From NCBI RefSeq assembly GCF_029714325.1, contig NZ_CP121666.1, positions 1,860,001-1,924,000 on the forward strand: a stretch of 64,000 nt of DNA, given 5' to 3'. Position numbers and translations under genes: made by a program. Shown in pieces: positions 1 to 64,000 of the stretch. Positions within the stretch are counted from its first letter, which is position 1. Each line of letters opens with the position of its first letter. Below the pieces are notes generated by a model. It worked only from the letters and a program-made list of their open reading frames with translations. It was not told where the DNA came from and made no database searches. The stretch comes from Bradyrhizobium sp. CB1717 (GTDB lineage: Bacteria; Pseudomonadota; Alphaproteobacteria; Rhizobiales; Xanthobacteraceae).

Positions 1-96
1 GCAATTCAGATCGGTGTAGTGCTGGTTCCTGTCTTCCTTCAGACGGCGCCGCATATGGCGTTCGGTCTGATGGCGGCGGTAGTCTCTCGTTCGCAT
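1..96 (-). CDS. Small basic protein, 3' part cut by the window edge
   Basis: The minus strand reads from an ATG at 94-96 to the window edge with no stop, giving 32 residues that begin MRTRDYRRHQTERHM and continue with many Arg, Lys and His. A GGAG lies 7 bases before the ATG. The composition suggests a small nucleic-acid-binding protein. It lies downstream of, and in line with, the genes at 168-470 and 481-1149, so it probably belongs to the same leftward unit. I cannot name a family, and the plus strand is also open here, so confidence is moderate. Confidence 0.5.
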   Translation of the reverse strand, partial: MRTRDYRRHQTERHMRRRLKEDRNQHYTDLNC

Positions 97-167
97 TGAC
101 CATCTCCATGGTTGCGGGCGCTACCCGCGTGGACATGATCTCCATTGGCTTTCTCATGGGCGTACTC

Positions 168-470
168 TCATCTTGGTGGCTGCGGGTGGTACTTGGTCGG
201 CATCCCGAGATACACCGTTGGGTAGTTCTCATCGAACAGATAATTGAATTGGTCTAGCGTCGGGTCCAAGGCCCGCCCGTCCTCCAGCAAGATCCAGACG
301 TGGTTCAGCTCGCCCAGGTCGGATTCGATCGAGCGGCACTTCACTCCGCTCATGTTGAGCAGCGGCACGAGCGGCCAGCACACAGCGGCGCACATCATGT
401 CGCTCGGCCCGCCATCCAAGACGGATTCGCGGAAGTCCTCCGCGAACTCGGTCAGCTCAGCATCGGTCAT
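168..470 (-). CDS. Small protein with a transglutaminase/papain-like Cys-His-Asp arrangement
   Basis: This 100-residue protein has Cys27 and Cys31 in a helix-like stretch (MMCAAVCWPLVPLL), then NHVWI with His57, then ALDPTLDQF with Asp69. The order Cys, His-x-Trp, Asp-Pro-Thr about 30 and 12 residues apart is the layout of transglutaminase-like cysteine enzymes, where the Asp follows a short hairpin. The protein is much shorter than normal family members, so activity is unproven. A GGAG-type ribosome site overlaps the end of the upstream gene (stop at 481), so the two are probably co-transcribed from the prophage operator near 1200. The function is inferred only from the residue pattern. Confidence 0.6.
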   Translation of the reverse strand: MTDAELTEFAEDFRESVLDGGPSDMMCAAVCWPLVPLLNMSGVKCRSIESDLGELNHVWILLEDGRALDPTLDQFNYLFDENYPTVYLGMPTKYHPQPPR

Positions 471-480
471 TCTGGGCTCC

Positions 481-1149
481 TCACACCATTCTGGTGCACT
501 CGGCCAAAGCCTCGGCAGCGTTCTGCATCACCTGCTTGAGATCAAGTGTGTCCGAAAAGATCTCGTTGTCGCGGCTGCAGAAGGCGAGAAGGTCTGCGAC
601 CTCCTGAGGGCTCTGGGGGCAGTAATTTAGGACTGCCATCTCGGCCGCGTTCAAATTGCTGTAGGCTATCCTAGCCTTCCGCCGCGCGTCTCGCAGTGCC
701 TTTGACGGCTTCGGGTGTGGCAGAGCTTCCTTCTGTCGATCGAACTCGGCGAGCAGAGCATCAAATCTCGATTTGATCGCCTGATGGCTCGGGGCGCCCA
801 CCGCCTTGGAGAGGGCATTTGAGTAATCTTCCAAGATTCGCTCACGGCTTTGATAAAACCGATCGCGGGCCGGAGACACGATGTCAGGCTCCCCCTCTTG
901 AATGACCCTCATTTCGCTCACTCTGCCGGCGAAGACCTTCGGCGGTGGCGGCAGCGATCGAAGGAATTCCTCTTCTAGGTCGGCCTCGAGAGGGCCCCAT
1001 CTGTTCGCCTCTTCGACGGCCGCTTCAAGGCTCGCGGTGAGCATGCTGAGGGTGGTCGATGTGGCGGGGCAGGCGAAATTGATCGCAGGCTGCGAAGTGC
1101 CTCCCCGGCTCGTGATCGGCGCAAGGTTGGGCCTTAAATTAGCGTCCAT
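481..1149 (-). CDS. Hypothetical prophage protein, first gene of the leftward operon
   Basis: It encodes 222 residues from the ATG at 1147-1149 (MDANLRPNL). This start is preferred to an ATG 16 codons upstream because GGAGG sits just before it and the longer form would run into the operator. The middle and C-terminal parts are rich in charged helices (KEALPHPKPSKALRDARRKAR and a following helix), with no signal peptide or membrane segment. I do not recognise a family. The gene starts about 40 bases from the GTCTAG operator and reads away from it, so it is probably under phage repressor control and co-transcribed with the gene at 168-470. Confidence 0.65.
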   Translation of the reverse strand: MDANLRPNLAPITSRGGTSQPAINFACPATSTTLSMLTASLEAAVEEANRWGPLEADLEEEFLRSLPPPPKVFAGRVSEMRVIQEGEPDIVSPARDRFYQSRERILEDYSNALSKAVGAPSHQAIKSRFDALLAEFDRQKEALPHPKPSKALRDARRKARIAYSNLNAAEMAVLNYCPQSPQEVADLLAFCSRDNEIFSDTLDLKQVMQNAAEALAECTRMV

Positions 1150-1189
1150 TTGAAGTCCTCCGTGGCTGACTTCAATAATGTATAGCAAA

Positions 1190-1216
1190 CTAGACAAACT
1201 GTCTAGTGCGCTAGAC
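1190..1216. promoter_or_regulatory. Phage-type operator, left copy (three GTCTAG half-sites)
   Basis: Half-sites CTAGAC (1190-1195), GTCTAG (1201-1206) and CTAGAC (1211-1216) alternate. The last two form the 16-bp palindrome GTCTAGTGCGCTAGAC, with the same 6-4-6 spacing as the copy at 2060-2075. The site touches the stop codon of the repressor gene and precedes the gene at 481-1149. It is best read as a repressor or Cro operator controlling leftward transcription. Confidence 0.75.
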
Positions 1217-1998
1217 TAAATTGTTACATCCTTCATAATGCGCACGATGAATGCGAGAATCGTAACCATGCGCCCATCGTTGTCGTTCGCCTCCCATTCC
1301 GAGGAGAATGGCTCGCGCATCCGCAAGATGTCAGGCTTTCCTTTCAGCGGGCGTGTCTGAAGGCTTGCGATAGCTCCCTCCATGCTGACTTCGCGCAATG
1401 AGATTTCAATCTCATCGTCGGTGATGCGGCGGCTCGACGCCACCAGTTGCCCGCTTCTCAGCTCGATGCTGGCGCTCGACGGGGCTACGCCCACAGCGAT
1501 GTCATTAGCCGCAATTCCCACGCCGCCCATATAATCCCCGTCGCACCTGAAAGCGCGAAGATCGGCCTTGGGTGCTCGTTTATCGTTCGCTACGAGGATT
1601 GTTTCCATATCGCGCCACGGATCATGCAAGAGCCATGTATCTGAGACTGCCCAGTCCGCTCTTGCTGGGATGAGAGGGACAGTTGCAAATCTGTCACCAT
1701 AGAATGGCGCGCGGACGACCTGGGTAACAACCGGGCGGTACTCTAAAATTCCCTGGAGGTGTTTCATTGCTGACGGAGGCCGAAAATCGAAGGGGTCTCC
1801 CCTGCCAGTGGAGAGCCACTCGAAGCTCATCTGAAGGTCCATGGCAGCCTCAATAAGGTTGTCCGTAGACGGGTCATTTCGCTCTTTAAGCCAATTATCG
1901 ACTGCTCCCCTGCTTACATGGAGGGCGCGCGCCAGCGCTGAAGCGGACCGCTTGCGGTGCTCCAGGCCGAAGGCAAGTCTTTTCCCAATTGTTCTCAT
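1216..1998 (-). CDS. CI-like phage repressor with a degenerate S24 peptidase domain
   Basis: The protein has 260 residues. Residues 1-65 form an XRE-type helix-turn-helix (SALARALHVSRGAVDNWLKER) that probably binds the flanking GTCTAG sites. The C-terminal half has the layout of a LexA/CI S24 domain: AFRCDGDYMGGVGIAANDIAVG followed by beta strands and a final GRMVTILAFIVRI strand. In active members the first motif reads G-D-S-M with Ser as nucleophile; here it is G-D-Y-M, so the Ser is missing. The domain probably serves dimerisation, and RecA-stimulated self-cleavage is unlikely. The gene is divergent from the YdaS/Cro-like gene, as in a lysogeny switch. The repressor role is confident; non-cleavability is an inference. 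Confidence 0.8.
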   Translation of the reverse strand: MRTIGKRLAFGLEHRKRSASALARALHVSRGAVDNWLKERNDPSTDNLIEAAMDLQMSFEWLSTGRGDPFDFRPPSAMKHLQGILEYRPVVTQVVRAPFYGDRFATVPLIPARADWAVSDTWLLHDPWRDMETILVANDKRAPKADLRAFRCDGDYMGGVGIAANDIAVGVAPSSASIELRSGQLVASSRRITDDEIEISLREVSMEGAIASLQTRPLKGKPDILRMREPFSSEWEANDNDGRMVTILAFIVRIMKDVTI

Positions 1999-2014
1999 TG
2001 GGATGGGATGCCAT

Positions 2015-2075
2015 GTCTAGAATTAAAGCGCATTGTCTAGTTTTGCTGGACGAACCCCCGTCTAGTATGCTAGAC
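2015..2075. promoter_or_regulatory. Phage-type operator region, right copy
   Basis: The divergent gap between the repressor and the YdaS/Cro-like gene holds GTCTAG at 2015-2020 and 2035-2040 and the full palindrome GTCTAGTATGCTAGAC at 2060-2075. The full site has the same arms and 4-bp spacer as the copy at 1201-1216. It ends 9 bases before the ATG at 2085, so a bound repressor would block rightward expression, while the two half-sites lie close to the repressor's own start and could give autoregulation. Confidence 0.75.
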
Positions 2076-2084
2076 ATAGCCCTC

Positions 2085-2489
2085 ATGCATGAGACCGTCA
2101 AAAAAGCAGCCCGCCTCTCTGGCGGCGTTACCGCCCTCGCCGAGGCATTGAAGATCAATCGGCAGGCCATTTATCAGTGGTCTCGGATTCCGGCGGAGAG
2201 GGTGATTCCGATAGAGCGCATCAGCGGCATTTCCCGTGAAGAGCTGCGGCCGGATTTGTTCGGTCCCGGCGCTCCCACATTCAGTGCACCGGGAAACCAA
2301 GCGCCAAATGATACGATGGCCCGAATTGACGGGTCATTTCTGCATCCCATTCACGATACCGGCTTATCGCAGCGGCCAACTGAGTCTTCCGTTCAGTCTT
2401 CGGCGTTGGGTTCGCCCGGTATCGCACCCTCATTATCTCTATCCTCTTGTGAGCAGGAGCGGCGCGAGGGCGCCGAGGAGAAATCGTAA
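2085..2489 (+). CDS. YdaS/Cro-like prophage DNA-binding protein
   Basis: This 134-residue protein starts at the ATG at 2085 (MHETVKKAARLSGG); an in-frame ATG at 2067 would lie inside the operator. Residues 1-60 match the YdaS/Cro-like HTH layout: GGVTALAEALKINRQAIYQW with the recognition helix, then IPAERVIPIERISGISREELRPDLF. The C-terminal 70 residues are Ser/Pro-rich and probably disordered. In lambdoid and related prophages such proteins oppose the CI repressor. Position and operators support the Cro role, but the extended tail is unusual for Cro. Confidence 0.8.
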   Translation: MHETVKKAARLSGGVTALAEALKINRQAIYQWSRIPAERVIPIERISGISREELRPDLFGPGAPTFSAPGNQAPNDTMARIDGSFLHPIHDTGLSQRPTESSVQSSALGSPGIAPSLSLSSCEQERREGAEEKS

Positions 2490-2582
2490 TTCGCGGTCCG
2501 TGCTGTCGCCAAACTGAACGGTCCGCAAGAAATGTGAGTAGGCCAACTTCTGCGCCATCTCCTGAACAGGAGAGCACAGAGA

Positions 2583-2978
2583 ATGTCGGAATTTCGGGAT
2601 AAGGCGTCGTTAGCGATGACGAGTGAGCTTGCGCTGCAAGAGGCCTCTACACTGATCCGGGAGCTGGCAGGGAGGGGGCCCGCCGGCGAGAGCGTCAAAT
2701 CGGCTTTGCGTCGTGTGGGGCGTCAACTGAAGAACTGGAATCCCTCGCGAATTCGCGACGTTTGGTATCAAGATTGCCGCGTGAGCATCCGAGGCGAGGA
2801 GCTCGAGCAATTGCGGGCGCTCACAAAGCGGCGCGTCCAGGATAAGGCGGATACGGATGCACTCGAAGAATTACGAGCCAGAATCTCCCGTCTCGAAGCG
2901 CTCTTGGAGAGCGCAGATCCGTCGTTCCATAGCCCTGACATTGCTGCGCTTGGCGACATCCGGCGCAAAATGGGCTGA
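2583..2978 (+). CDS. Hypothetical early prophage protein with a C-terminal coiled coil
   Basis: It encodes 131 residues after a ribosome site (GGAG) about 14 bases upstream. The N-terminal 70 residues are helical and contain VKSALRRVGRQLKNWNPSR and W/Y-rich RIRDVWYQD. Residues 85-115 (DTDALEELRARISRLEALLE) predict a short coiled coil. It is first in a rightward series of early genes following the Cro-like gene. I do not recognise the family; the WNPSRIRDVWY stretch may contact DNA, but that is speculation. Confidence 0.65.
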   Translation: MSEFRDKASLAMTSELALQEASTLIRELAGRGPAGESVKSALRRVGRQLKNWNPSRIRDVWYQDCRVSIRGEELEQLRALTKRRVQDKADTDALEELRARISRLEALLESADPSFHSPDIAALGDIRRKMG

Positions 2979-3044
2979 AGCTGTTGCCTTGTGGGTCGAT
3001 CCAACGCTGCTGGATGCTCAGCCGCATAACTGAGGAGTACGCCG

Positions 3045-3341
3045 ATGCCTGATTTCGAGAGCGAGATCATTAGCTTGCAATGCGCCGCCGAATGGCGACG
3101 TACGAAAGCCAGGGAGCATCCAGAAGACGCGCGGAACGCAAAGGCGGCGGCACTTTTGGACCGGTTGGCAAGCGATCTGGAGCGTAGTGATGGAGCTGAG
3201 CTCAGCCTTCTGACTCAGCGATATGAGCAGGAAGAAGGGTTTGTTGAAGCTGCGAACTCCTATCTCTCGCGCATTGGCTTTGATCATGCTCCTGCAAACG
3301 GTACCGAATATCTTCGTGCGCTCATCGCTCTAAAGATCTGA
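3045..3341 (+). CDS. Hypothetical helical prophage protein
   Basis: This 98-residue soluble protein is mostly helical and acidic. GAGGAG lies a few bases before the ATG. The sequence has no cysteines beyond one and no recognisable motif. It lies 66 bases after the preceding gene in the same direction and belongs to the early module. Function unknown. Confidence 0.6.
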   Translation: MPDFESEIISLQCAAEWRRTKAREHPEDARNAKAAALLDRLASDLERSDGAELSLLTQRYEQEEGFVEAANSYLSRIGFDHAPANGTEYLRALIALKI

Positions 3342-3440
3342 GCCACGTCCGATCGCCGCGGCTAGACCGACGGGTCGAACAGCCGGTACCGCACCGGCCT
3401 GCCGCGGTGGCCACATTGCGGATGCGCCCGCGGAGGTGCG

Positions 3441-4223
3441 ATGCCCGACGAGAGTAAGTTTGGCCCGGACGACTTTGCTAGGTCGCTCGAGTCAGCGCCA
3501 GAAGATCCGAGGACGCTTGCGGCGCGCGAAGAACTTGAGCACTGGCATGCCTTTGCCGCCGCGCCTTGGGCTAGGCCTGGGACCATCATAGAGGCGATCA
3601 GGCAAGCTAGTGGGCTGCGGACGAACTGGCTCTTGGAAGCGATTGACATGATGGCCTTCGGCGCCGGTGAGCCATCCCAAGGCGCCGTTGAGGCTGCCGC
3701 GCGGCGGTCGCAAGCATGCAGGGCGCTATGTCGGGCCGCGGCAGATGGTACCTTTCCCCTTGTGGGGATGCTCGGTGAAAACTCGGAGAGGGTCGAAACT
3801 ATAGCGCGGGCCTATTTCGACGCAGAATATAGAATTGGGCGCGGCAGCAATGTGCTGGAATTGGATGCCTCCAGTGTCCCCGCACAAGATGATGCAAAGT
3901 TCGATCGCCTGCATCTTGCCAGGTGGTTCGATGTTCGCATCGGGGACAAAGCTGGGTTTCTAGCGTGGCTTTCGGAGCAACCGGCCAAACCGGCGACCAT
4001 CGAACCAGTGACAACATCGAGAGATAGGAAGCGCCTCTACAGCGCGGTTGATGCGGGCCTGCTAGATGAAATGGAGAGAAAGCTGCTCAATCTGGAAGTT
4101 GCATCCATTCAAGCGGCCGCCGATTCCGTCGCCGATCGCGCCCATGGGGGCGGCTCACGGGAGAGCAAGGCGAGACGTCTCGCTCGCGCATATAAGGAAA
4201 GTGGGCGCAAGGCAGCTCCGTAG
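3441..4223 (+). CDS. Hypothetical prophage protein, 260 residues
   Basis: The ATG follows GGAGG. The protein is rich in helices, with residues 185-200 (KAGFLAWLSEQPAKPATIEP) in the middle and a basic C-terminus (SRESKARRLARAYKESGRKAAP) that could bind nucleic acid. No membrane segment, signal peptide or known catalytic motif is visible. It sits in the early rightward module between two unknown proteins and an HTH gene. I do not recognise a family. Confidence 0.65.
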   Translation: MPDESKFGPDDFARSLESAPEDPRTLAAREELEHWHAFAAAPWARPGTIIEAIRQASGLRTNWLLEAIDMMAFGAGEPSQGAVEAAARRSQACRALCRAAADGTFPLVGMLGENSERVETIARAYFDAEYRIGRGSNVLELDASSVPAQDDAKFDRLHLARWFDVRIGDKAGFLAWLSEQPAKPATIEPVTTSRDRKRLYSAVDAGLLDEMERKLLNLEVASIQAAADSVADRAHGGGSRESKARRLARAYKESGRKAAP

Positions 4224-4313
4224 TTCTCCATCAAACTCCAGAGTAATCCATCCACTTTGCCGTCGTTTGCGGCGATATTCCTCACGTTGAACGGCGAACC
4301 CGTGAGGAGAAAA

Positions 4314-4550
4314 ATGATCGACGAGCGCCCGCTGCGAAGGACTGAAGCCGCAGAATACATCACCGCAAAATTTGGGATCCCATGTTCGCCAAAAACGTTG
4401 GCGAAGCTTGCCTGTGTTAGCTCGAAAGGCCCTCCTTTCCGGAAGGCTGGGCGGTTTCCGCTCTATTCGCGTCAGGGCCTTGACGACTGGGCGTTGGCCA
4501 AGTTCGGCCCGGAAATCCGCAACACCGCTGAAATCCGGCAAGCGGCGTAG
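4314..4550 (+). CDS. Small HTH (excisionase/AlpA-like) DNA-binding protein
   Basis: From the ATG at 4314, preceded by GAGGAG, it encodes 78 residues. The pattern RRTEAAEYITAKFGIPCSPKTLAKL followed by GPPFRKAGRFPLYSRQGLDDW is that of MerR-like helix-turn-helix domains of the excisionase/AlpA type: a recognition helix, then a wing with the R-x-P-x-Y strand, then a final helix. Such proteins direct excision or regulate early phage genes. No integrase is present in the window, so the exact role is open. Confidence 0.7.
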   Translation: MIDERPLRRTEAAEYITAKFGIPCSPKTLAKLACVSSKGPPFRKAGRFPLYSRQGLDDWALAKFGPEIRNTAEIRQAA

Positions 4551-4647
4551 CCCCAGGAACGCGGGCACCTGCTCGCACTTCGACAAATCCCCAAACGAAA
4601 ACCCGGCAAGCGCTGGAACGCCGCCGGGTCAGATAGGAGTACTTCAC

Positions 4648-4749
4648 TTGAATAATCTGTTCGATAGCACAGGCGCGACTGAATTGAAAGACGCGCGCGC
4701 CGACGTCGGGTGCGATGCCACTGCCCTCTTGAACCAAGAGGGGCGCTAA
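4648..4749 (+). CDS. Possible 33-residue leader ORF with TTG start
   Basis: A TTG start at 4648 lies 9 bases after AGGAG and opens a 33-codon frame (MNNLFDSTGATELKDARADV and 13 more residues). It ends with TAA at 4747-4749, directly touching the ATG at 4750. The tight junction and good ribosome site suggest translational coupling to the next gene. No family is recognised and the short length means it could be chance. Confidence 0.4.
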   Translation: MNNLFDSTGATELKDARADVGCDATALLNQEGR

Positions 4750-5628
4750 ATGACGTGTCCCGCTGTCCGAGCACTACCCAAGGCGACGCAGCATCGGCTA
4801 ATCGCCCTTCGATACGACGCGGTTGCTCGCGATCGTCAGCGCCGCCATAAGCGCTCGGCCGTTGCCCAGCTTCGCATCCGAGAGATGGAGCGGATCTTCC
4901 ATCATTGGTACGGGACGTTCCTTCCGGACGATGCTGAAGGCCGGCACATGTTGCAAGCCTTCGCCGACTGCCTGTCCTTCGCCGGAGGTTCTGTCATGGA
5001 AAAGCTCACGGGCTTCATCAATGGCCGCGCACCATGGGCATTGCCGGAAGCGGAGGCCATGGCGGAGGCCGCGGAGCTGACCGCCAGCTGGCAGGATGCC
5101 GACCAAATGGCGAAGCGCATCGGCCTATCCTTCGCCGATCGCCAATTGTTGGAAGTCCACACCATCGGCGCGGTCGACTTCACCAAGCGCCAGCGCAACG
5201 CCATGCAGAAAGAGAAGCGCCGGCAGCGCGAGAGAAACCGCAGGAAGGCCAAGGGAGCCAAACCCCACGCCGAAAGCATCAACCGGGCCGAACCGTGGAA
5301 GGCGGAGGGTATTTCTCGCAGAACGTGGTTCCGGCGCCGCGAAAAGGCGCGTGGCACTGAATCGTGCCCTGTTTCTTTCTATGTATTAAGGGGGCATGAA
5401 TCAGTGTCACCGAGTCCCCGTAGCGGGCGAGATGCGCTTCGCGCCGGCCCCAAGGGGCCGAGGCCTGGCGGCCTTCGCCGGCCTGAGCAAGTTGACAGGT
5501 CGGGTATTTATTACGGGGAAGAAAGGTCAATTCCATGGAGGCCGGAGTTTTCGGGTGGGGAATCCCACACTGAACCAGATCTGCCAACCGTTCGGGTAGC
5601 ATTCCCCCAGGCGGAGGCTCGGGCATGA
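4750..5628 (+). CDS. Putative phage DNA-binding protein with a C-terminal HTH-like segment
   Basis: This 292-residue protein has a helical N-terminal half (residues 40-140), a very basic stretch near 150-175 (KRQRNAMQKEKRRQRERNRR) and the segment GISRRTWFRRREKARG near 200, which resembles a recognition helix. The last 80 residues are low-complexity, rich in Gly, Pro and Arg. The basic and HTH-like parts suggest nucleic-acid binding, perhaps in replication or regulation. It overlaps the RNase HI gene by 4 bases (ATGA), so the two are translationally coupled and may act together on RNA-DNA hybrids; that link is inferred from position. Confidence 0.65.
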   Translation: MTCPAVRALPKATQHRLIALRYDAVARDRQRRHKRSAVAQLRIREMERIFHHWYGTFLPDDAEGRHMLQAFADCLSFAGGSVMEKLTGFINGRAPWALPEAEAMAEAAELTASWQDADQMAKRIGLSFADRQLLEVHTIGAVDFTKRQRNAMQKEKRRQRERNRRKAKGAKPHAESINRAEPWKAEGISRRTWFRRREKARGTESCPVSFYVLRGHESVSPSPRSGRDALRAGPKGPRPGGLRRPEQVDRSGIYYGEERSIPWRPEFSGGESHTEPDLPTVRVAFPQAEARA

Positions 5629-6329
5629 GCAGCCGCATGAATTGGAATAAGCGCCGTCCCACGTTCGAACCTTGGTATTCCCGATTGGACCGAGACCCGT
5701 TCGGCCGCGAGGCCACCAACCTTGCTAGGCACGGCGTTCTGCCTTCCGCGAAAAAGGCAAAGCCTGCCCAGCCGAAACCGGCCCCTTTCAGGATGCCCCT
5801 AGGGCGGCCTATGGTGCCTGCTGATACGCTCGCCCCGAAATACGCTCTTCGCACATCCGATCTTGCTAAAGCGCGCGAGGTCGTTTCTGGCGCGGTTGAG
5901 GTCAACATTTGGTGCGATGGCTCCGCGGCTCCGACGAATCCCGGCGTGGTCGGCGCGGGCGCTGTCATCCTCGCGGATGGAATCCGGGTGGAGCTGTTCG
6001 GCGGCGGATGGCGCGGGACGAACAACGCCGCGGAGTTGGCAGCTGCAATCATGGCGATTGAAGCCCTGCCGGACGGCTGCCGTGCGATCGTGATCTCGGA
6101 CTCGGAATATCTGATCAAGGGCATGACGATGTGGCGACACAAGTGGCGGGCGCGCGACTTCAAAAAGAACGGCACCGACATGGCGAATGCCGATCGCTGG
6201 CGGAAGCTGGATGCCATGACAGCGGGCCGCTCGATCGGCTGGAAGTGGGTAGGAGGCCATAATGGCGATCGGATGAACGAGCTCGCCGATCAGCTGGCGA
6301 CGCGCGGCCGGACAGCACGGAACGGCTAG
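5625..6329 (+). CDS. rnhA: Phage-encoded RNase HI with an N-terminal extension
   Basis: This enzyme cuts the RNA strand of RNA-DNA hybrids. All four acidic active-site residues are present: Asp98 in WCDGSA, Glu137 in NNAAEL, Asp159 in SDSEY and Asp222 in NELAD. The outer-loop His is at 212 (GGHNGD). The KKNGT and WKWVGGHNG motifs also match. The first 90 residues (Pro/Lys-rich) are an extension not found in the short bacterial enzyme and could serve for partner or nucleic-acid binding. The start overlaps the previous stop by 4 bases. In phages, such enzymes remove primers or process hybrids during replication. Confidence 0.9.
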   Translation: MSSRMNWNKRRPTFEPWYSRLDRDPFGREATNLARHGVLPSAKKAKPAQPKPAPFRMPLGRPMVPADTLAPKYALRTSDLAKAREVVSGAVEVNIWCDGSAAPTNPGVVGAGAVILADGIRVELFGGGWRGTNNAAELAAAIMAIEALPDGCRAIVISDSEYLIKGMTMWRHKWRARDFKKNGTDMANADRWRKLDAMTAGRSIGWKWVGGHNGDRMNELADQLATRGRTARNG

Positions 6330-6331
6330 TT

Positions 6332-6616
6332 ATGGAGGATTGGCACACTCTTGAACCGTTTGTTCCGCAAGAAGCCCTGACATCAGCCCGTGCTGCGGCG
6401 AGAGCTGGCGTGACGCAGCGGACCATCATCAACTGGTGCGAAGCATATGGACTAGGCCGACTTATTGGCGGGCGCTGGCGCGTCAGCTGCATCGCATTAC
6501 AAATGCTTCTAGATGGCAACACAGGCGCGCTCGCCAAATATCTCACCGGCAACCGCGAAGATCCGCTCATCACTGGCTACTTCGCAAGGCTGAACGTGCC
6601 GCTCCCGAAAAAATAA
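6332..6616 (+). CDS. Small HTH protein (MerR/excisionase-like)
   Basis: This 94-residue protein starts 3 bases after the RNase HI stop. Residues 17-55 (TSARAAARAGVTQRTIINW, then a GRLIGGRWRVS wing) form a helix-turn-helix with a beta wing, as in excisionase-like regulators. It ends the rightward early module. DNA binding is likely; the target is unknown. Confidence 0.7.
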   Translation: MEDWHTLEPFVPQEALTSARAAARAGVTQRTIINWCEAYGLGRLIGGRWRVSCIALQMLLDGNTGALAKYLTGNREDPLITGYFARLNVPLPKK

Positions 6617-6767
6617 TCCGAAGAACCGGAAATCGCGGAAAGACGCGTTCGCGTTCGAAGCTGCGTTGGCTATTGAGCTCGCTTTGAGCGAGCAACCTTC
6701 ATGGACTTGCGCGAAGTCGGCTCGGTGTTAGTTTTGTTGCGCATTTCTCGCGCCACGCACGCAAAGA

Positions 6768-7568
6768 TTACGTATAATTTGCGGCTCGGGGGTGTCCAAA
6801 CAAGCGAGACCATACCCGAGAAGCGATGCCGGTAAGAAATGCGCAGCCAAAAATAAAGCTCAGGACAGACCCTCCTAACGTGACGTACTCCCACAGCCAC
6901 GCCGGCAACCCAAACTTGGTGAACGATATTTCCAAAGGAACGTCGTCCGCTGTGCCGCTGACTGCGGATCCTTGGTCGTTTACGCTAACTTTCGTTTGAG
7001 TGGAGGCGACATTCTGGCGGGCCGCTTTCTCAAGCTTGGGATTGTTTCCGATGTCATGTCTCACGCTCAGTATTGCGACGACGTTCGTCAATTCGGGATC
7101 TATAGCAGGCACCCATATGAGTTTGGCAGGTAGCGGCGAACCCTTTCCCAAGGTTTTGGCTTCCGACCTTCCATGAACGTTTAATGTTAGATTGATCGGC
7201 CACTCCAAGCGATCGATCGGAAACACCCTGTCAGGCCTCGGCCTCTCTGACAGTGATTTGATCCGTCTTTCCTGGGACACTCGAACTGTAACATGAGCAG
7301 CAGAGCCTCTCGGTACTTGTTCGGTGTATTCAATGGCCAGATTGGTTTGGATGACGCGCAGCGCTGGTTCAGGATCAGCCGAAGCCAGTCGATACGTGTT
7401 GGGAGAGGTCAATTCTTTTTCGGCCTCAAGCTCGTACATCTCCGATGAGATTTCCTTGGTTTTGATCAGCACCGCTTCGCGCGGATGGTTAAACCAAAGG
7501 ATCAACAGGGCCCCACCGACAGCCAATGAGAGTGCACCTGCTATTTTTTCAGCAGTTCGAGAGACCAT
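6768..7568 (-). CDS. Unknown membrane protein with two terminal helices and a large external domain
   Basis: The chosen start at 7568 (MVSRTAEKIAG) gives 266 residues; an earlier ATG at 7631 is possible and longer forms look like non-coding upstream sequence. One membrane helix lies near residues 9-25 (ALSLAVGGALLILWF) and a second near 230-250 (YVTLGGSVLSFIFGCAFLTGIA). Between them is a beta-rich domain of about 200 residues. The gene is on the opposite strand to the phage early and late modules and has lower GC, which is typical of a lysogenic-conversion (moron) gene. No family is recognised. A surface exclusion role is possible but unproven. Confidence 0.55.
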   Translation of the reverse strand: MVSRTAEKIAGALSLAVGGALLILWFNHPREAVLIKTKEISSEMYELEAEKELTSPNTYRLASADPEPALRVIQTNLAIEYTEQVPRGSAAHVTVRVSQERRIKSLSERPRPDRVFPIDRLEWPINLTLNVHGRSEAKTLGKGSPLPAKLIWVPAIDPELTNVVAILSVRHDIGNNPKLEKAARQNVASTQTKVSVNDQGSAVSGTADDVPLEISFTKFGLPAWLWEYVTLGGSVLSFIFGCAFLTGIASRVWSRLFGHPRAANYT

Positions 7569-8192
7569 TTCGTCCACCCAACGCGAATAAAATATTGAAT
7601 ATCGAAAACAACCGAAGATAGCGATATGCATCAATTTCCGCAATGCCGACTGTTTTGTGCATTTGCGGTGGATTGACACGGCTTGTCCTTTGACCCGCGG
7701 CGACGCAGGCGCATCTTTTTGCGCAGCGTAGTTCCGACGCATCCCAAGAAAGCAATGACTATAGAGTGGGTGGCTGCGAAGCCGAGAGTCGGAGCTGAGA
7801 TCGATCATGCTCGACGCCACAACCGTCATCGCGCGCGGAATGCGGCAACCTGAGCGCTACCGCAGCTGGGTCCCAGAGCGCCGATTTGTTATGAGCGGGC
7901 ACAGATAATCAGAACAATCGGAAATGCCGGAAAAGCACGTTACCGCCTTCGTGTCATGCGCGTGTATTCCCTATCGCATGCGCCGCACCTGACTTGCGGC
8001 TAGCCGTCACAACGAGGCTCATTCGGTGTTTTCGTACGTATTCAAATCGCAGAGAAGTGCACCTGCTGCTCGCGAGCAAGCTCGCGCCCGGTTCCTGGGT
8101 CAATGTGAGAAGTCGCCCGCCGTCCACTCGGTTGGATGGACCACGTCCTCACTCGGGCGAGTGGGAAGCTACCAAACTTTCTCGGACCGTTC
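7569..8192. other. Intergenic stretch between the membrane gene and the late phage fragment
   Basis: About 620 bases hold no convincing gene. Open frames here are short, have no clear ribosome sites, and read as arginine- and serine-rich shadow sequence. It should contain the promoters of the divergent genes at 7568 and 8193, but I could not point to a specific site. Confidence 0.4.
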
Positions 8193-8372
8193 ATGACTAC
8201 AAGATCAGTGAGTTTGAACGTGATGTTGCAGGTGAGGGCAACTGAGGGGCTCACCTCAGCGCTAGACCGAGCTGCTGCGCAGAAGCTCACGAGCCGCGCT
8301 GACTACATCCGTTTGGCGATGCTTGACCGCCTTGAACGGGATGGGGTCAAGGTTGAGTTGGGAGCGGCCTAA
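8193..8372 (+). CDS. Small ribbon-helix-helix-like protein
   Basis: From the ATG at 8193 (MTTRSVSLNVMLQVRATEGL) it encodes 59 residues: a short N-terminal strand (RSVSLNVML), then LTSALDRAAAQKLTSRADYIRLAMLDRL, the strand-helix-helix order of Arc/MetJ-type DNA-binding proteins. No good ribosome site precedes it, and a longer start at 8136 is possible. Its stop TAA overlaps the next ATG by one base (8372). It probably regulates the phage late fragment or is a small accessory protein. Confidence 0.55.
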   Translation: MTTRSVSLNVMLQVRATEGLTSALDRAAAQKLTSRADYIRLAMLDRLERDGVKVELGAA

Positions 8373-8725
8373 TGGCACTTACCGGAGTTCATATTGAGTT
8401 TGGCTATGGCAGCGTTGGGGCAGTTGGCGCGGGTGCAAACGCCAAGGGTCTTGGCCCGGCCGCACTGCTTGGGTCGGAGACCGCATCGCAGACCATGGCG
8501 ACAGCGCAGGCTTCGACCGCAAGGGCGCCTCAGTCGAGACCAGGAAATTTCCAGCCGCTTATTTCCATTTGGGCAAGTGCTCCGATTTTCTTCGTGATCG
8601 GCCAGAACGCAACCCTTGCGCAGGTGACGGATGGGGTCACGCCGCGCCGCTTTTACGATCCGTCGTTTGGCCGGCAAGACATGTTTGTGAACGACGGCGA
8701 TAACATCGCCTGGGCGTTTGCGTGA
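8372..8725 (+). CDS. Putative small phage structural protein
   Basis: This 117-residue protein is rich in Gly, Ala, Ser and Thr in its first 60 residues, then has a beta-type segment (PLISIWASAPIFFVIGQNATLAQVTDGV) and a C-terminal part ending DNIAWAFA. This composition and position before a tailspike fit a small virion component. No family assignment can be made from sequence alone. It is coupled to the preceding gene (1-base overlap). Confidence 0.6.
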   Translation: MALTGVHIEFGYGSVGAVGAGANAKGLGPAALLGSETASQTMATAQASTARAPQSRPGNFQPLISIWASAPIFFVIGQNATLAQVTDGVTPRRFYDPSFGRQDMFVNDGDNIAWAFA

Positions 8726-8742
8726 CGGAACGAGGGGGCAGC

Positions 8743-8877
8743 ATGATCAATCTGACCCGCGCGTTGGCGCTCGGCTTGCTCATCATCGTAGGCGTCGTCT
8801 GGGGTCTCGCCATCGAGAAGCCTGGCGGCGGGTTTGAGGCTGGATCGTTCTCCCGAAGCTTCGAGGGTGGCCGATGA
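8743..8877 (+). CDS. 44-residue single-span membrane peptide
   Basis: An ATG at 8743 after GAGGGGG opens 44 codons beginning MINLTRALALGLLIIVGVVW, a clear membrane helix, followed by a short polar tail (EKPGGGFEAGSF). The TGA at 8875-8877 overlaps the ATG of the tailspike gene (ATGA). Ribosome site, hydrophobic core and coupling support a real gene too short for usual callers. It could be a holin-like or signal-anchor peptide; position before a secreted-type tailspike is suggestive only. Confidence 0.6.
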   Translation: MINLTRALALGLLIIVGVVWGLAIEKPGGGFEAGSFSRSFEGGR

Positions 8878-10697
8878 CGCTCGGGCCTCGGTTAAGGATC
8901 TTCATTGGTGTGTCGCTCGCCATCACCGTGAGCTTGGGCGCGCCAGGGCATGCTCAAAAGACAAAAGCGCAGCTCAACACTGAAGTCGGAACGACCTTCC
9001 CGGACCAAACCACCGGCCAGATCACGCCGTCTGGTGTCCGCGCTTTTCAGAATGATCTGATCAACTCGATCATGCCGACTGCACCTGTCGGCAACAACAA
9101 CTTCGCCTGTTACGACGGCACCACGGGACTTCTCAAGGATTGCGGCGCCTCCCCAAGCAGTCCGTTCGTTGCAAATGGAAACATCATTCCTGGCCCCGCG
9201 AACACCATGAAGGGCTCGTTGGATGGTGCAACCACGTCCGACATCACCCTGACCGCTTGTACGCTTACGTACCAGTTTACGAAGTGGGTTTCCGGCACTG
9301 GCTGGCAGTGTGGCATCAACCCGGTGTTGCCGAGCCGCGCAGTCGCCGCCACGCTCGACCTATCGGCGTTCAACGGGGTCACAACGCAGGGCTATGCGCT
9401 TCCTGGTGATGGTGGCGGCGCTATCCTGCAGAAGGTCAACGCTTCCTCTGGCTTCCTGGACGCTGCTCCGCAGACTGGCACTATCTCCGCGGCTGGATCG
9501 GCTTACACTAACGGCAGCTATACCGGCGTGCCACTGGCTTCGTCGGGCCATTGTGTTGCTCAGGCCAACGTCACGGTGTCCGGCAACGCAGTCACCGCGG
9601 TGGCACTTATCGGGCTCAAGGGCTCCGGCTGCGTGGTCGGCGATGTCCTGACAGTTTCCAATGCGTACATCGGCGGCACGGGGTCAGGTTTTACCTGGAC
9701 TGTTGCGACCGTCGGCGCGCCACTTGGCAGCTTCACCGACACCGCGGGAAACCGGTGGCAAATTGCCCCGGATCAACCAGGTTATCTCAACGTGCTCCAA
9801 TTCGGTGCCAGGGGTGATTGGACCGCATCTGGCGGGGACGGACCCGCCACCGACAACGCTGCAGCTTTCACCTCTGCGGAAATCTACGCCCTTAATGGGG
9901 TCGGGTCTGCCGATGCCGGCGGCTACCTGGGCTCAACTATCATTGTCCCGAAGGGCACCTATAAAATCTGTGGCGGCCTAATTACTGCAGATGGCTCTTG
10001 GCTCCGCGGCGTTGGCCAATTGTCATCTCTGCTAAAACAGTGTGACAGCGACAGCCCAAGCACACACTTCGTTACCCTTTGTAATCCCTCGTCCCTGCGC
10101 GCCTGCTTCAATGGTAGGATCAGCGATATCCAACTGTTCACAGGCAATGGCACGCCGAATGCCGGCGTGGCCATGCTCTATACCAACAACTCGCAGCAGG
10201 GCGTCATCGTCGAGAACGTTACCATCTACGCCGGCAAGCGTATGTGCCTGCTCGGCGACACCGGCTTCGGCGGCGCTGCCAATTTCGTCGTTCGAGGCCT
10301 GTTCTGCACAACGAGCGCCTCCTCAGTCAATGCTCAAGCCGTTTCCGTCACCTACGGCGCAGCCGCAATCACCTTCACCGATACCATCGTCGAGAGCGCG
10401 ACGAACTACACCGGCTCGGGTATCTTGATCTCCACCGGCGGCATCGTCAGCATCCGCGGCTGGCATTCGGAGAACGTCGCCACACCGATCTTCGTCAACA
10501 TTCCTGGGGCTAATACCACCGTGGAGATCTTTGGCGTGACCGGCGGCTCCAACTGCACTTCAGTTATCACTAGGCAAGGTGGCAGTGCCGCTAACGTGAC
10601 GGTGGTGGGGCGGATAAATCCGAACGGGTGCACAAATGCCATCAACAATGCGGGTGCGCCGACCACTGGTCTGGTGGTCGATAACACGAAGTTCTAG
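8874..10697 (+). CDS. Tailspike-like protein with pectate-lyase beta-helix and a signal peptide
   Basis: This protein has 607 residues. Residues 1-28 look like a Sec signal peptide (IFIGVSLAITVSLGAPGHA, cleavage after GHA). Residues 29-70 (KTKAQLNTEVGTTFPDQTTG and on) form a small phage tail-attachment type domain common in alphaproteobacterial prophages. The NVLQFGARGDW...DNAAAF segment near 310 is the classic start of a pectate-lyase-type right-handed beta-helix, which continues with repeated short strands to the C-terminus, including Cys-rich turns. Such proteins bind or cut surface polysaccharide. The signal peptide is odd for a virion protein assembled in the cytoplasm. Confidence 0.75.
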   Translation: MTLGPRLRIFIGVSLAITVSLGAPGHAQKTKAQLNTEVGTTFPDQTTGQITPSGVRAFQNDLINSIMPTAPVGNNNFACYDGTTGLLKDCGASPSSPFVANGNIIPGPANTMKGSLDGATTSDITLTACTLTYQFTKWVSGTGWQCGINPVLPSRAVAATLDLSAFNGVTTQGYALPGDGGGAILQKVNASSGFLDAAPQTGTISAAGSAYTNGSYTGVPLASSGHCVAQANVTVSGNAVTAVALIGLKGSGCVVGDVLTVSNAYIGGTGSGFTWTVATVGAPLGSFTDTAGNRWQIAPDQPGYLNVLQFGARGDWTASGGDGPATDNAAAFTSAEIYALNGVGSADAGGYLGSTIIVPKGTYKICGGLITADGSWLRGVGQLSSLLKQCDSDSPSTHFVTLCNPSSLRACFNGRISDIQLFTGNGTPNAGVAMLYTNNSQQGVIVENVTIYAGKRMCLLGDTGFGGAANFVVRGLFCTTSASSVNAQAVSVTYGAAAITFTDTIVESATNYTGSGILISTGGIVSIRGWHSENVATPIFVNIPGANTTVEIFGVTGGSNCTSVITRQGGSAANVTVVGRINPNGCTNAINNAGAPTTGLVVDNTKF

Positions 10698-10708
10698 GGA
10701 GCCCAGGA

Positions 10709-10819
10709 ATGTCATCTGTTTTGGTCTTGGCCGCGCTTGCGGCACGGCAAATGCCCGATGATAGCTACTGCCGGCCACGAGCGGCCACCGCGACGCTTAG
10801 AGGAAATCAGAGGATTTGA
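10709..10819 (+). CDS. Possible 36-residue small ORF
   Basis: An ATG at 10709, preceded by GGGAGCCCAGGA, opens 36 codons (MSSVLVLAALAARQMPDD, then an Arg/Thr-rich tail). It fills the gap between the tailspike and the next long gene, stopping 11 bases before that gene's ATG. The ribosome site is good and the first third is hydrophobic. No homology is evident. Confidence 0.4.
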   Translation: MSSVLVLAALAARQMPDDSYCRPRAATATLRGNQRI

Positions 10820-10830
10820 AAGGCTAACCG

Positions 10831-12282
10831 ATGGCAGATTTCGGCCAGTTCGACACGTCTCTGTATCGCGATGCGATGAATGCGGGGCCCTTTGACTTTC
10901 AGAATCAGCTCCTGGCGACTCAGAGGGCGCGGCAAGAGGTCGAGCTGAACAACATCAAGCTCGCCACCGAGCGTTTCGGCATGGTCAACAACGCGGCATC
11001 GGGGCTGTTGGCTGATCCTGATCTCGGCACCAAGGATGTCACTGGCAAGCTTTGGGACACTCTTGGTCGGCTGACAAAAGGCGATGCAATGACCGCCCAG
11101 CACGCCGTTCAGTTCATGCAAGGGTTCCCATCAGATCCTCGCATGCAGGCCCAAGCGATCAGGAATGTGCACGGGCAGACACTCGACGCTTGGCAGAAAG
11201 GCAAGGCCTATATCGGCGAGACAGAAGCTATGGCGACTGGTGGCGGCAACAAGCTAGTCGGCCTGCCCTCGTTCAAGAACTACATCGAGGATCGGGGCTA
11301 CGTCCCCAACACCCTGCCGCCTGGGCAGCCGACTATCAATAGCGATCCCAACAGTCCGAACTACGGACGAGAGACGACGATGGGAACGTATGGCAACCCG
11401 CCCATTCAACCGCCCGCTGCGGCCCCAGCGGTGCCCGCACGCGCGCCGCGCGTCGCCGCGGCTCCGGCCGCCGGTGGTGCGGTCCCAGCGGCCAATGGCG
11501 CTCCTGCTCGCGCCAAGGTCCCCTCCAGCGCCAAGGTGGTCGGAGACGAGGAGGGCGTGAAGTCTGGTGTGTACGAGGCGCCCAGCTTCAACGATCGCTT
11601 CAGCGCGGCGCGGCCGGTAACCAAGCTTGCGCCAGGCGAGGAAACGGCTCTCACGGGCGCTGCTCAGTCTTACAACGAGGCGATGACTAACGCGGGAAGG
11701 TATGCTCAGCGGATCAATCCGCTTCGTCAGTCGATCCCTATCCTAGAGCGCATGCGTCCAGAAGATATCGGCCCGTTGTCGGACCGCTGGAACGAGGTCA
11801 AATCGACCGCGCAGTCTCTAGGTGCCGGCAAACTCGCCGGCATCGATCCAGAGAAGATCAAGGACTACAACGAGCTCAAAAAGTACTTCACGCAGTATGC
11901 CTCGCAGGCTGCCGCGACGCTCGGGCCAAAGACGAACGATGGCCTCGCTACCGCCGTCACGTCCAACCCGAACGTGCACATGGACAAGCTCTCCGCGACG
12001 GAGCTCGCCAAGGTGGCGCTTGGCATCGAGCGCATGCAGCAGGCCGCGGCGCTCGAATTCAACGACCTTGTGCAGGCGGGCAAGGCCCAGCCCGGCACCT
12101 TCAACCGCTTCATGCTCCAGTGGGCGACGAAGCAGGACCCGCGCGCCTTCGTCTACGACATCATGGACAAGAAGGGCCAGGAGGCCGTTCGCAAGCTGCC
12201 AGAGGCCGAGCGTGAGAAGGTCAAGGAAGGCATGCGGATTGCCGAGAAGTGGAAGCTGCTAGGGGACGTGCACCGTGAGTGA
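10831..12282 (+). CDS. Putative phage virion/ejection protein, 483 residues
   Basis: Residues 1-150 are helical and Gln/Asn/Ala-rich (RARQEVELNNIKLATERFG). Residues 190-235 form a Pro/Ala linker (PPIQPPAAAPAVPARAPRV). The C-terminal 230 residues are again helical (YNEAMTNAGRYAQRINPLRQ and on). This helical-linker-helical build with Ala/Gln richness resembles internal virion or DNA-ejection proteins of short-tailed phages. It overlaps the next gene by 8 bases. The assignment rests on composition and context, not on a named domain. Confidence 0.6.
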   Translation: MADFGQFDTSLYRDAMNAGPFDFQNQLLATQRARQEVELNNIKLATERFGMVNNAASGLLADPDLGTKDVTGKLWDTLGRLTKGDAMTAQHAVQFMQGFPSDPRMQAQAIRNVHGQTLDAWQKGKAYIGETEAMATGGGNKLVGLPSFKNYIEDRGYVPNTLPPGQPTINSDPNSPNYGRETTMGTYGNPPIQPPAAAPAVPARAPRVAAAPAAGGAVPAANGAPARAKVPSSAKVVGDEEGVKSGVYEAPSFNDRFSAARPVTKLAPGEETALTGAAQSYNEAMTNAGRYAQRINPLRQSIPILERMRPEDIGPLSDRWNEVKSTAQSLGAGKLAGIDPEKIKDYNELKKYFTQYASQAAATLGPKTNDGLATAVTSNPNVHMDKLSATELAKVALGIERMQQAAALEFNDLVQAGKAQPGTFNRFMLQWATKQDPRAFVYDIMDKKGQEAVRKLPEAEREKVKEGMRIAEKWKLLGDVHRE

Positions 12283-14395
12283 CGATATCTTTGATCGTTA
12301 TTCGCGGGATGTGAAACCGAAGGCTTCATCTGTCCCAGCGACTGATGACGATGTTTTCAGTCGGTACGAGCGCAAGGCTGATGCTGCGCCGGTGGAAAAG
12401 GCTAAGGTCAAGGCAGCTGAACGTCCACGGCCGCGTGGCGACGTGGCCGACATGTCCGGCTTCAATAACCGGATGGTGTCCAGCATCCCGATCGTAGGGC
12501 CCTTGTTCGATAAGGCAACGGCGGCAGCCGGCGCGGCCATTCAGCCGCTATTCGTGAAGCCGAAGACAATTTCTGATCTCGTCACAGGTGAGAAGCGGCC
12601 TGGTAGTGAGCCGAATTTTGCCGATAGGTACCAAGCCAACCTGGCCAAGCAGGACGAAGCTAACCACCAGTACGCCGAACAGCATCCGGTCGCCTCAACC
12701 GCTGCTGACGTTGCAGGCGCGATGATGCTGTTGGGCCCGGCTTCTCAGACCGGTATCGGCGCGCGGATGATGGGGCTTAAGGGCAACTCACTTGGCGCAC
12801 GTGTTTACCAGGGCGCTGGAGGCATGGGAGTGCTCGAAACTGCGAACCAGCTTCTGAAGGGCAACAACCCGCTCGATCAGGGCTTCCTGGGGCCTGTCCC
12901 GCTCGCGATGGTGGGCGGCGCTATCGGGCCCATGGCCGGCGAGGCGATTTCGTCGGGGGCAAATAAGCTAATGCAGTGGCTCCCACGGCGAACGGGCGAA
13001 CTGGCTGGTGTCAATTCTGTTGGCCGCAACATGCTCGTGAACGCCTTGGAGGGCGAGACTCCGGCCTCAATCGCCGAGGCACAAAGGAAGTTCGGCCCCG
13101 CCGGCATGCTTGCGGACGTGAACCAGGCCACCACAGACCTTGCTGGCGGGCTCGCGGACATTCCCGGTCCTCACAAGCAAGTTGTCCGGGATGCGTATAG
13201 GCAGCGCGCTGCGGGGCAAGCGCAGCGCATCGAGCAGTCGCTGGACCAAAACACTGTCCCGTATGTGCCGATCGCTGACATGACCAGAGCGATTGAAAAG
13301 GCGCGGAGTAGCGGTACCGACGCGCTGTACAATCAGTTCCGCACCATGGCGGTGCAGCCGACCGAGGAGATCAAGGCGCTTATTCCGCGGTTGGAAAAGG
13401 CCGGTGCGTTCGATTTGGCGGAGGAGCTTTCCGGGATCTCTGGGAGGCCCATTAATCGTAAGTTCTTCACTGGTGGGCCGCAGAAAGAATTTCCTACCGC
13501 TGAAACTTGGGACTATGTGAAGCGCGGTCTCGATCGCCGTGTCACTCAAGCGCTTGATCGGACGAAGCCCGACAAAGAGCTGGCGCGCGAGTTGCTCAAC
13601 CTGAAGGGTGAGCTTCTCTCGGAGATTGACAAGACACCGGCTGGCAAGATTTGGCAAAAGGCACGTGAGAAGTTTGCGGAGCAGTCAGAACTGCTTCATC
13701 AAATCGAGGAGGGCCAGAAGACTTTTGCGAGAAACACTCGATACGATGAGCTTGCGCATGAGCTGATCAATCTCTCGACGCCGGAGCGCGCAGCTCGCCT
13801 CCAGGGCGCTCGCGATGCCATTCAGCAGGTGATTGACAACAGCGTACGCGGCGACACGACAGCTCGCAACATGCTGCTCAGCAAGTCTGGACGGCAGAAG
13901 CTAGAGCTGCTCTTCGGACAAAAGCGAGCCGACAAGTTGGTCGGCGACCTCGAGGCGGAGGTCCTAGGTAAGGGAAAAGTCGAGAATGTAATCGGCGGTA
14001 GCCAGACTACGCCGAAGCGAGAGCGCGTGGGCGCGATGCTGCCGACCCCGAGCGAAATGGGTTATGTGTCCAACCTGGATATCACCAGGCCAGCCTCCTT
14101 TATTCCTGAGTGGATGAAACCCCAGACGATCCTAGAGGGGGCAAGGGCTCAGCGTTACTCCGACGCGTACAGCCAGATCGCGCCGCTTCTCACCCGCAAG
14201 ATTGGCGACCACAACTTCAATGCCCTGACAGGAGAGCTTTTATCCGACCGTCTAAGGTTGTCTGGTCTTCAGAAACGTCTCGACCAAGTGGGTCAGGCTG
14301 CGTCTCTTGCCACCGCCGTATCCGGTCCAGCTCTGCGCAATAGGCTTCTTGACGACGCCGATACTCCAAGATCGCGTTCGCAATCCCGGAGATGA
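12275..14395 (+). CDS. Putative phage internal virion/ejection protein, 706 residues
   Basis: The GTG start overlaps the upstream gene by 8 bases. An N-terminal 60-residue part has two short DIF-x-RYSR/DVFSRYER repeats. Residues 60-240 are Gly/Ala-rich and amphipathic or hydrophobic (DVAGAMMLLGPA, GPVPLAMVGGAIGPMAGEAI), as in phage proteins that insert into the host membrane. From 240 to 680 it is helical and charged. The last residues (DDADTPRSRSQSRR) look unlike the rest and may be frayed coding sequence. Together with the previous gene it would form the ejection machinery of a short-tailed phage, but this is inference. Confidence 0.6.
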   Translation: MSDDIFDRYSRDVKPKASSVPATDDDVFSRYERKADAAPVEKAKVKAAERPRPRGDVADMSGFNNRMVSSIPIVGPLFDKATAAAGAAIQPLFVKPKTISDLVTGEKRPGSEPNFADRYQANLAKQDEANHQYAEQHPVASTAADVAGAMMLLGPASQTGIGARMMGLKGNSLGARVYQGAGGMGVLETANQLLKGNNPLDQGFLGPVPLAMVGGAIGPMAGEAISSGANKLMQWLPRRTGELAGVNSVGRNMLVNALEGETPASIAEAQRKFGPAGMLADVNQATTDLAGGLADIPGPHKQVVRDAYRQRAAGQAQRIEQSLDQNTVPYVPIADMTRAIEKARSSGTDALYNQFRTMAVQPTEEIKALIPRLEKAGAFDLAEELSGISGRPINRKFFTGGPQKEFPTAETWDYVKRGLDRRVTQALDRTKPDKELARELLNLKGELLSEIDKTPAGKIWQKAREKFAEQSELLHQIEEGQKTFARNTRYDELAHELINLSTPERAARLQGARDAIQQVIDNSVRGDTTARNMLLSKSGRQKLELLFGQKRADKLVGDLEAEVLGKGKVENVIGGSQTTPKRERVGAMLPTPSEMGYVSNLDITRPASFIPEWMKPQTILEGARAQRYSDAYSQIAPLLTRKIGDHNFNALTGELLSDRLRLSGLQKRLDQVGQAASLATAVSGPALRNRLLDDADTPRSRSQSRR

Positions 14396-14540
14396 TGTGC
14401 GTTATGAACAGAACACCAAGCGTACCCAAAACGGTGCCTTCGAAACCAAGAGCGCGCGCCGAGGCCATGACCGCAAACGACAGGGCAATCGCAGGGACCA
14501 CCACGCGGCCGGTTCGGGTGAGGATCGGTTCTCGGGACAT
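14217..14540 (-). CDS. Possible antisense two-helix membrane protein
   Basis: On the minus strand an ATG at 14540 opens 107 codons with two hydrophobic spans (VVVPAIALSFAVMASARALGF and VLGTLGVLFITHIISGIANAIL) followed by a basic, charged tail (EYRRRQEAYCAELDRIRRW). The hydrophobic half lies in the gap between two plus-strand genes; the tail overlaps the 3' end of the upstream gene. The pattern could be a holin-like protein, but there is no good ribosome site, so it may be a chance frame. Confidence 0.35.
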   Translation of the reverse strand: MSREPILTRTGRVVVPAIALSFAVMASARALGFEGTVLGTLGVLFITHIISGIANAILEYRRRQEAYCAELDRIRRWQETQPDPLGRDVSEDQTTLDGRIKALLSGH

Positions 14541-14576
14541 GGCGGCAGCTAGGGCCTTTTCCAGTGTTGGAGGGCG

Positions 14577-15104
14577 ATGCACTTGATCCGTCTTACTCCT
14601 CAAGATGTAGCTGACGCGTCGGCGGGTCAATTGCCCTCATTCGTGAAAACCGGCGGAATTATCCGATACTGGGTACCCGATCGAACGGCCTTCTTTGAGC
14701 TCGACTACCTGGCAGGGCGTGAACATTTCCGGGAAGCGGTTCGTTATTCGCTAGACGCGGGCTCGCCGTTCTTCCTGGCACACGTCTTGATGGGAATGTT
14801 CGGTGATCTAGGTGATGTCGAGCGTGGATTTCTCGACACTCTGCTGTTGGCAGCCAAGGTAGGCGCCATTCCGCCAAGACTGACAGATGAAGAACTGATT
14901 TCCGCCGGATTGCCGGAGAGCGAATGGGATCGGGCAAGGACATTGGAAGCGGAAGTGGCATCAGCGCTAGCGCTAAGAGCCTGGTTCATGCCGGACCAAC
15001 TCCTGCTGCTCCTCTACGGAATGCTGAGCGGCGTAGACGGCGAGCACATCGGCGCAGCCATCACAATGATTGCTCGAACGGCAGTGAACGGAACAAGGAA
15101 TTAA
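14577..15104 (+). CDS. Hypothetical prophage protein, 175 residues
   Basis: GGAGG lies just before the ATG. The N-terminal 40 residues (RLTPQDVADASAGQLPSFV, GGIIRYWVPD) are mixed; the rest is helical with a hydrophobic segment near 140-165 (RAWFMPDQLLLLLYGMLSGVDG) that is probably buried, not membrane-spanning. The gene is followed two bases later by the next ATG, so the two are co-translated. Function unknown. Confidence 0.6.
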   Translation: MHLIRLTPQDVADASAGQLPSFVKTGGIIRYWVPDRTAFFELDYLAGREHFREAVRYSLDAGSPFFLAHVLMGMFGDLGDVERGFLDTLLLAAKVGAIPPRLTDEELISAGLPESEWDRARTLEAEVASALALRAWFMPDQLLLLLYGMLSGVDGEHIGAAITMIARTAVNGTRN

Positions 15105-15105
15105 G

Positions 15106-15588
15106 ATGTATCAAAATCCCGAGCGGACGGAATACGACGCGATAGTTTCCCGCGTCCGCGGACACTTTGGGCAAAGCGTAGACATCGGAGGCTATAGCCA
15201 CAACGACCTGCTGAGGCTCAGGAAGCTCGATGCTCAGCGTGCTGCTGAGGTGGCAAAGTCTAAGGCGGCGCAGCCTCTCAACGACGCGATGGGGCAGCTC
15301 AATGCCGCCCACCGCCGAGCGGTGGCTGCCTGGCAGCAGATCGAGGCGGGGCAGAAGCGCATCGCCGCCAACAGGCGAGAACATCAAATCCTCGGGTTCG
15401 ATATAGCCCTGCTCGAGCCCATGCAAATGCCGAAGTTGGTCGAGGTGACCGAGAGAACCATCGAGGCGCACGACGAAGCAACGACTGAAATGGCCCAGAT
15501 GGCGGCTGCGATCGAAATCAAGGCGCGGAAGATCAACAGCGCTGCCAGTGGGAGCACTATACGCCGGACCAGCAGAACCGCGCACTGA
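15106..15588 (+). CDS. Hypothetical helical prophage protein with a possible C-terminal frameshift
   Basis: The protein is 160 residues with a long helical part (KLDAQRAAEVAKSKAAQPL and on to 125). The last 16 residues (SAASGSTIRRTSRTAH) look like frame noise. In another frame the same DNA reads QWEHYTPDQQNRALILAIAD and RLGM before a TAA at 15618-15620, a far more protein-like ending. A single-base change near 15525-15545 would explain this. Either the C-terminus is truncated or the sequence has an indel. Function unknown. Confidence 0.55.
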   Translation: MYQNPERTEYDAIVSRVRGHFGQSVDIGGYSHNDLLRLRKLDAQRAAEVAKSKAAQPLNDAMGQLNAAHRRAVAAWQQIEAGQKRIAANRREHQILGFDIALLEPMQMPKLVEVTERTIEAHDEATTEMAQMAAAIEIKARKINSAASGSTIRRTSRTAH

Positions 15589-15640
15589 TCCTGGCCATCG
15601 CTGACCGGCTCGGCATGTAAAGCAAATCAAAGCATCTCCA

Positions 15641-16342
15641 ATGGCGTCCACCCCCAAGCGGAAGACAAAAGCAGGCTCGGCGCAGCCCAAGAAGGCTCGT
15701 GCGCGCCCGGTGAAAGCCTCTGCTCCCGTGACAACCCCGTCGTCGGGGTCCGAGCAACCGGAGGAGAATGACCCAATCGCGGCTATACCGAGGACGATAT
15801 TTCTGGACCTGCGTAAGGCCCTCAAGGGAGCCCTCAAACCCTTCGGAGGGTCCGAAGCTGACGACTGGAATGAGATCGTAGCCAGTCAGGCAATCTCTAC
15901 ACTTTGGAAGACGAACAAGGCGGCTGACGATGCCAAGCGGGAAGAGGGCGTCCTGGTCGGCCTGCTTTGCATGAAGCCCCAAGACGAGTTCGAGGGGATG
16001 CTGATGGCTCAGATGATCGGCACACACAATGCCGCTATGGAATGCCATCGGAGAGCGATGCTCCCTGAACAGCCCTTCGTGGGGCGCTCTGAAGCCCTCA
16101 CGCAGGCCAACAAGCTCTCCCGCACTTTTGCCACCCTTCTTGAGGCGCTTAACCGGCACCGAGGCAAGGGGCAGCAGAAGGTGACCGTTGAGCATGTGCA
16201 CGTCCACGCGGGCGGACAGGCTGTAGTTGGTGTTGTGGAAGCCCAGGGGGCCGGGGGGCTTGGGAAATTGGAGGATCAACCCCATGCGATGCGGAGCGAA
16301 AACCAGGAGCGGGAAGCCGTGCCAGTCGCTCGCGATGCCTAA
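15641..16342 (+). CDS. Hypothetical protein of a rhizobial prophage/island family
   Basis: This 233-residue protein has a basic Lys/Arg/Ala-rich N-terminus, a helical core (DLRKALKGALKPFGG, HNAAMECHRRAMLPE) and a conserved-looking EALNRHRGKGQQKVTVEHVH segment near 185-200, followed by HVHAGGQAVVG. I associate the RHRGKGQQKV-VEHVHVH pair with small rhizobial island proteins. It overlaps the next gene by 59 bases, the usual arrangement for this pair. Biochemical function unknown. Confidence 0.65.
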   Translation: MASTPKRKTKAGSAQPKKARARPVKASAPVTTPSSGSEQPEENDPIAAIPRTIFLDLRKALKGALKPFGGSEADDWNEIVASQAISTLWKTNKAADDAKREEGVLVGLLCMKPQDEFEGMLMAQMIGTHNAAMECHRRAMLPEQPFVGRSEALTQANKLSRTFATLLEALNRHRGKGQQKVTVEHVHVHAGGQAVVGVVEAQGAGGLGKLEDQPHAMRSENQEREAVPVARDA

Positions 16343-16502
16343 CGGTCGCTGCAGGATGCATGGTGGACCATCGCCCGGAGCTCCAAAGGGCAACAAGCAC
16401 AACTTCAAGCACGGATATTACTCGGCTGAGGCGATCGGGAGACGGCGAGAGGTATCTGCGTTGATGCGGGCCGCAAGAGAACTGATCAGGAGCGTAAGTT
16501 GA
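16284..16502 (+). CDS. Small Cys-rich HGG protein, probable zinc-binding
   Basis: This 72-residue protein begins MRCGAKTRSGKPC, then CRMHGGPSPGAPKGNKHN and an FKHGYYSAEAI segment. The spacing of Cys3, Cys13, Cys23 and His26 suggests a small zinc-binding fold; the HGG-S-P-GAPKGN-x-KHG motif marks a common rhizobial and phage-linked small protein. It overlaps the gene before it by 59 bases, and its TGA overlaps the next ATG (TGATG). Probable nucleic-acid binding, not demonstrated. Confidence 0.7.
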   Translation: MRCGAKTRSGKPCQSLAMPNGRCRMHGGPSPGAPKGNKHNFKHGYYSAEAIGRRREVSALMRAARELIRSVS

Positions 16503-17326
16503 TGCAGCTAGAGCCGGACAGAGCGCCCCGAGCCGCCCAAGCTTGCCGGAAAGGCAGGAAACTGGCCCGTTATTCGCGAGTGCGGGAGCTCTGCGCCGAG
16601 CTGGGCTTGAAAATCATCCCAACAAATCAGCGCCTTCAGCCAGGGCAAACGAAAGCCGAGTCGGTCCTCCATGCGCTCTACAAAGATCATGGCGAAGGGC
16701 ACTTTGTCCTGCTCCTACGGACGCTCCTAGAGACCGAGGGCAACTCATCCCATGTGAATGACTTCGTCCTGCGAGGGCTGAGCGACGTGATGCTGGCCCA
16801 TCCAGAATGGCCTCAGAAAGGCTTGGCGTGGCTCGATGCCCTCGATTCAATCGACCTAGGGGAAATCCGCGCTCAAGCCCGAGCGAACCGCCAGGCCGTC
16901 CCACAGCGCCATGGCGTGGCGGCTGGCCTCTTCCGGGAGCTGGCCATCATCTTCGCCGCGCCACCAAAGCAGGAGCGGCCGAGGGCCGAGAAGAAGTTGC
17001 CGCGCTCGGTCACTCGTGTTGCTGAGAACCAAGCCAAAATCGAGCTCGGGCGCAAGCTCTTAGCCCTAAGGGAGCAGACACCGAATAACCGGAAGTTCGG
17101 CGAGCTGGCGCGCGCAAAGTGCGACCTTGACGCCTCCAGAATCTCCGATTTGATGCGCGTTGCCCGGTACTATGGCGAGCGAGACGAAATCACCTGTCGG
17201 CTGTCATGGCGCGCCTTGGTTGCTCTTTCGTCTTCGGCGCTGCCGGAGACCGCCCGCAACGATTTAGAGCGACGAGTAGCTTCCGGTGAGCGCGTCCCCA
17301 CGTCTCAGATATTGATCGCTGGCTGA
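16502..17326 (+). CDS. Hypothetical island protein with a ParB/DUF3102-like C-terminal part
   Basis: This 274-residue protein has a ribosome site AGGAG and a TGATG junction with the upstream gene. Residues 50-130 (GHFVLLLRTLLETEGNSSHV, LAHPEWPQKGLAWLDALD) form a helical unit I have seen in rhizobial island proteins. The C-terminal 100 residues (IELGRKLLALREQTPNNRKF, DASRISDLMRVARYYGE) resemble the helical DNA-binding layout of DUF3102/KorB-like proteins. A DNA-binding or replication accessory role is possible; I could not assign it firmly. Confidence 0.6.
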   Translation: MQLEPDRAPRAAQACRKGRKLARYSRVRELCAELGLKIIPTNQRLQPGQTKAESVLHALYKDHGEGHFVLLLRTLLETEGNSSHVNDFVLRGLSDVMLAHPEWPQKGLAWLDALDSIDLGEIRAQARANRQAVPQRHGVAAGLFRELAIIFAAPPKQERPRAEKKLPRSVTRVAENQAKIELGRKLLALREQTPNNRKFGELARAKCDLDASRISDLMRVARYYGERDEITCRLSWRALVALSSSALPETARNDLERRVASGERVPTSQILIAG

Positions 17327-17606
17327 GGCGACCGACCAGCTCGGATATCCCTCCCGATGTCGGCCTTTTTCGATCTGCTAAGATCCGCTCCGCCCGTGAT
17401 AGCGGCGCGTAGCGTGCCTCACCCTAGAGGTCCGCGTTGGGCCAACCGGCGACATCAGTTGCTTCCGGCAAACTTCCTTTAGAGTTCCGAAGTCGCTCGC
17501 GATTTCGGGGTACTCCGCAATCGTCAGCGGCAAACGGTTCAGGGGATAGTCTTGCGACTTTTCTTGGTTGTAGAATATCCGTCTACAATCTCTCGGGGAG
17601 ATCAAC

Positions 17607-17933
17607 ATGCAACTCAGGCTGCTCTTTAGCGCGATAGTTTTGGCCTTTGCTGCGAATTCGGCTTCGGCGCAAGGGACAGCGCCGTCAATTGAAGGAGACT
17701 GGAAATGTACAAGGGGTTGCGGCGGGTGCGGTCAGGTAGTTAGGGACCCGCGCGTAATACAAGACGGTTCAACACTGCATTTTATCAATGAATGCGACCA
17801 TCAGGCCGTGGGAGAATTTAGGTCCGGTCGCACGTTTTGGGTGCAGAAGTGGGGCAATCCAGGAACGGAGGCCGTGTTATCGGGGGATGGCAAGAGTCTA
17901 GATTTCAAACTCGGCACGACCTGGAGCAGATAG
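17607..17933 (+). CDS. Small secreted protein, 108 residues
   Basis: A typical Sec signal peptide (LLFSAIVLAFAANSASAQ) is followed by a beta-rich mature part with four close Cys (KCTRGCGGCGQ and NECDH). GGAG lies ahead of the ATG. The IEGDWKC start and repeated strands recall small periplasmic lipocalin- or OB-like proteins with a disulfide. It is followed by another secreted protein, so the pair may act together. No firm family. Confidence 0.6.
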   Translation: MQLRLLFSAIVLAFAANSASAQGTAPSIEGDWKCTRGCGGCGQVVRDPRVIQDGSTLHFINECDHQAVGEFRSGRTFWVQKWGNPGTEAVLSGDGKSLDFKLGTTWSR

Positions 17934-18077
17934 TCCGCAAATGCACCGGAAGGCGTGACGCTCGCCGAGATAGAGAGTGAAACAAAAACTATAGTCATGG
18001 CATTCGGCCGTTCCGACGTGGACGGTTCCTGAGCTTGCCATGAGGAGAGTGCGCAACTTCCTAAATGGAGATGTCCC

Positions 18078-18689
18078 ATGCTTCGTCTAGCGACGTTGAT
18101 TGCTACCTTTCTCTGGATCAGTGTTTCCGCTTCAGCTCAGCCGATCGATCGCCCAGAAACCTTCCAAGCATGGGAAGGTGGCGGTTTCCTTTTGAAAACT
18201 TGGAAGGAGTTGGGCTCGCAAGAAGCACAAGCGCTTATAACAGCCGGCTGCGCAGCGTATGGAGTTGACTGCTCGAGCCAAGCCGCGGCCATCCGCGCAG
18301 CGGCGCAGCAGTCGCGGCAATACTATCGCTCAGGAAACGTAGCAACGACTGCTCGCATTGATAGACATCCTGGCGAGGAGTATTACGCCAAATTTGACTC
18401 CCCGAACGGTTACACAATCTGCAAGGCTGCGATCGACATAAAGAATGGTTCGATCACAGGCCCGTCTACTTTCAACGGATCAATTCAAAGGACTGGTGAA
18501 GACGGTCTGGGCCTCTATGCTGTCGTTCCTAAGAATAGGCCAACAGGGCAATGGGTCCGTTTCAACCTTGTGGTCCGCTATGTTCCAGCCGGCACTCTTC
18601 AGCAATATGACTGTTGGCCGAATAACACCCTCGTCGTCCAATGCACGGGTCAGAATTGCAATACTTATGACGGCGCACGTATACCCTGA
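18078..18689 (+). CDS. Secreted protein of unknown function, 203 residues
   Basis: A signal peptide (LATLIATFLWISVSASAQ) precedes a mature part of about 180 residues with several Cys (GCAAYGVDC, YDCWPNN, VQCTGQNCNT), suggesting disulfides in the periplasm. The middle part (PGEEYYAKFDSPNGYTICKA) is beta-rich. The gene sits in a lower-GC segment after another secreted protein. No family recognised. Confidence 0.55.
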   Translation: MLRLATLIATFLWISVSASAQPIDRPETFQAWEGGGFLLKTWKELGSQEAQALITAGCAAYGVDCSSQAAAIRAAAQQSRQYYRSGNVATTARIDRHPGEEYYAKFDSPNGYTICKAAIDIKNGSITGPSTFNGSIQRTGEDGLGLYAVVPKNRPTGQWVRFNLVVRYVPAGTLQQYDCWPNNTLVVQCTGQNCNTYDGARIP

Positions 18690-18843
18690 ACATAATCCGA
18701 CCTTGGCGGGATCAAACACGTAGGCGCGGCTAGCCGACCTGGGACGATGCACAGCCTGCCGGCTTCGCCATAGTCCGCTTACGATGAACCGGCAGCGAGG
18801 GCCAACGAGGTACGGGACCGCTAGCTAAAGCTGCATACAGAGA

Positions 18844-20169
18844 ATGAGTGGGGGAGAGATCCTCGTCGAGCAGCGAGCCGAACCAATGATCTGGTCAAAA
18901 TCCGCGCTACGATCCTTTCTCTTCCTCAAGTCTAATATTGTTCGTCTATTGACGTCGACACTCGCTTTCACTCATCGCTCGCTTCGGCGACTATTGAGAT
19001 CTAGACGTAGGCGTATCACCGCCCTTTTTGCGCTTCTTTGTATAATTTTTGCTTTTCACAGAACCCCCAATAGGTCCTTTCACGAGATTGGACCAAAGTG
19101 TGGCCCGGACGATATTTGCGGCTCAGTCGAGCAAGAAGTCGGCGGGCCACCTCTTGCATTCGTCGAATTTGATGACCAAGGCGCCTATTTTGATCAGCGG
19201 CAATCTTTTAAAGCCCTTCGACTCATTCGTGACACGATTAACGCCTCCCCGCTTGAAGTTGAAGTCTTTGTGTTCGTCCATGGATGGCAGCACAACGCCC
19301 ATCCAAAAGATGCTCATGTGAATCAGTTCAGGGATTTTCTGAGATTGGAAGCAGAGAAAAGCAATGGTCGAAGAGTTGTCGGCGTATTCATAGGCTGGCC
19401 AGGGGAAACGCTTCGCTTCCCGCTAAACGTTCTTACGTTTTGGTCGCGAAAAGCTGCCGCCCACAGAATTGCATCAGGGGCCGTGCAGGAATTCTTTGCA
19501 ACTTTGCGGCAGGTTAAGGCGGACCAACAAATGGCGCTTGATACGCAACTGTCGGAGGGACCGGTTCCAAAGATGTACGTAATCGGCCATAGCTTCGGAG
19601 GTTTGATCGTCTTTCAAGCGAACTCTCAGTCTTTTGCGCTCCGCTATGGAGCTGATGTGATTCACAATAGGCTCGCCCCTTCGGTTGCGGGGTTCGGGGA
19701 CCTGGTGGTTTTAATAAACCCAGCTATTGAGGCAACGCGATTTGCATCTTTGCATTCCCTCTGGTCCGAGTATCCAAACGATCCTTTTTATTCCCCTGTC
19801 ATGGTGGCAGTGGGATCAGAAGCGGACTGGGCAACTAGAATTTTATTCCCGCTCGGCGTCCTGGGTGGCACAGTAACAACCAATCAGGTCCGACCTGATC
19901 AGTGGCGAAACGCCCTAACAACGATAGGAAATTCCGAATCGTTTTTGACCCACAATGCTTCGATAGCCGAAAGCGGGGAGATCACCGTCTGTGAACGAGC
20001 GCATCATTTTTCGCAGCGGAAGGCCCCGTTTTGGTTTCTCTCCGCGAGTTCTGGACTCATCAATGGGCACGGCGACTTAAACGGAGAGAAGCTGCTAAAC
20101 CTATTTACAACTCTCCAGCGTCGCATTGGAGAAAAGAGACGGGGAGGACTTGAGTCCTGCCAGAAATGA
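18844..20169 (+). CDS. Membrane-anchored alpha/beta hydrolase
   Basis: This 441-residue protein has a basic N-terminus and a membrane anchor near 58-71 (ITALFALLCIIFAFH). The hydrolase core has the oxyanion-type strand VFVFVHGWQHNA and the nucleophile elbow GHSFGG with Ser near residue 249, as in DUF900-like lipase/esterase families. A His-rich segment near 385 (CERAHHFSQRK) and a late His (INGHGDLNG) are candidates for the catalytic His. Codon use and lower GC differ from the core genes, a sign of horizontal acquisition. The substrate is unknown; a lipid or ester is likely. Confidence 0.65.
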   Translation: MSGGEILVEQRAEPMIWSKSALRSFLFLKSNIVRLLTSTLAFTHRSLRRLLRSRRRRITALFALLCIIFAFHRTPNRSFHEIGPKCGPDDICGSVEQEVGGPPLAFVEFDDQGAYFDQRQSFKALRLIRDTINASPLEVEVFVFVHGWQHNAHPKDAHVNQFRDFLRLEAEKSNGRRVVGVFIGWPGETLRFPLNVLTFWSRKAAAHRIASGAVQEFFATLRQVKADQQMALDTQLSEGPVPKMYVIGHSFGGLIVFQANSQSFALRYGADVIHNRLAPSVAGFGDLVVLINPAIEATRFASLHSLWSEYPNDPFYSPVMVAVGSEADWATRILFPLGVLGGTVTTNQVRPDQWRNALTTIGNSESFLTHNASIAESGEITVCERAHHFSQRKAPFWFLSASSGLINGHGDLNGEKLLNLFTTLQRRIGEKRRGGLESCQK

Positions 20170-20242
20170 CGCCCTCCTACGGGTCGCAAGCCACCGATCA
20201 CAGTTAAGCCGCGAGACTTCCGGTGTTCGTTTGTGAGCGGAC

Positions 20243-20833
20243 TTAGAACTCGCGGCTCATGGCCGGATGCGTCCGGTTCTTCACCTTGACCCATTCGCGC
20301 GTACGGCCGGCGATGTAGGGGCGATCGCGGCGCTTGGAGATGATGCCCTCGAGGCGGAGGTCGCAGGCCGCGCGAAACAGATCGGGCCCGATCGCGCCGC
20401 TCTCGAACGGCGCCACGAACATGCCGTCGGGCCGGCCGCGGAGCAGCCGGGCGAGGTTGGTCTTGCGCATCTCCAGCGGCAGGGGCCTGAGATCCTCGCC
20501 GCCGAGCGCAAGGAGATCGAACGCGTAAAGCTGCACCTCCTCGTCGTGCCGTCGCGAGTGCAGCGCGTCAAAGTCGGAGACGCCGTCGACGCCGAGCACC
20601 ACAGCCTCGCCGTCGATGACGAACTGCTGCTCGCGGTTGCGCAGCGCCGACTGCACGATCCAGGGATAGCGGTCGGTCCAGTTGTGGCCGTTCCTGGTGA
20701 TGAGGCGCACGCTGCGGCCGCTGCGTTCGACGCGCAGGCGGTACCCGTCATACTTGATCTCGTGGAACCAGTCGGGGCCATCGGGGACGGCCTTGGCCGC
20801 GGTCGGTAGGCAAAACTCGAATGTGCTGGGCAT
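20243..20833 (-). CDS. ATP-dependent DNA ligase, adenylation domain only
   Basis: This 196-residue protein carries the ligase motifs in order: motif I EIKYDGYRL with the Lys that receives AMP, a DGEAVVL motif, YAFDLL, EGIISKRRD and EWVKVKN. These are the nucleotidyltransferase motifs of LigC/LigD-type ligases. The usual C-terminal OB-fold and the polymerase and nuclease parts of LigD are absent, so this is a minimal adenylation domain, a form common in rhizobia. It may aid non-homologous end joining or be a partner of a separate protein; whether it seals nicks alone is unclear. Confidence 0.8.
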   Translation of the reverse strand: MPSTFEFCLPTAAKAVPDGPDWFHEIKYDGYRLRVERSGRSVRLITRNGHNWTDRYPWIVQSALRNREQQFVIDGEAVVLGVDGVSDFDALHSRRHDEEVQLYAFDLLALGGEDLRPLPLEMRKTNLARLLRGRPDGMFVAPFESGAIGPDLFRAACDLRLEGIISKRRDRPYIAGRTREWVKVKNRTHPAMSREF

Positions 20834-20988
20834 GAGAACGAGATAGTCACGCGGCCGCGAATATGCGAATCTTGCGTTCGATTTGAGCGTCGGGATTTCG
20901 TCAGTGAGGGACCGATGACAATTGCATTGCCATACCTTGGAATTGCGGTCTGCTGCTCGCTCTCGGTCTGGTTGGTGTGTCTGGTGCT

Positions 20989-21319
20989 TTAGGACCGGAG
21001 TGGAAGCGCTAGCTGCACGCCGATCGAGCGGCCAAGCTGGCTCTCGATGAAATCCTTCAGAGCGTCCGAGATCTCGTGACCTTCAGCAGCCATCCTGCGC
21101 TCGAGCTCGCGCGCGATGTCCTCGGATGCGTCGCGCGACCAGCCCTCGACCGGGTTGAACGCGACGACGCGAAGCACCCGGTCATATTGCCCGGTGAGCA
21201 GGTCGTCGATCAGCGTGGAATGGTCGATGCCTTCGTCGGTCTCGCGAAAGGCCGCACCGTCGCGGAACTCCTCGAGGATGAGTCCGCCGATATTGCGGAG
21301 TACGAACGGCCCCGGGCAT
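20989..21319 (-). pseudogene. Hypothetical rhizobial protein with an apparent 5' frameshift
   Basis: The reading frame ending at 20989 contains a coherent protein (FVLRNIGGLILEEF, DHSTLIDDLLTGQYDRVLRV, SRDASEDIARELERR). It lacks a start near the expected N-terminus. An ATG at 21317-21319 (ATG CCC GGG) lies one base out of frame. If one base of the G/C run at 21309-21316 were removed, the protein would begin M-P-G-P-F-V-L-R-N. It is either a frameshifted gene or a homopolymer sequencing error. A second, more decayed copy lies at 25405-25533. Function unknown. Confidence 0.55.
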
Positions 21320-21423
21320 CTCTGGGGGCTGGATCCGAGACGCACCGAGACCGCCCGACGCACCAGACTAAATGCGGCGCGCCGTTGGCATCCTCCTGCT
21401 CGGGATTCACTTCCGCAGTCCAA

Positions 21424-21729
21424 AAAGATACCGTGTCCTAAATTTAATGAGCGACTTCCTAGTTAGGACCGCACCGGATTACGAGGTTCGCTGAGGAAGA
21501 TTCCGCGGTGAAGAAAGCGATAGAAGGTCGGCAGCAGCCGCAAGAAGGCTGAGCGGCGGCTCGGCCGATGAGACGCCATCGCTGTTAGGAACGAGCGCCC
21601 CGAAGGCCAGTTCAATGATCAGTCTTGTGTGCCCTCCTTCGCGAGACTGTTGCCGACTAAGTCCCAGCTCGCCACAGCCGGGCGGGCTGGGCGCTCCATC
21701 TTGCCACTGCCGTTCAATCTGGGAATGCC
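21424..21729. other. Gap with no convincing gene
   Basis: About 300 bases with overlapping open frames on the minus strand, whose translations are Ser/Arg/Pro-rich and lack ribosome sites. I see no clear promoter, terminator or RNA gene. Confidence 0.35.
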
Positions 21730-21990
21730 ATGTCGTGTAAAGCAGTCGTCTCGGTTTACGTCCGCTTGAGGAACCAGCAGGCCCTGGAAGATATGAGAGA
21801 TCTTCGGCGCGAATTGCTCCAATCCATGTCCGGCCCTGCAACCAAGTACGTTCACGATGATCTCCGATTGATCGAAGAGGGGCTTGAACAGCTCCGCCGA
21901 ACTCGGCAAGCGGACAGCGGGGCCGACCGTTTGGAAGCACACTGCAAATCGGAGCGCCTCGTAATAAGGACACGCGTGCTGCCAGATTAG
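21730..21990 (+). CDS. Possible small helical protein, 86 residues
   Basis: The frame reads MSCKAVVSVYVRLRNQQALE followed by two amphipathic helices (DMRDLRRELLQSMSG, DDLRLIEEGLEQLRRTRQ). This is more protein-like than the antisense frame, which is Cys/Arg-rich. The ribosome site is weak. No family is known and it may be a remnant. Confidence 0.4.
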   Translation: MSCKAVVSVYVRLRNQQALEDMRDLRRELLQSMSGPATKYVHDDLRLIEEGLEQLRRTRQADSGADRLEAHCKSERLVIRTRVLPD

Positions 21991-22078
21991 GACAATCCTA
22001 ATTGAGTGCTCCTTTGGAGCATTAGCATCCTGAAGCATGCAGCAGTAATATCTGTCGGCTTCGGGTCGCACTCCAACC

Positions 22079-22125
22079 GGCCCGGAGCGCAGGCGGCCTC
22101 GCCATGTGTAACAGCATTGGCGGGG
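22079..22125 (+). repeat. Inverted repeat, copy 1 (47 bp)
   Basis: This 47-bp block is repeated in inverted orientation at 23024-23070 with about 2 mismatches. Weaker similarity continues on both sides, over roughly 110 bp in all. Its core contains GCGCAGGCGGCCTCGCCATG followed by TGTAACAGC. It lies in a stretch without clear genes. Confidence 0.75.
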
Positions 22126-22214
22126 TCGCTGCTCGCCTGAGTAAGCACTTGGGACCCTCTTACGCCGGTGACAGAGGGCTTCGATGAATGAAGAGGCCGC
22201 CAACTGAGGCGGCC

Positions 22215-22403
22215 TTACTTCTGTTCTGGACATTCCTTCTTCGCAAGATAATCGTCGATGAACCGCTTGGCTCGCCTAATTGCGCTCTGGCGATCGAAGT
22301 GCGTGCCTCCAACCTTCTCCATATGGCCAAGGTAAACAATCCATTTCCACCCCTTGGGAGAAAGCGATTGGACGACCGAAAATTCTATTCCGCGATGATC
22401 CAT
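22215..22403 (-). CDS. Small island protein, 62 residues
   Basis: The ATG follows GGGAGG. The sequence (MDHRGIEFSVVQSLSPKGWK, then WIVYLGHMEK and a C-terminal helix AIRRAKRFIDDYLAKKECP) has a strand-turn-strand-helix layout of small rhizobial proteins. No catalytic motif is seen. It reads in the same direction as the next small gene at 22463-22663, 59 bases away. Confidence 0.6.
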   Translation of the reverse strand: MDHRGIEFSVVQSLSPKGWKWIVYLGHMEKVGGTHFDRQSAIRRAKRFIDDYLAKKECPEQK

Positions 22404-22462
22404 CTGCGCCTCCCATTACACTATAAGCGGAAGCGCAATGGGAAACGCGATGAGCATGGGCT

Positions 22463-22663
22463 TTACTTCGGCGGCTGTAGGCCGGGCGAGCGCAGCCACT
22501 CGCTCATGTGCGAGCCGGTTTCCGCCTGTCGCGCCTTTCGCAGCAGCTCCTCGCGAGCCGCCCCAGGTGGAAGCGATTTGGCTTCATCACGTAGGCGAAT
22601 TGCTTCTTCGGCTAGACGGACCTCAAGTGTGCTTGTTTGCTTGAACCGACGCCGCTCACTCAT
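22463..22663 (-). CDS. Small helical island protein, 66 residues
   Basis: The ATG at 22663 follows GGAGG (a longer frame upstream has no site). It is fully helical: TSTLEVRLAEEAIRLRDEAK, then GAAREELLRKARQAETGSHM and a C-terminal WLRSPGLQPPK. This pattern is common for short bradyrhizobial proteins of unknown role. It is probably co-transcribed with 22215-22403. Confidence 0.65.
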   Translation of the reverse strand: MSERRRFKQTSTLEVRLAEEAIRLRDEAKSLPPGAAREELLRKARQAETGSHMSEWLRSPGLQPPK

Positions 22664-23228
22664 CGCAACCTCCAATACGGGTCCTAATCCGTGGGGCTTA
22701 CTGGAACTTAATCTAAATACGCCGATGCGCGGTTGTCGGTTCCATAGTGGACACAATTCAAATTAGCCACTGCGAAAATCAAAACTAGACCACCGCGCTC
22801 GGAAACAGGCCAGCGCCCGCCGCTCGCTGTCGAACGATGGGCCGTCCCGGGTGGATGGCGAGACCTGGTATCGCCACAGACCAAAACCTAATCCTGTCCG
22901 CTGGAGAGTCGTTCCTGGCCAGATAGTCTCTCCAAGGTGGAGTGGATGGCGCCGCGCCAGAAAAGGGCCGCCACACAGTTTGGCGGCTCTCGTCCGTGCG
23001 GGCGCCACTCAGACGCGCAGCGGCCCCGCCAACGCTGTTACACATGGCGAGGCCGCCTGCGCTCCGGGGCACCGAGGCTGGGGATTAGCCCGGAGGCCGC
23101 CCGATTTTACGACCACCAATAAAGAATAACGATTGTCCGAAAGTGGCACCCACTCCGGACGTGTCTAATCCTGGCCCGCGCGGGCGTGTCCTTAAGAAAC
23201 CAAGCCCGAACCGGTGCATTAGGCCGTC
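22664..23228. other. Gene-poor stretch containing the second inverted repeat
   Basis: About 560 bases with short overlapping frames on both strands and no good ribosome sites. The main content is the inverted repeat copy at 23024-23070. Nothing else recognisable. Confidence 0.4.
23024..23070 (-). repeat. Inverted repeat, copy 2 (47 bp)
   Basis: This is the reverse complement of the block at 22079-22125, with about 2 differences in 47 positions. The two copies bracket about 900 bases that contain two small genes. Similarity extends outward at lower identity. There is no transposase between or next to them. Confidence 0.75.
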
Positions 23229-23441
23229 ATGCAACGGGTTCATTTAGTTCAGGTGATCACTGACAACGGCGAGTGCCAGATTTGGCTCGCCGCGACCGAA
23301 CGCGACAAGGCGGTTGATTACGTGCTCGATGCCATCCCCGAGGGATGGACAGCCAGCCTCATTCAACGAGAGCTAGACGCGAGCGCCGCCGCCGCACTGA
23401 ACATGCAGCCAGGTGAAGTCCGGCGACATATGGTGTCTTAG
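23229..23441 (+). CDS. Small island protein, 70 residues
   Basis: It reads MQRVHLVQVITDNGECQIWL, then AATERDKAVDYVLDAIPEGW, with alternating strands and helices that look like a small alpha/beta fold. The ribosome site is not strong. No named family. Sits alone among other small ORFs. Confidence 0.5.
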   Translation: MQRVHLVQVITDNGECQIWLAATERDKAVDYVLDAIPEGWTASLIQRELDASAAAALNMQPGEVRRHMVS

Positions 23442-23613
23442 TCTTCGCTCGCGGCGTCCGATCGCGAAAAAGGCATCGCCTTTGTTCAAAAGTGTACACA
23501 CTAGGTTTTCCCAGGGGTCTAGCTTCGCTGTGCTTGGCGCATTCTGTCAGGCAACCTTCCAGCGGCGAAAGGCTGTGCGGGGTAGTGTCTCTCTTCTGCG
23601 TGGCGCCGGTTCG

Positions 23614-23829
23614 ATGTTCAACGATGCGCTCTTCGATGAATTGAGGCGACTGGAACATGAAGTCGTCGAAGCGGAACGACGGATGGCCAGGCAAGAGGCG
23701 CTTATATTTGATCTGAAACGAGAGGGGCAGGATGTCGGTGAGGCCAAGGCCGAACTCGAAATAATGCGCGGGGTCCAGCGCCAGCGTCAGCAAGACCGAC
23801 AACGGCTTCTCGCGTTGATGCAACGCTAA
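23614..23829 (+). CDS. Small coiled-coil protein, 71 residues
   Basis: From the ATG at 23614 (MFNDALFDELRRLEHEVVEA) the whole protein is heptad-like: EAERRMARQEALIFDLKREG, then EAKAELEIMRGVQRQRQQDR. It predicts a dimeric coiled coil. A hairpin with a 9-bp stem follows at 23854-23878. Function unknown. Confidence 0.5.
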   Translation: MFNDALFDELRRLEHEVVEAERRMARQEALIFDLKREGQDVGEAKAELEIMRGVQRQRQQDRQRLLALMQR

Positions 23830-23853
23830 GAGTAGTAGGCTTTCACAAACAAA

Positions 23854-23878
23854 GGACCGCTGCTTTGAACAGCGGTCC
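23854..23878. terminator. Hairpin with 9-bp stem, possible terminator
   Basis: GGACCGCTG (23854-23862) and CAGCGGTCC (23870-23878) pair perfectly around a 7-base loop, 25 bases after the stop at 23829. On the minus strand it is followed by TTTGTTTG, on the plus strand by no T-run, so it is stronger leftward. Confidence 0.5.
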
Positions 23879-23996
23879 CTGCCGGGTCTCAATAATTCCG
23901 AAATGAAATCGCTTCGCCAGCCCCGGCATTGCCGAGTTTTCCCGAAAAATTCGGTCCCGGCAATAACCAATGTGGATTGGTGTCTAAATCGGCGCG

Positions 23997-24042
23997 AGAA
24001 AAAGGCCCCCGGCTCGCAGGGGGGCTTGGGAAGCCGGGGGCC
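23997..24042 (-). terminator. Strong intrinsic terminator, leftward
   Basis: GGCCCCCGGC (24004-24013) pairs with GCCGGGGGCC (24033-24042) over 10 bp, and the minus strand then runs into TTTTT (23999-24003). It would end a leftward transcript from the gene at 24361-24582. The 18-base loop is long. Confidence 0.6.
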
Positions 24043-24360
24043 GTTCGAGTTGCCCTACCGAAGGGCATCGGGAAAACTTGGCAATCGGTCAATCGTTCCC
24101 GTCCTAGCAGACCCGTTCGTTGGAAGCCGCTGCCCGTGCGAGTTTCTGCCTGGAACAGTGCGGAAGCGAACAGAACTACGCGGTGCGCCTTGATATGAGT
24201 CCACATCGCTTGGTCCGAGCTCGGGGCCTGGCGCTACTTAGCGGCCCCGGCCTGATATCCTCTCCTCCAAGCTCAGGACCGGGGCCGTCTCCATTCGTTT
24301 TGCAAGTCAATCGCTGCGCTGTACGAGGTCCTTTTGACCTTTTGTCCCTCGCGCTCCATA

Positions 24361-24582
24361 TCAGGGCTTCTTCTGAGCGTGCTCGGCCTCGACAGCGCGG
24401 AGGAGGGCGGCGAGGCTGGAATACTCCACGCCATTGCGGGCGTAGCGGTTGGCATGCTCGACATATCTGGCCGATCCGTCGGGCTTGCCGTACCAGCTGA
24501 ACTGCAGCATGGCGCTGTTGTGCCGGCGCAGAACGTGGCCGGCGCCATTACCGAAAGACTTGCTCATGGCATGGCGCTTCAT
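24361..24582 (-). CDS. Small island protein, 73 residues
   Basis: GGAGG lies 7 bases before the ATG. Sequence MKRHAMSKSFGNGAGHVLRR, then FSWYGKPDGSARYVEHANRY and a C-terminal helix (AALLRAVEAEHAQK). Conserved-looking aromatic and Gly residues suggest a folded small domain, but no family is known. In another frame just upstream a short run (PGMDESELAKLEALP) ends with TGA overlapping this ATG, hinting at a lost coupled gene. A terminator lies downstream at 23997-24042. Confidence 0.6.
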   Translation of the reverse strand: MKRHAMSKSFGNGAGHVLRRHNSAMLQFSWYGKPDGSARYVEHANRYARNGVEYSSLAALLRAVEAEHAQKKP

Positions 24583-24816
24583 GGCAGCGCCTCCAGCTTC
24601 GCGAGCTCCGACTCGTCCATTCCCGGATAAGCATTCGGAACGGAGACGTTCCCATTAAGGCGAGGAGATTTTCGCCGGGGCGAGCAGCTTCACGCTTCTT
24701 GGCTTCCAGGCTGGTTGGAATAGGCTGACAGTGCACTGGTCGGGAGCGTTCGATGGGAACAGAGCTCCCTTTCCAGCATGACCAGCTGCCTCGGCGTCGG
24801 GAGCGCAGGCAGTGTC

Positions 24817-25008
24817 TCAGTTTGAATATTTCCGGAGTCGGAAGATCGCGATTGTCTCATCGCCAACTTTGACGGTCTTCAGCAGCGATCCCACGAACTG
24901 CTTGTTTCCGCGGACGCGGACAAGCCGCCAACCCTGACCGGTCTTTATTCGCTTCCCGCGCGTTCCCCGCTCGTCATAGACCGAGACGTGCGTTTTCTTT
25001 ACCGCCAT
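24817..25008 (-). CDS. Small basic protein, 63 residues
   Basis: The ATG follows GGAGGGG. The sequence MAVKKTHVSVYDERGTRGKR, then GWRLVRVRGNKQFVG and TIAIFRLRKYSN is basic and beta-rich, like a small SH3- or OB-type barrel, suggesting nucleic-acid contact. It stands divergent from the zinc-ribbon-like gene at 25055. No family assigned. Confidence 0.6.
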   Translation of the reverse strand: MAVKKTHVSVYDERGTRGKRIKTGQGWRLVRVRGNKQFVGSLLKTVKVGDETIAIFRLRKYSN

Positions 25009-25054
25009 TTGCCCCTCCCTTGCGAAGCTTACCGCTAAGCATTAGCCTATCGGG

Positions 25055-25270
25055 ATGGCCCTGGTTGCTCAACGCATAAACGACCACGTAACCATTCACG
25101 GTGCACCGATTTGCGACGGCTGTATTGTAGATGCGCTCGGTCTGACGGCCCATGCGCATTCCGCTCAGATCACGGCCGCGCTAGGGACGACGAGCGATTT
25201 CACGCGGGGAGCTGGCATCTGCTCCGTCTGCAAGAACGAACGGACCGTCATCGATGCCAAGAGGTCCTAA
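25055..25270 (+). CDS. Small zinc-ribbon-like protein, 71 residues
   Basis: Two CxxC pairs, ICDGC near residue 20 and ICSVC near residue 57, with about 34 residues between, are the ligand layout of a zinc ribbon. The middle part (LGLTAHAHSAQITAALGTTS) looks like an HTH-type helix pair. Similar four-Cys small proteins are frequent in Bradyrhizobium. A DNA-binding role is likely but untested. Confidence 0.65.
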   Translation: MALVAQRINDHVTIHGAPICDGCIVDALGLTAHAHSAQITAALGTTSDFTRGAGICSVCKNERTVIDAKRS

Positions 25271-25404
25271 GGGCGAGAAGCGCCCCCGGCGATGTGATCG
25301 GCGCCGCCGTCATGGTCGGCAAGATCGCGACCTGCGAGATAGACGACCTTACCACTGACGACGGAGAGAACGTCGCCGCCATTAGGTTGGGGCGCATGTC
25401 TCAC

Positions 25405-25640
25405 TCAGCCGCCATGTTGATCCAAGAACTCCGCCAAAGCCGCCGGCATCTCTCCTTCATCCGCGCAACGCGGGCGCAGTTCATCTGCGATATCATCTGT
25501 CACGTCGCGCGACCATGTGTTGAACGCGACCACGCCCGGTCATGATTGACGGCGAGGCCATACGCAGAACTCCACTGATCGGAGTCCAAGATAGGCAACC
25601 GTTGTTGTCCTGGTTCCTTCTCACGTACCAGCCGAGCAAC
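25405..25640 (-). pseudogene. Decayed copy of the gene at 20989-21319
   Basis: On the minus strand 25533-25405 reads VVAFNTWSRDVTDDIADELR, then PRCADEGEMPAALAEFLDQH and GG stop. It matches VVAFNPVEGWSRDASEDIAR and the following helix of the gene at 20989. Just upstream this frame has a TGA; another frame reads NHDR, matching QYDR in the other copy. So a frameshift lies at about 25534-25546. The 5' limit is uncertain. Confidence 0.6.
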
Positions 25641-25823
25641 CGGCACCCCGTGTTCCATCGGTAAATCTTGATCGGCGCCTGAAGCGCGACCTAAGCGACA
25701 AATTCCCGTCCTCACTAGGAACTCCACGAGCACAGAAGAATCGTAACGGAATCTCCCTGAATGGGGAAAAATGCCATGTGATACGTTGCGTATGCAGTCG
25801 ATTTATCCGGTGTTGCGCGCGCG

Positions 25824-25958
25824 GTGTATGAAATCGACAGTCCTACTGATGAAGCCGCCAAAGAACGAGCCGAGAAGTTGCTCGATGCTCACCCTGCTGT
25901 CGAGGTTTGGGACGGTCCGCGAAAAATTGCCCGTCTGACACGTGAGACGTCGGCCTGA
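25824..25958 (+). pseudogene. Remnant of a small bradyrhizobial protein (EVWDG family)
   Basis: From a GTG at 25824 the frame reads VYEIDSPTDEAAKERAEKLL, then DAHPAVEVWDGPRKIARLTR. The Asp-Asp-Ala-helix plus V-EVWDG-R-x-x-RL pattern is that of a very common short Bradyrhizobium protein normally about 80-90 residues long. In-frame sequence continues upstream (YVAYAVDLSGVARA) until a TGA right after an ATG at 25776, so the N-terminus seems lost or replaced. A short functional form cannot be excluded. Confidence 0.5.
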
Positions 25959-26016
25959 CCGCGCGGCGCGGTGCTGGCGGTGGCATTTACTAAAGATGCC
26001 GACTCAGTCGGCGACC

Positions 26017-26157
26017 TTACTTCTTGCCCGCGATACGATCCAACACTTCGATCAGGCGCTTCATGAAACTGTCTATCCACCGGTCCGAGCCCGACTTAGG
26101 CTCAAGTGGCTTGTCAAACTGATCGGTGCAAGATGGTGGCCGCTTCTCGGAGTCCAT
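26017..26157 (-). CDS. 46-residue small protein
   Basis: The ATG at 26157 follows GGAGGGATAAAC, a strong ribosome site. The frame reads MDSEKRPPSCTDQFDKPLEP, then KSGSDRWIDSFMKRLIEVLD and RIAGKK stop. The C-terminal half is an amphipathic helix. The length is below usual gene-calling limits. Function unknown, but the start signal is convincing. Confidence 0.6.
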   Translation of the reverse strand: MDSEKRPPSCTDQFDKPLEPKSGSDRWIDSFMKRLIEVLDRIAGKK

Positions 26158-26484
26158 GTTTATCCCTCCGTGGCATTGCGTGCATTACCACGAATTACAA
26201 CTCAAGAATAGTGATCTGGCGTGGCCCTGGATCAAAGCTCTCCTTCCCCTCTCGGGATCATCAGGCCGCACCGCCAGCTTGAGGCCGCGTCGGTCGGCGG
26301 GCTCGTCTTTGAATGGAAGCCCTTATTTCGAGCCCAAAGGGACGATTCCGTCGATAACAGCTGTGAATCGGCGTAGGACCTGAGGAACTCGCCCGTCGCG
26401 CTGGGGCATATCCGCACCGCCAAGGACGTTGCATGCCTGAGCTAGATCAAAGTTCCCGATCTTCCCGGGCGGACCATCCAGGTC
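26158..26484. other. Gap with no convincing gene
   Basis: Frames of 60-85 codons on both strands have no ribosome site and read as Ser/Arg/Pro-rich sequence. Nothing recognisable. Confidence 0.35.
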
Positions 26485-26612
26485 ATGCCCGCTCCTGACA
26501 AGCAGGAAGGTAAGGAAGCCAATCCGACGCGCTTGAGGCGCGTCGGATTGTCGAGGAATATGCGGCCGATCTCCGGGAGATCATCAAGCGGCTACGCCAG
26601 AAGTTGAATTAG
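26485..26612 (+). pseudogene. Small helical protein gene with a 1-base frameshift at a hairpin
   Basis: From the ATG at 26485 the frame reads MPAPDKQEGKEANPTR; then another frame continues EARRIVEEYAADLREIIKRL and RQKLN before TAG at 26610-26612. The second part is the typical C-terminus of a short bradyrhizobial protein. Adding one base near 26536 joins the two into 42 codons. The break falls in a perfect inverted repeat (AATCCGACGCGC / GCGCGTCGGATT), a place where deletion or sequencing error is likely. Confidence 0.55.
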
Positions 26613-26886
26613 GGCGCCTCTGTTGGCGGCCTCGCATTTGTCCCTTTCAGCTTGCGTCGTCCCCAGTGCGGATCTTTGCCCTTCGGGTTCGGGGACGCAA
26701 TTCCGGTTCAGCGCTCGCATGATACGGGCCAACTCCGTCGAGCCGCCCAGAACGCGCGCGGGCTACTGCGCGTCGAGCGTGTGGAAAGCGGACCGTGCAG
26801 ACTGAGTTCTGTGTTCCCATAGCACCCGAGGTGTTGCATGTTTTTCCCGATGTGGACGGCTGCTTTTTTCCATCGAGGCTTTTGCA

Positions 26887-27039
26887 ATGTCGAACAGAAT
26901 CGAAGATCTGGAAATGCTGCGACTGCTCAAAGCATTCCAGAAAATAACTGACCCGGACACCCGGCGAATGATCCTCCTCTACGTCAAGGAGCAGATGGAA
27001 AAGCGAGAAGCGAGGGTGGCGGAGAGCCCTTCGCGCTAA
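26887..27039 (+). CDS. 50-residue small protein
   Basis: The frame reads MSNRIEDLEMLRLLKAFQKI, then TDPDTRRMILLYVKEQMEKR and a short tail. LRLLKAFQKI-DP-TRR-II resembles the conserved core of a common small rhizobial protein, probably a helix-turn-helix-like pair. It is convergent with the gene at 27036-27308 and overlaps it by 4 bases. Too short for usual callers. Confidence 0.6.
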   Translation: MSNRIEDLEMLRLLKAFQKITDPDTRRMILLYVKEQMEKREARVAESPSR

Positions 27040-27308
27040 CGAGCCAGCAGATCCTCTCCCGGCGGCATCAGCTTCACGTAAGTGCCGCTCTCGTGCACCT
27101 CGAGCCAACCGCGCTCTTTGGCGTATGCGAGGCCGGCGCCGAACTCGGGATGGCCCTTGCTGCCATTCAGGAGCGCAACGAATTTCGAGTTGATCCGCTC
27201 GATGTAGATCCTGCCGTCTTGGACGGCGTGCGTGGCGGCAGCGATTTCGACTAGCTTGCGCGCGGCAGTCTCTGGATCGGCGTAGGGACGGAGATCGACG
27301 TGCTTCAT
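27036..27308 (-). CDS. Small rhizobial protein, 90 residues
   Basis: The protein MKHVDLRPYADPETAARKLV continues with EIAAATHAVQDGRIYIERIN and, near the end, ERGWLEVHESGTYVKLMPPG. The RPYADPE-AARKL start, QDGRIYIE strand and GWL-HESGTYVK end form a recognisable Bradyrhizobium small-protein family, with a winged-helix-like layout. Function unknown. Convergent overlap with 26887-27039. Confidence 0.7.
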   Translation of the reverse strand: MKHVDLRPYADPETAARKLVEIAAATHAVQDGRIYIERINSKFVALLNGSKGHPEFGAGLAYAKERGWLEVHESGTYVKLMPPGEDLLAR

Positions 27309-27662
27309 GTTGCGGCGTTACGCTTTAGAGATTGCAGATGAAGACCCCGTGTCCTGATTCTCAGACAAAGCTCTAGCGCTCTTCGGTCGGATGCCGGGCT
27401 TTATAGGTTTAGGTTAGGCTAAGGGAGAGGCTGATAACAAAGTCTCGCCCTTTCCATTTCCACCGCAGAGCCGATCGGAGTTGATCCGGCTCGAGCTAGA
27501 TTAGGGCGTGCACTCATTAATTCATCTTGCAGATTCCGGCATAGCTTCGTCCGCGCCGCCCAAGCAAGCGGACATTGGATGCGCAGATCGACAGGTCAGC
27601 TAAGGGGCCATGAGCAGAAGTTGCCACCGTGAAGGTAGCGAAGCCCCGTTCGATTGGAATTT
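27309..27662. other. Gap with no convincing gene
   Basis: About 350 bases between a small gene and the histidine kinase. Only short frames without start signals. No recognisable promoter or RNA. Confidence 0.35.
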
Positions 27663-28736
27663 TCACGTCGGAACGGCGATTTCGCAAACAAGCCCTTCCG
27701 CGCGCCACTCAAAGAGCACCTTCCCGCCAAGTGGGCTGATCGTTCCTTCGATGAGGCGACTACCAAATCCCTTGCGTTGGGGCGCATTTACCCTGGGTCC
27801 GCCCAATTCGGTCCAGCGGAGCATCAGCTGTCCATCCTCGGTACGCGACCAGGCCAATTCTATCCGGCCTGTTGCGTTAGATAGCGCTCCATACTTGGTG
27901 GCATTGGTTGCTAATTCATGCAGGACCACAGCAACCGCCTGCGCAGCGGTGGGTTCTAACACCGTTTGCAGCCCCTCTATCACAATCCGCTTCTCCTGGC
28001 CCTCTTCGAGATAAGGGGCCAACTCCTGCTTTGCGATCGCCGAGACTTCGGCTCCTATCCACCGCGTTTCAACAAACAGCGAATGAACATTTGCCATCGC
28101 TTGGATACGCCCGCTGATCACTTGCTTGAGACCCTCGGAGGTGTCGGACTGAGAAAGATTGATAATTGCCTGTACGTTCGAGAGGATGTTCTTGCTTCGG
28201 TGCTCCGCCTCGCGAGCCAGAATGCTAATCTGCTCCTGAGTTCGCTTCTGCTGGGTAATATCTCTAGCGATCTTTGATGCGCCGACGATGTTGCCGTGGG
28301 CATCATTGACAGGAGAAACAGTCAGCGAAACGACGATTGAGCTACCATCCCGACGTCGCCGGACAGTCTCAAAATGGTCGATGCGCTCACCTCGTCGGAT
28401 GCGGGTTAAAATCTCCCGTTCTTCGCTGAGCCGGTCCTCCGGGATCACGAGTGTAATGGGCTGCCCGATCGCCTCGGTGGCCGGGTAACCGAAAATGCGC
28501 TCGGCCGCCTTGTTCCAGCTTGTAATAACGCCATCTAAATTCTTACTCACAATCGCGTCGTCGCTAGACTCAACTATGGAGGCCAGCAGATTGGCCAAGC
28601 GCTCGGCACGTTCCAGAGCCCGTTCGCCGACGAGAGGCTTGCGTTGAAGTCCGGACTCGTTTTTAGGCCCCAATGGGAATCCCCTAAACTTAGATGCTGC
28701 ATTTGCCGTTGGCGGCCCAATCATAGCACCAAACAC
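27663..28736 (-). CDS. PAS-HWE sensor histidine kinase
   Basis: This 357-residue soluble kinase has a PAS domain at about 48-165 (ASIVESSDDAIVSKNLDGVI to the PAC end NIVGASKIARDITQQKR). The HWE kinase core follows at 175-355: EAEHRSKNILSNVQAIINLS with the phosphorylated His, the N-box VVLHELATNATKYGAL, the family WTE signature in LRWTELGG, and GFGSRLIE. HWE kinases are typical of rhizobia. No membrane helix is seen, so it senses a cytoplasmic signal; no partner regulator gene is adjacent. The start codon is uncertain: the first 35 residues look weakly coding, and a run of ten C lies upstream. Confidence 0.85.
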   Translation of the reverse strand: MFGAMIGPPTANAASKFRGFPLGPKNESGLQRKPLVGERALERAERLANLLASIVESSDDAIVSKNLDGVITSWNKAAERIFGYPATEAIGQPITLVIPEDRLSEEREILTRIRRGERIDHFETVRRRRDGSSIVVSLTVSPVNDAHGNIVGASKIARDITQQKRTQEQISILAREAEHRSKNILSNVQAIINLSQSDTSEGLKQVISGRIQAMANVHSLFVETRWIGAEVSAIAKQELAPYLEEGQEKRIVIEGLQTVLEPTAAQAVAVVLHELATNATKYGALSNATGRIELAWSRTEDGQLMLRWTELGGPRVNAPQRKGFGSRLIEGTISPLGGKVLFEWRAEGLVCEIAVPT

Positions 28737-28800
28737 AAAGGCTGCGATGTCTCCATTGGGTCAATCGCGTCGGTCTGCACCTGAGTTCGTGACTTCCGGT

Positions 28801-28810
28801 CCCCCCCCCC
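28801..28810. repeat. Run of ten C upstream of the HWE kinase
   Basis: A (C)10 tract lies 65 bases before the assigned start of the kinase gene. Long single-base runs are prone to slippage. It is outside the assigned coding region, so an effect would be on promoter spacing or on a longer reading frame. Confidence 0.7.
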
Positions 28811-28902
28811 GGCACTGGACATGTCGCAGCACTGCGCCAACTGACGCGATGGCCCAGTAGGCGAAGTGGACGCTCTTTGCAAAAGCACGAAATGCAGCCG
28901 CC

Positions 28903-29859
28903 TCATTGAAAAGTTTGCGTTAAAAACTCCCCTATAAACACGCGAGCTTGGTTGGTTGCAGCCTCGTCATAAGCGAGAGTCGGGTCTCTTCCGACGCAAG
29001 CATCGTTATAGGTGAAAGGCTTCTGTGTCTCACGATTGATTATTGTATGATCGTTATCCTCCGCCAAGCGACACCGGCGCACCACAATCGCCCCCCTCGA
29101 AACTACGGGTGTCTTAAAGACCGGAATATCGAAGTTGTGATGCGCACCTTGATACTCAATCATCGTGGCGTCTTTGCTCGCTTTTGCTAGTCGATCCACA
29201 TAGCTGCGACAGGCGTCAATGGAACTGTAGTTATCCTCCGTGCCAATGAGGATGCGTATTGGCTTGCCGCTCACGTCGCCGTCTTTGAGATACGTCGTCG
29301 TGCAGTCCGGATAGAAGGCAATGTGTGCTGCAAAACGCAAGTTGTTGGCCGGGCCGAGCGTTTCGTACAATACATTCATGGACGAGTAGAGTGCCGACTG
29401 TCCTCCTCGCGAAAAGCCCATTACGACGATGCGGTTTGGGTCGATTCGCGGGTGCTTGGCCAGCACGTCGAGAGCCCGATAGGCGTCGACAACCATGTTG
29501 AGGCGCCCAAGCTGTGCTTGATCATTGACAGTCGTGACGATCCCGCGTCCTGAGAAGCTATCGACTACAAATGATGCTATGCCGAGTTGGTGTAACTCCT
29601 TCGACCAATCCTCCATCCATGCCCCTATACCGGCTGAGCCGTGAAGTAGGACCACAGCAGGCAACTTTTCAGTCTTAGTTCTTGGGATGCGCAACTCACC
29701 TGCAACGGTCACCAGTTGCCCATCTCTTCGACCAGCCAAAAGATCTGGGTCTTTGAGAGTGACAGAAGTGATCGGATAGACCTCTATTCGGGGCATTTGA
29801 GCGTTGGCAGTCAAGACCGTTGCTGCGAAAATTGACGCTGTAGCAATTCCTGTCTTCAT
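28903..29859 (-). CDS. Secreted dienelactone-hydrolase-type alpha/beta hydrolase
   Basis: From the ATG at 29859 (MKTGIATASIFAA) a signal peptide ends at TANA. The mature enzyme has the strand AVVLLHGSAGIG, a nucleophile elbow GFSRGG with Ser, an acid in LIGTEDNYSS, and His in GAHHNFD: the Ser-Asp-His triad of the dienelactone hydrolase family in its Ser variant. It should act on an ester or lactone in the periplasm. A second ATG precedes by 3 bases; GGAG spacing favours the inner one. About 318 residues. Confidence 0.8.
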   Translation of the reverse strand: MKTGIATASIFAATVLTANAQMPRIEVYPITSVTLKDPDLLAGRRDGQLVTVAGELRIPRTKTEKLPAVVLLHGSAGIGAWMEDWSKELHQLGIASFVVDSFSGRGIVTTVNDQAQLGRLNMVVDAYRALDVLAKHPRIDPNRIVVMGFSRGGQSALYSSMNVLYETLGPANNLRFAAHIAFYPDCTTTYLKDGDVSGKPIRILIGTEDNYSSIDACRSYVDRLAKASKDATMIEYQGAHHNFDIPVFKTPVVSRGAIVVRRCRLAEDNDHTIINRETQKPFTYNDACVGRDPTLAYDEAATNQARVFIGEFLTQTFQ

Positions 29860-30112
29860 CATGCTCTCCACTAAAAACTGATTAGGCATGACACTAGAAA
29901 GTGAGTCGTGACATCAATACATCCGTCGCGTGACGGATGCAATTGCATTGGATGCTCCGGTGTTTGGTCCGGTTTGGAAGCTGCCCTTGGCAGACTGCTT
30001 CAACAGGGTCGGCTCATCTCCTGCAGCAGACATAACGGCTCAGCGCGCGAAGGTCAGCAACGGGCCCAAAAGCTGACATCCATCAAATTGGAGGATCCCG
30101 AGATTTTGGCGA

Positions 30113-30493
30113 TCAATCCGAACGCACAACAAGGTGCGCACGCGAGGGCGACGGATCGAATCGGTCGCCGAAATATTGCGTTTCGTGAGCAACGCGCCCC
30201 TCGTGGAATTCCATGATGCTGACCGCGTAAGACGGTATCCCGTCATAGGTCAGGACGAACTCGGTGATCCATAGATCCCCGCCCCCGAGAATCCGCCGCA
30301 CCGCAAAGTGCTTCTTGTTGGGCTGCAGGAAGCGGCTTTCCTGGATGTTGCGCCGGCCATGGATGCGTTCGGCCGATTGTGGATAATCGAGCACCGCATC
30401 TTCGCGGTAGATTTCATGCTCGGCCTCGAACTCACCCGCGTCCGAGGCATCCCAGTGGCGGTGCAAAGCAGACAGCTTTTCGTGATCATCCAT
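30113..30493 (-). CDS. NTF2/SnoaL-like protein, 126 residues
   Basis: The ATG at 30493 follows GGGAGG. The sequence has the NTF2-like cone fold pattern: an N-terminal helix (DHEKLSALHRHWDASDAG), EIYREDAVLDYPQSAERIHG, RRNIQESR, and strands LWITEFVLTYDG and YAVSIMEFHEGRVAHETQYF. Such proteins bind small molecules or act as isomerases. The C-terminal residues (SPSRAHLVVRSD) differ from the usual end and may be altered. It is divergent from the MOSC-reductase fusion. Confidence 0.75.
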   Translation of the reverse strand: MDDHEKLSALHRHWDASDAGEFEAEHEIYREDAVLDYPQSAERIHGRRNIQESRFLQPNKKHFAVRRILGGGDLWITEFVLTYDGIPSYAVSIMEFHEGRVAHETQYFGDRFDPSPSRAHLVVRSD

Positions 30494-30605
30494 CTCAGCC
30501 TCCCGTCTCGGGTCGACACTTCTGAGCAAAGGTGCATACCATACATTTATTAAACTCTCGACGAACAAGTCGCCCTGCCAGCGTCCAGCTGAGAGGAGAA
30601 CCACA

Positions 30606-32366
30606 GTGCCACGCTTGCTTTCAGTCAATGTCGGTTTGCCGCGTGACATCTCATGGCGGGGCAGAACCGTCCATACCGGGGTTTGTAAAGAGCCGGTCGA
30701 AGGTCCGCGCATGGTGCGCCGGCTTAACATCGACGGCGACGGACAAGGCGACATTGCGGGCCACGGCGGCGAACACCGCGCGGTGTTCGTATATCAATTG
30801 GATTCCCTGCAGTATTGGCGGAGCGAACTTGGTCGAAATGATCTTGCTTACGGACAATTCGGTGAAAACTTCACGGTGGAGGGCCTCGCCGATTCCGAAG
30901 TGTGCATCGGTGACCGCTACCGGATCGGCGTCGCGCTGTTCGAAGTAACGCAGCCGCGCGTCACCTGTTACCGGGTTGGCATTCGCATGAATGAACCGGA
31001 AATGGCCGCGCTGCTGGTCAAGCATGGCAGGCCCGGCTTCTATTTTCGTGTGATCGAGGAAGGAGAGGTGGAGGCCGGCGACGAGATTGCGCGGATATCG
31101 GTCGGCGCCGAGCGCATGACCGTCTTCGAGATCAACGCGCTGCTTTACACGCCGGGTCATCCCCGCGACAGGTTGGAGCGAGCGCTGCGCATTCCGGCAT
31201 TGAGCGCGGGCTGGCGGAAATCCTTTGAGTCGCTGCTGGAGCAGCAGCGCAAGGATGGCGCGGCGAATGGAAACCCCGGCCTTGTCGCAGCGTCCGGGCC
31301 GCCGCCGGCTTGGCGCGGATTCCGCCCGTTTCGCGTCGCGCGCAAACTGCGGGAGAGCGAGGCGGTGACGTCGTTGGTGCTCGAACCGGCGGATGGACAG
31401 TCCGTCGTTGCCGCGCTTCCCGGACAATTCCTTGTACTTCGGTTTGGGCCGGCTTCCGCGCCTGCGCTGATGCGAAGCTATTCGCTATCGGGAAATCCCG
31501 CCGCGCCGTCCTATCGTGTCAGCATCAAGCGGGAAGCGCGCGGCGCGGCCAGCTCCTATGTCGCCGACCAACTCGAGGTTGGCGACATCGTGCAGGCAAG
31601 CGCCGCGCGAGGCAGTTTCACGCTGCGGCAAGGCGACAGGCCCCTCGTCTTGCTCAGCGCCGGGATCGGCGTGACGCCTGTGCTCGCAATGCTCCATGTG
31701 CTCGCGGCCGAAGTATCTATGCGGGAGGTCTGGTGGTTGTACGGGACCCGCAACGGCCGCGAGCATCCCTTCGCCGCTGAGGCGCGCCTGCTGCTCGACG
31801 CATTGCCCCACCGGCACAGTTACATCTGCTACAGTTCGCCGGATCCCGGAGATCGCCCCAACGTGGACTTCGATGCTGCTGGGCACCTGAATGCCGAAGT
31901 GCTTCGGAAGCTCGACATCCCCCGCGACGCCGAATTCTATATCTGCGGGCCGCAACCCTTCATGGACGCTCTGACTGCCGGATTGACAGCGCTGGGCGTC
32001 GCACGCGCTCACATTCGTACGGAGATGTTTAGCGCCAAGCCGGGCAGTACACCTGGCATTGCGCCAGTCACGCGCCCGCCGCCACATCTGCCCGCGGGCT
32101 CTCCCGACACCGGACCGATGGTTTCCTTTGCGCGCAGTGGCCTCAATGTCCGGTGGGAAGCGTCCTTTCCGAGCTTGCTAGACCTGGCAGAGGCTTGTGA
32201 CGTGCCCGTGCGCTGGTCATGCCGAACCGGAGTTTGCCACGCCTGCGAGTCCGGACTTGTGGCGGGAACGATCAGCTATCGGCCGGAGCCGATCGACGCG
32301 CCGACCGATGGCAACGTGCTGATCTGCTGCTCGCGGCCCGAGGGCGACATCGTCATTGATCTGTAG
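30606..32366 (+). CDS. MOSC - flavin reductase - 2Fe-2S ferredoxin fusion
   Basis: This 586-residue protein starts at GTG after GAGGAG. Residues 1-215 form a MOSC domain like YiiM (GHGGEHRAVF, GQFGENFTVEG, QPRVTCYRVG), which binds molybdenum-cofactor sulfur chemistry and detoxifies N-hydroxylated compounds. Residues 240-480 are a ferredoxin-reductase unit with the FAD motif RSYSLS, GIGVTPVLAML and YICGPQPFM for NAD(P)H. The end is a plant-type 2Fe-2S domain: SCRTGVCHAC (Cys-x4-Cys-x2-Cys) and a distal Cys in LICCSRP. One chain thus holds the whole electron path from NAD(P)H to the MOSC centre. Confidence 0.9.
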   Translation: MPRLLSVNVGLPRDISWRGRTVHTGVCKEPVEGPRMVRRLNIDGDGQGDIAGHGGEHRAVFVYQLDSLQYWRSELGRNDLAYGQFGENFTVEGLADSEVCIGDRYRIGVALFEVTQPRVTCYRVGIRMNEPEMAALLVKHGRPGFYFRVIEEGEVEAGDEIARISVGAERMTVFEINALLYTPGHPRDRLERALRIPALSAGWRKSFESLLEQQRKDGAANGNPGLVAASGPPPAWRGFRPFRVARKLRESEAVTSLVLEPADGQSVVAALPGQFLVLRFGPASAPALMRSYSLSGNPAAPSYRVSIKREARGAASSYVADQLEVGDIVQASAARGSFTLRQGDRPLVLLSAGIGVTPVLAMLHVLAAEVSMREVWWLYGTRNGREHPFAAEARLLLDALPHRHSYICYSSPDPGDRPNVDFDAAGHLNAEVLRKLDIPRDAEFYICGPQPFMDALTAGLTALGVARAHIRTEMFSAKPGSTPGIAPVTRPPPHLPAGSPDTGPMVSFARSGLNVRWEASFPSLLDLAEACDVPVRWSCRTGVCHACESGLVAGTISYRPEPIDAPTDGNVLICCSRPEGDIVIDL

Positions 32367-32681
32367 TGCAAGCCGGCGCGGCTGAAACGACGGAGGAAAT
32401 CGTATGCGATCCGACATGACGCCCGAGCCGCTACGGCTTGCGTCCGATTGAGGCGGTCGAAGGCGTCATTCGCGCGGTCAAACGCCGCCTCCAGAAATCT
32501 CAAGTGAAGACCCCGCCGTCGAGCTTATCGACGAGAGCAGGCTGATCAGCCAGGCCTGCACGACAGATGGGGCACCGCATCAGCGCAAGCCGCAGGCGGT
32601 CGGAAATCTCCCATCTTTTAGGAGTTGCCCGGCGCAAAGACGTGCGGAAACATGTCCGCTCGATCGGGCAGGGCGGGTCGC
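32367..32681. other. Gap with possible gene remnants
   Basis: A GGAGG-preceded ATG near 32404 opens only 15 codons (MRSDMTPEPLRLASD). A second frame then reads LRPIEAVEGVIRAVKRRLQK to a stop near 32544. The two could be the halves of a frameshifted small gene. The rest shows nothing recognisable. Confidence 0.35.
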
Positions 32682-33599
32682 ATGGGTCTTTCAATTCGGT
32701 TTTATCTTTTTGCGGAGGACGGCCTCCAGAGCATCTCGCAGCGCGTGATGATGGGTCTGATCCGAGGCAAAGATGCGATGCCGCAGTACGCGGGCACTAA
32801 GCAGAAGGTTGCTGACGTCATCATCGAGAACGAGGGAAAGAAGCCGGTGCGCATCGAGAGAGCGCAGGGGAGCTTCCTGACGTTCGATGAGAAGGGCCAG
32901 GTACACAAGGACCTGGTTGCTTCTGGCTTCGCCGCGCTCGAAACGGGTATGGCGCTCGAAGAGTCTCTGAGTAAGCCGCAGACCAAAATCGTCGATCTCA
33001 CCCCTAAGCTCAATCGCGAGAAGTGGGAGCGGGAGAACCGCTGGATGCTCTCGAAGGAGGACCTGGAGGCCATTGCGGATGATATCTGGCGGCGTAAGAG
33101 CGCGGCCCAACCTCGCATAGAGCGGGCCAAGGGGTCCACTCCGAAGCCTCCCAAAGTGACCTACGAGGCCAAAGAGGCGATCCGCGAGATCAGGACGAGC
33201 CTGATTAGCATCGCCAACAAGCTCCAATGGCTAAGCGAGCCGGCTCTGAAGGGCGCTGCGTTCGAGGCGCGCGAGATTGCTAAGACCGAAGCGGATGGAC
33301 CGCTATGGCTCGGCATTGCCGAAGCCGCCGACCGTTATCGGGAGATTCAAGGTCGCCGGCGCACTGGACGAGGTGTCTGGTACGCACATGTCGAGATATT
33401 GCAATGGGATGCGGTTCAGCGGACTGGAGAAGTGATCGCAAGCTTCAGTGAGCGCTGCGATTCGAAAGCTAAGGCGGAGGAGGCCGCTCGGAAGCTTCTG
33501 ACCGAGAACGCCAAATACTTAACTGCGGAAACGTCGGTGCATACCGAAGTGTTATGCGAGTTGGAATGGGATGAAGAAGTAGGAGCAAAGCTCCTCTGA
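32682..33599 (+). CDS. Hypothetical island protein, 305 residues
   Basis: The start at 32682 (MGLSIRFYLFAEDGLQSISQ) is preferred because upstream sequence is low-quality Arg-rich. Residues 1-95 form a small mixed domain (IIENEGKKPVRIERAQGSFL, then TFDEKGQVHKDLV). Residues 110-200 are helical with many Lys and Glu; the C-terminal 100 residues have a beta-type stretch (GRGVWYAHVEILQWDAVQRT). It resembles conserved island proteins of rhizobia of unknown role. It is the last gene before the tRNA-Val boundary. Confidence 0.65.
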   Translation: MGLSIRFYLFAEDGLQSISQRVMMGLIRGKDAMPQYAGTKQKVADVIIENEGKKPVRIERAQGSFLTFDEKGQVHKDLVASGFAALETGMALEESLSKPQTKIVDLTPKLNREKWERENRWMLSKEDLEAIADDIWRRKSAAQPRIERAKGSTPKPPKVTYEAKEAIREIRTSLISIANKLQWLSEPALKGAAFEAREIAKTEADGPLWLGIAEAADRYREIQGRRRTGRGVWYAHVEILQWDAVQRTGEVIASFSERCDSKAKAEEAARKLLTENAKYLTAETSVHTEVLCELEWDEEVGAKLL

Positions 33600-33736
33600 C
33601 CCCAGAACACGGCGAGAACAAATTCCCCCGTCATTCCCCGCGTGTTGCTGCTTAGTTCTGCTTTTTCGTGCCTGCACCTGCCGAATAGGCCAAGGCGACA
33701 TAATTACGAAAAGCTCTGGAATAACAGGGGTTTTAA

Positions 33737-33811
33737 TGGTGGGCGCACAAGGGATCGAACCTTGGACCTCTCCCGTGTGAAGGGAACGCTCTCCCGCTGA
33801 GCTATGCGCCC
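33737..33811 (-). tRNA. tRNA-Val (CAC), CCA encoded
   Basis: The minus strand folds as a tRNA: acceptor GGGCGCA pairs with TGCGCCC, D-arm GCTC/GAGC, anticodon stem TTCCC/GGGAG around loop TTCACAC (anticodon CAC), T-arm with GGTTCGATCC, discriminator A and encoded CCA. Length 75 including CCA. The 3' end faces the accessory region on the left, the usual layout when a tRNA gene serves as an integration site. Confidence 0.93.
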
Positions 33812-33970
33812 GGGACCATCATGCAGGCGGCCGGACTTTCGACCGGCCGACGCATTGGAGCCCGCGATTTAGAAGTGCGGGCTTGAGGTGTCAAGTTTCC
33901 AGGCGCCATGGATCCGGAAAACCTTGCTCGATCACGCAATTCGCCAGGGAAACCGCCTTTTCGGCCCGCT

Positions 33971-35269
33971 TTACGCGCCCTGCTGGCGGGCGCGGGAGGC
34001 GTGGGCCTGGAGCGCGCGGATGCGCTCGGCCAGCGTTCCGCCGCCCTCGGGCAGGGGGCTTGCTGCCGCGCCATTGGTCGTGGCGTCGTTGGCGGGGCGG
34101 GGCACCGGCTTCGGCGGCTGGCCGGCCTCGGCCGCCAGCAGCGCCTCGATCGGGGAGTTCGGGCCTTCGAGCTGCATCGCCAGCTTGGCAACCTCGGCGG
34201 CGATGTCGTTGATGCGCTCGCGCAGCAGCGCGTTCTCCATCCGCTCGGTCGCCCAGGAGCTTTCCGCCTGCTGCTGGATCGCGTTGATGTCACGCTGCAG
34301 CTTTGCGCGCTCGTCGCGCGCGGAGCGGAGCTGCTCCTCCAGCGCGGCCTTTTCCGCGCGCAGCCCCTCGAACGCGGCCGATGATTTGCCGCCGCTCAGG
34401 GCGGCGATCTCGACGCGCAGCTCCTTGGCGGTGCGCTCCGAGGTCTCGTTGGCCTGGCGCAGCTGGTTGTTCTCGTAGTCGCGCTCGGCGAGCAGCTTGC
34501 CCTGCGTCGCAAGGCGGCCCTCGAGGTCGGCGACGCGCCCCGACAGCATCTCGGCCTCCTTGACCTGCACGATCAGCTGGCGATCGAGATCGGTGACGCG
34601 CTGGCTCAGATTCTCGACCCGGCCGCGGGCATCGCCGAGCTCGCGCGAGGCGGTCTCGGATTCGGTACGCTCCTGCGCGAGGCGCGCTTGCGTAGCGGCA
34701 AATTCCTTCTCGGCATCGCCGACGCGGTTCTTCAGCTCCTCGATCTGCGTGCGCACCGCGACCAGTTCGACCTGGCGGCTCTCCGCCATCATCGAGCGGT
34801 CCGACAGTTCGGAATTGATCTTGGCGAGCTCGTGCTGCTTGTCGGTCAGCGCATTCTCGGCAGAGCGCAAGCTTTCCGTCTTGGCGGCGAATTCCTCTTC
34901 GGTGGCCCGAAGCTGTTCCTTCACCGCCTTCTCGCGCGCCTCCAGCGCGAAGATCGTGGCGTTCTTCTCGCCCAGCTCGATCTTCATGCGGTTGATGGCG
35001 TCGCTCTTCTTGCCGAGCTCGGCGAGCTGGCTCGTGGTCTTGTTCTTGAGCTGCTCGACGCTCATCTCGAGCCGTCGCGCCGACATGGCGAATTCGGCGC
35101 GGAGCTGATCCTTGTCGGCCTGGATCTCCGCCATCGACAGCGGGGTGGCGGCCTCGAGCCGGCGCGTTGTCAGGCGCACCGCGCGGTTATGCACCAGCGG
35201 CACGATGGCAAGCCCGCACAGCATCGCCAGCAGGAAACCGATCGCCAGGTACATGATCGGTTCGACCAT
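33971..35269 (-). CDS. Membrane-anchored coiled-coil protein
   Basis: This 432-residue protein starts with a membrane helix (IMYLAIGFLLAMLCGLAIVPLV, residues 5-27). Then comes about 300 residues of almost unbroken heptad coiled coil (for example ELAKINSELSDRSMMAESRQ), and a Pro/Ala-rich tail with GTLAERIRALQAHASRARQQ. The layout resembles a structural or divisome-linked rod protein anchored in the inner membrane. No specific family named. It sits next to the tRNA at the start of the core chromosome. Confidence 0.8.
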   Translation of the reverse strand: MVEPIMYLAIGFLLAMLCGLAIVPLVHNRAVRLTTRRLEAATPLSMAEIQADKDQLRAEFAMSARRLEMSVEQLKNKTTSQLAELGKKSDAINRMKIELGEKNATIFALEAREKAVKEQLRATEEEFAAKTESLRSAENALTDKQHELAKINSELSDRSMMAESRQVELVAVRTQIEELKNRVGDAEKEFAATQARLAQERTESETASRELGDARGRVENLSQRVTDLDRQLIVQVKEAEMLSGRVADLEGRLATQGKLLAERDYENNQLRQANETSERTAKELRVEIAALSGGKSSAAFEGLRAEKAALEEQLRSARDERAKLQRDINAIQQQAESSWATERMENALLRERINDIAAEVAKLAMQLEGPNSPIEALLAAEAGQPPKPVPRPANDATTNGAAASPLPEGGGTLAERIRALQAHASRARQQGA

Positions 35270-35385
35270 GGGCCAGAACTCCGAAGCTTAAGGAAAAATT
35301 CACCAACGACAATGCATGCGGGGCCGGCAAAAAGCCAGCCCCGGCCTGTCGTTAACCTTGATCCCTCACAGGATGGGAAGGAGCC

Positions 35386-35991
35386 CTAGAAGGGGTTCCA
35401 GGTCGCGCGCGGCGTGTATTTGAGGTAGCCGATATTGGCGCCCAGCCGCAGGCCGAGGCCCGAGCGGATCGGCACCAGCACGATGTTGTTGGCCGTGAGC
35501 GCCGTCATGCCGAAGCCGCCGATGATGTAGGCCGAGCCGTCGAGGCCGGCGAAGCGCTGGTAGATCGCGTTGGTGGCGGGCAGGTTGTAGACCAGCGTCA
35601 TGGTGCGCGCGCCGTCGCCGCCCCAGTCGAAGCCGAGCGAGGGACCCTGCCAGTAGACGCGGAGGTCGCCGGCGTTCTTGGTGTAGAGCGTGCCCTCGCC
35701 GTAGCGCAGGCCGGCGACGAAGGCGCCGGAGCCTTCCTCACCCAGGATGTAGCCGTTCGGCAGGCCCCATTGGCTGACCGCCTTCTCGATGATCGAGGCG
35801 AGCCCGCGCGAGACGTTGCCGAAGAAGCGGTGGCCGGCCGTCACCAGCTCGTCCGGCCCATAGGTACTGGGCGTCGGAGTGCGCTGCGGCGGCGGCAGAT
35901 TGGGCGGCGGCGCCTGCTGGGCCGAGGCCGGCACGATCCAGCCGACCATCGCGGCAAGCGCGAGCGCAGCAAGGCGTGATGCGAAAGTCAT
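35386..35991 (-). CDS. eipA: DUF1134 (EipA-like) envelope protein
   Basis: A signal peptide (LAALALAAMVGWIVPASAQ) is followed by a Pro-rich linker and a conserved domain of about 150 residues. Its signature is HRFFGNVSRGLASIIEKAVS, WGLPNGYILGEEGSGAFVAG, LRYGEGTLYTKN, and repeated Gly strands ending LGLRLGANIGYLKYT. This is the DUF1134 family, to which Brucella EipA (cell-envelope integrity, CtrA-controlled) belongs. The name is by family similarity. It is periplasmic; the ctrA gene lies 11 kb away. Confidence 0.8.
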   Translation of the reverse strand: MTFASRLAALALAAMVGWIVPASAQQAPPPNLPPPQRTPTPSTYGPDELVTAGHRFFGNVSRGLASIIEKAVSQWGLPNGYILGEEGSGAFVAGLRYGEGTLYTKNAGDLRVYWQGPSLGFDWGGDGARTMTLVYNLPATNAIYQRFAGLDGSAYIIGGFGMTALTANNIVLVPIRSGLGLRLGANIGYLKYTPRATWNPF

Positions 35992-36082
35992 AAAAGAACC
36001 CCTGGTATCGAATCCGATCGCTTCCTTAACCTGACGCCAACAGGCACGGCCCTAGGTTGCGCCGGATGTCCCCTCGACTCGG

Positions 36083-36616
36083 ATGTTATCCGCAGCAACT
36101 ATGACGGCACAACGGCAGGAAGATAGCCCTTTGCGCCCCGGAATTGCCTTGATCGGCCGTCTCCTCGGCCTGCTGGCGGCCATTTGGATCGCCTGCCCGG
36201 GATTGCCGGCCCAGGCTGCCACCACCGAGCGGATCGTCGTCAACCGGTTCAGCGGCGTCGCCATCGAAGGTTTCGACCCGGTCGGCTATTTCGTCGACGG
36301 CGCCGCCGAGCAGGGCACGGCCGAGTTCGAGGCCAACCTCTGGGGCGCGGTCTGGCGCTTCCGGAATGAGGGCAACCGGGCTTCCTTCCTGGCCCATCCC
36401 GAGGTCTATGGTCCACAGTTTGGCGGCTATGACCCCGCCGACATCGCCCGCGGCGTCACTGTCGCCGGCAACCCCCGCTTCTTCGCGATCGTGGCGCAAC
36501 GGCTTTATTTGTTCAGCCGGGAAGCCAATCGCGACGCCTTCGCCGCCGATCCGGAGCGCTTCCTCTATGAGGTCGGCAAGCGGTGGCCGGCGCTCCAGGA
36601 GCAGCTCGGTCAGTAG
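36083..36616 (+). CDS. YHS-domain protein, secreted
   Basis: This 177-residue protein has a hydrophobic N-terminal segment (LIGRLLGLLAAIWIACPGLPAQA) that acts as a signal peptide. The mature part is a YHS-type domain: GFDPVGYFVDGAAEQGTAEF, WGAVWRFRNEGNRASFLAHP, and YGPQFGGYDPADIARGV. Such domains may bind metal or aid protein binding. It converges with cysQ, overlapping by 7 bases. Start ambiguous between the first and second ATG. Confidence 0.8.
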   Translation: MLSAATMTAQRQEDSPLRPGIALIGRLLGLLAAIWIACPGLPAQAATTERIVVNRFSGVAIEGFDPVGYFVDGAAEQGTAEFEANLWGAVWRFRNEGNRASFLAHPEVYGPQFGGYDPADIARGVTVAGNPRFFAIVAQRLYLFSREANRDAFAADPERFLYEVGKRWPALQEQLGQ

Positions 36617-37437
36617 CGGCCTACCGCCTGCGGGTCGCCCCAGGCGACGAATTCCGGGATGATGAAGCCGGTATCGCGCCGCTGGCCGAAGCTGAGCTCG
36701 CCGCCCTTGCCATCGGTCACCCTGCCGCCGGCGGCGGTCACGACCGCGCAGCCGGCCCCGACGTCCCATTCCGAGGTCGGCCCGAACCGGGGATAGATGT
36801 CGGCGCTGCCTTCCGCGATCCGGCCGAATTTCACGGCCGAGCCACAGGTCTTTCTCAGCGCGTTGGGCCTGTTGTCGATGAACGCTTCGCTTTTGGGATC
36901 GCCATGCGACCGGCTCACCGCCGCGACCCAGGGCGCGCCCGGTGCCGGCAGCTTGCGGGTGTGGATCGGCTCGGCGTCACCAATGGCCGCGCGGTCAAAC
37001 CGCACGCGCTCGGCGCCGCGGCCGACGATGCCGCGCCAGAGCAGCCCGAGTGCGGGGGCGCTGACGATCCCCAGCAAGGGAACGCCCCGGGTCACGAGCG
37101 CGAGATTGACGGTGAACTCGTCACGGCCGGCGACGAACTCCTTGGTGCCGTCGAGCGGATCGATCAGGAAGAAACTGCCCTGGAACGGCGGAGCGGCGAG
37201 CTGGGTCCGCTCTTCCGAGAGCGTCGGGACGTCGCCCGCGAGCTGGGCCAGGCCGTCGGCGATGATGCGGTCGGCGGCAAGGTCCGCCTCGGTCACCGGC
37301 GAGCCGTCCTGCTTGCCGTCGACCCGCATCGCCGCGCGGTTGACGGCGAGGATGGCTTCGCCCGCCTTTACCACCAGCGCGGTGAGCGGCTCCATCAATC
37401 CGGATGCGGCCTCGGCCTCGATGATCCTCACCTGCAT
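36610..37437 (-). CDS. cysQ: 3'(2'),5'-bisphosphate nucleotidase CysQ
   Basis: This enzyme removes the 3' phosphate from PAP/PAPS, keeping sulfur assimilation and RNA turnover working. It has the inositol-monophosphatase superfamily motifs: SPVTEADLAADRII, the metal-binding FLIDPLDGTKEF, and EWDVGAGCAVVTAAGG. Length 275 is normal. The first 14 residues may not be translated, since a second Met (MEPLTALV) follows. Convergent overlap with the YHS-domain gene suggests shared transcription termination. Confidence 0.9.
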   Translation of the reverse strand: MQVRIIEAEAASGLMEPLTALVVKAGEAILAVNRAAMRVDGKQDGSPVTEADLAADRIIADGLAQLAGDVPTLSEERTQLAAPPFQGSFFLIDPLDGTKEFVAGRDEFTVNLALVTRGVPLLGIVSAPALGLLWRGIVGRGAERVRFDRAAIGDAEPIHTRKLPAPGAPWVAAVSRSHGDPKSEAFIDNRPNALRKTCGSAVKFGRIAEGSADIYPRFGPTSEWDVGAGCAVVTAAGGRVTDGKGGELSFGQRRDTGFIIPEFVAWGDPQAVGRY

Positions 37438-37622
37438 GCCTCATTCATCGGCAAGTCTTGCCCTCTCAGTTGATTCGCCCGCGCTGTTATGGCCGCTTCG
37501 AACCTATCGCAAGCTAGCTGTCACCGGCTGGCGAATGTTAGAACCCGCAGCATCCGTCAAGCATGCGTGATTCGCGGCGTCCAGCGCCGTGCAATTCCAG
37601 GAACCCTCCAGGACCCCATTAT

Positions 37623-38276
37623 ATGTCTGACGCCTCGTCGCCCGCGACCGCTACTGCTCCCGATATGCTCGAACTCGCCGCGCTGCTGTGCTCGCGGGTC
37701 TGCCACGATCTCATCAGCCCCGTCGGCGCCATCGTCAACGGGCTCGAAGTGCTCGACGACGATCCCAAGCCGGAGGACCGCGAGTTCGCGCTCGACCTGA
37801 TTCGCAAGAGCGCCAAGACCGCCTCCGCCCGCCTCCAGTTCTGCCGTCTCGCCTTCGGTGCCGCCGGCTCGTCCGGCGCCCAGATCGACCTCGGCGATGC
37901 CCAGACCATGGCGAAGGGCCACATCGAGGACGGCAAGTGCTCGATCACGTGGAATCTGCCGCGGCTCCTGCTGCCGAAGAATCGCGTCAAGCTGCTGCTC
38001 AACATGCTGGTCGTTTCCCAGCATACGATCCCGCGCGGCGGCATGCTGACGGTCGATCCGATCGGCGAGGGCGAGACGATGAGCTTCCGCATCACCGCGA
38101 CCGGACATAATGCGCGCCTGCCGCAGAACATCTCCGAGCTCCTGAGCGGCGAACGGGGACCTGCCGCGGATGCGCACGCGATCCAGCCTTATTATACGCG
38201 GCTGCTCGCGCAGGCCTGCGGGCTCACCGTGACGCTCAAGCCCGAGGGTGAAGCCATCATCGTTACCGCTTCGTAA
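37623..38276 (+). CDS. chpT: Histidine phosphotransferase ChpT
   Basis: ChpT passes phosphate from CckA to CtrA and CpdR in alphaproteobacterial cell-cycle control. From the ATG at 37623 (MSDASSP) it encodes 217 residues. The phosphorylated His is in VCHDLISPVGAIVNGLEVL (residue 28) on the dimerisation helix; the rest is the degenerate kinase-like domain that lacks ATP-binding boxes. It sits ahead of the chemotaxis genes, and CtrA lies 9 kb downstream. Confidence 0.9.
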   Translation: MSDASSPATATAPDMLELAALLCSRVCHDLISPVGAIVNGLEVLDDDPKPEDREFALDLIRKSAKTASARLQFCRLAFGAAGSSGAQIDLGDAQTMAKGHIEDGKCSITWNLPRLLLPKNRVKLLLNMLVVSQHTIPRGGMLTVDPIGEGETMSFRITATGHNARLPQNISELLSGERGPAADAHAIQPYYTRLLAQACGLTVTLKPEGEAIIVTAS

Positions 38277-38475
38277 ACGCGCGGACCGCGCGCTCAGAGG
38301 TTAAGCCAATCTTTACGAGGCGCTTCGGCTTGTCCGGAGCGCCTTATCTCTTTGTTGGTTCCGTTCTTTTCCACATACTCAACCATTATTAAACGCTTTG
38401 CGGTGAAGCTGGCCCCATTCGGAAAATGGCGCATCACGCCTCGTGCGCGCCCTCCCTGTATGAAGGCCTGTTTTC

Positions 38476-41256
38476 ATGGATGATCTGTTGCGGGAGTTTT
38501 TGACGGAGACCAGCGAGAGCCTGGACACCGTCGACAATCAGCTGGTGAAGTTCGAGCAGGAGCCGAACAACGCCAAGATCCTGGATAACATCTTCCGCCT
38601 GGTCCACACCATCAAGGGCACCTGCGGCTTCCTCGGCCTGCCGCGGCTCGAAGCGCTGGCGCATGCCGGCGAGACGCTGATGGGCAAGTTTCGCGACGGC
38701 ATGCCTGTGACCGCCGAAGCGGTGACGGTGATCCTGTCCTCGATCGACCGCATCAAGGAGATTCTGGCCGGGCTCGAGGCGACCGAAGCCGAGCCCGAGG
38801 GTAACGACCGCGACCTCATCGACAAGCTGGAAGCGATGGTCGAGCAGGGCATGGCCGCCATGGCGGCCGGTGCAGCTCCCGTTGCCGAAGCGCCGCCGCT
38901 GGCGCCGGAAGCACCAGTTGCCGCTGCGCCGGCCAAAGAGATGACCACGGGCTCGCTGATCGAGCAGACCCTGGAGCGTCCGCTGCGCCCGGGCGAAGTC
39001 TCGCTCGACGAGCTCGAGCGCGCGTTCCGCGAGACCGCGATCGAAGCGCCGGTCCCTGCGCCCGTCGCCAAGGCGGAGCCCGCACCCGCTGCTGAAGCGC
39101 CGGCCCCTGCCGCGAAGGAAGCCGCCAAGCCCGCCAAGGAAAAAGCCGCGCCGAAGAAGTCGATGGCCGACGAGACCGCGAGCGAGGGCGACCGCATCGC
39201 CAACCAGTCGATCCGCGTCAACGTGGATACGCTGGAGCATCTGATGACCATGGTCTCCGAGCTGGTGCTGACCCGCAACCAGCTGCTCGAGATCTCCCGC
39301 CGCAACGAGGACACCGAGTTCAAGGTGCCCTTGCAGCGCCTCTCCAACGTCACCGCCGAGCTGCAGGAAGGCGTCATGAAGACGCGCATGCAGCCGATCG
39401 GCAATGCCTGGCAGAAGCTGCCCCGCATCGTCCGCGACCTCTCGAGCGAACTCGGCAAGCAGATCGAGCTGGAGATGCACGGCGCCGACACCGAGCTCGA
39501 CCGCCAGGTGCTCGACCTGATCAAGGACCCGCTCACCCACATGGTGCGCAACTCCGCCGATCATGGTCTTGAGACCCCCGCCGAGCGTTTGGCGAGCGGC
39601 AAGGGCGAGCAGGGCACCATTCGCCTGTCCGCCTATCACGAAGGCGGCCACATCATCATCTGCATCGCCGACAATGGCCGCGGCCTCAACACCGAGAGGA
39701 TCAAGGCCAAGGCGATCTCCTCAGGTCTCGTCACCGAGGCCGAGCTCGAGAAGATGAGCGAAGCCCAGATCCACAAGTTCATCTTCGCGCCGGGCTTCTC
39801 GACCGCCGCCGCCATCACCTCGGTCTCGGGCCGCGGCGTCGGCATGGACGTGGTGCGCACCAATATCGACCAGATCGGCGGCACCATCGACATCAAGTCG
39901 GTGGCGGGTGAAGGCTCGAGCGTCACCATCAAGATCCCGCTGACGCTCGCCATCGTCTCGGCGCTGATCGTGGAGGCCGCCGGCGATCGCTTCGCCATTC
40001 CGCAGCTCTCGGTGGTCGAGCTGGTCCGCGCCCGCGCCAACTCCGAGCACCGCATCGAGCGCATCAAGGACACGGCGGTCCTCAGGTTGCGCAACAAGCT
40101 CTTGCCGCTGATCCACCTCAAGAAGCTCCTCAAGATCGACGACGGCGCGGCCAGCGATCCCGAGAACGGCTTCATCGTGGTGACGCAGGTCGGCAGCCAG
40201 ACCTTCGGCATCGTCGTCGACGGCGTGTTCCACACCGAAGAGATCGTGGTCAAGCCGATGTCCACGAAACTCCGTCACATCGACATGTTCTCCGGCAACA
40301 CCATTTTGGGCGATGGCGCGGTCATCATGATCATCGATCCCAACGGCATTGCCAAGGCGCTCGGCGCCGCCGGCTCCTCGGCCCATGACATGGGCGACGA
40401 GAACGGCGCGCACCACATCGGCTCGGGCGAGCAGACCACCTCGCTGCTCGTCTTCCGCGCCGGCTCGTCGCAGCCCAAGGCGGTCCCGCTCGGCCTCGTC
40501 ACGCGCCTGGAAGAGCTGCCGGCCGACAAGATCGAGTTCTCCAACGGCCGCTACATGGTGCAGTACCGCGAGCAGCTGATGCCGCTGGTGGCCATGGAAG
40601 GCGTCACCATTGCCAGCCAGGGCGCCCAGCCGATCCTGGTGTTCGCCGACGACGGCCGCTCCATGGGCCTCGTCGTCGACGAGATCATCGACATCGTCGA
40701 GGAACGGCTCAACATCGAGGTCGGCGGCTCCAGCCAGGGCATTCTCGGCTCGGCCGTGATCAAGGGCCAGGCCACCGAGGTGATCGACGTCGGCCACTTC
40801 CTGCCGATGGCGTTCGCCGACTGGTTCACCCGCAAGGAGATGAAGCCGTCGATGCACTCGCAGTCGGTGCTCTTGGTCGACGACTCCGCATTCTTCCGCA
40901 ACATGCTGGCGCCGGTGCTGAAGGCGGCCGGCTACCGCGTCCGCACCGCGCCGACCGCGCAGGAGGGCCTGGCTGCGCTGCGCGCGCAGAGCTTCGACGT
41001 GATCCTGACCGACATCGAGATGCCCGACATGAACGGGTTCGAGTTCGCCGAGACCATCCGCTCCGACAACAACCTCGCCGCGACGCCGATCATCGGCCTG
41101 TCGGCGCTGGTGTCGCCGGCGGCAATCGAGCGCGGCCGTCAGGCCGGCTTCCACGACTACGTCGCCAAGTTCGACCGTCCCGGTCTGATCGCGGCGCTGA
41201 AGGAGCAGACCGCAGGCGCCGCCGGCGCCTCCGAGCTGAGCCGGGCCGCGGCATAA
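38476..41256 (+). CDS. cheA: Hybrid chemotaxis kinase CheA with two CheW-like domains and a receiver
   Basis: This 926-residue protein has an Hpt domain (1-105, His44 in VHTIKGTCGF) and an Ala/Pro linker in place of the usual P2 domain. The dimerisation helix is near 244-300, followed by an ATPase core (N-box DPLTHMVRNSADHG, G-box GRGVGMDVV near 452). CheW-like domains lie at about 488-630 and 655-785, and a C-terminal receiver near 797-914 has LTDIEMPDMNG with Asp. It phosphorylates CheY and CheB, and the receiver probably acts as a phosphate sink. GAAGG, 8 bases before the ATG, lies in a mini-ORF like those before fliI. Confidence 0.93.
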   Translation: MDDLLREFLTETSESLDTVDNQLVKFEQEPNNAKILDNIFRLVHTIKGTCGFLGLPRLEALAHAGETLMGKFRDGMPVTAEAVTVILSSIDRIKEILAGLEATEAEPEGNDRDLIDKLEAMVEQGMAAMAAGAAPVAEAPPLAPEAPVAAAPAKEMTTGSLIEQTLERPLRPGEVSLDELERAFRETAIEAPVPAPVAKAEPAPAAEAPAPAAKEAAKPAKEKAAPKKSMADETASEGDRIANQSIRVNVDTLEHLMTMVSELVLTRNQLLEISRRNEDTEFKVPLQRLSNVTAELQEGVMKTRMQPIGNAWQKLPRIVRDLSSELGKQIELEMHGADTELDRQVLDLIKDPLTHMVRNSADHGLETPAERLASGKGEQGTIRLSAYHEGGHIIICIADNGRGLNTERIKAKAISSGLVTEAELEKMSEAQIHKFIFAPGFSTAAAITSVSGRGVGMDVVRTNIDQIGGTIDIKSVAGEGSSVTIKIPLTLAIVSALIVEAAGDRFAIPQLSVVELVRARANSEHRIERIKDTAVLRLRNKLLPLIHLKKLLKIDDGAASDPENGFIVVTQVGSQTFGIVVDGVFHTEEIVVKPMSTKLRHIDMFSGNTILGDGAVIMIIDPNGIAKALGAAGSSAHDMGDENGAHHIGSGEQTTSLLVFRAGSSQPKAVPLGLVTRLEELPADKIEFSNGRYMVQYREQLMPLVAMEGVTIASQGAQPILVFADDGRSMGLVVDEIIDIVEERLNIEVGGSSQGILGSAVIKGQATEVIDVGHFLPMAFADWFTRKEMKPSMHSQSVLLVDDSAFFRNMLAPVLKAAGYRVRTAPTAQEGLAALRAQSFDVILTDIEMPDMNGFEFAETIRSDNNLAATPIIGLSALVSPAAIERGRQAGFHDYVAKFDRPGLIAALKEQTAGAAGASELSRAAA

Positions 41257-41283
41257 GCAGGACAGGGATCAGGAGATACGCCT

Positions 41284-41754
41284 ATGACCAAGAAGACCCA
41301 GTCCAGCGAAGGCGCCATGGTCGAGTACGTCACCGCGATGATCGGCGGCCAGCTGTTCGGCCTGCCGATCTCCCGCGTCCAGGACGTGTTCATGCCCGAG
41401 CGCGTCACCCGCGTGCCCTTGTCCTCGCGCGAGATCGCGGGCGTCCTGAACCTGCGCGGCCGCATCGTCACCGTGGTCGACATGCGCTCGCGTCTCGGCC
41501 TGCCCAGGGACGAGGACGGCAAGACCCCGATGGCGGTCGGCGTCGATTTGCGCGGTGAATCCTATGGCCTGCTGATCGACCAGATCGGCGAGGTGCTGCG
41601 CCTGCCCGAGGCCGGCATGGAGGAGAACCCCGTCAACCTCGATCCCCGCATGGCCAAGCTCGCCGGCGGCGTCCACCGCCTTGACGGCCAGCTCATGGTC
41701 GTGCTCGACGTCGATCGCGTCCTCGAGCTCGCGCCCGAGATGATGGCGGCTTGA
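41284..41754 (+). CDS. cheW: Chemotaxis adaptor CheW
   Basis: This 156-residue adaptor links receptors to CheA. Conserved CheW pattern: VTAMIGGQLFGLPISRVQDV, then SREIAGVLNLRGRIVTVVDM and GLLIDQIGEVLRLPE, covering both beta-barrel lobes. It starts 27 bases after cheA, in the same operon. Confidence 0.93.
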   Translation: MTKKTQSSEGAMVEYVTAMIGGQLFGLPISRVQDVFMPERVTRVPLSSREIAGVLNLRGRIVTVVDMRSRLGLPRDEDGKTPMAVGVDLRGESYGLLIDQIGEVLRLPEAGMEENPVNLDPRMAKLAGGVHRLDGQLMVVLDVDRVLELAPEMMAA

Positions 41755-41829
41755 TACGGCGGCATTGCCGCCGACGTGCCAGTAATTGGAAGTGTCCCCG
41801 CAAGGGGATAGGAAGAAGCAGAGGTTCAC

Positions 41830-42195
41830 ATGCGAACTTGTCTCGTCGTTGATGATTCCAGCGTCATCCGCAAGGTTGCGCGCCGGATCCTGGAGGGCCT
41901 CGACTTCCAGATCCTCGAAGCCGAGGACGGTGAGAAGGCGCTGGAGGCCTGCAAGCGCGGACTGCCCGACGCGGTGCTGCTCGACTGGAACATGCCGGTC
42001 ATGGATGGCTACGAGTTCCTCGGTCATCTCCGCCGCATGCCCGGCGGCGACCAGCCCAAGGTGGTGTTCTGCACCACCGAGAACGACGTTGCGCATATTG
42101 CACGTGCGCTGCACGCCGGCGCCAACGAGTACATCATGAAGCCGTTCGACAAGGACATCGTGACGGCGAAGTTCCAGGAAGTCGGACTTATCTGA
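41830..42195 (+). CDS. cheY: Chemotaxis response regulator CheY
   Basis: A single receiver domain of 121 residues. Acidic pair and phosphoacceptor: CLVVDDSSVIRK and AVLLDWNMPVMDGYEF with the Asp; Thr in FCTTENDV; Lys in YIMKPFDKD. It carries the signal from CheA to the flagellar motor. RBS and spacing fit co-transcription with cheW. Confidence 0.93.
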   Translation: MRTCLVVDDSSVIRKVARRILEGLDFQILEAEDGEKALEACKRGLPDAVLLDWNMPVMDGYEFLGHLRRMPGGDQPKVVFCTTENDVAHIARALHAGANEYIMKPFDKDIVTAKFQEVGLI

Positions 42196-42270
42196 GCGAA
42201 CGCCCGGAGGCTGAACGGATCCTTCGGCGATTGTTTTCAACTGAACCGTTTCAGTCTGAGTTGGTGAGTA

Positions 42271-43470
42271 ATGAGTGTTGCGTTCGCAGGTAATTCGACC
42301 ACGGGCACGTCGCGCGAAGCCGGGCCGCTGCGGGTGATGATCGTCGACGACTCCGTCGTCATCCGCGGTCTGATCTCGCGCTGGATCGGCGCCGAGCACG
42401 ACATGGAGGTCGCTGCGTCCTTGCGCACCGGGCTCGAGGCGGTCAACCAGCTCGAACGCATCAACCCCGATGTCGCGGTGCTCGACATCGAAATGCCCGA
42501 GCTCGACGGCATCTCGGCGCTGCCGAAATTGTTGGCGAAAAAGCGCGATCTCGTCATCATCATGGCCTCGACCTTGACCCGCCGCAACGCGGAGATCAGC
42601 TTCAAGGCGCTGTCGCTCGGCGCGGCCGACTACATTCCGAAGCCGGAATCGACGCGCGAGGCGTCGGCCGCCGACACCTTCCATCATGACCTGATCCAGA
42701 AGATCCGCCATCTCGGTGCGCGGCTGCGCCGCAAGCCTGCGGTCGCGAGCCCGCCGCTCGCGCCGGCGAGCCCGGCCCCGGCTGCGCGCGCGCCGGCGAT
42801 CGCGCGGCCTGTCGCGCCGGCGCCCGCTCCGGCCGTGCATGCTCCGTCGTCGGGGGCGCTGTCGACGCGTCCGTTCTCGACCCAGGCACCGAAGGTGCTG
42901 CTGATCGGCTCCTCGACCGGCGGTCCGCAGGCGCTGATGGCGCTCGTCACCGAGCTCGGGCCAGTGATCGACCGTTTCCCGGTGCTGGTCACCCAGCACA
43001 TGCCGCCGACCTTCACCACCATTCTTGCCGAGCATCTGGCGCGTTCGAGCCGCCGCCCGGCCGCCGAGGCGGTTGACGGCGAGCCGGTGAAGCCGGGACG
43101 CATCTACCTCGCGCCCGGCGGCAAGCACATGCGCCTCGCACGCAGCGGCGCGGACACGGTGATCGCGCTCGACGACGGGCCCGCCGTCAATTTCTGCAAG
43201 CCCGCGGTCGATCCGCTCTTCACCTCCGCCATCGACATCTGGCACGGCGCCATCCTCTCGGTGATCCTGACGGGCATGGGCTCGGACGGCATGCGCGGCG
43301 GCAAGGACATCGTTGCCGCCGGCGGCAGCGTGATTGCGCAGGACGAAGCCTCCAGCGTGGTCTGGGGCATGCCGGGCGCCGCTGCCAATGCCGGCATCTG
43401 CGCGGCGATCCTGCCGCTCAACCAGATCGGCGCCAAGGTCAACCGCCTGTTCGCGGGAGACCGCTCGTGA
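42271..43470 (+). CDS. cheB: Chemotaxis methylesterase CheB
   Basis: It has an N-terminal receiver ([30 protein letters not shown] with Asp) and a Pro/Ala linker near 160-205. The C-terminal methylesterase has [10 protein letters not shown] (Ser), TQHMPPTFT (His) and TGMGSDGM (Asp). The enzyme removes methyl groups from receptors and resets adaptation. 399 residues is normal. Its 3' end overlaps cheR by 4 bases. Confidence 0.93.
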
Positions 43471-44339
43471 CCCCGACGGACTATGATTATCTGCGCAAGT
43501 TCCTGAAAGAGCGCTCGGGTCTCGATCTCTCGCCCGACAAGCAATATCTGGTCGAGAGCCGGTTGCTGCCGCTCGCCCGCAAGGCGAGCCTTCCCGGCAT
43601 TCCCGATCTCGTGCTCAAGATCAGGAACGGCGACGGCCGGCTTGCGACCGACGTGGTCGAAGCCATGACCACCAACGAGACCTTCTTCTACCGCGACAAG
43701 ATTCCATTCGATCATCTGCGCGAGACGATCTTGCCCGGCCTGATCCAGGCCCGCGCCGCGCGCAAGTCGATGCGCATCTGGTCGGCGGCCTCGTCGACCG
43801 GGCAGGAGCCTTACTCGATCGCGATGTGCGTGAAGGAGATGGGGGCGGCTCTCGCCGGCTGGCGCATCGAGATCGTCGCCACCGATCTGTCGCAGGAGGT
43901 GCTGGAGAAATCCAAGGCCGGCGTCTACAGCCAGTTCGAGGTGCAGCGCGGCCTGCCGATCCAGCATCTGATGAAATACTTCACGCAAGTCGGCGAGCTC
44001 TGGCAGCTCAACGCCGACATTCGCGCCATGGTGCAGTTCCGCCAGCTCAATCTGCTGCAGGACTTCTCCCATCTCGGCACGTTCGACGTGATCTTCTGCC
44101 GCAACGTACTGATCTATTTCGACCAGGACACCAAGGCGGTGATCTTCGAGCGCATGGCGAAGGCGATGGAGGCCGACGGCACGCTGCTGCTCGGCGCTGC
44201 CGAATCCGTCGTCGGCATCACCGACGCGTTCCGCCCGATCACCGAGCGCCGTGGCCTCTATCAGCTCAACCCCGCGCGTTCCGGCCGGGCGATGGGCGGA
44301 CTGATGCCGCAGCCGCTGAAGGTCGCCGCGGCGAGGTAA
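43467..44339 (+). CDS. cheR: Chemotaxis methyltransferase CheR
   Basis: This SAM-dependent enzyme methylates receptor glutamates. It has the N-terminal helical domain ([20 protein letters not shown]) and the SAM-binding fold: [20 protein letters not shown], then [20 protein letters not shown] and [14 protein letters not shown]. Starts at GTG overlapping cheB (GTGA). No TPR extension. It ends the che cluster, which lacks receptor and cheD genes. Confidence 0.93.
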
Positions 44340-44586
44340 AGTGGCCGAACGCCGGCAATCTGACAGAACGCCGTTGCCGCGAACGATCGGCGACGCCTGA
44401 CGCGCGACGCTGCACGCGCGTTCGAGCGCTCGCGAATTACTCGGCTACCGCGCAACAGAGCTCGCGCCGCGATGCAACATGTTTGCGGCCCTGATGAGAG
44501 TCTGAAGGTTGTGCTATGCTGCCGATGGTCCCGCCCAACCGAGCGGGATTCCATTCCATCATGAACGAATTTGAGGAGGGCATACC

Positions 44587-45057
44587 ATGCGAATGTCTTG
44601 TGCCTCGTACCTTTTATTGATTGCGCTTTCGTTGCCGGCGACCGCTCGCGCCGGTGAGCAAGTGCTCGAATTCAAGCTCGTCACCAAGCCGGTGGACGTC
44701 AAGGTCACCGAGGTCGCGAATGTCGAAGGGCAGACGGTCATGTCCGGCAAGATGTTTGGCGTCGCCATCTTCAAGGACGGCCGCATCGCCGTGAAGGATT
44801 TCGTCAACTCCAGTGATTTGCTCAAGGGCTCCGGGCCGATGTTCGGCTACAGCACCTACACCTTCGACGATGGCTCCTCGATCACGGCGCGCTACACCGG
44901 TGCGATCAAGGACGGCAAGGCGAAGGGCGAATATACGATCCTGTCCGGCACCGGGATGTACGCCAACGCGACGGGCACCGGCGGTTTCGAAAGTGCGAAG
45001 AGCGGCTTCAAGGGCGCCTTCCTGTACGACGGACGATTCATCGTCAAGACGCCCTGA
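44587..45057 (+). CDS. Secreted protein with an allene-oxide-cyclase-like barrel
   Basis: A signal peptide (SYLLLIALSLPATARAG) is followed by strand repeats: YSTYTFDDGSSITARYTG, KAKGEYTILSGTGMYANA, TGTGGFESAKSGFKG. The YTF-GS-I and GTG-YA-ATGTG pattern recalls the AOC/dirigent barrel family seen in secreted bacterial proteins of unknown role. 156 residues. It is followed by a strong hairpin shared with the convergent gene. Confidence 0.65.
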   Translation: MRMSCASYLLLIALSLPATARAGEQVLEFKLVTKPVDVKVTEVANVEGQTVMSGKMFGVAIFKDGRIAVKDFVNSSDLLKGSGPMFGYSTYTFDDGSSITARYTGAIKDGKAKGEYTILSGTGMYANATGTGGFESAKSGFKGAFLYDGRFIVKTP

Positions 45058-45074
45058 TCCGACGCGATAACCTT

Positions 45075-45112
45075 CGCGCTCGCGCGCCCTCATCGACGGG
45101 GGCGCGAGCGCG
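45075..45112. terminator. Bidirectional hairpin between convergent genes
   Basis: CGCGCTCGCGC (45075-45085) pairs with GCGCGAGCGCG (45102-45112) over 11 bp, extended by 3 more pairs after one mismatch. It lies 18 bases after the stop of the upstream gene and 3 bases before the stop of the convergent gene. No clear T-run, so Rho-independent strength is uncertain. Confidence 0.5.
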
Positions 45113-45114
45113 TC

Positions 45115-46275
45115 TCACAAAATCGCATGCGGTAGAAACCGCGAGCTGTTGCCCGTGATCGGGCTTTCGTCCTCGCGGATCGACAAGCCGCACGGCTCAT
45201 GGTCCACCAGCCAGCTTCCGATCACCGGATAGAAGCCTGAAAAATTCGGCAGCGGTGCCAACGCCTGCCGTATGAAACCTTCAGCGCCATAGGGGCCCGC
45301 CTGCTCGTCGAGCGGCGTGCCGCCCGACACCAGCGTGACATTGGCGCCTTCGCGCGACAGCAATGGTTTGCGCACATAGGAACTGCCGAGCTCGGCAGCG
45401 CGTGGATCATCCTCGAAGAAGGCCGGCAGCAGGTTGGGGTGGTTCGGAAACATCTCCCAGAGCAGCGGCAGAATGCCCTTGTTGGAGAGCACCGCCTTCC
45501 ATGGCGGCTCGATCCAGCGCGTCGCGGCGTCCTCGAGCTTTGCGCCGAAGGCGTCCTGGAACATCCATTCCCAGGGATAGAGCTTGAAGGCGAGCGCGAT
45601 GTCGGCATCGTCGAGACCGACGAAGCCGCCGGGCTCCTCGCGCCAGCCGACCTGCCCGATGTCGAGCAGCGTGGTCGAGAGTCCGGCCTGGCGCGCGGTG
45701 TCTTCGAGATAGGCGAGCGTGCCGGCGTCCTCGTCATTGTCAGTGGCGCCGGTGAGATGCAGATGGCGGCCGGCGGCGATCGTCTTCCATGCCGCGATCA
45801 GGCGCTCGTGGATCGAGTTGAACTGATCGGCGCGCGAGGGAATGATGCGGCGCTCGATTGCCTGTTCGAGCCAGGTCCATTGGAACACGGCCGCCTCGAA
45901 GATCGAGGTCGGCGTATCCGCGTTGTATTCGAGCAGCTTTGCCGGCCCCTTGCCGTCGAACTTCAGGTCGAGCCGGCCGTAAAGGCTGCGGTCGTCGCGC
46001 TTCCAGCTCGCGGCGATGAAATCCCAGAACGCTTCCGGAATCTTCAGGCGCCGCAGATGACGCTCGTCGCCGATCACGCGGCCGGCAAGCTCCAGGCACA
46101 TTGCGTCGATCTCGCCGGTCGGCGTCTCGATACAGCGCTCGATCTCGTCGAGCGTGAAACCGTAATAGGCGCGCTCGTCCCAATAGCGGTCGCCGCCGAT
46201 GGTGTGGAAGACGAAGCCGCATTGCGCTGCGGTCTCTCGCCAGTCGTCGCGCTCCAGACAGATGATGCGCTGCAT
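45115..46275 (-). CDS. Glutathionylspermidine-synthase-like ATP-grasp ligase
   Basis: This 386-residue protein belongs to the YgiC/YjfC (GSP-synth) family. Signatures include the N-terminal YWDERAYYGFTLDEIE, the RLDLKFDGKGPAKLLEYNAD strand, TPTSIFEAAVFQWTW, PWEWMFQDAFG, and SNKGILPLLWEMFPNHPNL. In E. coli such proteins resemble the synthetase half of glutathionylspermidine synthetase without the amidase. It is 3 bases from the DUF1190-type gene and near a DUF350 gene: a three-gene module seen in many proteobacteria. Confidence 0.85.
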   Translation of the reverse strand: MQRIICLERDDWRETAAQCGFVFHTIGGDRYWDERAYYGFTLDEIERCIETPTGEIDAMCLELAGRVIGDERHLRRLKIPEAFWDFIAASWKRDDRSLYGRLDLKFDGKGPAKLLEYNADTPTSIFEAAVFQWTWLEQAIERRIIPSRADQFNSIHERLIAAWKTIAAGRHLHLTGATDNDEDAGTLAYLEDTARQAGLSTTLLDIGQVGWREEPGGFVGLDDADIALAFKLYPWEWMFQDAFGAKLEDAATRWIEPPWKAVLSNKGILPLLWEMFPNHPNLLPAFFEDDPRAAELGSSYVRKPLLSREGANVTLVSGGTPLDEQAGPYGAEGFIRQALAPLPNFSGFYPVIGSWLVDHEPCGLSIREDESPITGNSSRFLPHAIL

Positions 46276-46278
46276 GGG

Positions 46279-46686
46279 TCAGCCGCCGCCCGAGAAGCCG
46301 TGCCCGAACGAGCCGAAGCCGCCGCGGCTCACGCTGCTGTGGCCGGAGTCGGATGACGTGCTCGACGAGGAATGGCTCGAGGAATCGCTGCTGAAGAAGC
46401 TCGATCGCGACGATGAGCCCGAGCCGCCGCTGCCGCCCGAGGAGCTGCTCCTGCTGGTGCACGCGGTGCTCGTCTGCACCGCTGGATCCGTCCCGGGAGG
46501 AGGGGGGTCGCAGCTCTGCCGCGGCATCAGCGTGTAGGCGGTGGTGCCGACCGCGATCGTGCCCATCACCAGCAGCGCCACATGTCCGGAGCGCTTCACC
46601 GGCTGCTCCCTCGGCGGCAGCGGCAGGTCCGCCGGCAGGCGCGGCCGGCGCCTGCTAAACTCCTGGCTGGGGGGCTTGTTGGCCAT
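46279..46686 (-). CDS. Ser-rich DUF1190 (YgiB-like) membrane-linked protein
   Basis: This 135-residue protein has a basic Pro-rich start, a membrane helix (HVALLVMGTIAVGTTAYTL, residues 35-53), a Cys (SCDPPPPG) and then a Ser/Gly-rich tail (RSSSSGGSGGSGSSSRSSFF, ending GHGFSGGG). This layout matches the YgiB/DUF1190 family that accompanies YgiC-like genes. It directly precedes the glutathionylspermidine-synthase-like gene, so the two are likely one unit. Confidence 0.75.
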   Translation of the reverse strand: MANKPPSQEFSRRRPRLPADLPLPPREQPVKRSGHVALLVMGTIAVGTTAYTLMPRQSCDPPPPGTDPAVQTSTACTSRSSSSGGSGGSGSSSRSSFFSSDSSSHSSSSTSSDSGHSSVSRGGFGSFGHGFSGGG

Positions 46687-46703
46687 ATCACTTCGCTACC
46701 ATG

Positions 46704-47107
46704 TCAGTAGATCATGCAGGCGGCGTTCAGCAGGCCCGCGGCGAGCGACGACAGCCCGAGCCAGATGGCGGCGCAAGCTCGCCGGCGGCGATCCGCGCCG
46801 ACAGGTTCGGCACCGGCACCTTGACGAGGAAGAACACGATGATTTGCACGATCAGCGCGATTGTTGCCCAGATCAGGCAGTCCAGCACATTGGCCGAATG
46901 CGCGATGGCGCTGACCAGCGGCGCCACGAAGCCGAGCAGGCTGAGGCCGAGCGCGATCGCGGCGGCCGGCTCGTTGTCGCGGATCAGCTGGAACTCGTTG
47001 TAGGGAGTGATGCGGGTATAGACGAACAGATACGCCACGATCGCAATCAGCCCGGTGCAGAAATAGACCAGGAAGGCGAGCAGGCCGGCGAGTGATTGCA
47101 GGATCAT
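46704..47107 (-). pseudogene. DUF350 membrane protein with an apparent frameshift
   Basis: From the ATG at 47107 (MILQSLAGLLAFLVYFCTGL) the frame has three hydrophobic spans and the VPNLSARIAAGEL motif, then ends in nonsense (APPSGSGCRRSPRAC). In the next frame the expected fourth helix continues: AAIWLGLSSLAAGLLNAACM to a TGA at 46704-46706. Adding one base near 46778-46786 restores a full DUF350 protein of about 134 residues. The gene is either truncated or the sequence has an indel. It is the first gene of the DUF350-DUF1190-YgiC module. Confidence 0.7.
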
Positions 47108-47257
47108 CGTTCCCCCATCGTGCAGCGACCATTCGTCGGCGAGAGGAGGATAGCGGTTCAAACGTTAACAGAGGGCAGGTCTATGGCGGCAATGTCTCTG
47201 TGGCCATCTCGAAGGACGAGGCGCGCGCCCAAGTCGCGAGAGGGAGAAGACACCCCT

Positions 47258-47287
47258 AAAAACAAAACCCCGCCATTTGCGGCGGGG
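47258..47287 (-). terminator. Intrinsic terminator of ctrA
   Basis: On the minus strand CCCCGCC and GGCGGGG (47281-47287 / 47268-47274) form a 7-bp stem with a 6-base loop, followed by TTTTGTTTTT. It lies about 50 bases past the ctrA stop. Confidence 0.85.
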
Positions 47288-47337
47288 TCCAGGCTGGGAG
47301 GAGCAAGCCCCCGGGGGCTTGCGACGTAAACCCAGGA

Positions 47338-48039
<702 letters not shown>

Positions 48040-48118
48040 GCCAGTTCCCCATAGTCGCCGCTCCTGGGCGTCAGGTCGGCCGCATTCGCGGCACTCAACA
48101 AAACGCCTTTGAACAACT

Positions 48119-48310
48119 GATTCGGATCCTGACAACAGATGGTTAACAAACTCTGATTCTGGAACGCAAGTCCCCCCGGTGCAATTTTTGTCGAATCGCC
48201 CTAAGGTCTTGCGCTGGAAGCAGCTTTCGTTACCCCGATCTGTTCAAGCTCCACTTTAAGAGACGGGCCTAACCGACTCCCGCGACTCAGCCTTCTTCTG
48301 AAGGGGAGTC
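48119..48310. promoter_or_regulatory. Cluster of six GANTC (CcrM) sites upstream of ctrA
   Basis: GANTC occurs at 48119, 48155, 48193, 48275, 48284 and 48306. Chance would give under one in this 192-bp span. CcrM methylates this sequence and methylation state controls ctrA transcription in Caulobacter. The last two sites sit at the two feet of a hairpin (48284-48310, CCTTC/GAAGG inner stem), which could affect methylation or protein binding. Confidence 0.75.
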
Positions 48311-48440
48311 ACGCTCAGTCACAAAGACAGTGACGCAATGATTAATGATGCGGGTAAACACGGAGTTAAGCGCCGTTCAGAAATATGGCGAAACTTAAGA
48401 GTTTCACCGTGAAGGCCCGGAGCACGACGGCGATCACCTC

Positions 48441-48513
48441 ATGAAAGCCCTCTTATGAAGGCGCGCCCCTTATGAAGGCTCTTGCATGAAGGCCCTTGTA
48501 TGAAGGCTCTTGC
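48441..48513 (+). repeat. Five tandem ATG-GAAGG units ending at the fliI start
   Basis: Units start at 48441, 48455, 48472, 48486 and 48500 (spacing 14, 17, 14, 14). The consensus is ATGAAGGCYCTTGY. Units 1-4 each give a 5-6 codon ORF (MKALL, MKARPL, MKALA, MKALV) whose TGA overlaps the next ATG as ATGA. GAAGG in units 2-4 (GAAAG in unit 1) lies 6-10 bases before the next ATG, so it can serve as its ribosome site. The fifth ATG is the fliI start. Confidence 0.9.
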
Positions 48514-49825
48514 CGAACAGATCGGCGACATCGACGGCGTCAACATCTATGGCCGTGTGGTCGGCGTGCGCGGCCTGATGGTCGAGGTGGCAGGTCCCAT
48601 CCATGCGATGTCGGTCGGTGCGCGGCTCGTGATCGAGACCGGCGCCAACCGTTCCATCCCCTGCGAGGTGATCGGGTTCTCCGGCAACAACGCCGTGGTG
48701 ATGCCGTTCGCCGGGCTCGATGGCGTGCGCCGCGGCTGCAAGGCGGTCATCGCCAATGCGGCCAACCAGGTGCGGCCCTCGTCGGCTTGGCTCGGCCGCG
48801 TGGTCAATGCGCTGGGCGAGCCGATCGACGGCAAGGGGCCGCTGCCGCAGGGCTCCTCGCCGATGCCGTTCCGCAATACGCCGCCGCCGGCGCATTCCAG
48901 GAAGCGCGTCGGCGCGCCGCTTGATCTCGGCGTGCGCGCGATGAACACCTTCCTCACCTGCTGCCGCGGCCAGCGCATGGGCATCTTCGCAGGCTCCGGC
49001 GTTGGCAAATCGGTACTGCTGTCGATGCTCGCGCGCAACGTCGATGCCGCCGTCAGCGTCATCGGGCTTATCGGCGAACGCGGCCGCGAGGTGCAGGAGT
49101 TCCTGCAGGATGATCTCGGCGAGGAGGGCCTCGCACGCTCCGTCGTCGTGGTCGCAACCTCCGACGAGCCGGCGCTGATGCGCCGCCAGGCGGCGTATCT
49201 GACGCTCGCGGTCGCCGAGTATTTTCGCGACGAGGACCAGGACGTGCTCTGCCTCATGGACTCGGTGACGCGCTTTGCCATGGCCCAGCGCGAGATCGGC
49301 CTGTCCGCCGGCGAGCCGCCGACCGCCAAGGGCTATACGCCGACCGTGTTCACCGAGCTGCCCAAGCTCCTGGAGCGGGCGGGGCCGGGCCTTGGCGAAG
49401 GCGCCATCACCGCCATCTTCACCGTGCTGGTCGACGGCGACGATCACAATGAGCCGATCGCGGACGCCGTCCGCGGCATCCTCGACGGCCACATCGTGAT
49501 GCAGCGCTCGATCGCCGAGCGTGGCCGCTACCCCGCCATCAACATCCTCAAATCCGTCTCCCGCACCATGCCGAAATCGGCCGATCCGCAGTTCTGGCCG
49601 ACCATCCAGAAGGCGCGGGCGGTGATGGCGACCTATGCCGACATGGAGGAGTTGATCCGGCTGGGCGCCTACCGGGCGGGGTCCAGCCCGGAGGTCGACG
49701 AGGCGATCCGGCTGCACGAGCCGCTGGAAGCGTTCCTGCGGCAGCGCAAGGACGAAAATGCCTCACTGGCGGACGGCTATCGGCAGTTGGCGCAAATCCT
49801 CGGCAATTTGGAAACGGAACGCTAA
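48500..49825 (+). CDS. fliI: Flagellar export ATPase FliI
   Basis: FliI drives flagellar protein export. The start at 48500 ([18 protein letters not shown]) is the last of five in-line ATGs; an earlier frame begins with TTG at 48482. Walker A is GSGVGKS, the Walker B region is [20 protein letters not shown], and ERGREVQEF is the F-type signature. 441 residues is normal. It is followed by fliJ. The start region is reached through chained mini-ORFs, so translation may be coupled or attenuated. Confidence 0.95.
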
Positions 49826-49958
49826 CTTTGTCAGTTCATCATCCGATCCCACAGAGTAGCAGAGCCGGTCTTGGCCCTAATCGGGCCTGTGGGGAGACCG
49901 GTGCCGTCCCAATGTGTGTATGTCGTGCAGCTAGGGGACTTCTGGGGAGTACGAGTCG

Positions 49959-50378
49959 ATGAAGTCACGTGATACCCTCATCCGCCTGAAGAAGTTTCAG
50001 GTCGACGAGAAGCGCCGCCGGGTCACCCAGATCGAGACCATGATCGCCGATTTCCAGCGGATGTCGGTCGATCTCGAACGCGAGATCCAGACCGAGCAGG
50101 ACCGTGCCGGGATCAACGATCCCTCGCACTTCGCCTATCCGACCTACGCCAAAGCCGCGATCCAGCGCCGCGAGAACCTGACCCGCTCGGCCGACGAGCT
50201 CAAGGGCCAGCTCGACGAGGCCAAGGCCGCTTTGGCCGAGGCCTTCGAGGAGCTGAAGAAGGTCGAGCTCCTCGACGAGCGCGACCAGGCCCGCGAACGC
50301 GCCGAGGAGAACGCCCGCGAGCAGGCCGACCTCGACAGCATCGGCCTGATGCGCGCCCGCATCGGCGCGGTTGCCTGA
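49959..50378 (+). CDS. fliJ: Flagellar export chaperone FliJ
   Basis: This 139-residue coiled-coil protein (RLKKFQVDEKRRRVTQIETM and on) is the FliI/FlhA-binding chaperone of the export apparatus. It is helical throughout, has a YAKAAIQRRENL segment, and lies 133 bases after fliI in the same direction. A strong terminator follows at 50412. Confidence 0.85.
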   Translation: MKSRDTLIRLKKFQVDEKRRRVTQIETMIADFQRMSVDLEREIQTEQDRAGINDPSHFAYPTYAKAAIQRRENLTRSADELKGQLDEAKAALAEAFEELKKVELLDERDQARERAEENAREQADLDSIGLMRARIGAVA

Positions 50379-50411
50379 CGCGGTAGTCGCCCGAACCGTC
50401 GAGAATTTAGG

Positions 50412-50440
50412 AAACCCGGACCCGCAAGGTCCGGGTTTTC
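50412..50440 (+). terminator. Intrinsic terminator after fliJ
   Basis: AAACCCGGACC (50412-50422) pairs with GGTCCGGGTTT (50428-50438) around a 5-base loop, ending in TTTT. It lies 34 bases after the fliJ stop. Confidence 0.9.
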
Positions 50441-50557
50441 GTATGGGCTGTCCACAGCGCGGCGCCACGCCCCTTGGTGGTCGGCTTTGCCGCGCGCTAT
50501 GGTAGCGAAGTGCCGGGGCCTGCGCGGAACGCGACGGCCCACGTGTTGGGGGGCTGA

Positions 50558-51103
50558 ATGCTGACGCCAGCAGAGCTGGTCGGGCTGATCGAGGCGGTCG
50601 CCAGGGGCGATCAGGCCGCGTTCGAGCGCCTCTACGTCGCTACGCGCGCGAAACTCTATGGCGTCGTGCTCCGTATCTTGCGTCGGCAGGATCTCGCAGA
50701 GGAGGTCATTCAGGAGGCCTACGTCAAGATCTGGAACAGTGCCGGCCAGTTCAATCCGGCGCTCTCGTCGCCGATCACGTGGATGGCGTCGATCGCGCGC
50801 AACCGTGCGATCGACATCGTGCGCAAGAAGTCGGAAGCCTCCATCGAGGAAGAGCCTCAGGCGATGGAGGTTGCGGCCGACAGTCCCGATCCGCTGGCGC
50901 GCCGGGAGATGACCGAGGAGCTGAAGCGGCTCCTGGAATGCATCGGCCGGCTCGAGCCGGACCGCCAGAAGCTCGTGCTGCTCGCCTATTACAACGGCTG
51001 GAGCCGCGAGCAATTGGCGGAGAAATTTGTCGCGCCCGTCAACACGGTGAAGACGTGGCTGCGGCGCAGCATGCTGGATATCCGGGAGTGCCTCGGATTG
51101 TGA
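50558..51103 (+). CDS. ECF sigma factor (SigK/RpoE-like)
   Basis: It has 181 residues with sigma-70 regions 2 (FERLYVATRAKLYGVVLRIL, DLAEEVIQEAYVKIWN, ITWMASIARNRAIDIVRKK) and 4 (LVLLAYYNGWSREQLAEKF, VNTVKTWLRRSMLDIRECL). No region 1.1 or 3. The gene for a RskA-type anti-sigma factor follows 37 bases later, so the two form a stress-response switch. In SigK-type groups the partner is membrane-anchored and released by proteolysis. Confidence 0.9.
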   Translation: MLTPAELVGLIEAVARGDQAAFERLYVATRAKLYGVVLRILRRQDLAEEVIQEAYVKIWNSAGQFNPALSSPITWMASIARNRAIDIVRKKSEASIEEEPQAMEVAADSPDPLARREMTEELKRLLECIGRLEPDRQKLVLLAYYNGWSREQLAEKFVAPVNTVKTWLRRSMLDIRECLGL

Positions 51104-51140
51104 TGGCTCGGACGACGAGGAAGGTTCTGGACTGCAATTG

Positions 51141-52199
51141 ATGGCCTACACGGAGGACCATATCGCGCTCGCCGCGGAATATGCGCTCGGCACCCTCGAC
51201 GCCGACGAGCGCGCGCAGGTCCAGACCATGATGGCGGTGGACAAGGCGTTCGCCGAAATCGTGCAGGCCTGGTCCTATCGGCTCGGCGTCCTCAACCAGA
51301 TGGTCGGCACGATCGAGCCGCGTCCGATCGTGTGGGAGAACATCAGGGCCGAGCTCGCGCGGACGGGCTTTGCACAGGAGCAGCCCGCGCAGGCTGAAGC
51401 CACGCCGCCTCCCGCGCCTGCGCCGGAACCTTCCCCGTTTGACGCTGTGTTGCCGCCGTCTTTGGACAGCGCGCCGCCGGCCGAGCCGCAGCCTGCCGCA
51501 GCGGAGCCGCCGGAAGCGGCGCGGCCGGCTTCCGATACGCTGTCCGATGTCACGCCGATCTTCATGCCGCAGGTCCATGCGCCGGATCCGGGCGTGGTGC
51601 ATGAGCCGCGGGCGCCGATCGCGGACAACAGCAATGTGATCCGGCTCGAAGGCCGCGTGAAGCGCTGGCGCAGCATCGCATCCGTCCTCAGTGCGCTCGC
51701 GGCCGCGCTGCTGGTGACGCTGTCGCTCCAGATCTTCCAGCCCGACGCGCTGCCCGGCGCGTTGCGCCCCGCACCGCGCATCCAGACCGTCGAGGTCAAG
51801 GCACCGGCACCGCTCGCCGCGTCCGCGCAATATGTCGCGCTGCTGCAGGGCCAGGGCGGCGGCCCGGCCTTCATCCTCACCATCGACGGCGCGACGCGGA
51901 ATTTCACCGTGCGCAAGGTCGGCGCCACACCGGAGCCCGGCAAGAGTTTCGAGCTCTGGCTGATCTCCGACAAGCTGCCGCGTCCGCGCTCGCTCGGCGT
52001 GATCGGCCAAGGCGAGTTCACCGCGCGTCCGCTGCTCGCCGGCTACGATGCCGATCTCGTCAACGGCGCGACCTATGCCGTCACCGTCGAGCAGGCCGGC
52101 GGCTCGCCCAGCGGCCAGCCGACCTCCGCGCCGGTGTTTTCCGGCAAGCTGATCGAGACCGTGCCGCCGGCCCAGCCGCAGGTGCCTGCGAAGAAGTAG
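51141..52199 (+). CDS. RskA-type anti-sigma factor
   Basis: The N-terminal domain (YTEDHIALAAEYALGTLDAD) binds the sigma factor. A long Pro/Ala-rich region (residues 85-170) follows, then a membrane helix near 180-195 (SALAAALLVTLSLQIF), and a periplasmic RskA domain (FILTIDGATRNFTVRKVG, GKSFELWLISDKLPRPRSLG). This fits the anti-sigma partner of the upstream ECF gene. The N-terminal His and adjacent residues are like zinc-associated anti-sigma types, but no full HxxxCxxC is seen. 352 residues. Confidence 0.85.
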   Translation: MAYTEDHIALAAEYALGTLDADERAQVQTMMAVDKAFAEIVQAWSYRLGVLNQMVGTIEPRPIVWENIRAELARTGFAQEQPAQAEATPPPAPAPEPSPFDAVLPPSLDSAPPAEPQPAAAEPPEAARPASDTLSDVTPIFMPQVHAPDPGVVHEPRAPIADNSNVIRLEGRVKRWRSIASVLSALAAALLVTLSLQIFQPDALPGALRPAPRIQTVEVKAPAPLAASAQYVALLQGQGGGPAFILTIDGATRNFTVRKVGATPEPGKSFELWLISDKLPRPRSLGVIGQGEFTARPLLAGYDADLVNGATYAVTVEQAGGSPSGQPTSAPVFSGKLIETVPPAQPQVPAKK

Positions 52200-52230
52200 T
52201 GGCTTAATCGACGGTCCGGGCGAGCCCGTC

Positions 52231-52316
52231 GTAGCCCGGATGGAGCGGAAGCGAAATCCGGGGCCTCGCGACGCGGAAAGACCGTCCCGGATTTCGCTGC
52301 GCTCCATCCGGGCTAC
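52231..52316. repeat. Palindromic repeat element (GTAGCCCGGATGGAGC family)
   Basis: GTAGCCCGGATGGAGC and GCTCCATCCGGGCTAC are perfect inverted arms separated by about 54 bases, with further pairing inside (AAATCCGGG / CCCGGATTT). It lies after the anti-sigma gene. This family is frequent in bradyrhizobial intergenic DNA, and may act as a transcription barrier or nucleoid site. Confidence 0.75.
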
Positions 52317-52482
52317 GAGAGCGCGCCCCCAATTGTCGCCCCCGTCCATCCCGACGTCGCATTTCGACAAGCCCGGCCAAATCCCGTCCCGGTTTGAACC
52401 TCCCCGCAATTCGCCGCGTCAAATCCCCGGAATTTGCAGTCGGCGCGGCCGATCATTGTGCCGAAGAGGGGCGAGACATCAG

Positions 52483-53442
52483 ATGGATGCAGCGAAAACG
52501 CCGGGCATCTTCATTCACCAATATGTGGGCCTGCCGATTGGTCCGGCCTTCGAACATTGGCGCGACAGGGCCGTCGGGGCCTGCGGCCTCGACATCGGAC
52601 CGAGCCATGGCGACAGCATCGATTGCCGGCTCCAGGTCAGCGTGGTCGACAATATCGTGCTCGCCATCCCCGAAGGCGCCTCCGCGCAATATTCGCGCAG
52701 CCAGAGCCACCTTGCCGACGGCAGCGACGATCTCGTGCTGATCGCGGCGCATGCGGGCCTCGTCCGCGTCGGGCAGAACGGCCACACCGTCGAGCTTGCG
52801 CCAGCGCAGATGGTGCTCGTCGACATGGGCATCACCGGTACCGTCGGCCACACCATTGAGGATCGTTTCACCAGCATCCGCATGCCGCGCCGCGCGCTGC
52901 TCGACATCAATCCGCGCGCCGAGGAGAAGCTGTCGCAAGTGCTCTCCGACGGCGCGGTCGCCGAGACCATCTTCCGCTACCATGCGCTCGCCGCCAATCA
53001 CGCGCCGCATCTCGACGCCGTCGGCCAGCGCCTGACCGCGCAGCACATGGTCGATCTCGTCGGTCTCCTGCTCGGCACCGATGCCGAGCATGCAAGCCTC
53101 GCGCGCGGCCGCGGGCACGCGGCGGCCCGCCTCGACCTGATGCAGGCCGACGTGATGGCCGCGCTCGGCCGCAACGATCTCTGCCTCGCCGAAGTCGCGA
53201 CACGCTCGGGGCTCAGCCCGCGCCAGGCGCAGCGCCTGTTCGAGCAGGCCGGCACCACCTTCACCGAATTCGTGCTGGAGCAGCGCCTCTTGCTGGCGCG
53301 AAAGCAGCTCAGTGATCCCCGCGCGAGGGCGCGCAAGATCAGCGACATCGCGCATTCCTCGGGCTTCTCCGACCTGTCCTATTTCAACCGCGCCTTCCGC
53401 AAGCGCTTTGGCGCGACGCCGTCGGAACTGCGCGAGGCGTGA
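52483..53442 (+). CDS. AraC-family transcriptional regulator
   Basis: From the ATG at 52483 it encodes 319 residues: an N-terminal cupin-like sensing domain (residues 20-190), then the AraC/XylS double HTH (NDLCLAEVATRSGLSPRQAQ, RLFEQAGTTFTEFVLEQRLL, ISDIAHSSGFSDLSYFNRAF). The second HTH ends with FRKRFGATPSEL. The ligand is unknown. It lies upstream of an NDH-2-like enzyme in the same direction and may regulate it. Upstream in-frame sequence is the repeat element, so a longer start is rejected. Confidence 0.85.
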   Translation: MDAAKTPGIFIHQYVGLPIGPAFEHWRDRAVGACGLDIGPSHGDSIDCRLQVSVVDNIVLAIPEGASAQYSRSQSHLADGSDDLVLIAAHAGLVRVGQNGHTVELAPAQMVLVDMGITGTVGHTIEDRFTSIRMPRRALLDINPRAEEKLSQVLSDGAVAETIFRYHALAANHAPHLDAVGQRLTAQHMVDLVGLLLGTDAEHASLARGRGHAAARLDLMQADVMAALGRNDLCLAEVATRSGLSPRQAQRLFEQAGTTFTEFVLEQRLLLARKQLSDPRARARKISDIAHSSGFSDLSYFNRAFRKRFGATPSELREA

Positions 53443-53562
53443 GGCCAAGGTTTTTGTGCAGCGGCCCAGCGCCGCCGCAGTTGGTCGATCCCGACGAATG
53501 GGCTATATCTAGCCGCGCGGGCAGGCCGCAGGATTCTCTTTGGAAAGTGCGAGTAGGCGGAC

Positions 53563-54786
53563 ATGGCGCGTATCGTCGTGCTCGGCGCCGGGTTTGCGGG
53601 TCTGTGGGCGGCCATCGGCGCCGCGCGTAAGCGCGACGAGATCGGCGCAGGCGGCCGTGACATCGAGATCCGCCTCATCGACCGCAACCCCTATCACAAC
53701 ATCCGCGTGCGCAATTACGAGACCGACCTCAGCGAGGTCGCGCTTCCGCTCGCGCAATTGCTCGATCCGATCGGCGTCACGCATGGCCTCGGCGAGGTCG
53801 AGTCCATCGATCCGGCGCATCGTACGATATCGCTCGTCACCAGCGGCGGGGAGGAGACGCTGAGCTATGACCGCCTCGTGCTGGCGCTCGGCAGCGAAGT
53901 CATGCGTCCCGACATTCCGGGCCTTGCCGACCATGCCTTCGATGTCGATGCCTATGCCGCGGCGCTTCGCCTCGAGGATCATCTGATTTCGCTCGGGCGC
54001 AGCGCACCGTCGCCGGGGCGATCCACCGTCGTGGTGGTCGGCGCCGGCTTCACCGGCATCGAGGTCGCGGCCGAAATGCCTGACAGGCTGGCGCGTGCCG
54101 GCATCATCGGCAGCCGCCGCATCATCCTGGTCGATCCCAACCCGGCGGTCGGCGCCACCATCGGGGTGCATGCGCGTCCCGTCATCGAAACGGCCTTGTC
54201 GTCACTCGATATCGAGACGCGGCTCGGCGTGCGCGTCGTCTCGATCGAGGCCGCCGGCATTCGTCTGAGCTCGAACGAGTTCGTTGCGGCGCAGACGGTG
54301 ATCTGGTGCGCGGGCATGCGTGCGAGCCGGCTGGCCGAAAACTTTCCGGGCGCGCGCGATCGCCTCGGGCGCCTGCTGGTCGATCCCTTCTTGCGCGTTG
54401 CGGATCTGCCTGGCGTGTTCGCGGCCGGCGACGTCGCCTCCAGCGTCGTCGACGGGCTGCATCCGACCGTAATGTCCTGCCAGTTCGCCCGGCCCATGGG
54501 CCGCTTCGCCGGCCACAATGTGGTCGCCGATCTCGTCGGTGAGCCGATGCTGCCGCTGCGGATCGACTGGTACGTCACCGTGCTCGATCTCGGCGGCTGG
54601 GGCGCGCTCTACACGGAAGGGTGGGATCGCGAGGTCCGCACCACCGGCGCGGCCGCGAAGGCGACCAAGCAGGCCATCAACTGCAAGCGCATCTATCCGC
54701 CGCTGACGGGCAGCAAGGAAGAGCTGTTCGCGGCGGCCGCACCGACCGTGCAGGCGCCGCCGCCGACTTATGGAGGGCGCCGCTGA
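53563..54786 (+). CDS. FAD-dependent NDH-2-like oxidoreductase
   Basis: This 407-residue protein has the dinucleotide fold IVVLGAGFAGLWAA for FAD and a second VVVVGAGFTGIEVAAEM for NAD(P)H, then GVFAAGDVAS near the C-terminus. This is the pyridine-nucleotide-disulfide/NADH dehydrogenase type 2 layout, moving electrons from NADH to quinones or another acceptor. The C-terminal membrane helix typical of NDH-2 is not evident, so the substrate is open. Follows the AraC gene. Confidence 0.85.
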   Translation: MARIVVLGAGFAGLWAAIGAARKRDEIGAGGRDIEIRLIDRNPYHNIRVRNYETDLSEVALPLAQLLDPIGVTHGLGEVESIDPAHRTISLVTSGGEETLSYDRLVLALGSEVMRPDIPGLADHAFDVDAYAAALRLEDHLISLGRSAPSPGRSTVVVVGAGFTGIEVAAEMPDRLARAGIIGSRRIILVDPNPAVGATIGVHARPVIETALSSLDIETRLGVRVVSIEAAGIRLSSNEFVAAQTVIWCAGMRASRLAENFPGARDRLGRLLVDPFLRVADLPGVFAAGDVASSVVDGLHPTVMSCQFARPMGRFAGHNVVADLVGEPMLPLRIDWYVTVLDLGGWGALYTEGWDREVRTTGAAAKATKQAINCKRIYPPLTGSKEELFAAAAPTVQAPPPTYGGRR

Positions 54787-54932
54787 GACGGACGGGGCAT
54801 CCACCAAGCCAAGCGATGCCACGAAGCTGTTTTCGTCGGTGCTCGACATGTTCCGGAAAAAAAGCGAAAGTATTCTTGTATTCGGAAGGACGACATTTGG
54901 TCCGTTAGTTTATTCACCTGGAGAATTGCACG

Positions 54933-55100
54933 ATGACCAGCGAGCACGAGAGCGTTGACTCGAAGCCGGCGAACAAAAGCCGCGAGCCCGTCGACAAGAT
55001 AGAGAATGGGGCCCTCAAGGACGAACAGTTGGACGAGGTCACTGGAGGGGGTGGTGGCTTGGTACCCAGGGTACCCGGTCCAGCTCCACAAACCCCCTGA
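54933..55100 (+). CDS. Double-glycine leader peptide (bacteriocin/RiPP-type precursor candidate)
   Basis: It has 55 residues from the ATG at 54933 with GGAG upstream. The leader ends ALKDEQLDEVTGGGGG, matching the LS/LxxxEL-x-x-(V/I)-x-GG pattern cleaved by C39 peptidase-type ABC exporters. The core would be the short Pro-rich LVPRVPGPAPQTP. A perfect 8-bp hairpin with a T-rich tail follows. No maturase or exporter lies nearby in the window, so processing partners are elsewhere or absent. Confidence 0.6.
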   Translation: MTSEHESVDSKPANKSREPVDKIENGALKDEQLDEVTGGGGGLVPRVPGPAPQTP

Positions 55101-55121
55101 ACTCGACTCGTCATGCTTCGA

Positions 55122-55152
55122 GGAGCGGCGTCAGCCGCTCCTTCTGGTTTTT
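55122..55152 (+). terminator. Hairpin terminator after the peptide gene
   Basis: GGAGCGGC (55122-55129) pairs with GCCGCTCC (55134-55141) around a 4-base loop, followed by TTCTGGTTTTT. It lies 21 bases after the peptide stop. Confidence 0.75.
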
Positions 55153-56033
55153 GGCGCGAGGCAGCGTCGCCTGCCAGCCTTGCGTTGCCTGTCGGACAAA
55201 ACGCACCACCCGTTGCTCAACCATCGACCAAAAATACAATTGAGAAGCTACTTATCACTACTAATCCGGCGAGCCATATGCGTTTGATAGTCCATGTCGA
55301 ATTCTCGACGATCGATGGCGCAGTGCGAACCATTTCGGGCCCGGGACCGGGCAAAGCCATTCGTTGTCAAGGCACGCCCGGCAATCCACAATCCCTTGCG
55401 TTGCCTGACGGGCAAAACACACGAGGCGTGGGGCAATATCCGCCGGCAAAAATATTCCACTTTACCGAAATTCGGAAATGACGTATGTGTCGCCGCAACC
55501 CGGCCCGAGGAAGAGGGGCGTATCGCGATCGTCACGAACGTGGGCCGGGCGGCGGTGGACGTGGGTCACATCGGCGCGAAGGGTTTTGCAGGGCGGGCGA
55601 CCGTGAGCAAAAACGTCGCGCACACGACCGGTGTGATCGGCGTACGGCAAAATCGTGTGGTCCTGGCGCCCGGGGTTTGTGCGCCAAGTCTTGTGGTGAT
55701 GCGCGGCCCAACCGGGCTCTCGCATCGATCATCCGCAAGGCGACGGGGGCAATAGTGCATCGCTCCCCGGGGAGATCACGACATAAGCGGTCAAACCACT
55801 GCGCAGGGAAGGCCGGATGTTCAGGCTTCACCTGTATGCCGCTGTGCAAATCTTCTGACTGCAACCTCGCACAGTGGACCGCGGGTGCCAGCCGGCACCC
55901 GGTCTTCCCTGCGCCCTCTTTCATTTGAGGGTGAAGCGGCCAGGCAAAGCTCGGGCGAGATGAGCCGCGAGGAGGCGAAGATGTGTCTGCGATGAAGTTG
56001 CGAATTGAGAAGCCGCGCCCGTACCCCAAACAC
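55153..56033. repeat. Gene-poor repeat region
   Basis: Two direct copies of a near-identical 20-odd bp unit occur, CTTGCGTTGCCTGTCGGACA near 55180 and CTTGCGTTGCCTGACGGGCA near 55396, each followed by CAAAAxxCAC. Frames here (up to 153 codons) read as Arg/Gly/Ser-rich, with conflicting overlaps on both strands. I recognise the style of bradyrhizobial intergenic repeats, not a gene. Confidence 0.5.
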
Positions 56034-56120
56034 CGTCATTGCGAGCGTCGCGAAGCAATCCAGGCTGCTTCTACGGAGGCAGCCTGGATTGCTTCGTCGC
56101 AAGAGCTCCTCGCAATGACG
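56034..56120. repeat. Palindromic repeat element (CGTCATTGCGAGC family)
   Basis: The outer arms CGTCATTGCGAG and CTCGCAATGACG pair, and GAAGCAATCCAGGCTGC pairs with GCAGCCTGGATTGCTTC inside. The loop is TTCTACGGAG. It is a well-known style of intergenic palindromic element in Bradyrhizobium. Confidence 0.8.
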
Positions 56121-56167
56121 AGGTTGAGGCGCGAATTCGCAATCACGCGAGTTACCCCAGACGTGAG

Positions 56168-56194
56168 AAAGCGCCCGTGGGGGGCGGGCGCTTT
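56168..56194 (-). terminator. Hairpin terminator downstream of the small membrane gene
   Basis: AAAGCGCCCG (56168-56177) pairs with CGGGCGCTTT (56185-56194) with a 7-base loop. Reading leftward the stem ends in TTTCTC, so it fits the end of the transcript from 56294-56494. Confidence 0.65.
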
Positions 56195-56293
56195 CCGTAG
56201 TCGACTTGGGGTTGGGGTCGTCTACATATCCACGTGGCGACTTTGGGGGGCTGGTAAAGAGCCGCGTGAATTCACAAAACTTGTCAGATCTCC

Positions 56294-56494
56294 TTATCGA
56301 ACGAGGGACGCGTTCGAGCTGGTGATAACGACCGGCTTGCCGGCCTTGATGACGCGGGCCGTCTGGGTCAGACCTTCATCCGAACCCGAGCGTGCCGTGA
56401 TGCCGAAGCCCGCCACCGCGATCCCTGCGACGAGGGCGACGACCACAATCTTCAAATGGGTCGCGCGATCGGCGCTGTAGATCGAGTGGTTCAT
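56294..56494 (-). CDS. Small membrane protein, 66 residues
   Basis: AGGAGG precedes the ATG. The N-terminal 18 residues are polar, then a membrane span (LKIVVVALVAGIAVAGFGIT) and a polar tail (GLTQTARVIKAGKPVVITSS). Short single-span proteins of this type are common in bradyrhizobia. Function unknown. A strong hairpin lies downstream. Confidence 0.65.
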   Translation of the reverse strand: MNHSIYSADRATHLKIVVVALVAGIAVAGFGITARSGSDEGLTQTARVIKAGKPVVITSSNASLVR

Positions 56495-56634
56495 GGAAGC
56501 CTCCTGCCGCCACCTACCCGAAGTAGTCGCCGGCCGTTTGAGGCAGGTTCATGCTTCCGGTGCCCAACAACGTAGTATTGGGCGGATTCGTTCCCAAGAG
56601 GCGATCACAAGAGCGTGACAGGACGTGAAAGATC

Positions 56635-56667
56635 GCGATCAAAAACGGCTCTTGATCGCTCTTTTTT
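56635..56667 (+). terminator. Orphan rightward intrinsic terminator
   Basis: GCGATCAA (56635-56642) pairs with TTGATCGC (56652-56659), followed by TCTTTTTT. No plus-strand gene precedes it. It may end a small RNA starting in 56495-56630. Confidence 0.5.
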
Positions 56668-56788
56668 ATAATTATTTCAAAGCTGTAATGTGCCTTCCGG
56701 GAGCCTTTTGGGGCTTTGGTCCACAAGGCGCCAGGAACTCAAAAACCATTTGCCTGTGGCCGAAAAACACACGGCTTCTTAAGGCAAA

Positions 56789-58930
56789 TCAGATGCTTCC
56801 GACCGTTTTCAACCTCGCCCTGGGGTGGATTTCAGCCTGCGACAGCACGGTGGTCTGGGCGCGGAACCGCTCAACGAGAGAGCGCACGAAGGGACGAATT
56901 GCCGCAGAGGTGACCAGCACCGGTGCCTCGCCTTCGCGGGCGGCGCGCTCGAAGGCCTCGCGCACGGCGGTCATGAACTCCGAGAGCTTCGAGGGTTGCA
57001 TCGCGAGGCTGCGCTCCTCGCCCTGACCGATGATGGATTCGGCGAAGGCCTGCTCCCAGCGCGCCGACAGCGCGATCAGCGGCAGATAGCCGTTGTATGA
57101 GGTGTTTTGCGCGCAGATCTGCCGGGCAAGGCGAGCACGGACGTGCTCGACCATGGTGGAGGGATTGCGCGAGAAGGCGAGCGAGTCCGCAATGCCCTCG
57201 AGGATGGTCGAGAGGTCGCGGATCGAGATGCGCTCGGCGAGCAGCAGTTGGAGCACGCGCTGGATGCCGGAGACCGTGACCTGGCCGGGGACGATGTCCT
57301 TGACCAGCTCGCTCTGCTCCTTCGGCAGCTCCTTGAGCAGCTTCTGCACCTCGCCATAGGAGAGCAGGTCCGACATGTTGGCCTTGAGCAGCTCGGTAAG
57401 ATGCGTCGAGAGCACGGTCGCGGCGTCGACGACGGTGTAGCCCTTGAGCGAGGCCTCTTCCTTGAGGCTGGCATCGACCCAGGTTGCGGGCAGGCCGAAG
57501 GTCGGCTCGGTGGTGTGGATGCCGGGCACCTGAACCTGGCTGCCGCCGGGGTCCATGACCATGAACTGGTTCGGCCAGATCTTGCCGGTGCCGGCGTCGA
57601 CCTCCTTGATCTTGATGATGTAGGTGTTGGCTTCGAGCTGGACGTTGTCGAGGATGCGCACCGCCGGCATCACAAAACCCATCTCGATCGCGAGCGAGCG
57701 GCGCAGCGCCTTGATCTGCTCGGTGAGGCGGTCGGTGCCGTCTGGCCCGTTGACCAGCGGCAGCAGGGCATAGCCGAGCTCGATCTTGAGGTCGTCGATC
57801 TTCAGCGCAGCCGAGATCGGCTCTTCCGCCGCGGCCGCGCCGGGCGCACCCGGTGCACCGGCGGCAGGCGCGGCGGTGGCGGCTTCCTCGGCCTTCGCGG
57901 CGGTGCGCTTGTGGTTGCGGGCGTGCCAGGCCAGCGCGCCGGCGCCGGCACCGAGCGCCAGGAAGGGAATGGTCGGAATGCCCGGCAGCGCCGCCAGCAC
58001 CAGCATCACCGCCGAGGACATCGCCAGCGCCTGCGGATAGCCGGAGAACTGCTTCATCAGCGCCTTGTCGGCGGCGCCGGAGACGCCGGCCTTGGAGACG
58101 AGCAGGCCCGCGGCGGTCGAGACGATCAGCGCCGGCACCTGGGTGACGAGGCCGTCACCCACCGTCAGCAGCGTGTAGCTGCGTCCGGCGTCGGCGAAAG
58201 ACATGCCCTGCTGCGCCACGCCGATGATCATGCCGCCGACGACGTTGATGAAGACGATCAAAAGGCCGGCGATGGCGTCGCCGCGGACGAATTTGGAGGC
58301 ACCGTCCATGGCGCCGAAGAAGCCGCTCTCGTCCTCCAGCTCCTTGCGCCGCTGCTTGGCGACCTTCTCGTCGATCAGGCCGGCGGAGAGGTCGGCGTCG
58401 ATCGCCATCTGCTTGCCGGGCATGGCGTCGAGGTGGAAGCGCGCGGCGACTTCGGCGATGCGGCCCGAACCCTTGGTGATGACGACGAAATTGACGATGA
58501 TCAGGATGGCGAAGACGATGATGCCGATGACGAAATTGCCGCCCATCACGAAGCTGCCGAAGGCCTCGATGACGTGACCGGCGGCGTCCGTGCCCTCGTG
58601 GCCGTGCGACAGGATCAGGCGGGTCGAGGCCATGTTGAGCGACAGGCGCAGCATGGTCGAGATCAGCAGGATGGTCGGGAAGGCCGAGAATTCCAATGGC
58701 GCCTGGATGAACAGCGAGGTCATCAGGATCAGGATCGAGAGCGTGATCGAGATCGCCAGGAACAGGTCCAGCACGATCGCGGGCAGGGGAAGGATCAGCA
58801 CCACCAGGATGGTGAGAATGCCGAGCGCCAGCGCGATGTCGCCGCGCTTGAGAATATTGACGATCTCGTTGAGGGAGGGGATGCCGGGCTTTGCTGCGCC
58901 TACGCCCTGTCCCGCGGTGACGTCGACCAT
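56789..58930 (-). CDS. flhA: Flagellar export gate FlhA
   Basis: It has 713 residues from the ATG at 58930 (GGGGAGG precedes it; upstream frame is rejected). The N-terminal part holds eight membrane helices (for example ALALGILTILVVLILPLPAI, LDLFLAISITLSILILMTSL) and the conserved cytoplasmic FHIPEP-type loop region (KGSGRIAEVAARFHLDAMPG). The C-terminal cytoplasmic domain, from about 340, binds chaperone-substrate complexes and FliI/FliJ. It is far from fliI here, an arrangement seen in alphaproteobacteria. Confidence 0.95.
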   Translation of the reverse strand: MVDVTAGQGVGAAKPGIPSLNEIVNILKRGDIALALGILTILVVLILPLPAIVLDLFLAISITLSILILMTSLFIQAPLEFSAFPTILLISTMLRLSLNMASTRLILSHGHEGTDAAGHVIEAFGSFVMGGNFVIGIIVFAILIIVNFVVITKGSGRIAEVAARFHLDAMPGKQMAIDADLSAGLIDEKVAKQRRKELEDESGFFGAMDGASKFVRGDAIAGLLIVFINVVGGMIIGVAQQGMSFADAGRSYTLLTVGDGLVTQVPALIVSTAAGLLVSKAGVSGAADKALMKQFSGYPQALAMSSAVMLVLAALPGIPTIPFLALGAGAGALAWHARNHKRTAAKAEEAATAAPAAGAPGAPGAAAAEEPISAALKIDDLKIELGYALLPLVNGPDGTDRLTEQIKALRRSLAIEMGFVMPAVRILDNVQLEANTYIIKIKEVDAGTGKIWPNQFMVMDPGGSQVQVPGIHTTEPTFGLPATWVDASLKEEASLKGYTVVDAATVLSTHLTELLKANMSDLLSYGEVQKLLKELPKEQSELVKDIVPGQVTVSGIQRVLQLLLAERISIRDLSTILEGIADSLAFSRNPSTMVEHVRARLARQICAQNTSYNGYLPLIALSARWEQAFAESIIGQGEERSLAMQPSKLSEFMTAVREAFERAAREGEAPVLVTSAAIRPFVRSLVERFRAQTTVLSQAEIHPRARLKTVGSI

Positions 58931-59163
58931 GGTAGCTGCCTCCCCGCGCGACTGCCGGCCGCGCGCCCCAAACGTCTGCGCGGCGGCCGATGGGCCGCCG
59001 TTCCGAAAGTGAGGCACCGCACTGGCGTCCACGGGAGCTCCCGTTCTACGCGGCTGACGACACTCGACTTCACTGGGCAATTCTTGCCGGGTGTATGGTT
59101 AGCAAAGGGTTAACGGAGGGGATGGCAGGGGGCAGACCGGGGTGTTTCGGGGACTATCCGGAC

Positions 59164-59244
59164 GTCGTTCCGGGGCGGCTCGCAGAGCCGAACCCGGAAC
59201 CTCGAGATTCCGGGTTCGGTCCTGCGGACCGCCCCGGAATGACG
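59164..59244. repeat. Palindromic repeat element (GTCGTTCCGGGGCGGC family)
   Basis: CGTTCCGGGGCGG and CCGCCCCGGAATG form the outer arms; AACCCGGAA and TTCCGGGTT the inner arms. It lies between flhA and the copper operon, possibly ending or insulating transcription. Another member of the intergenic palindromes of this genus. Confidence 0.75.
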
Positions 59245-59262
59245 GTTGAGAGGGGCCGCCCC

Positions 59263-59565
59263 CTACTTCGCCTTCTCCATCTTCGTCACCGTGTACCCCG
59301 AGGTCGCTTCCTCGGCCTCGAAGGTCACCTTGTCGCCGACCTTCACCTGCTTGAGCATGGCGGGGTCCTTGACGCGGTAGACCATGGTCATGGGCTCCTC
59401 CATGCCGAGGCTCTTGGCCGGGCCGTGCTTGAGCGTGATCTTGCCCGCGCCCTCGTCGATCTTCTTGATCTCGCCGCTGATCGAAGCGCTCTGCGCCGCG
59501 ACCGCGCCGAAGGCCAGGCCTGCGCTCAGCGCGAGCGCTGCAGCGATGCGGATGATCTTGTTCAT
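59263..59565 (-). CDS. CusF-like periplasmic copper-binding protein
   Basis: A signal peptide (RIAAALALSAGLAFGAVA) precedes an OB-type fold of about 75 residues: ISGEIKKIDEGAGKITLKHG, LGMEEPMTMVYRVKDPAML, and VGDKVTFEAEE. This pattern (KHGPAKSLGM-PMTM) is the CusF copper-chaperone family; Met residues can bind Cu(I). It is the last gene in the copper operon. Confidence 0.85.
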   Translation of the reverse strand: MNKIIRIAAALALSAGLAFGAVAAQSASISGEIKKIDEGAGKITLKHGPAKSLGMEEPMTMVYRVKDPAMLKQVKVGDKVTFEAEEATSGYTVTKMEKAK

Positions 59566-59581
59566 GGCTCTCTCCTTTGGC

Positions 59582-60037
59582 TCATTTCACGGTGACGTGG
59601 CCGACCATGCCGTACTCGCGATGGTCGGGGATCAGGCAGGAGAATTCGAATGTGCCGGCCTTGGTGAATTTCCAGACGATCTCGGCCGTCTTGCTCGGCG
59701 CAAGCCGCACCCCGTTCGGCTCGTCGTGCTCCATGTGCGGATGCTTCTTCATCACCTCGGCATGCGCGAGGTTCTCCTTGGTGGTCGCCAGCAGGAACTC
59801 GTGGTCCTCCTTGCCGACGTTGCGCAGCACGAAGCGGATCTGCTCGCCGCGCTTCACATTGATCTTCGACGGCTCGTACGACATCTCGCTTAGCGAGACC
59901 TCGATGGTGCGCGCCGGCTTCTTGGGATCGCCGGGCTCGCCCGCTGAAAAGGACGCCTGGCCGTGATTTTCGTGCGCGCCGGCGGACGAGATCGAGAGCG
60001 CTGCCAGCGCGAGGACGAATGTGACGGTCTTTTTCAT
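59582..60037 (-). CDS. Cupredoxin-domain copper protein
   Basis: From the ATG at 60037 a signal peptide (VTFVLALAALSISSAGAHEN) is followed by a cupredoxin domain with a type-1-like site: His in VGKEDHEFL, Cys in FEFSCLIPDH, the His of PDHREYG, and a Met in GMVGHVTV. 151 residues. It probably carries copper or electrons in the periplasm, downstream of the multicopper oxidase. Confidence 0.85.
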   Translation of the reverse strand: MKKTVTFVLALAALSISSAGAHENHGQASFSAGEPGDPKKPARTIEVSLSEMSYEPSKINVKRGEQIRFVLRNVGKEDHEFLLATTKENLAHAEVMKKHPHMEHDEPNGVRLAPSKTAEIVWKFTKAGTFEFSCLIPDHREYGMVGHVTVK

Positions 60038-60069
60038 TGTAGTCTCCAGTTGGTGGTTCATCGAAACGC

Positions 60070-61407
60070 TCACATCTTCATGTTCTTCATCGGCGGACTG
60101 CCTGGTTTTTGCCGCGCCGGCTCCGCGGCCGGCGCCGTGACCTCGTAGGCGACGGTGCCTTGCGGGAATTTGTACGGACCGGGATCGCGGTAATCGTCGC
60201 GCGCGAGGTCCTCGCGGATCTTCATCACCGTGAACATGCCGCCCATCTCGATCGGACCGAATTGACCGGTGCCGGTCATCATCGGCAGCGTGTTGTCGGG
60301 CGCGGGCATTTCCATGTTGCCCATGGCCATGCCGGTCGAGCCCATCGCCATGCCGTCAGGTGCGAGCTTGCCGACGGCCTTGGCGAGATCCTTGCGCGAC
60401 ACGCCGATGAGGTTGCGCACCTCGTGCCCCATCGCATTCATGGTGTGGTGCGATTTGTGGCAGTGGAACGCCCAGTCGCCGGGATTGTCGGCGAGCACGT
60501 CGAACACCCTGACCGCGCCGACCGGAACGTCGGTCGTCGTCTCCGGATATTGCGCGCTCTCCGGGATCCAGCCGCCGTCGGTGCAGGTCACCGCAAAGCT
60601 GTGGCCGTGCAGATGGATCGGATGGTTGGTCATGCTGAGATTGCCGATGCGCACGCGCACCTTGTCGCCGAGCCGCACCGGCAGGGGATCGATCCCCGGA
60701 AACACCCGCGAATTCCAGGTCCACATGTTGAAGTCGGTCATCTCGTTGACCTGCGGCAGATAGGTGCCGGGGTCGACGCGATAGGTGCTCATTACGAAGA
60801 CGTAGTCGCGGTCGACGGGGCGGAAGCTTTGATCGCGCGGGTGCACGACGACCATGCCCATCATGCCCATCGCCATCTGCACCATCTCGTCGGAATGCGG
60901 GTGGTACATGAAGGTCCCGCTCTTCTTCATCTCGAACTCGTAGACGAAGGTCTTGCCCGGATCGATGTGCGGCTGGTTCAATCCGCCGACCCCGTCCATG
61001 CCGCTGGGGATGATCATGCCGTGCCAGTGCACGGTGGTGTATTCGGGCAGTCTGTTGGTGACGAAGATGCGGACCTTGTCGCCCTCGACTGCCTCGATGG
61101 TCGGGCCCGGCGACTGGCCGTTATAGCCCCACAGATTCACCTTCATGCCTTCGGCGAACTCGCGCACCACGGGTTCGGCGACGAGATGGAATTCCTTCCA
61201 GTCGCCGTTCATGCGGAACGGCAGCGACCAGCCGTTCAGCGTCACCACGGGGCGATAGTCGGGGCCGCTGATCGGATGCAGCGGAGGCTGCATCACCACC
61301 TTGTCCATGGTGGGCGCTTCCGGAATCGATGCGGCCTGGACGCGGCCGCTGATGGCCGACGCGCTGGCAAGCGCGGCGGTGCCCAAAAATCCTCGGCGGG
61401 AAAACAT
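60070..61407 (-). CDS. Multicopper oxidase (CopA/CueO-like)
   Basis: The start at 61407 (MFSRRGFLGTAALASASA) gives a Tat-type signal with SRRGF. The enzyme has the four copper motifs: HWHGMIIP, YHPHSDEMVQM, HPIHLHGHS and the final HCHKSHH with a Met-rich tail (GMAMGSTGMAMGNMEM). It should oxidise Cu(I) in the periplasm. GGAGG precedes the start by 5 bases. The C-terminal Met cluster is typical for copper-resistance enzymes. 445 residues. Confidence 0.9.
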   Translation of the reverse strand: MFSRRGFLGTAALASASAISGRVQAASIPEAPTMDKVVMQPPLHPISGPDYRPVVTLNGWSLPFRMNGDWKEFHLVAEPVVREFAEGMKVNLWGYNGQSPGPTIEAVEGDKVRIFVTNRLPEYTTVHWHGMIIPSGMDGVGGLNQPHIDPGKTFVYEFEMKKSGTFMYHPHSDEMVQMAMGMMGMVVVHPRDQSFRPVDRDYVFVMSTYRVDPGTYLPQVNEMTDFNMWTWNSRVFPGIDPLPVRLGDKVRVRIGNLSMTNHPIHLHGHSFAVTCTDGGWIPESAQYPETTTDVPVGAVRVFDVLADNPGDWAFHCHKSHHTMNAMGHEVRNLIGVSRKDLAKAVGKLAPDGMAMGSTGMAMGNMEMPAPDNTLPMMTGTGQFGPIEMGGMFTVMKIREDLARDDYRDPGPYKFPQGTVAYEVTAPAAEPARQKPGSPPMKNMKM

Positions 61408-61420
61408 CTTGGCCTCCATC

Positions 61421-62845
61421 TCAGTGGCCGCCGTCGGCTGGCGCTGCCGCGGCGATGGTGGTTGAAGTCTCGCCGCCGCCAGCAGGCGCGCCGCCGCCAT
61501 TGACGGCGGTCTGCAGGTCGGACTGGGCGAGGAAGAAACTTTGCTTGGCGTCGATCGCGCCGCGCAGTGACGCCAGGCGCTGCCGTGCCTCGGTCAGAAG
61601 CGCGAAGATGTCGACCTGCATGCTGGAGAAGCGCAGCTGCATCTCCTCGGTGATGATCTTGCGCAGGGGCACGATCTCGCGCTGGTAGTGGCCGGCGATG
61701 TCGTAGGTCGAGCGATAGACACGATAAGCATCGCGCGCCTCGGAGCGGACATTCACGGCCCGCTCGGTCAGGCGGTTGAAAGCGAGATTGTAGGTCTCGG
61801 CCGCCTGCCGCACCCGCACCTCGCCGCCATCGAAGATCGGGATCTGGAACTGCACGTCGAAGCCGCGTTCGCGGAACGGCGGCCCTTCCGGATCCTGGGT
61901 GCGACGGGAGATGCCGGCGAGATCGAGCAGCGTCACGAAACGCGTCGCCTCGGTGAGGTTCAGCGATTTTGCCAGCGCCGTCAGCTCGAGCCGCGCGATC
62001 TGCAGGTCGATGCGGTGGGCCACCGCATCGGCCTCGATCGAGGGCAAGGCCTGCGGACGGCGCGGCAGCGGCGGCAACTGGTTGGGCAGACGGAAGTCGA
62101 GGCCGTCGTTCCACAGCCCCATCAGCCGCGCCAGTCTTTCGCGCGCGCTCGTCGCCGTCTGCCGCGCCGTCGCGAGATCGGCGGTGGTCTCGGCATAAAA
62201 CACCTGCTCGCGGGCCTGGTCGAGCTTGTTGAGCGAGCCGGTCTCGCCGAGCTTGACCGCAAGCTGGGCGGTCGATTCCGCCGTCGCCTTCGCGTCGGTC
62301 AGCAGCGCCACCATCTCGTTGGCGGCAACAGTGCGGACATAGGCGCGGCGCACGTCGGCAGCGAGCCGCAGCGTCGCCAGCGCCGCGCGCAATTGCGCCT
62401 GACGGAAGCGGTCGCGCGCGATCTCGGAGCGGAACGGCAGTGTTGCGAGGGCGAGGATGTCGCCGACAACCTGGCGCTCGATCTCGCTCGCGCCATTGCC
62501 CGAAATCCGCGAGATCGAGAACACGGGATTGGGCGGCAGGCTCTGCTCGACCAGCTCGGTTTCGGCCAGCGCCAGCTCGTTGTAAGCGGCTTGCAGCCCC
62601 TTGTTGTTGAGCAGAGCGATCTGCACGGCCGGTTCGATGGTCAGCGTGCGCGCCAGCAACCGGCGGACGGTCGCGGTGACGGTCTCGGCACCTTCGGCCG
62701 TTCGCACGAAGGCAACGTCCTTGTTGATGGTCTGGCTGGTGAGCTCCGAGACCGTCGTCATGCCGCCGTCCGGCGAGAACGCCACGCAGCCGGAGAGTCC
62801 GAACGCAGCGAGCACGAGCAGGCTGCGCGCAAAATGATGTGCCAT
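61421..62845 (-). CDS. TolC-family outer-membrane lipoprotein
   Basis: This 474-residue protein has a lipobox (LLVLAAFGLSGC) and the two TolC-type helical repeats, with long coiled-coil helices (AALATLRLAADVRRAYVRTV, NLAFNRLTERAVNVRSEARD) and beta segments. It forms the outer-membrane channel of an efflux system. Inner-membrane partners are not in the window. It stops 13 bases before the multicopper oxidase start, so one operon. Confidence 0.85.
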   Translation of the reverse strand: MAHHFARSLLVLAAFGLSGCVAFSPDGGMTTVSELTSQTINKDVAFVRTAEGAETVTATVRRLLARTLTIEPAVQIALLNNKGLQAAYNELALAETELVEQSLPPNPVFSISRISGNGASEIERQVVGDILALATLPFRSEIARDRFRQAQLRAALATLRLAADVRRAYVRTVAANEMVALLTDAKATAESTAQLAVKLGETGSLNKLDQAREQVFYAETTADLATARQTATSARERLARLMGLWNDGLDFRLPNQLPPLPRRPQALPSIEADAVAHRIDLQIARLELTALAKSLNLTEATRFVTLLDLAGISRRTQDPEGPPFRERGFDVQFQIPIFDGGEVRVRQAAETYNLAFNRLTERAVNVRSEARDAYRVYRSTYDIAGHYQREIVPLRKIITEEMQLRFSSMQVDIFALLTEARQRLASLRGAIDAKQSFFLAQSDLQTAVNGGGAPAGGGETSTTIAAAAPADGGH

Positions 62846-62854
62846 GGCGCGTTC

Positions 62855-63139
62855 CTACCGGTCTTGCTTCGGCTGCGGCGTGACGGCGTCGTTGCGGTCC
62901 CGCCACGGCGCCGGTGTCGCCGGCCGCAGGCTGCTGTAGGGCGCGATGGTCGAGCGATAGCCGACGCGTGCTACCTTCGCCGCGGGATCGGCGGGGTCGG
63001 CGCTGGCAACTTGTGTCGTTGCCGGCATGCAGCCGGACAGCGCCAGCGCGGCAAAGGCCGGCAGCAGCCAATTGAATCGAAAGTGTCGTCCACCCACCGC
63101 AGATGCGGCGGCGGACTTCGCCCCGGAAAGCGCAAGCAT
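62855..63139 (-). CDS. Small lipoprotein in the copper operon
   Basis: This 94-residue protein has a basic start and a lipobox LLPAFAALALSGC. The mature part is about 58 residues, Ala/Pro-rich (ATTQVASADPADPAAKVARV), ending with Gln/Asp-rich residues. Such short lipoproteins are found ahead of TolC-like genes. Function unknown. Confidence 0.65.
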   Translation of the reverse strand: MLALSGAKSAAASAVGGRHFRFNWLLPAFAALALSGCMPATTQVASADPADPAAKVARVGYRSTIAPYSSLRPATPAPWRDRNDAVTPQPKQDR

Positions 63140-63212
63140 GATTCATCCCTGATCTGGAAACCACAGGTTCGCGCGCGCAAAAGCGCGCTCGGACCGACGT
63201 CGTTGCGTCAGA

Positions 63213-63653
63213 TCAGGCGATGGGGGGGCGGTAGTGCTGGGGCGGCGCCGCGCTGTGCAGGCTGACCACGATCTCGGGCGCGCAGGTCGACGTCGGCTGG
63301 ACCGGCGTGGCGACGCTGGGCAGATCGGCCGGCAGCGCGCTCACGCACATCATCGCGCAGCACGGACCAACGGTTCCCTTGCCGCCATGATGATGTGGAG
63401 CGGGTGTGTCTTTCGCGGCGGTCTTGTGATGCGCGTGAGTTCCCGCATGTTCGTGCGAGGCATCGCCATGCTGATGGCTCGCCATCTGGTGATGCGCCGG
63501 CACGGGACCGGCGAGGAGTGCGTCGTCAAGGCACGGCGCAGGGCCATTGCCCAAGGCAAGGCTTGCTGCCGGCGCGAGCACGCAGAACAGATAGGCGAGG
63601 GCGATGATCCGCCCCACCCTGATCCGCATCGATCGCGTCAATCGCAACAACAT
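63213..63653 (-). CDS. His-rich secreted protein, likely metal-binding
   Basis: From the ATG at 63653 it has a hydrophobic signal segment (RIIALAYLFCVLAPAASLAL) and a His cluster (HHQMASHQHGDASHEHAGTH, AHHKTAAKD, HHHGGKG), Cys-Cys in GPCCAMMC and a Pro-rich tail. The composition fits copper or nickel binding in the periplasm, and it opens the copper gene group. No family name certain. Confidence 0.7.
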   Translation of the reverse strand: MLLRLTRSMRIRVGRIIALAYLFCVLAPAASLALGNGPAPCLDDALLAGPVPAHHQMASHQHGDASHEHAGTHAHHKTAAKDTPAPHHHGGKGTVGPCCAMMCVSALPADLPSVATPVQPTSTCAPEIVVSLHSAAPPQHYRPPIA

Positions 63654-63804
63654 TCCGCCAATAGGCTCCTCGCGCGGCAAGGTTGCACACGCTGATTGCA
63701 AACTAATGGCAAATCGCGCGTTCGCCAAGCTCCTTCTTACCGCAGTGCACCGCGCATGCCCAATATATCGCCACGTTGCTTGACCGTGTGGCGATCCGCG
63801 GGCC

Positions 63805-64000
63805 ATGGTCCGGCCCGTGCACGCGCCAAATCATCCCGAACAAAGACCAGACTCATTCAGCCCTGATTCCCGTCAGGCCTGGATGCGACTCGTCACTGCG
63901 CTGGTGATCGGTTCGATCGGCGGCGTCGGCATGTGGGCGATCGTCGTGATGATTCCGGCGGTGCAGGCCGAATTCGCGGCTACGCGCGGCGCGGTGTCGC
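63805..64000 (+). CDS. MFS transporter, N-terminal part (cut by window edge)
   Basis: The ATG at 63805 opens 65 codons to the window edge. A polar start (VRPVHAPNHPEQRPDSFSPD) is followed by RLVTALVIGSIGGVGMWAIV and VMIPAVQAEFAATRGAVS, the first transmembrane helix and loop of a major-facilitator transporter; the QAEF-A-RG motif is typical. The substrate cannot be read. Divergent from the His-rich gene. Confidence 0.75.
   Translation, partial: MVRPVHAPNHPEQRPDSFSPDSRQAWMRLVTALVIGSIGGVGMWAIVVMIPAVQAEFAATRGAVS

Follow-up and report, generated by a model that had tools for sequence, protein, structure and literature searches.

Tandem repeats at start codons are known from phase-variable genes, where an altered copy number switches the reading frame on or off. 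In ATGA/TGATG termination-reinitiation coupling the stop codon overlaps the next start codon, usually as ATGA (PMC6728339, PMC10666635, PMC12548453), and the ribosome-binding motif often lies inside the upstream ORF; the locus described here is alike in both respects. In published work 13 of 14 tested overlapping gene pairs were strictly coupled (PMC6728339); at +14 nt reinitiation dropped by 40-80%, and of the upstream gene the last 15 nt sufficed (PMC10666635). Mycobacterial interspersed repetitive units (MIRUs), as described in PMC12548453, are short repeats at start codons with an ORF coupled to the gene by a -4 nt overlap, whose insertion therefore hardly disturbs expression; they are apparently mobile and insert at start codons. 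Moreover, in synthetic bicistronic design leaders ribosomes reach the gene by way of a short leader ORF, these leaders being engineered and having one leader ORF (PMC12548453, PMC5995908). No report of arrays like the one upstream of fliI was found by title or abstract in the literature searched, most subscription papers lying outside that search.

Architecture of the array upstream of fliI

In the window (the whole 64-kb stretch of DNA that was analysed) fliI encodes the flagellar export ATPase, of 441 aa, on the plus strand (48500..49825; PF00006, PF18269). Its divergent neighbour on the minus strand (47338..48039) encodes an OmpR-type response regulator (PF00072, PF00486), which we take to be CtrA-like. 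In plasmid records from Azospirillum a single match covers annotations of both CtrA and fliI. Upstream of fliI, and on the same strand, lies a conserved leader block of 18 nt, AAACTTAAGAGTTTCACC (48391..48408), with the first ribosome-binding-like site, followed by five mini-ORFs. Mini-ORF 0 (48409..48444) starts with GTG at the position which the fliI start occupies in relatives with a plain leader, encodes VKARSTTAITS and ends in a TGA (48442-48444) that overlaps ATG 48441. This is the start of mini-ORF 1 (48441..48458, MKALL), the TGA of which overlaps ATG 48455 of mini-ORF 2 (48455..48475, MKARPL, a 17-nt unit). In the same manner the latter is joined to ATG 48472 of mini-ORF 3 (48472..48489, MKALA), this one to ATG 48486 of mini-ORF 4 (48486..48503, MKALV), and mini-ORF 4 to the ATG of fliI. 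Each of the five links is a stop-start overlap of the 4-nt type and the link lengths are 32, 14, 17, 14 and 14 nt, every one of them 2 mod 3. The first 14 nt of fliI, ATGAAGGCTCTTGC, are identical to unit 3.

The first-pass annotation had placed ATGs at 48441, 48455, 48472, 48486 and 48500 and had read the last four of these peptides, all of which is correct, and the overlap of each TGA with the next ATG was confirmed. It had described a chain of four mini-ORFs; those four stand, and a fifth, earlier link at GTG 48409 had been overlooked. The 14-bp unit which it proposed holds for three links, the property common to all of them being the length of 2 mod 3. The GAAGG or GAAAG motif reported 6-10 bases before the next start is indeed present, and actually ends 7 or 10 nt before it.

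The array obtained the top Tandem Repeats Finder score within the window (70). Pairs of ATGAARG 5-12 nt apart occur seven times in the 9.2-Mb genome, four of them at the fliI array (reversed-pattern control 1), and a looser pattern, three ATGAs at spacings of 14-17 nt, matched 23 places in the same genome, three of them at the array (reversed-pattern control 0). In addition, the region of the leader block at 48387-48408 is an imperfect palindrome (GGCGAAACTTAAGAGTTTCACC), scored as a minus-strand terminator-like stem of a kind expected 0.6 times by chance; it could be a regulator site or a hairpin around the first ribosome-binding motif.

Distribution and reading frames of the arrays in related genomes

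The comparison of copy number in related genomes which the first-pass annotation had recommended was carried out, and the duplications of the start region differ in number and stay a closed stop-start relay. The genus set, probably of Bradyrhizobium, comprised 265 genomes, ten of which were left unclassified (nine without a retrievable fliI start, and L404, whose leader looks plain and failed the start pattern). An array is present in 144 of the 255 classified genomes and a plain leader in 111. In plain leaders the conserved block is typically CTTAAGGTTTTCGCA and the ATG of fliI comes immediately next; in the family outside the genus fliI directly follows the block in 25 of 28 anchorable leaders, the other three being L161, which has an array, and L412 and L414, whose leaders are unrelated. 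The array of the 144 genus genomes lies between the same conserved block and fliI, and its first start lies, counted from where the block begins, at 18 nt in 99 of 102 leaders and at 17 nt in three. Because the first array start occupies the site of the plain fliI start, a chain of starts has taken the place of a single one.

Five changes of array state, each of them forced by starred branches, were mapped on a tree of 115 fliI genes: in the main clade (30 tree rows), in L349, in a clade with 17-nt units (6 rows), in L351 and in L161, which belongs to another genus of the family. The length of the leader changed at least 28 times on the same tree. This tree (115 loci with long enough sequence, 1320 columns) was built by a quick method with SH-aLRT support only and is unrooted; the plain state was taken as ancestral because nearly all outgroup rows are plain. 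The first set of 150 leaders included 129 with arrays, which gave 125 distinct leaders of 46 distinct lengths when identical ones were counted once. All 128 first-set genomes with a fliI at least 94% identical to that of the window carry the array, as do three later ones, and copy number and unit sequence differ between near relatives. The mean identity of the units was 0.58, 0.61, 0.61, 0.53 and 0.46 from rank 1 to rank 5, and a similarity gradient toward fliI, with the newest copy adjoining the gene, is unsupported by these values. L158 and L159 were dropped as duplicates of counted genomes, L412 and L414 were omitted from the array counts, and L141 was counted both in the 125 main-set leaders and among the 14 arrays that lie outside the main clade. 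Leaders lacking a recognisable anchor (L180, L417-L419) and six with no start match (L404, L409, L411, L413, L415, L416) were left without a class.

Where the ancestral position holds a start codon, as it does in 102 distinct leaders, a closed chain leads to fliI without exception. These chains have one to five links, their total lengths span all residue classes mod 3 (52/33/17), and closure holds also for links of 20-104 nt. The remaining 23 of the 125 leaders have no start codon at the ancestral position, where ACG is the commonest replacement; all 23 are closed from the first real ATG or GTG, and 22 also when read from the ancestral site, which has decayed. Arbitrary frames close in 158 of 204 cases (background closure is about 69-77%), since a frame can be caught by any ATGA. 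Closure of the chain is therefore weak evidence when taken alone, and the comparison codon by codon is the fair control and the one most relied on. In the 125 leaders frames are closed from 286 of 287 ATGs, and the same goes for 102 of 103 GTGs; ordinary positions reach 4495 of 6476 (69%), CTGs 54 of 89 (61%) and TTGs 32 of 45. Some codons that are not starts are also often closed (ACG 62/66, ATC 97/110, ATA 29/29, ATT 24/34), which can be explained in part by the fact that they adjoin or derive from ATGs.

In 123 of the 125 leaders the distance from the last ATG or GTG to fliI is 2 mod 3, compared with 31 of 84 for TTG and CTG; the two exceptions, L047 and L141, are apparently due to a chance GTG and to TTG starts, respectively. 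For the last ATGA the distance to fliI is 2 mod 3 in 122 of 123 leaders. Among 261 distances between successive ATGAs, 212 are 2 mod 3, seven are 1 mod 3 and 42 are multiples of three, these last spacings fusing neighbouring units. An N-terminal extension of FliI was rejected as an explanation, because a last link of 3n length hardly ever occurs. Simulated random duplications and deletions keep closure in 61% of cases, or in 49% if they are not multiples of three. The 28 length changes with one break would have a probability of about 2e-5 under the 61% of the simulation, if the changes are treated as independent.

Outside the main clade 13 of 14 arrays are closed from the first start, including one with the starts ATG-ATG-TTG-TTG-TTG-GTG. 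In L349 the start codons have changed to GTG or TTG and closure is retained, and the sole broken array, L328, has a last unit of 16 nt. The contrast between codons is weaker in these 14 arrays (ATG 31/35, GTG 12/16, TTG 12/14, CTG 4/7, other 381/578).

AAGG mostly ends 7, 8, 10 or 11 nt upstream of a start. A strict Shine-Dalgarno-like motif precedes 110 of 125 fliI starts and 75 of 97 first starts; internal starts have it in 183 of 296 cases, an only moderate enrichment over the 2254 of 6946 found for other positions (32%). The strong motif is missing at the first site in 32 of 131 main-clade arrays versus one of 136 plain leaders. Moreover, the first start in the main clade is most commonly GTG (72/131), ATG being found in 30 of 131, whereas it is ATG in all 136 plain leaders. 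The old start site thus seems to be relaxed once an array exists.

Proposed origin of the relay and alternative explanations

The array is probably a stop-start relay to which the fliI translation start gave rise through successive tandem duplications. In the start region, ATGAAGGC, a ribosome-binding-like AAGG comes immediately after a start codon. In a copy of 3n+2 nt the TGA of the copied frame would overlap the next ATG and AAGG would lie 7-10 nt before that ATG. A ribosome initiating upstream would stop on the next start, re-initiate there and proceed link by link to fliI, and ribosomes may also enter at any link. Copies of 3n+1 nt would make ribosomes pass fliI out of frame and copies of 3n nt would give a longer FliI, so that selection would mostly leave the 3n+2 class, whose duplications would be tolerated because only then is the re-initiating ribosome handed on. 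The first-pass annotation had argued that copy changes spare the frame of fliI, which is true for fliI and would hold for any unit length; the actual constraint is that an extra unit must be 3n+2 nt long. It had also offered ribosome hand-over and repeat slippage as alternatives, and both can be kept, as apparently two sides of one thing, in view of the variable copy number and the closed relay in relatives.

We infer that the mini-ORFs are translated, ribosomes being handed on by reinitiation, and the conserved frames suggest, though only indirectly, that fliI translation may depend on translation of the upstream mini-ORFs. Over at least 28 changes in length the path was broken once and otherwise stayed closed, whereas the peptides seem to drift; evolution by itself thus offers evidence that the path is used by ribosomes. 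In our view the arrays are not a sensor but, in the main, an entrenched by-product of duplication, one that is tolerated and seals itself; that copy number varies freely argues for tolerance.

An adaptive role should also be considered, in which the number and strength of the links are selected to set FliI output, as in a rheostat, or to shield fliI initiation from mRNA structure, as in an insulator and in the manner of the synthetic bicistronic leaders. We regard this as possible but unlikely. Arrays arose several times at this single gene, they are carried by every one of the 128 first-set genomes and three later ones with a fliI close to that of the window, and the promoter-proximal site is weaker, both in its motif and in its preference for GTG, all of which would suit such a role. 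Nevertheless, copy number and unit sequence vary among near relatives, which suggests no tight target, the predicted fold of the leader RNA is no more stable than that of shuffles (z-score 0.24), and 111 of the 255 classified genomes of the genus have no array.

The duplication relay must also be weighed against an untranslated repeat, that is, slippage at a short repeat kept by mutation bias, in which case the start-stop overlaps would merely reflect the sequence of the ATGAAGGC unit. The overlap is indeed automatic for any 3n+2 duplication of ATGA, and simple repeats of ATGAAGG or ATGAAGGA with no obvious gene behind them are frequent among the best 80 of at least 117 loci found in all bacteria. 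Such slippage, however, predicts that 3n+1 and 3n should be equally common, and the frame counts already disfavour it: the last ATGA link is nearly always 2 mod 3, closure extends to the links of 20-104 nt, and in L349 it outlived the change of starts to GTG and TTG. We consider this explanation very improbable.

The reading path has been kept, the peptide product apparently not. In 15 distinct 47-nt uORFs (20 close pairs, which are non-independent) 14 of 88 single changes are synonymous, 0.16 versus 0.26 expected, and the entropy at codon positions 1-3 is 0.66, 0.67 and 0.55, with no excess variability at the third position. No constraint on the peptides is thus visible, and a functional peptide was rejected in view of the lack of a synonymous or third-position excess in these uORFs. 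The leader gave two matches to Rfam, both far below the gathering score, and in 48050-48520 neither a sigma-70-type promoter match nor a plus-strand terminator-like site was detected. An attenuator or riboswitch was rejected on the sub-threshold Rfam matches, the ordinary fold and the lack of a promoter match in that interval, and the attenuation device suggested by the first-pass annotation finds no support in peptide conservation, RNA fold or Rfam families above threshold. Short leader ORFs are classic attenuators, but with neither a conserved or codon-biased peptide nor a terminator hairpin found here, a peptide-sensing attenuator or a set of functional small proteins is barely credible.

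Similar arrays at other genes and comparison with known systems

The same pattern occurs at some other genes. When the genus was scanned for three spaced ATGARRG motifs, 66 of 265 genomes gave a match, most often at fliI, and the reversed-pattern control gave 4. Fifteen non-fliI loci were retrieved from it, seven of which are relays into a gene with every unit 14 or 17 nt long. The genes are those for a POR/DUF6537 protein (two genomes), which is probably an indolepyruvate oxidoreductase subunit, a 2-hydroxyacid dehydrogenase, an ABC permease (two genomes), a glyoxalase-like protein and an NMO-family protein (GTG start). The other eight are not relays and have 15-nt or mixed repeats; they include one in-frame N-terminal repeat, one repeat inside a histidine-rich frame and two at a sigma/anti-sigma junction. 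In L431 (1501-1545), from another genome, a 15-nt duplication of the start has added the repeat MKAVFMKAVFMKAVL in frame at the N-terminus, the equivalent of the relay for units of 3n nt.

The oxidoreductase gene was found in 12 of 60 sampled genomes, six with a plain ATGA overlap with the upstream gene, four with one or two 14-nt units, and two being distant homologues with another junction. Together with the two found by pattern there are six oxidoreductase arrays, of one or two 14-nt units, all of them closed. This junction of two coupled genes offers the cleanest replicate of the relay. By measurements published for other gene pairs (PMC10666635), an untranslated 14-nt insert at this junction would be expected to weaken coupling.

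In the window, 2.6 kb downstream of the array, the TGA (51101-51103) of one gene overlaps ATG 51103 of a mini-ORF of 12 codons, MARTTRKVLDCN, and the TGA of this mini-ORF (51139-51141) overlaps the ATG of the next gene, the start-to-start distance being 38 nt, or 2 mod 3 (51101-51143). The gene ending at 51101-51103 is presumably sigma-factor-like. The counterpart of the 51103 mini-ORF in G190 and G216 (L430, L434) has extra 15-nt repeats.

Outside the genus the relay pattern is anecdotal. Three to six units of 14 or 17 nt precede L31, amino-acid-kinase and ABC-2 genes in actinobacterial MAGs, the kinase being, we assume, glutamate-5-kinase-like. At two of these loci the arrays are perfect or nearly so, with six 14-nt units before the amino-acid-kinase gene (L247) and five 17-nt units before the ABC-2 gene (L246), which suggests very recent growth or an assembly artefact. 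The scan of all bacteria, of which the best 80 loci of at least 117 stretches were used for examples and not for rates, returned many simple repeats among the loci listed. In the phylum 20 of 398 genomes matched, two of them of the genus of the window (reversed-pattern control 6). Few of these arrays lead into a gene, L453 and L457 looking so, and generality outside the genus is therefore weakly supported. We give about even chances to a broader proposal, in which bacterial ATGARRG starts would be self-replicating translation modules. Tandem duplications of 3n+2 nt would go unnoticed by the gene, as ribosomes relay through them, and the relays would grow, take over initiation while the original site decays, and become entrenched, in many genes and phyla, as a general route to uORFs.

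These leaders amount to a natural mutagenesis experiment on termination-reinitiation. They provide a simple 3n+2 rule and natural multi-link constructs for reporters, and are a candidate neutral route for the birth of upstream ORFs. In addition, such starts could be misplaced by gene callers.

With the phase-variable repeats the fliI array shares the change of copy number at a start, and it is unlike them in that its copy changes keep the path open. ATGA coupling joins two real genes at one junction, whereas the array has up to five short ORFs (in the window 14-32 nt), shows no sign of a conserved product, varies in copy number and has repeatedly arisen at the start of one gene. An upstream ORF encoding a conserved protein, which is usual and not obligatory in ATGA coupling, is not what the 15 distinct 47-nt uORFs present. 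Unlike the bicistronic leaders the array is natural and has several links. Unlike the MIRUs, units of the fliI type are mostly 14-17 nt long, resemble the start they precede and seem to have arisen locally. Outside the array the search for tandem pairs found three isolated ATGAARG pairs in the genome of the window. The array was not filed as a MIRU because its units resemble the local start, at fliI as at other genes, and tandem ATGAARG pairs are not dispersed in this genome. ATGA coupling and the MIRUs are the nearest known systems, and the array would work like both.
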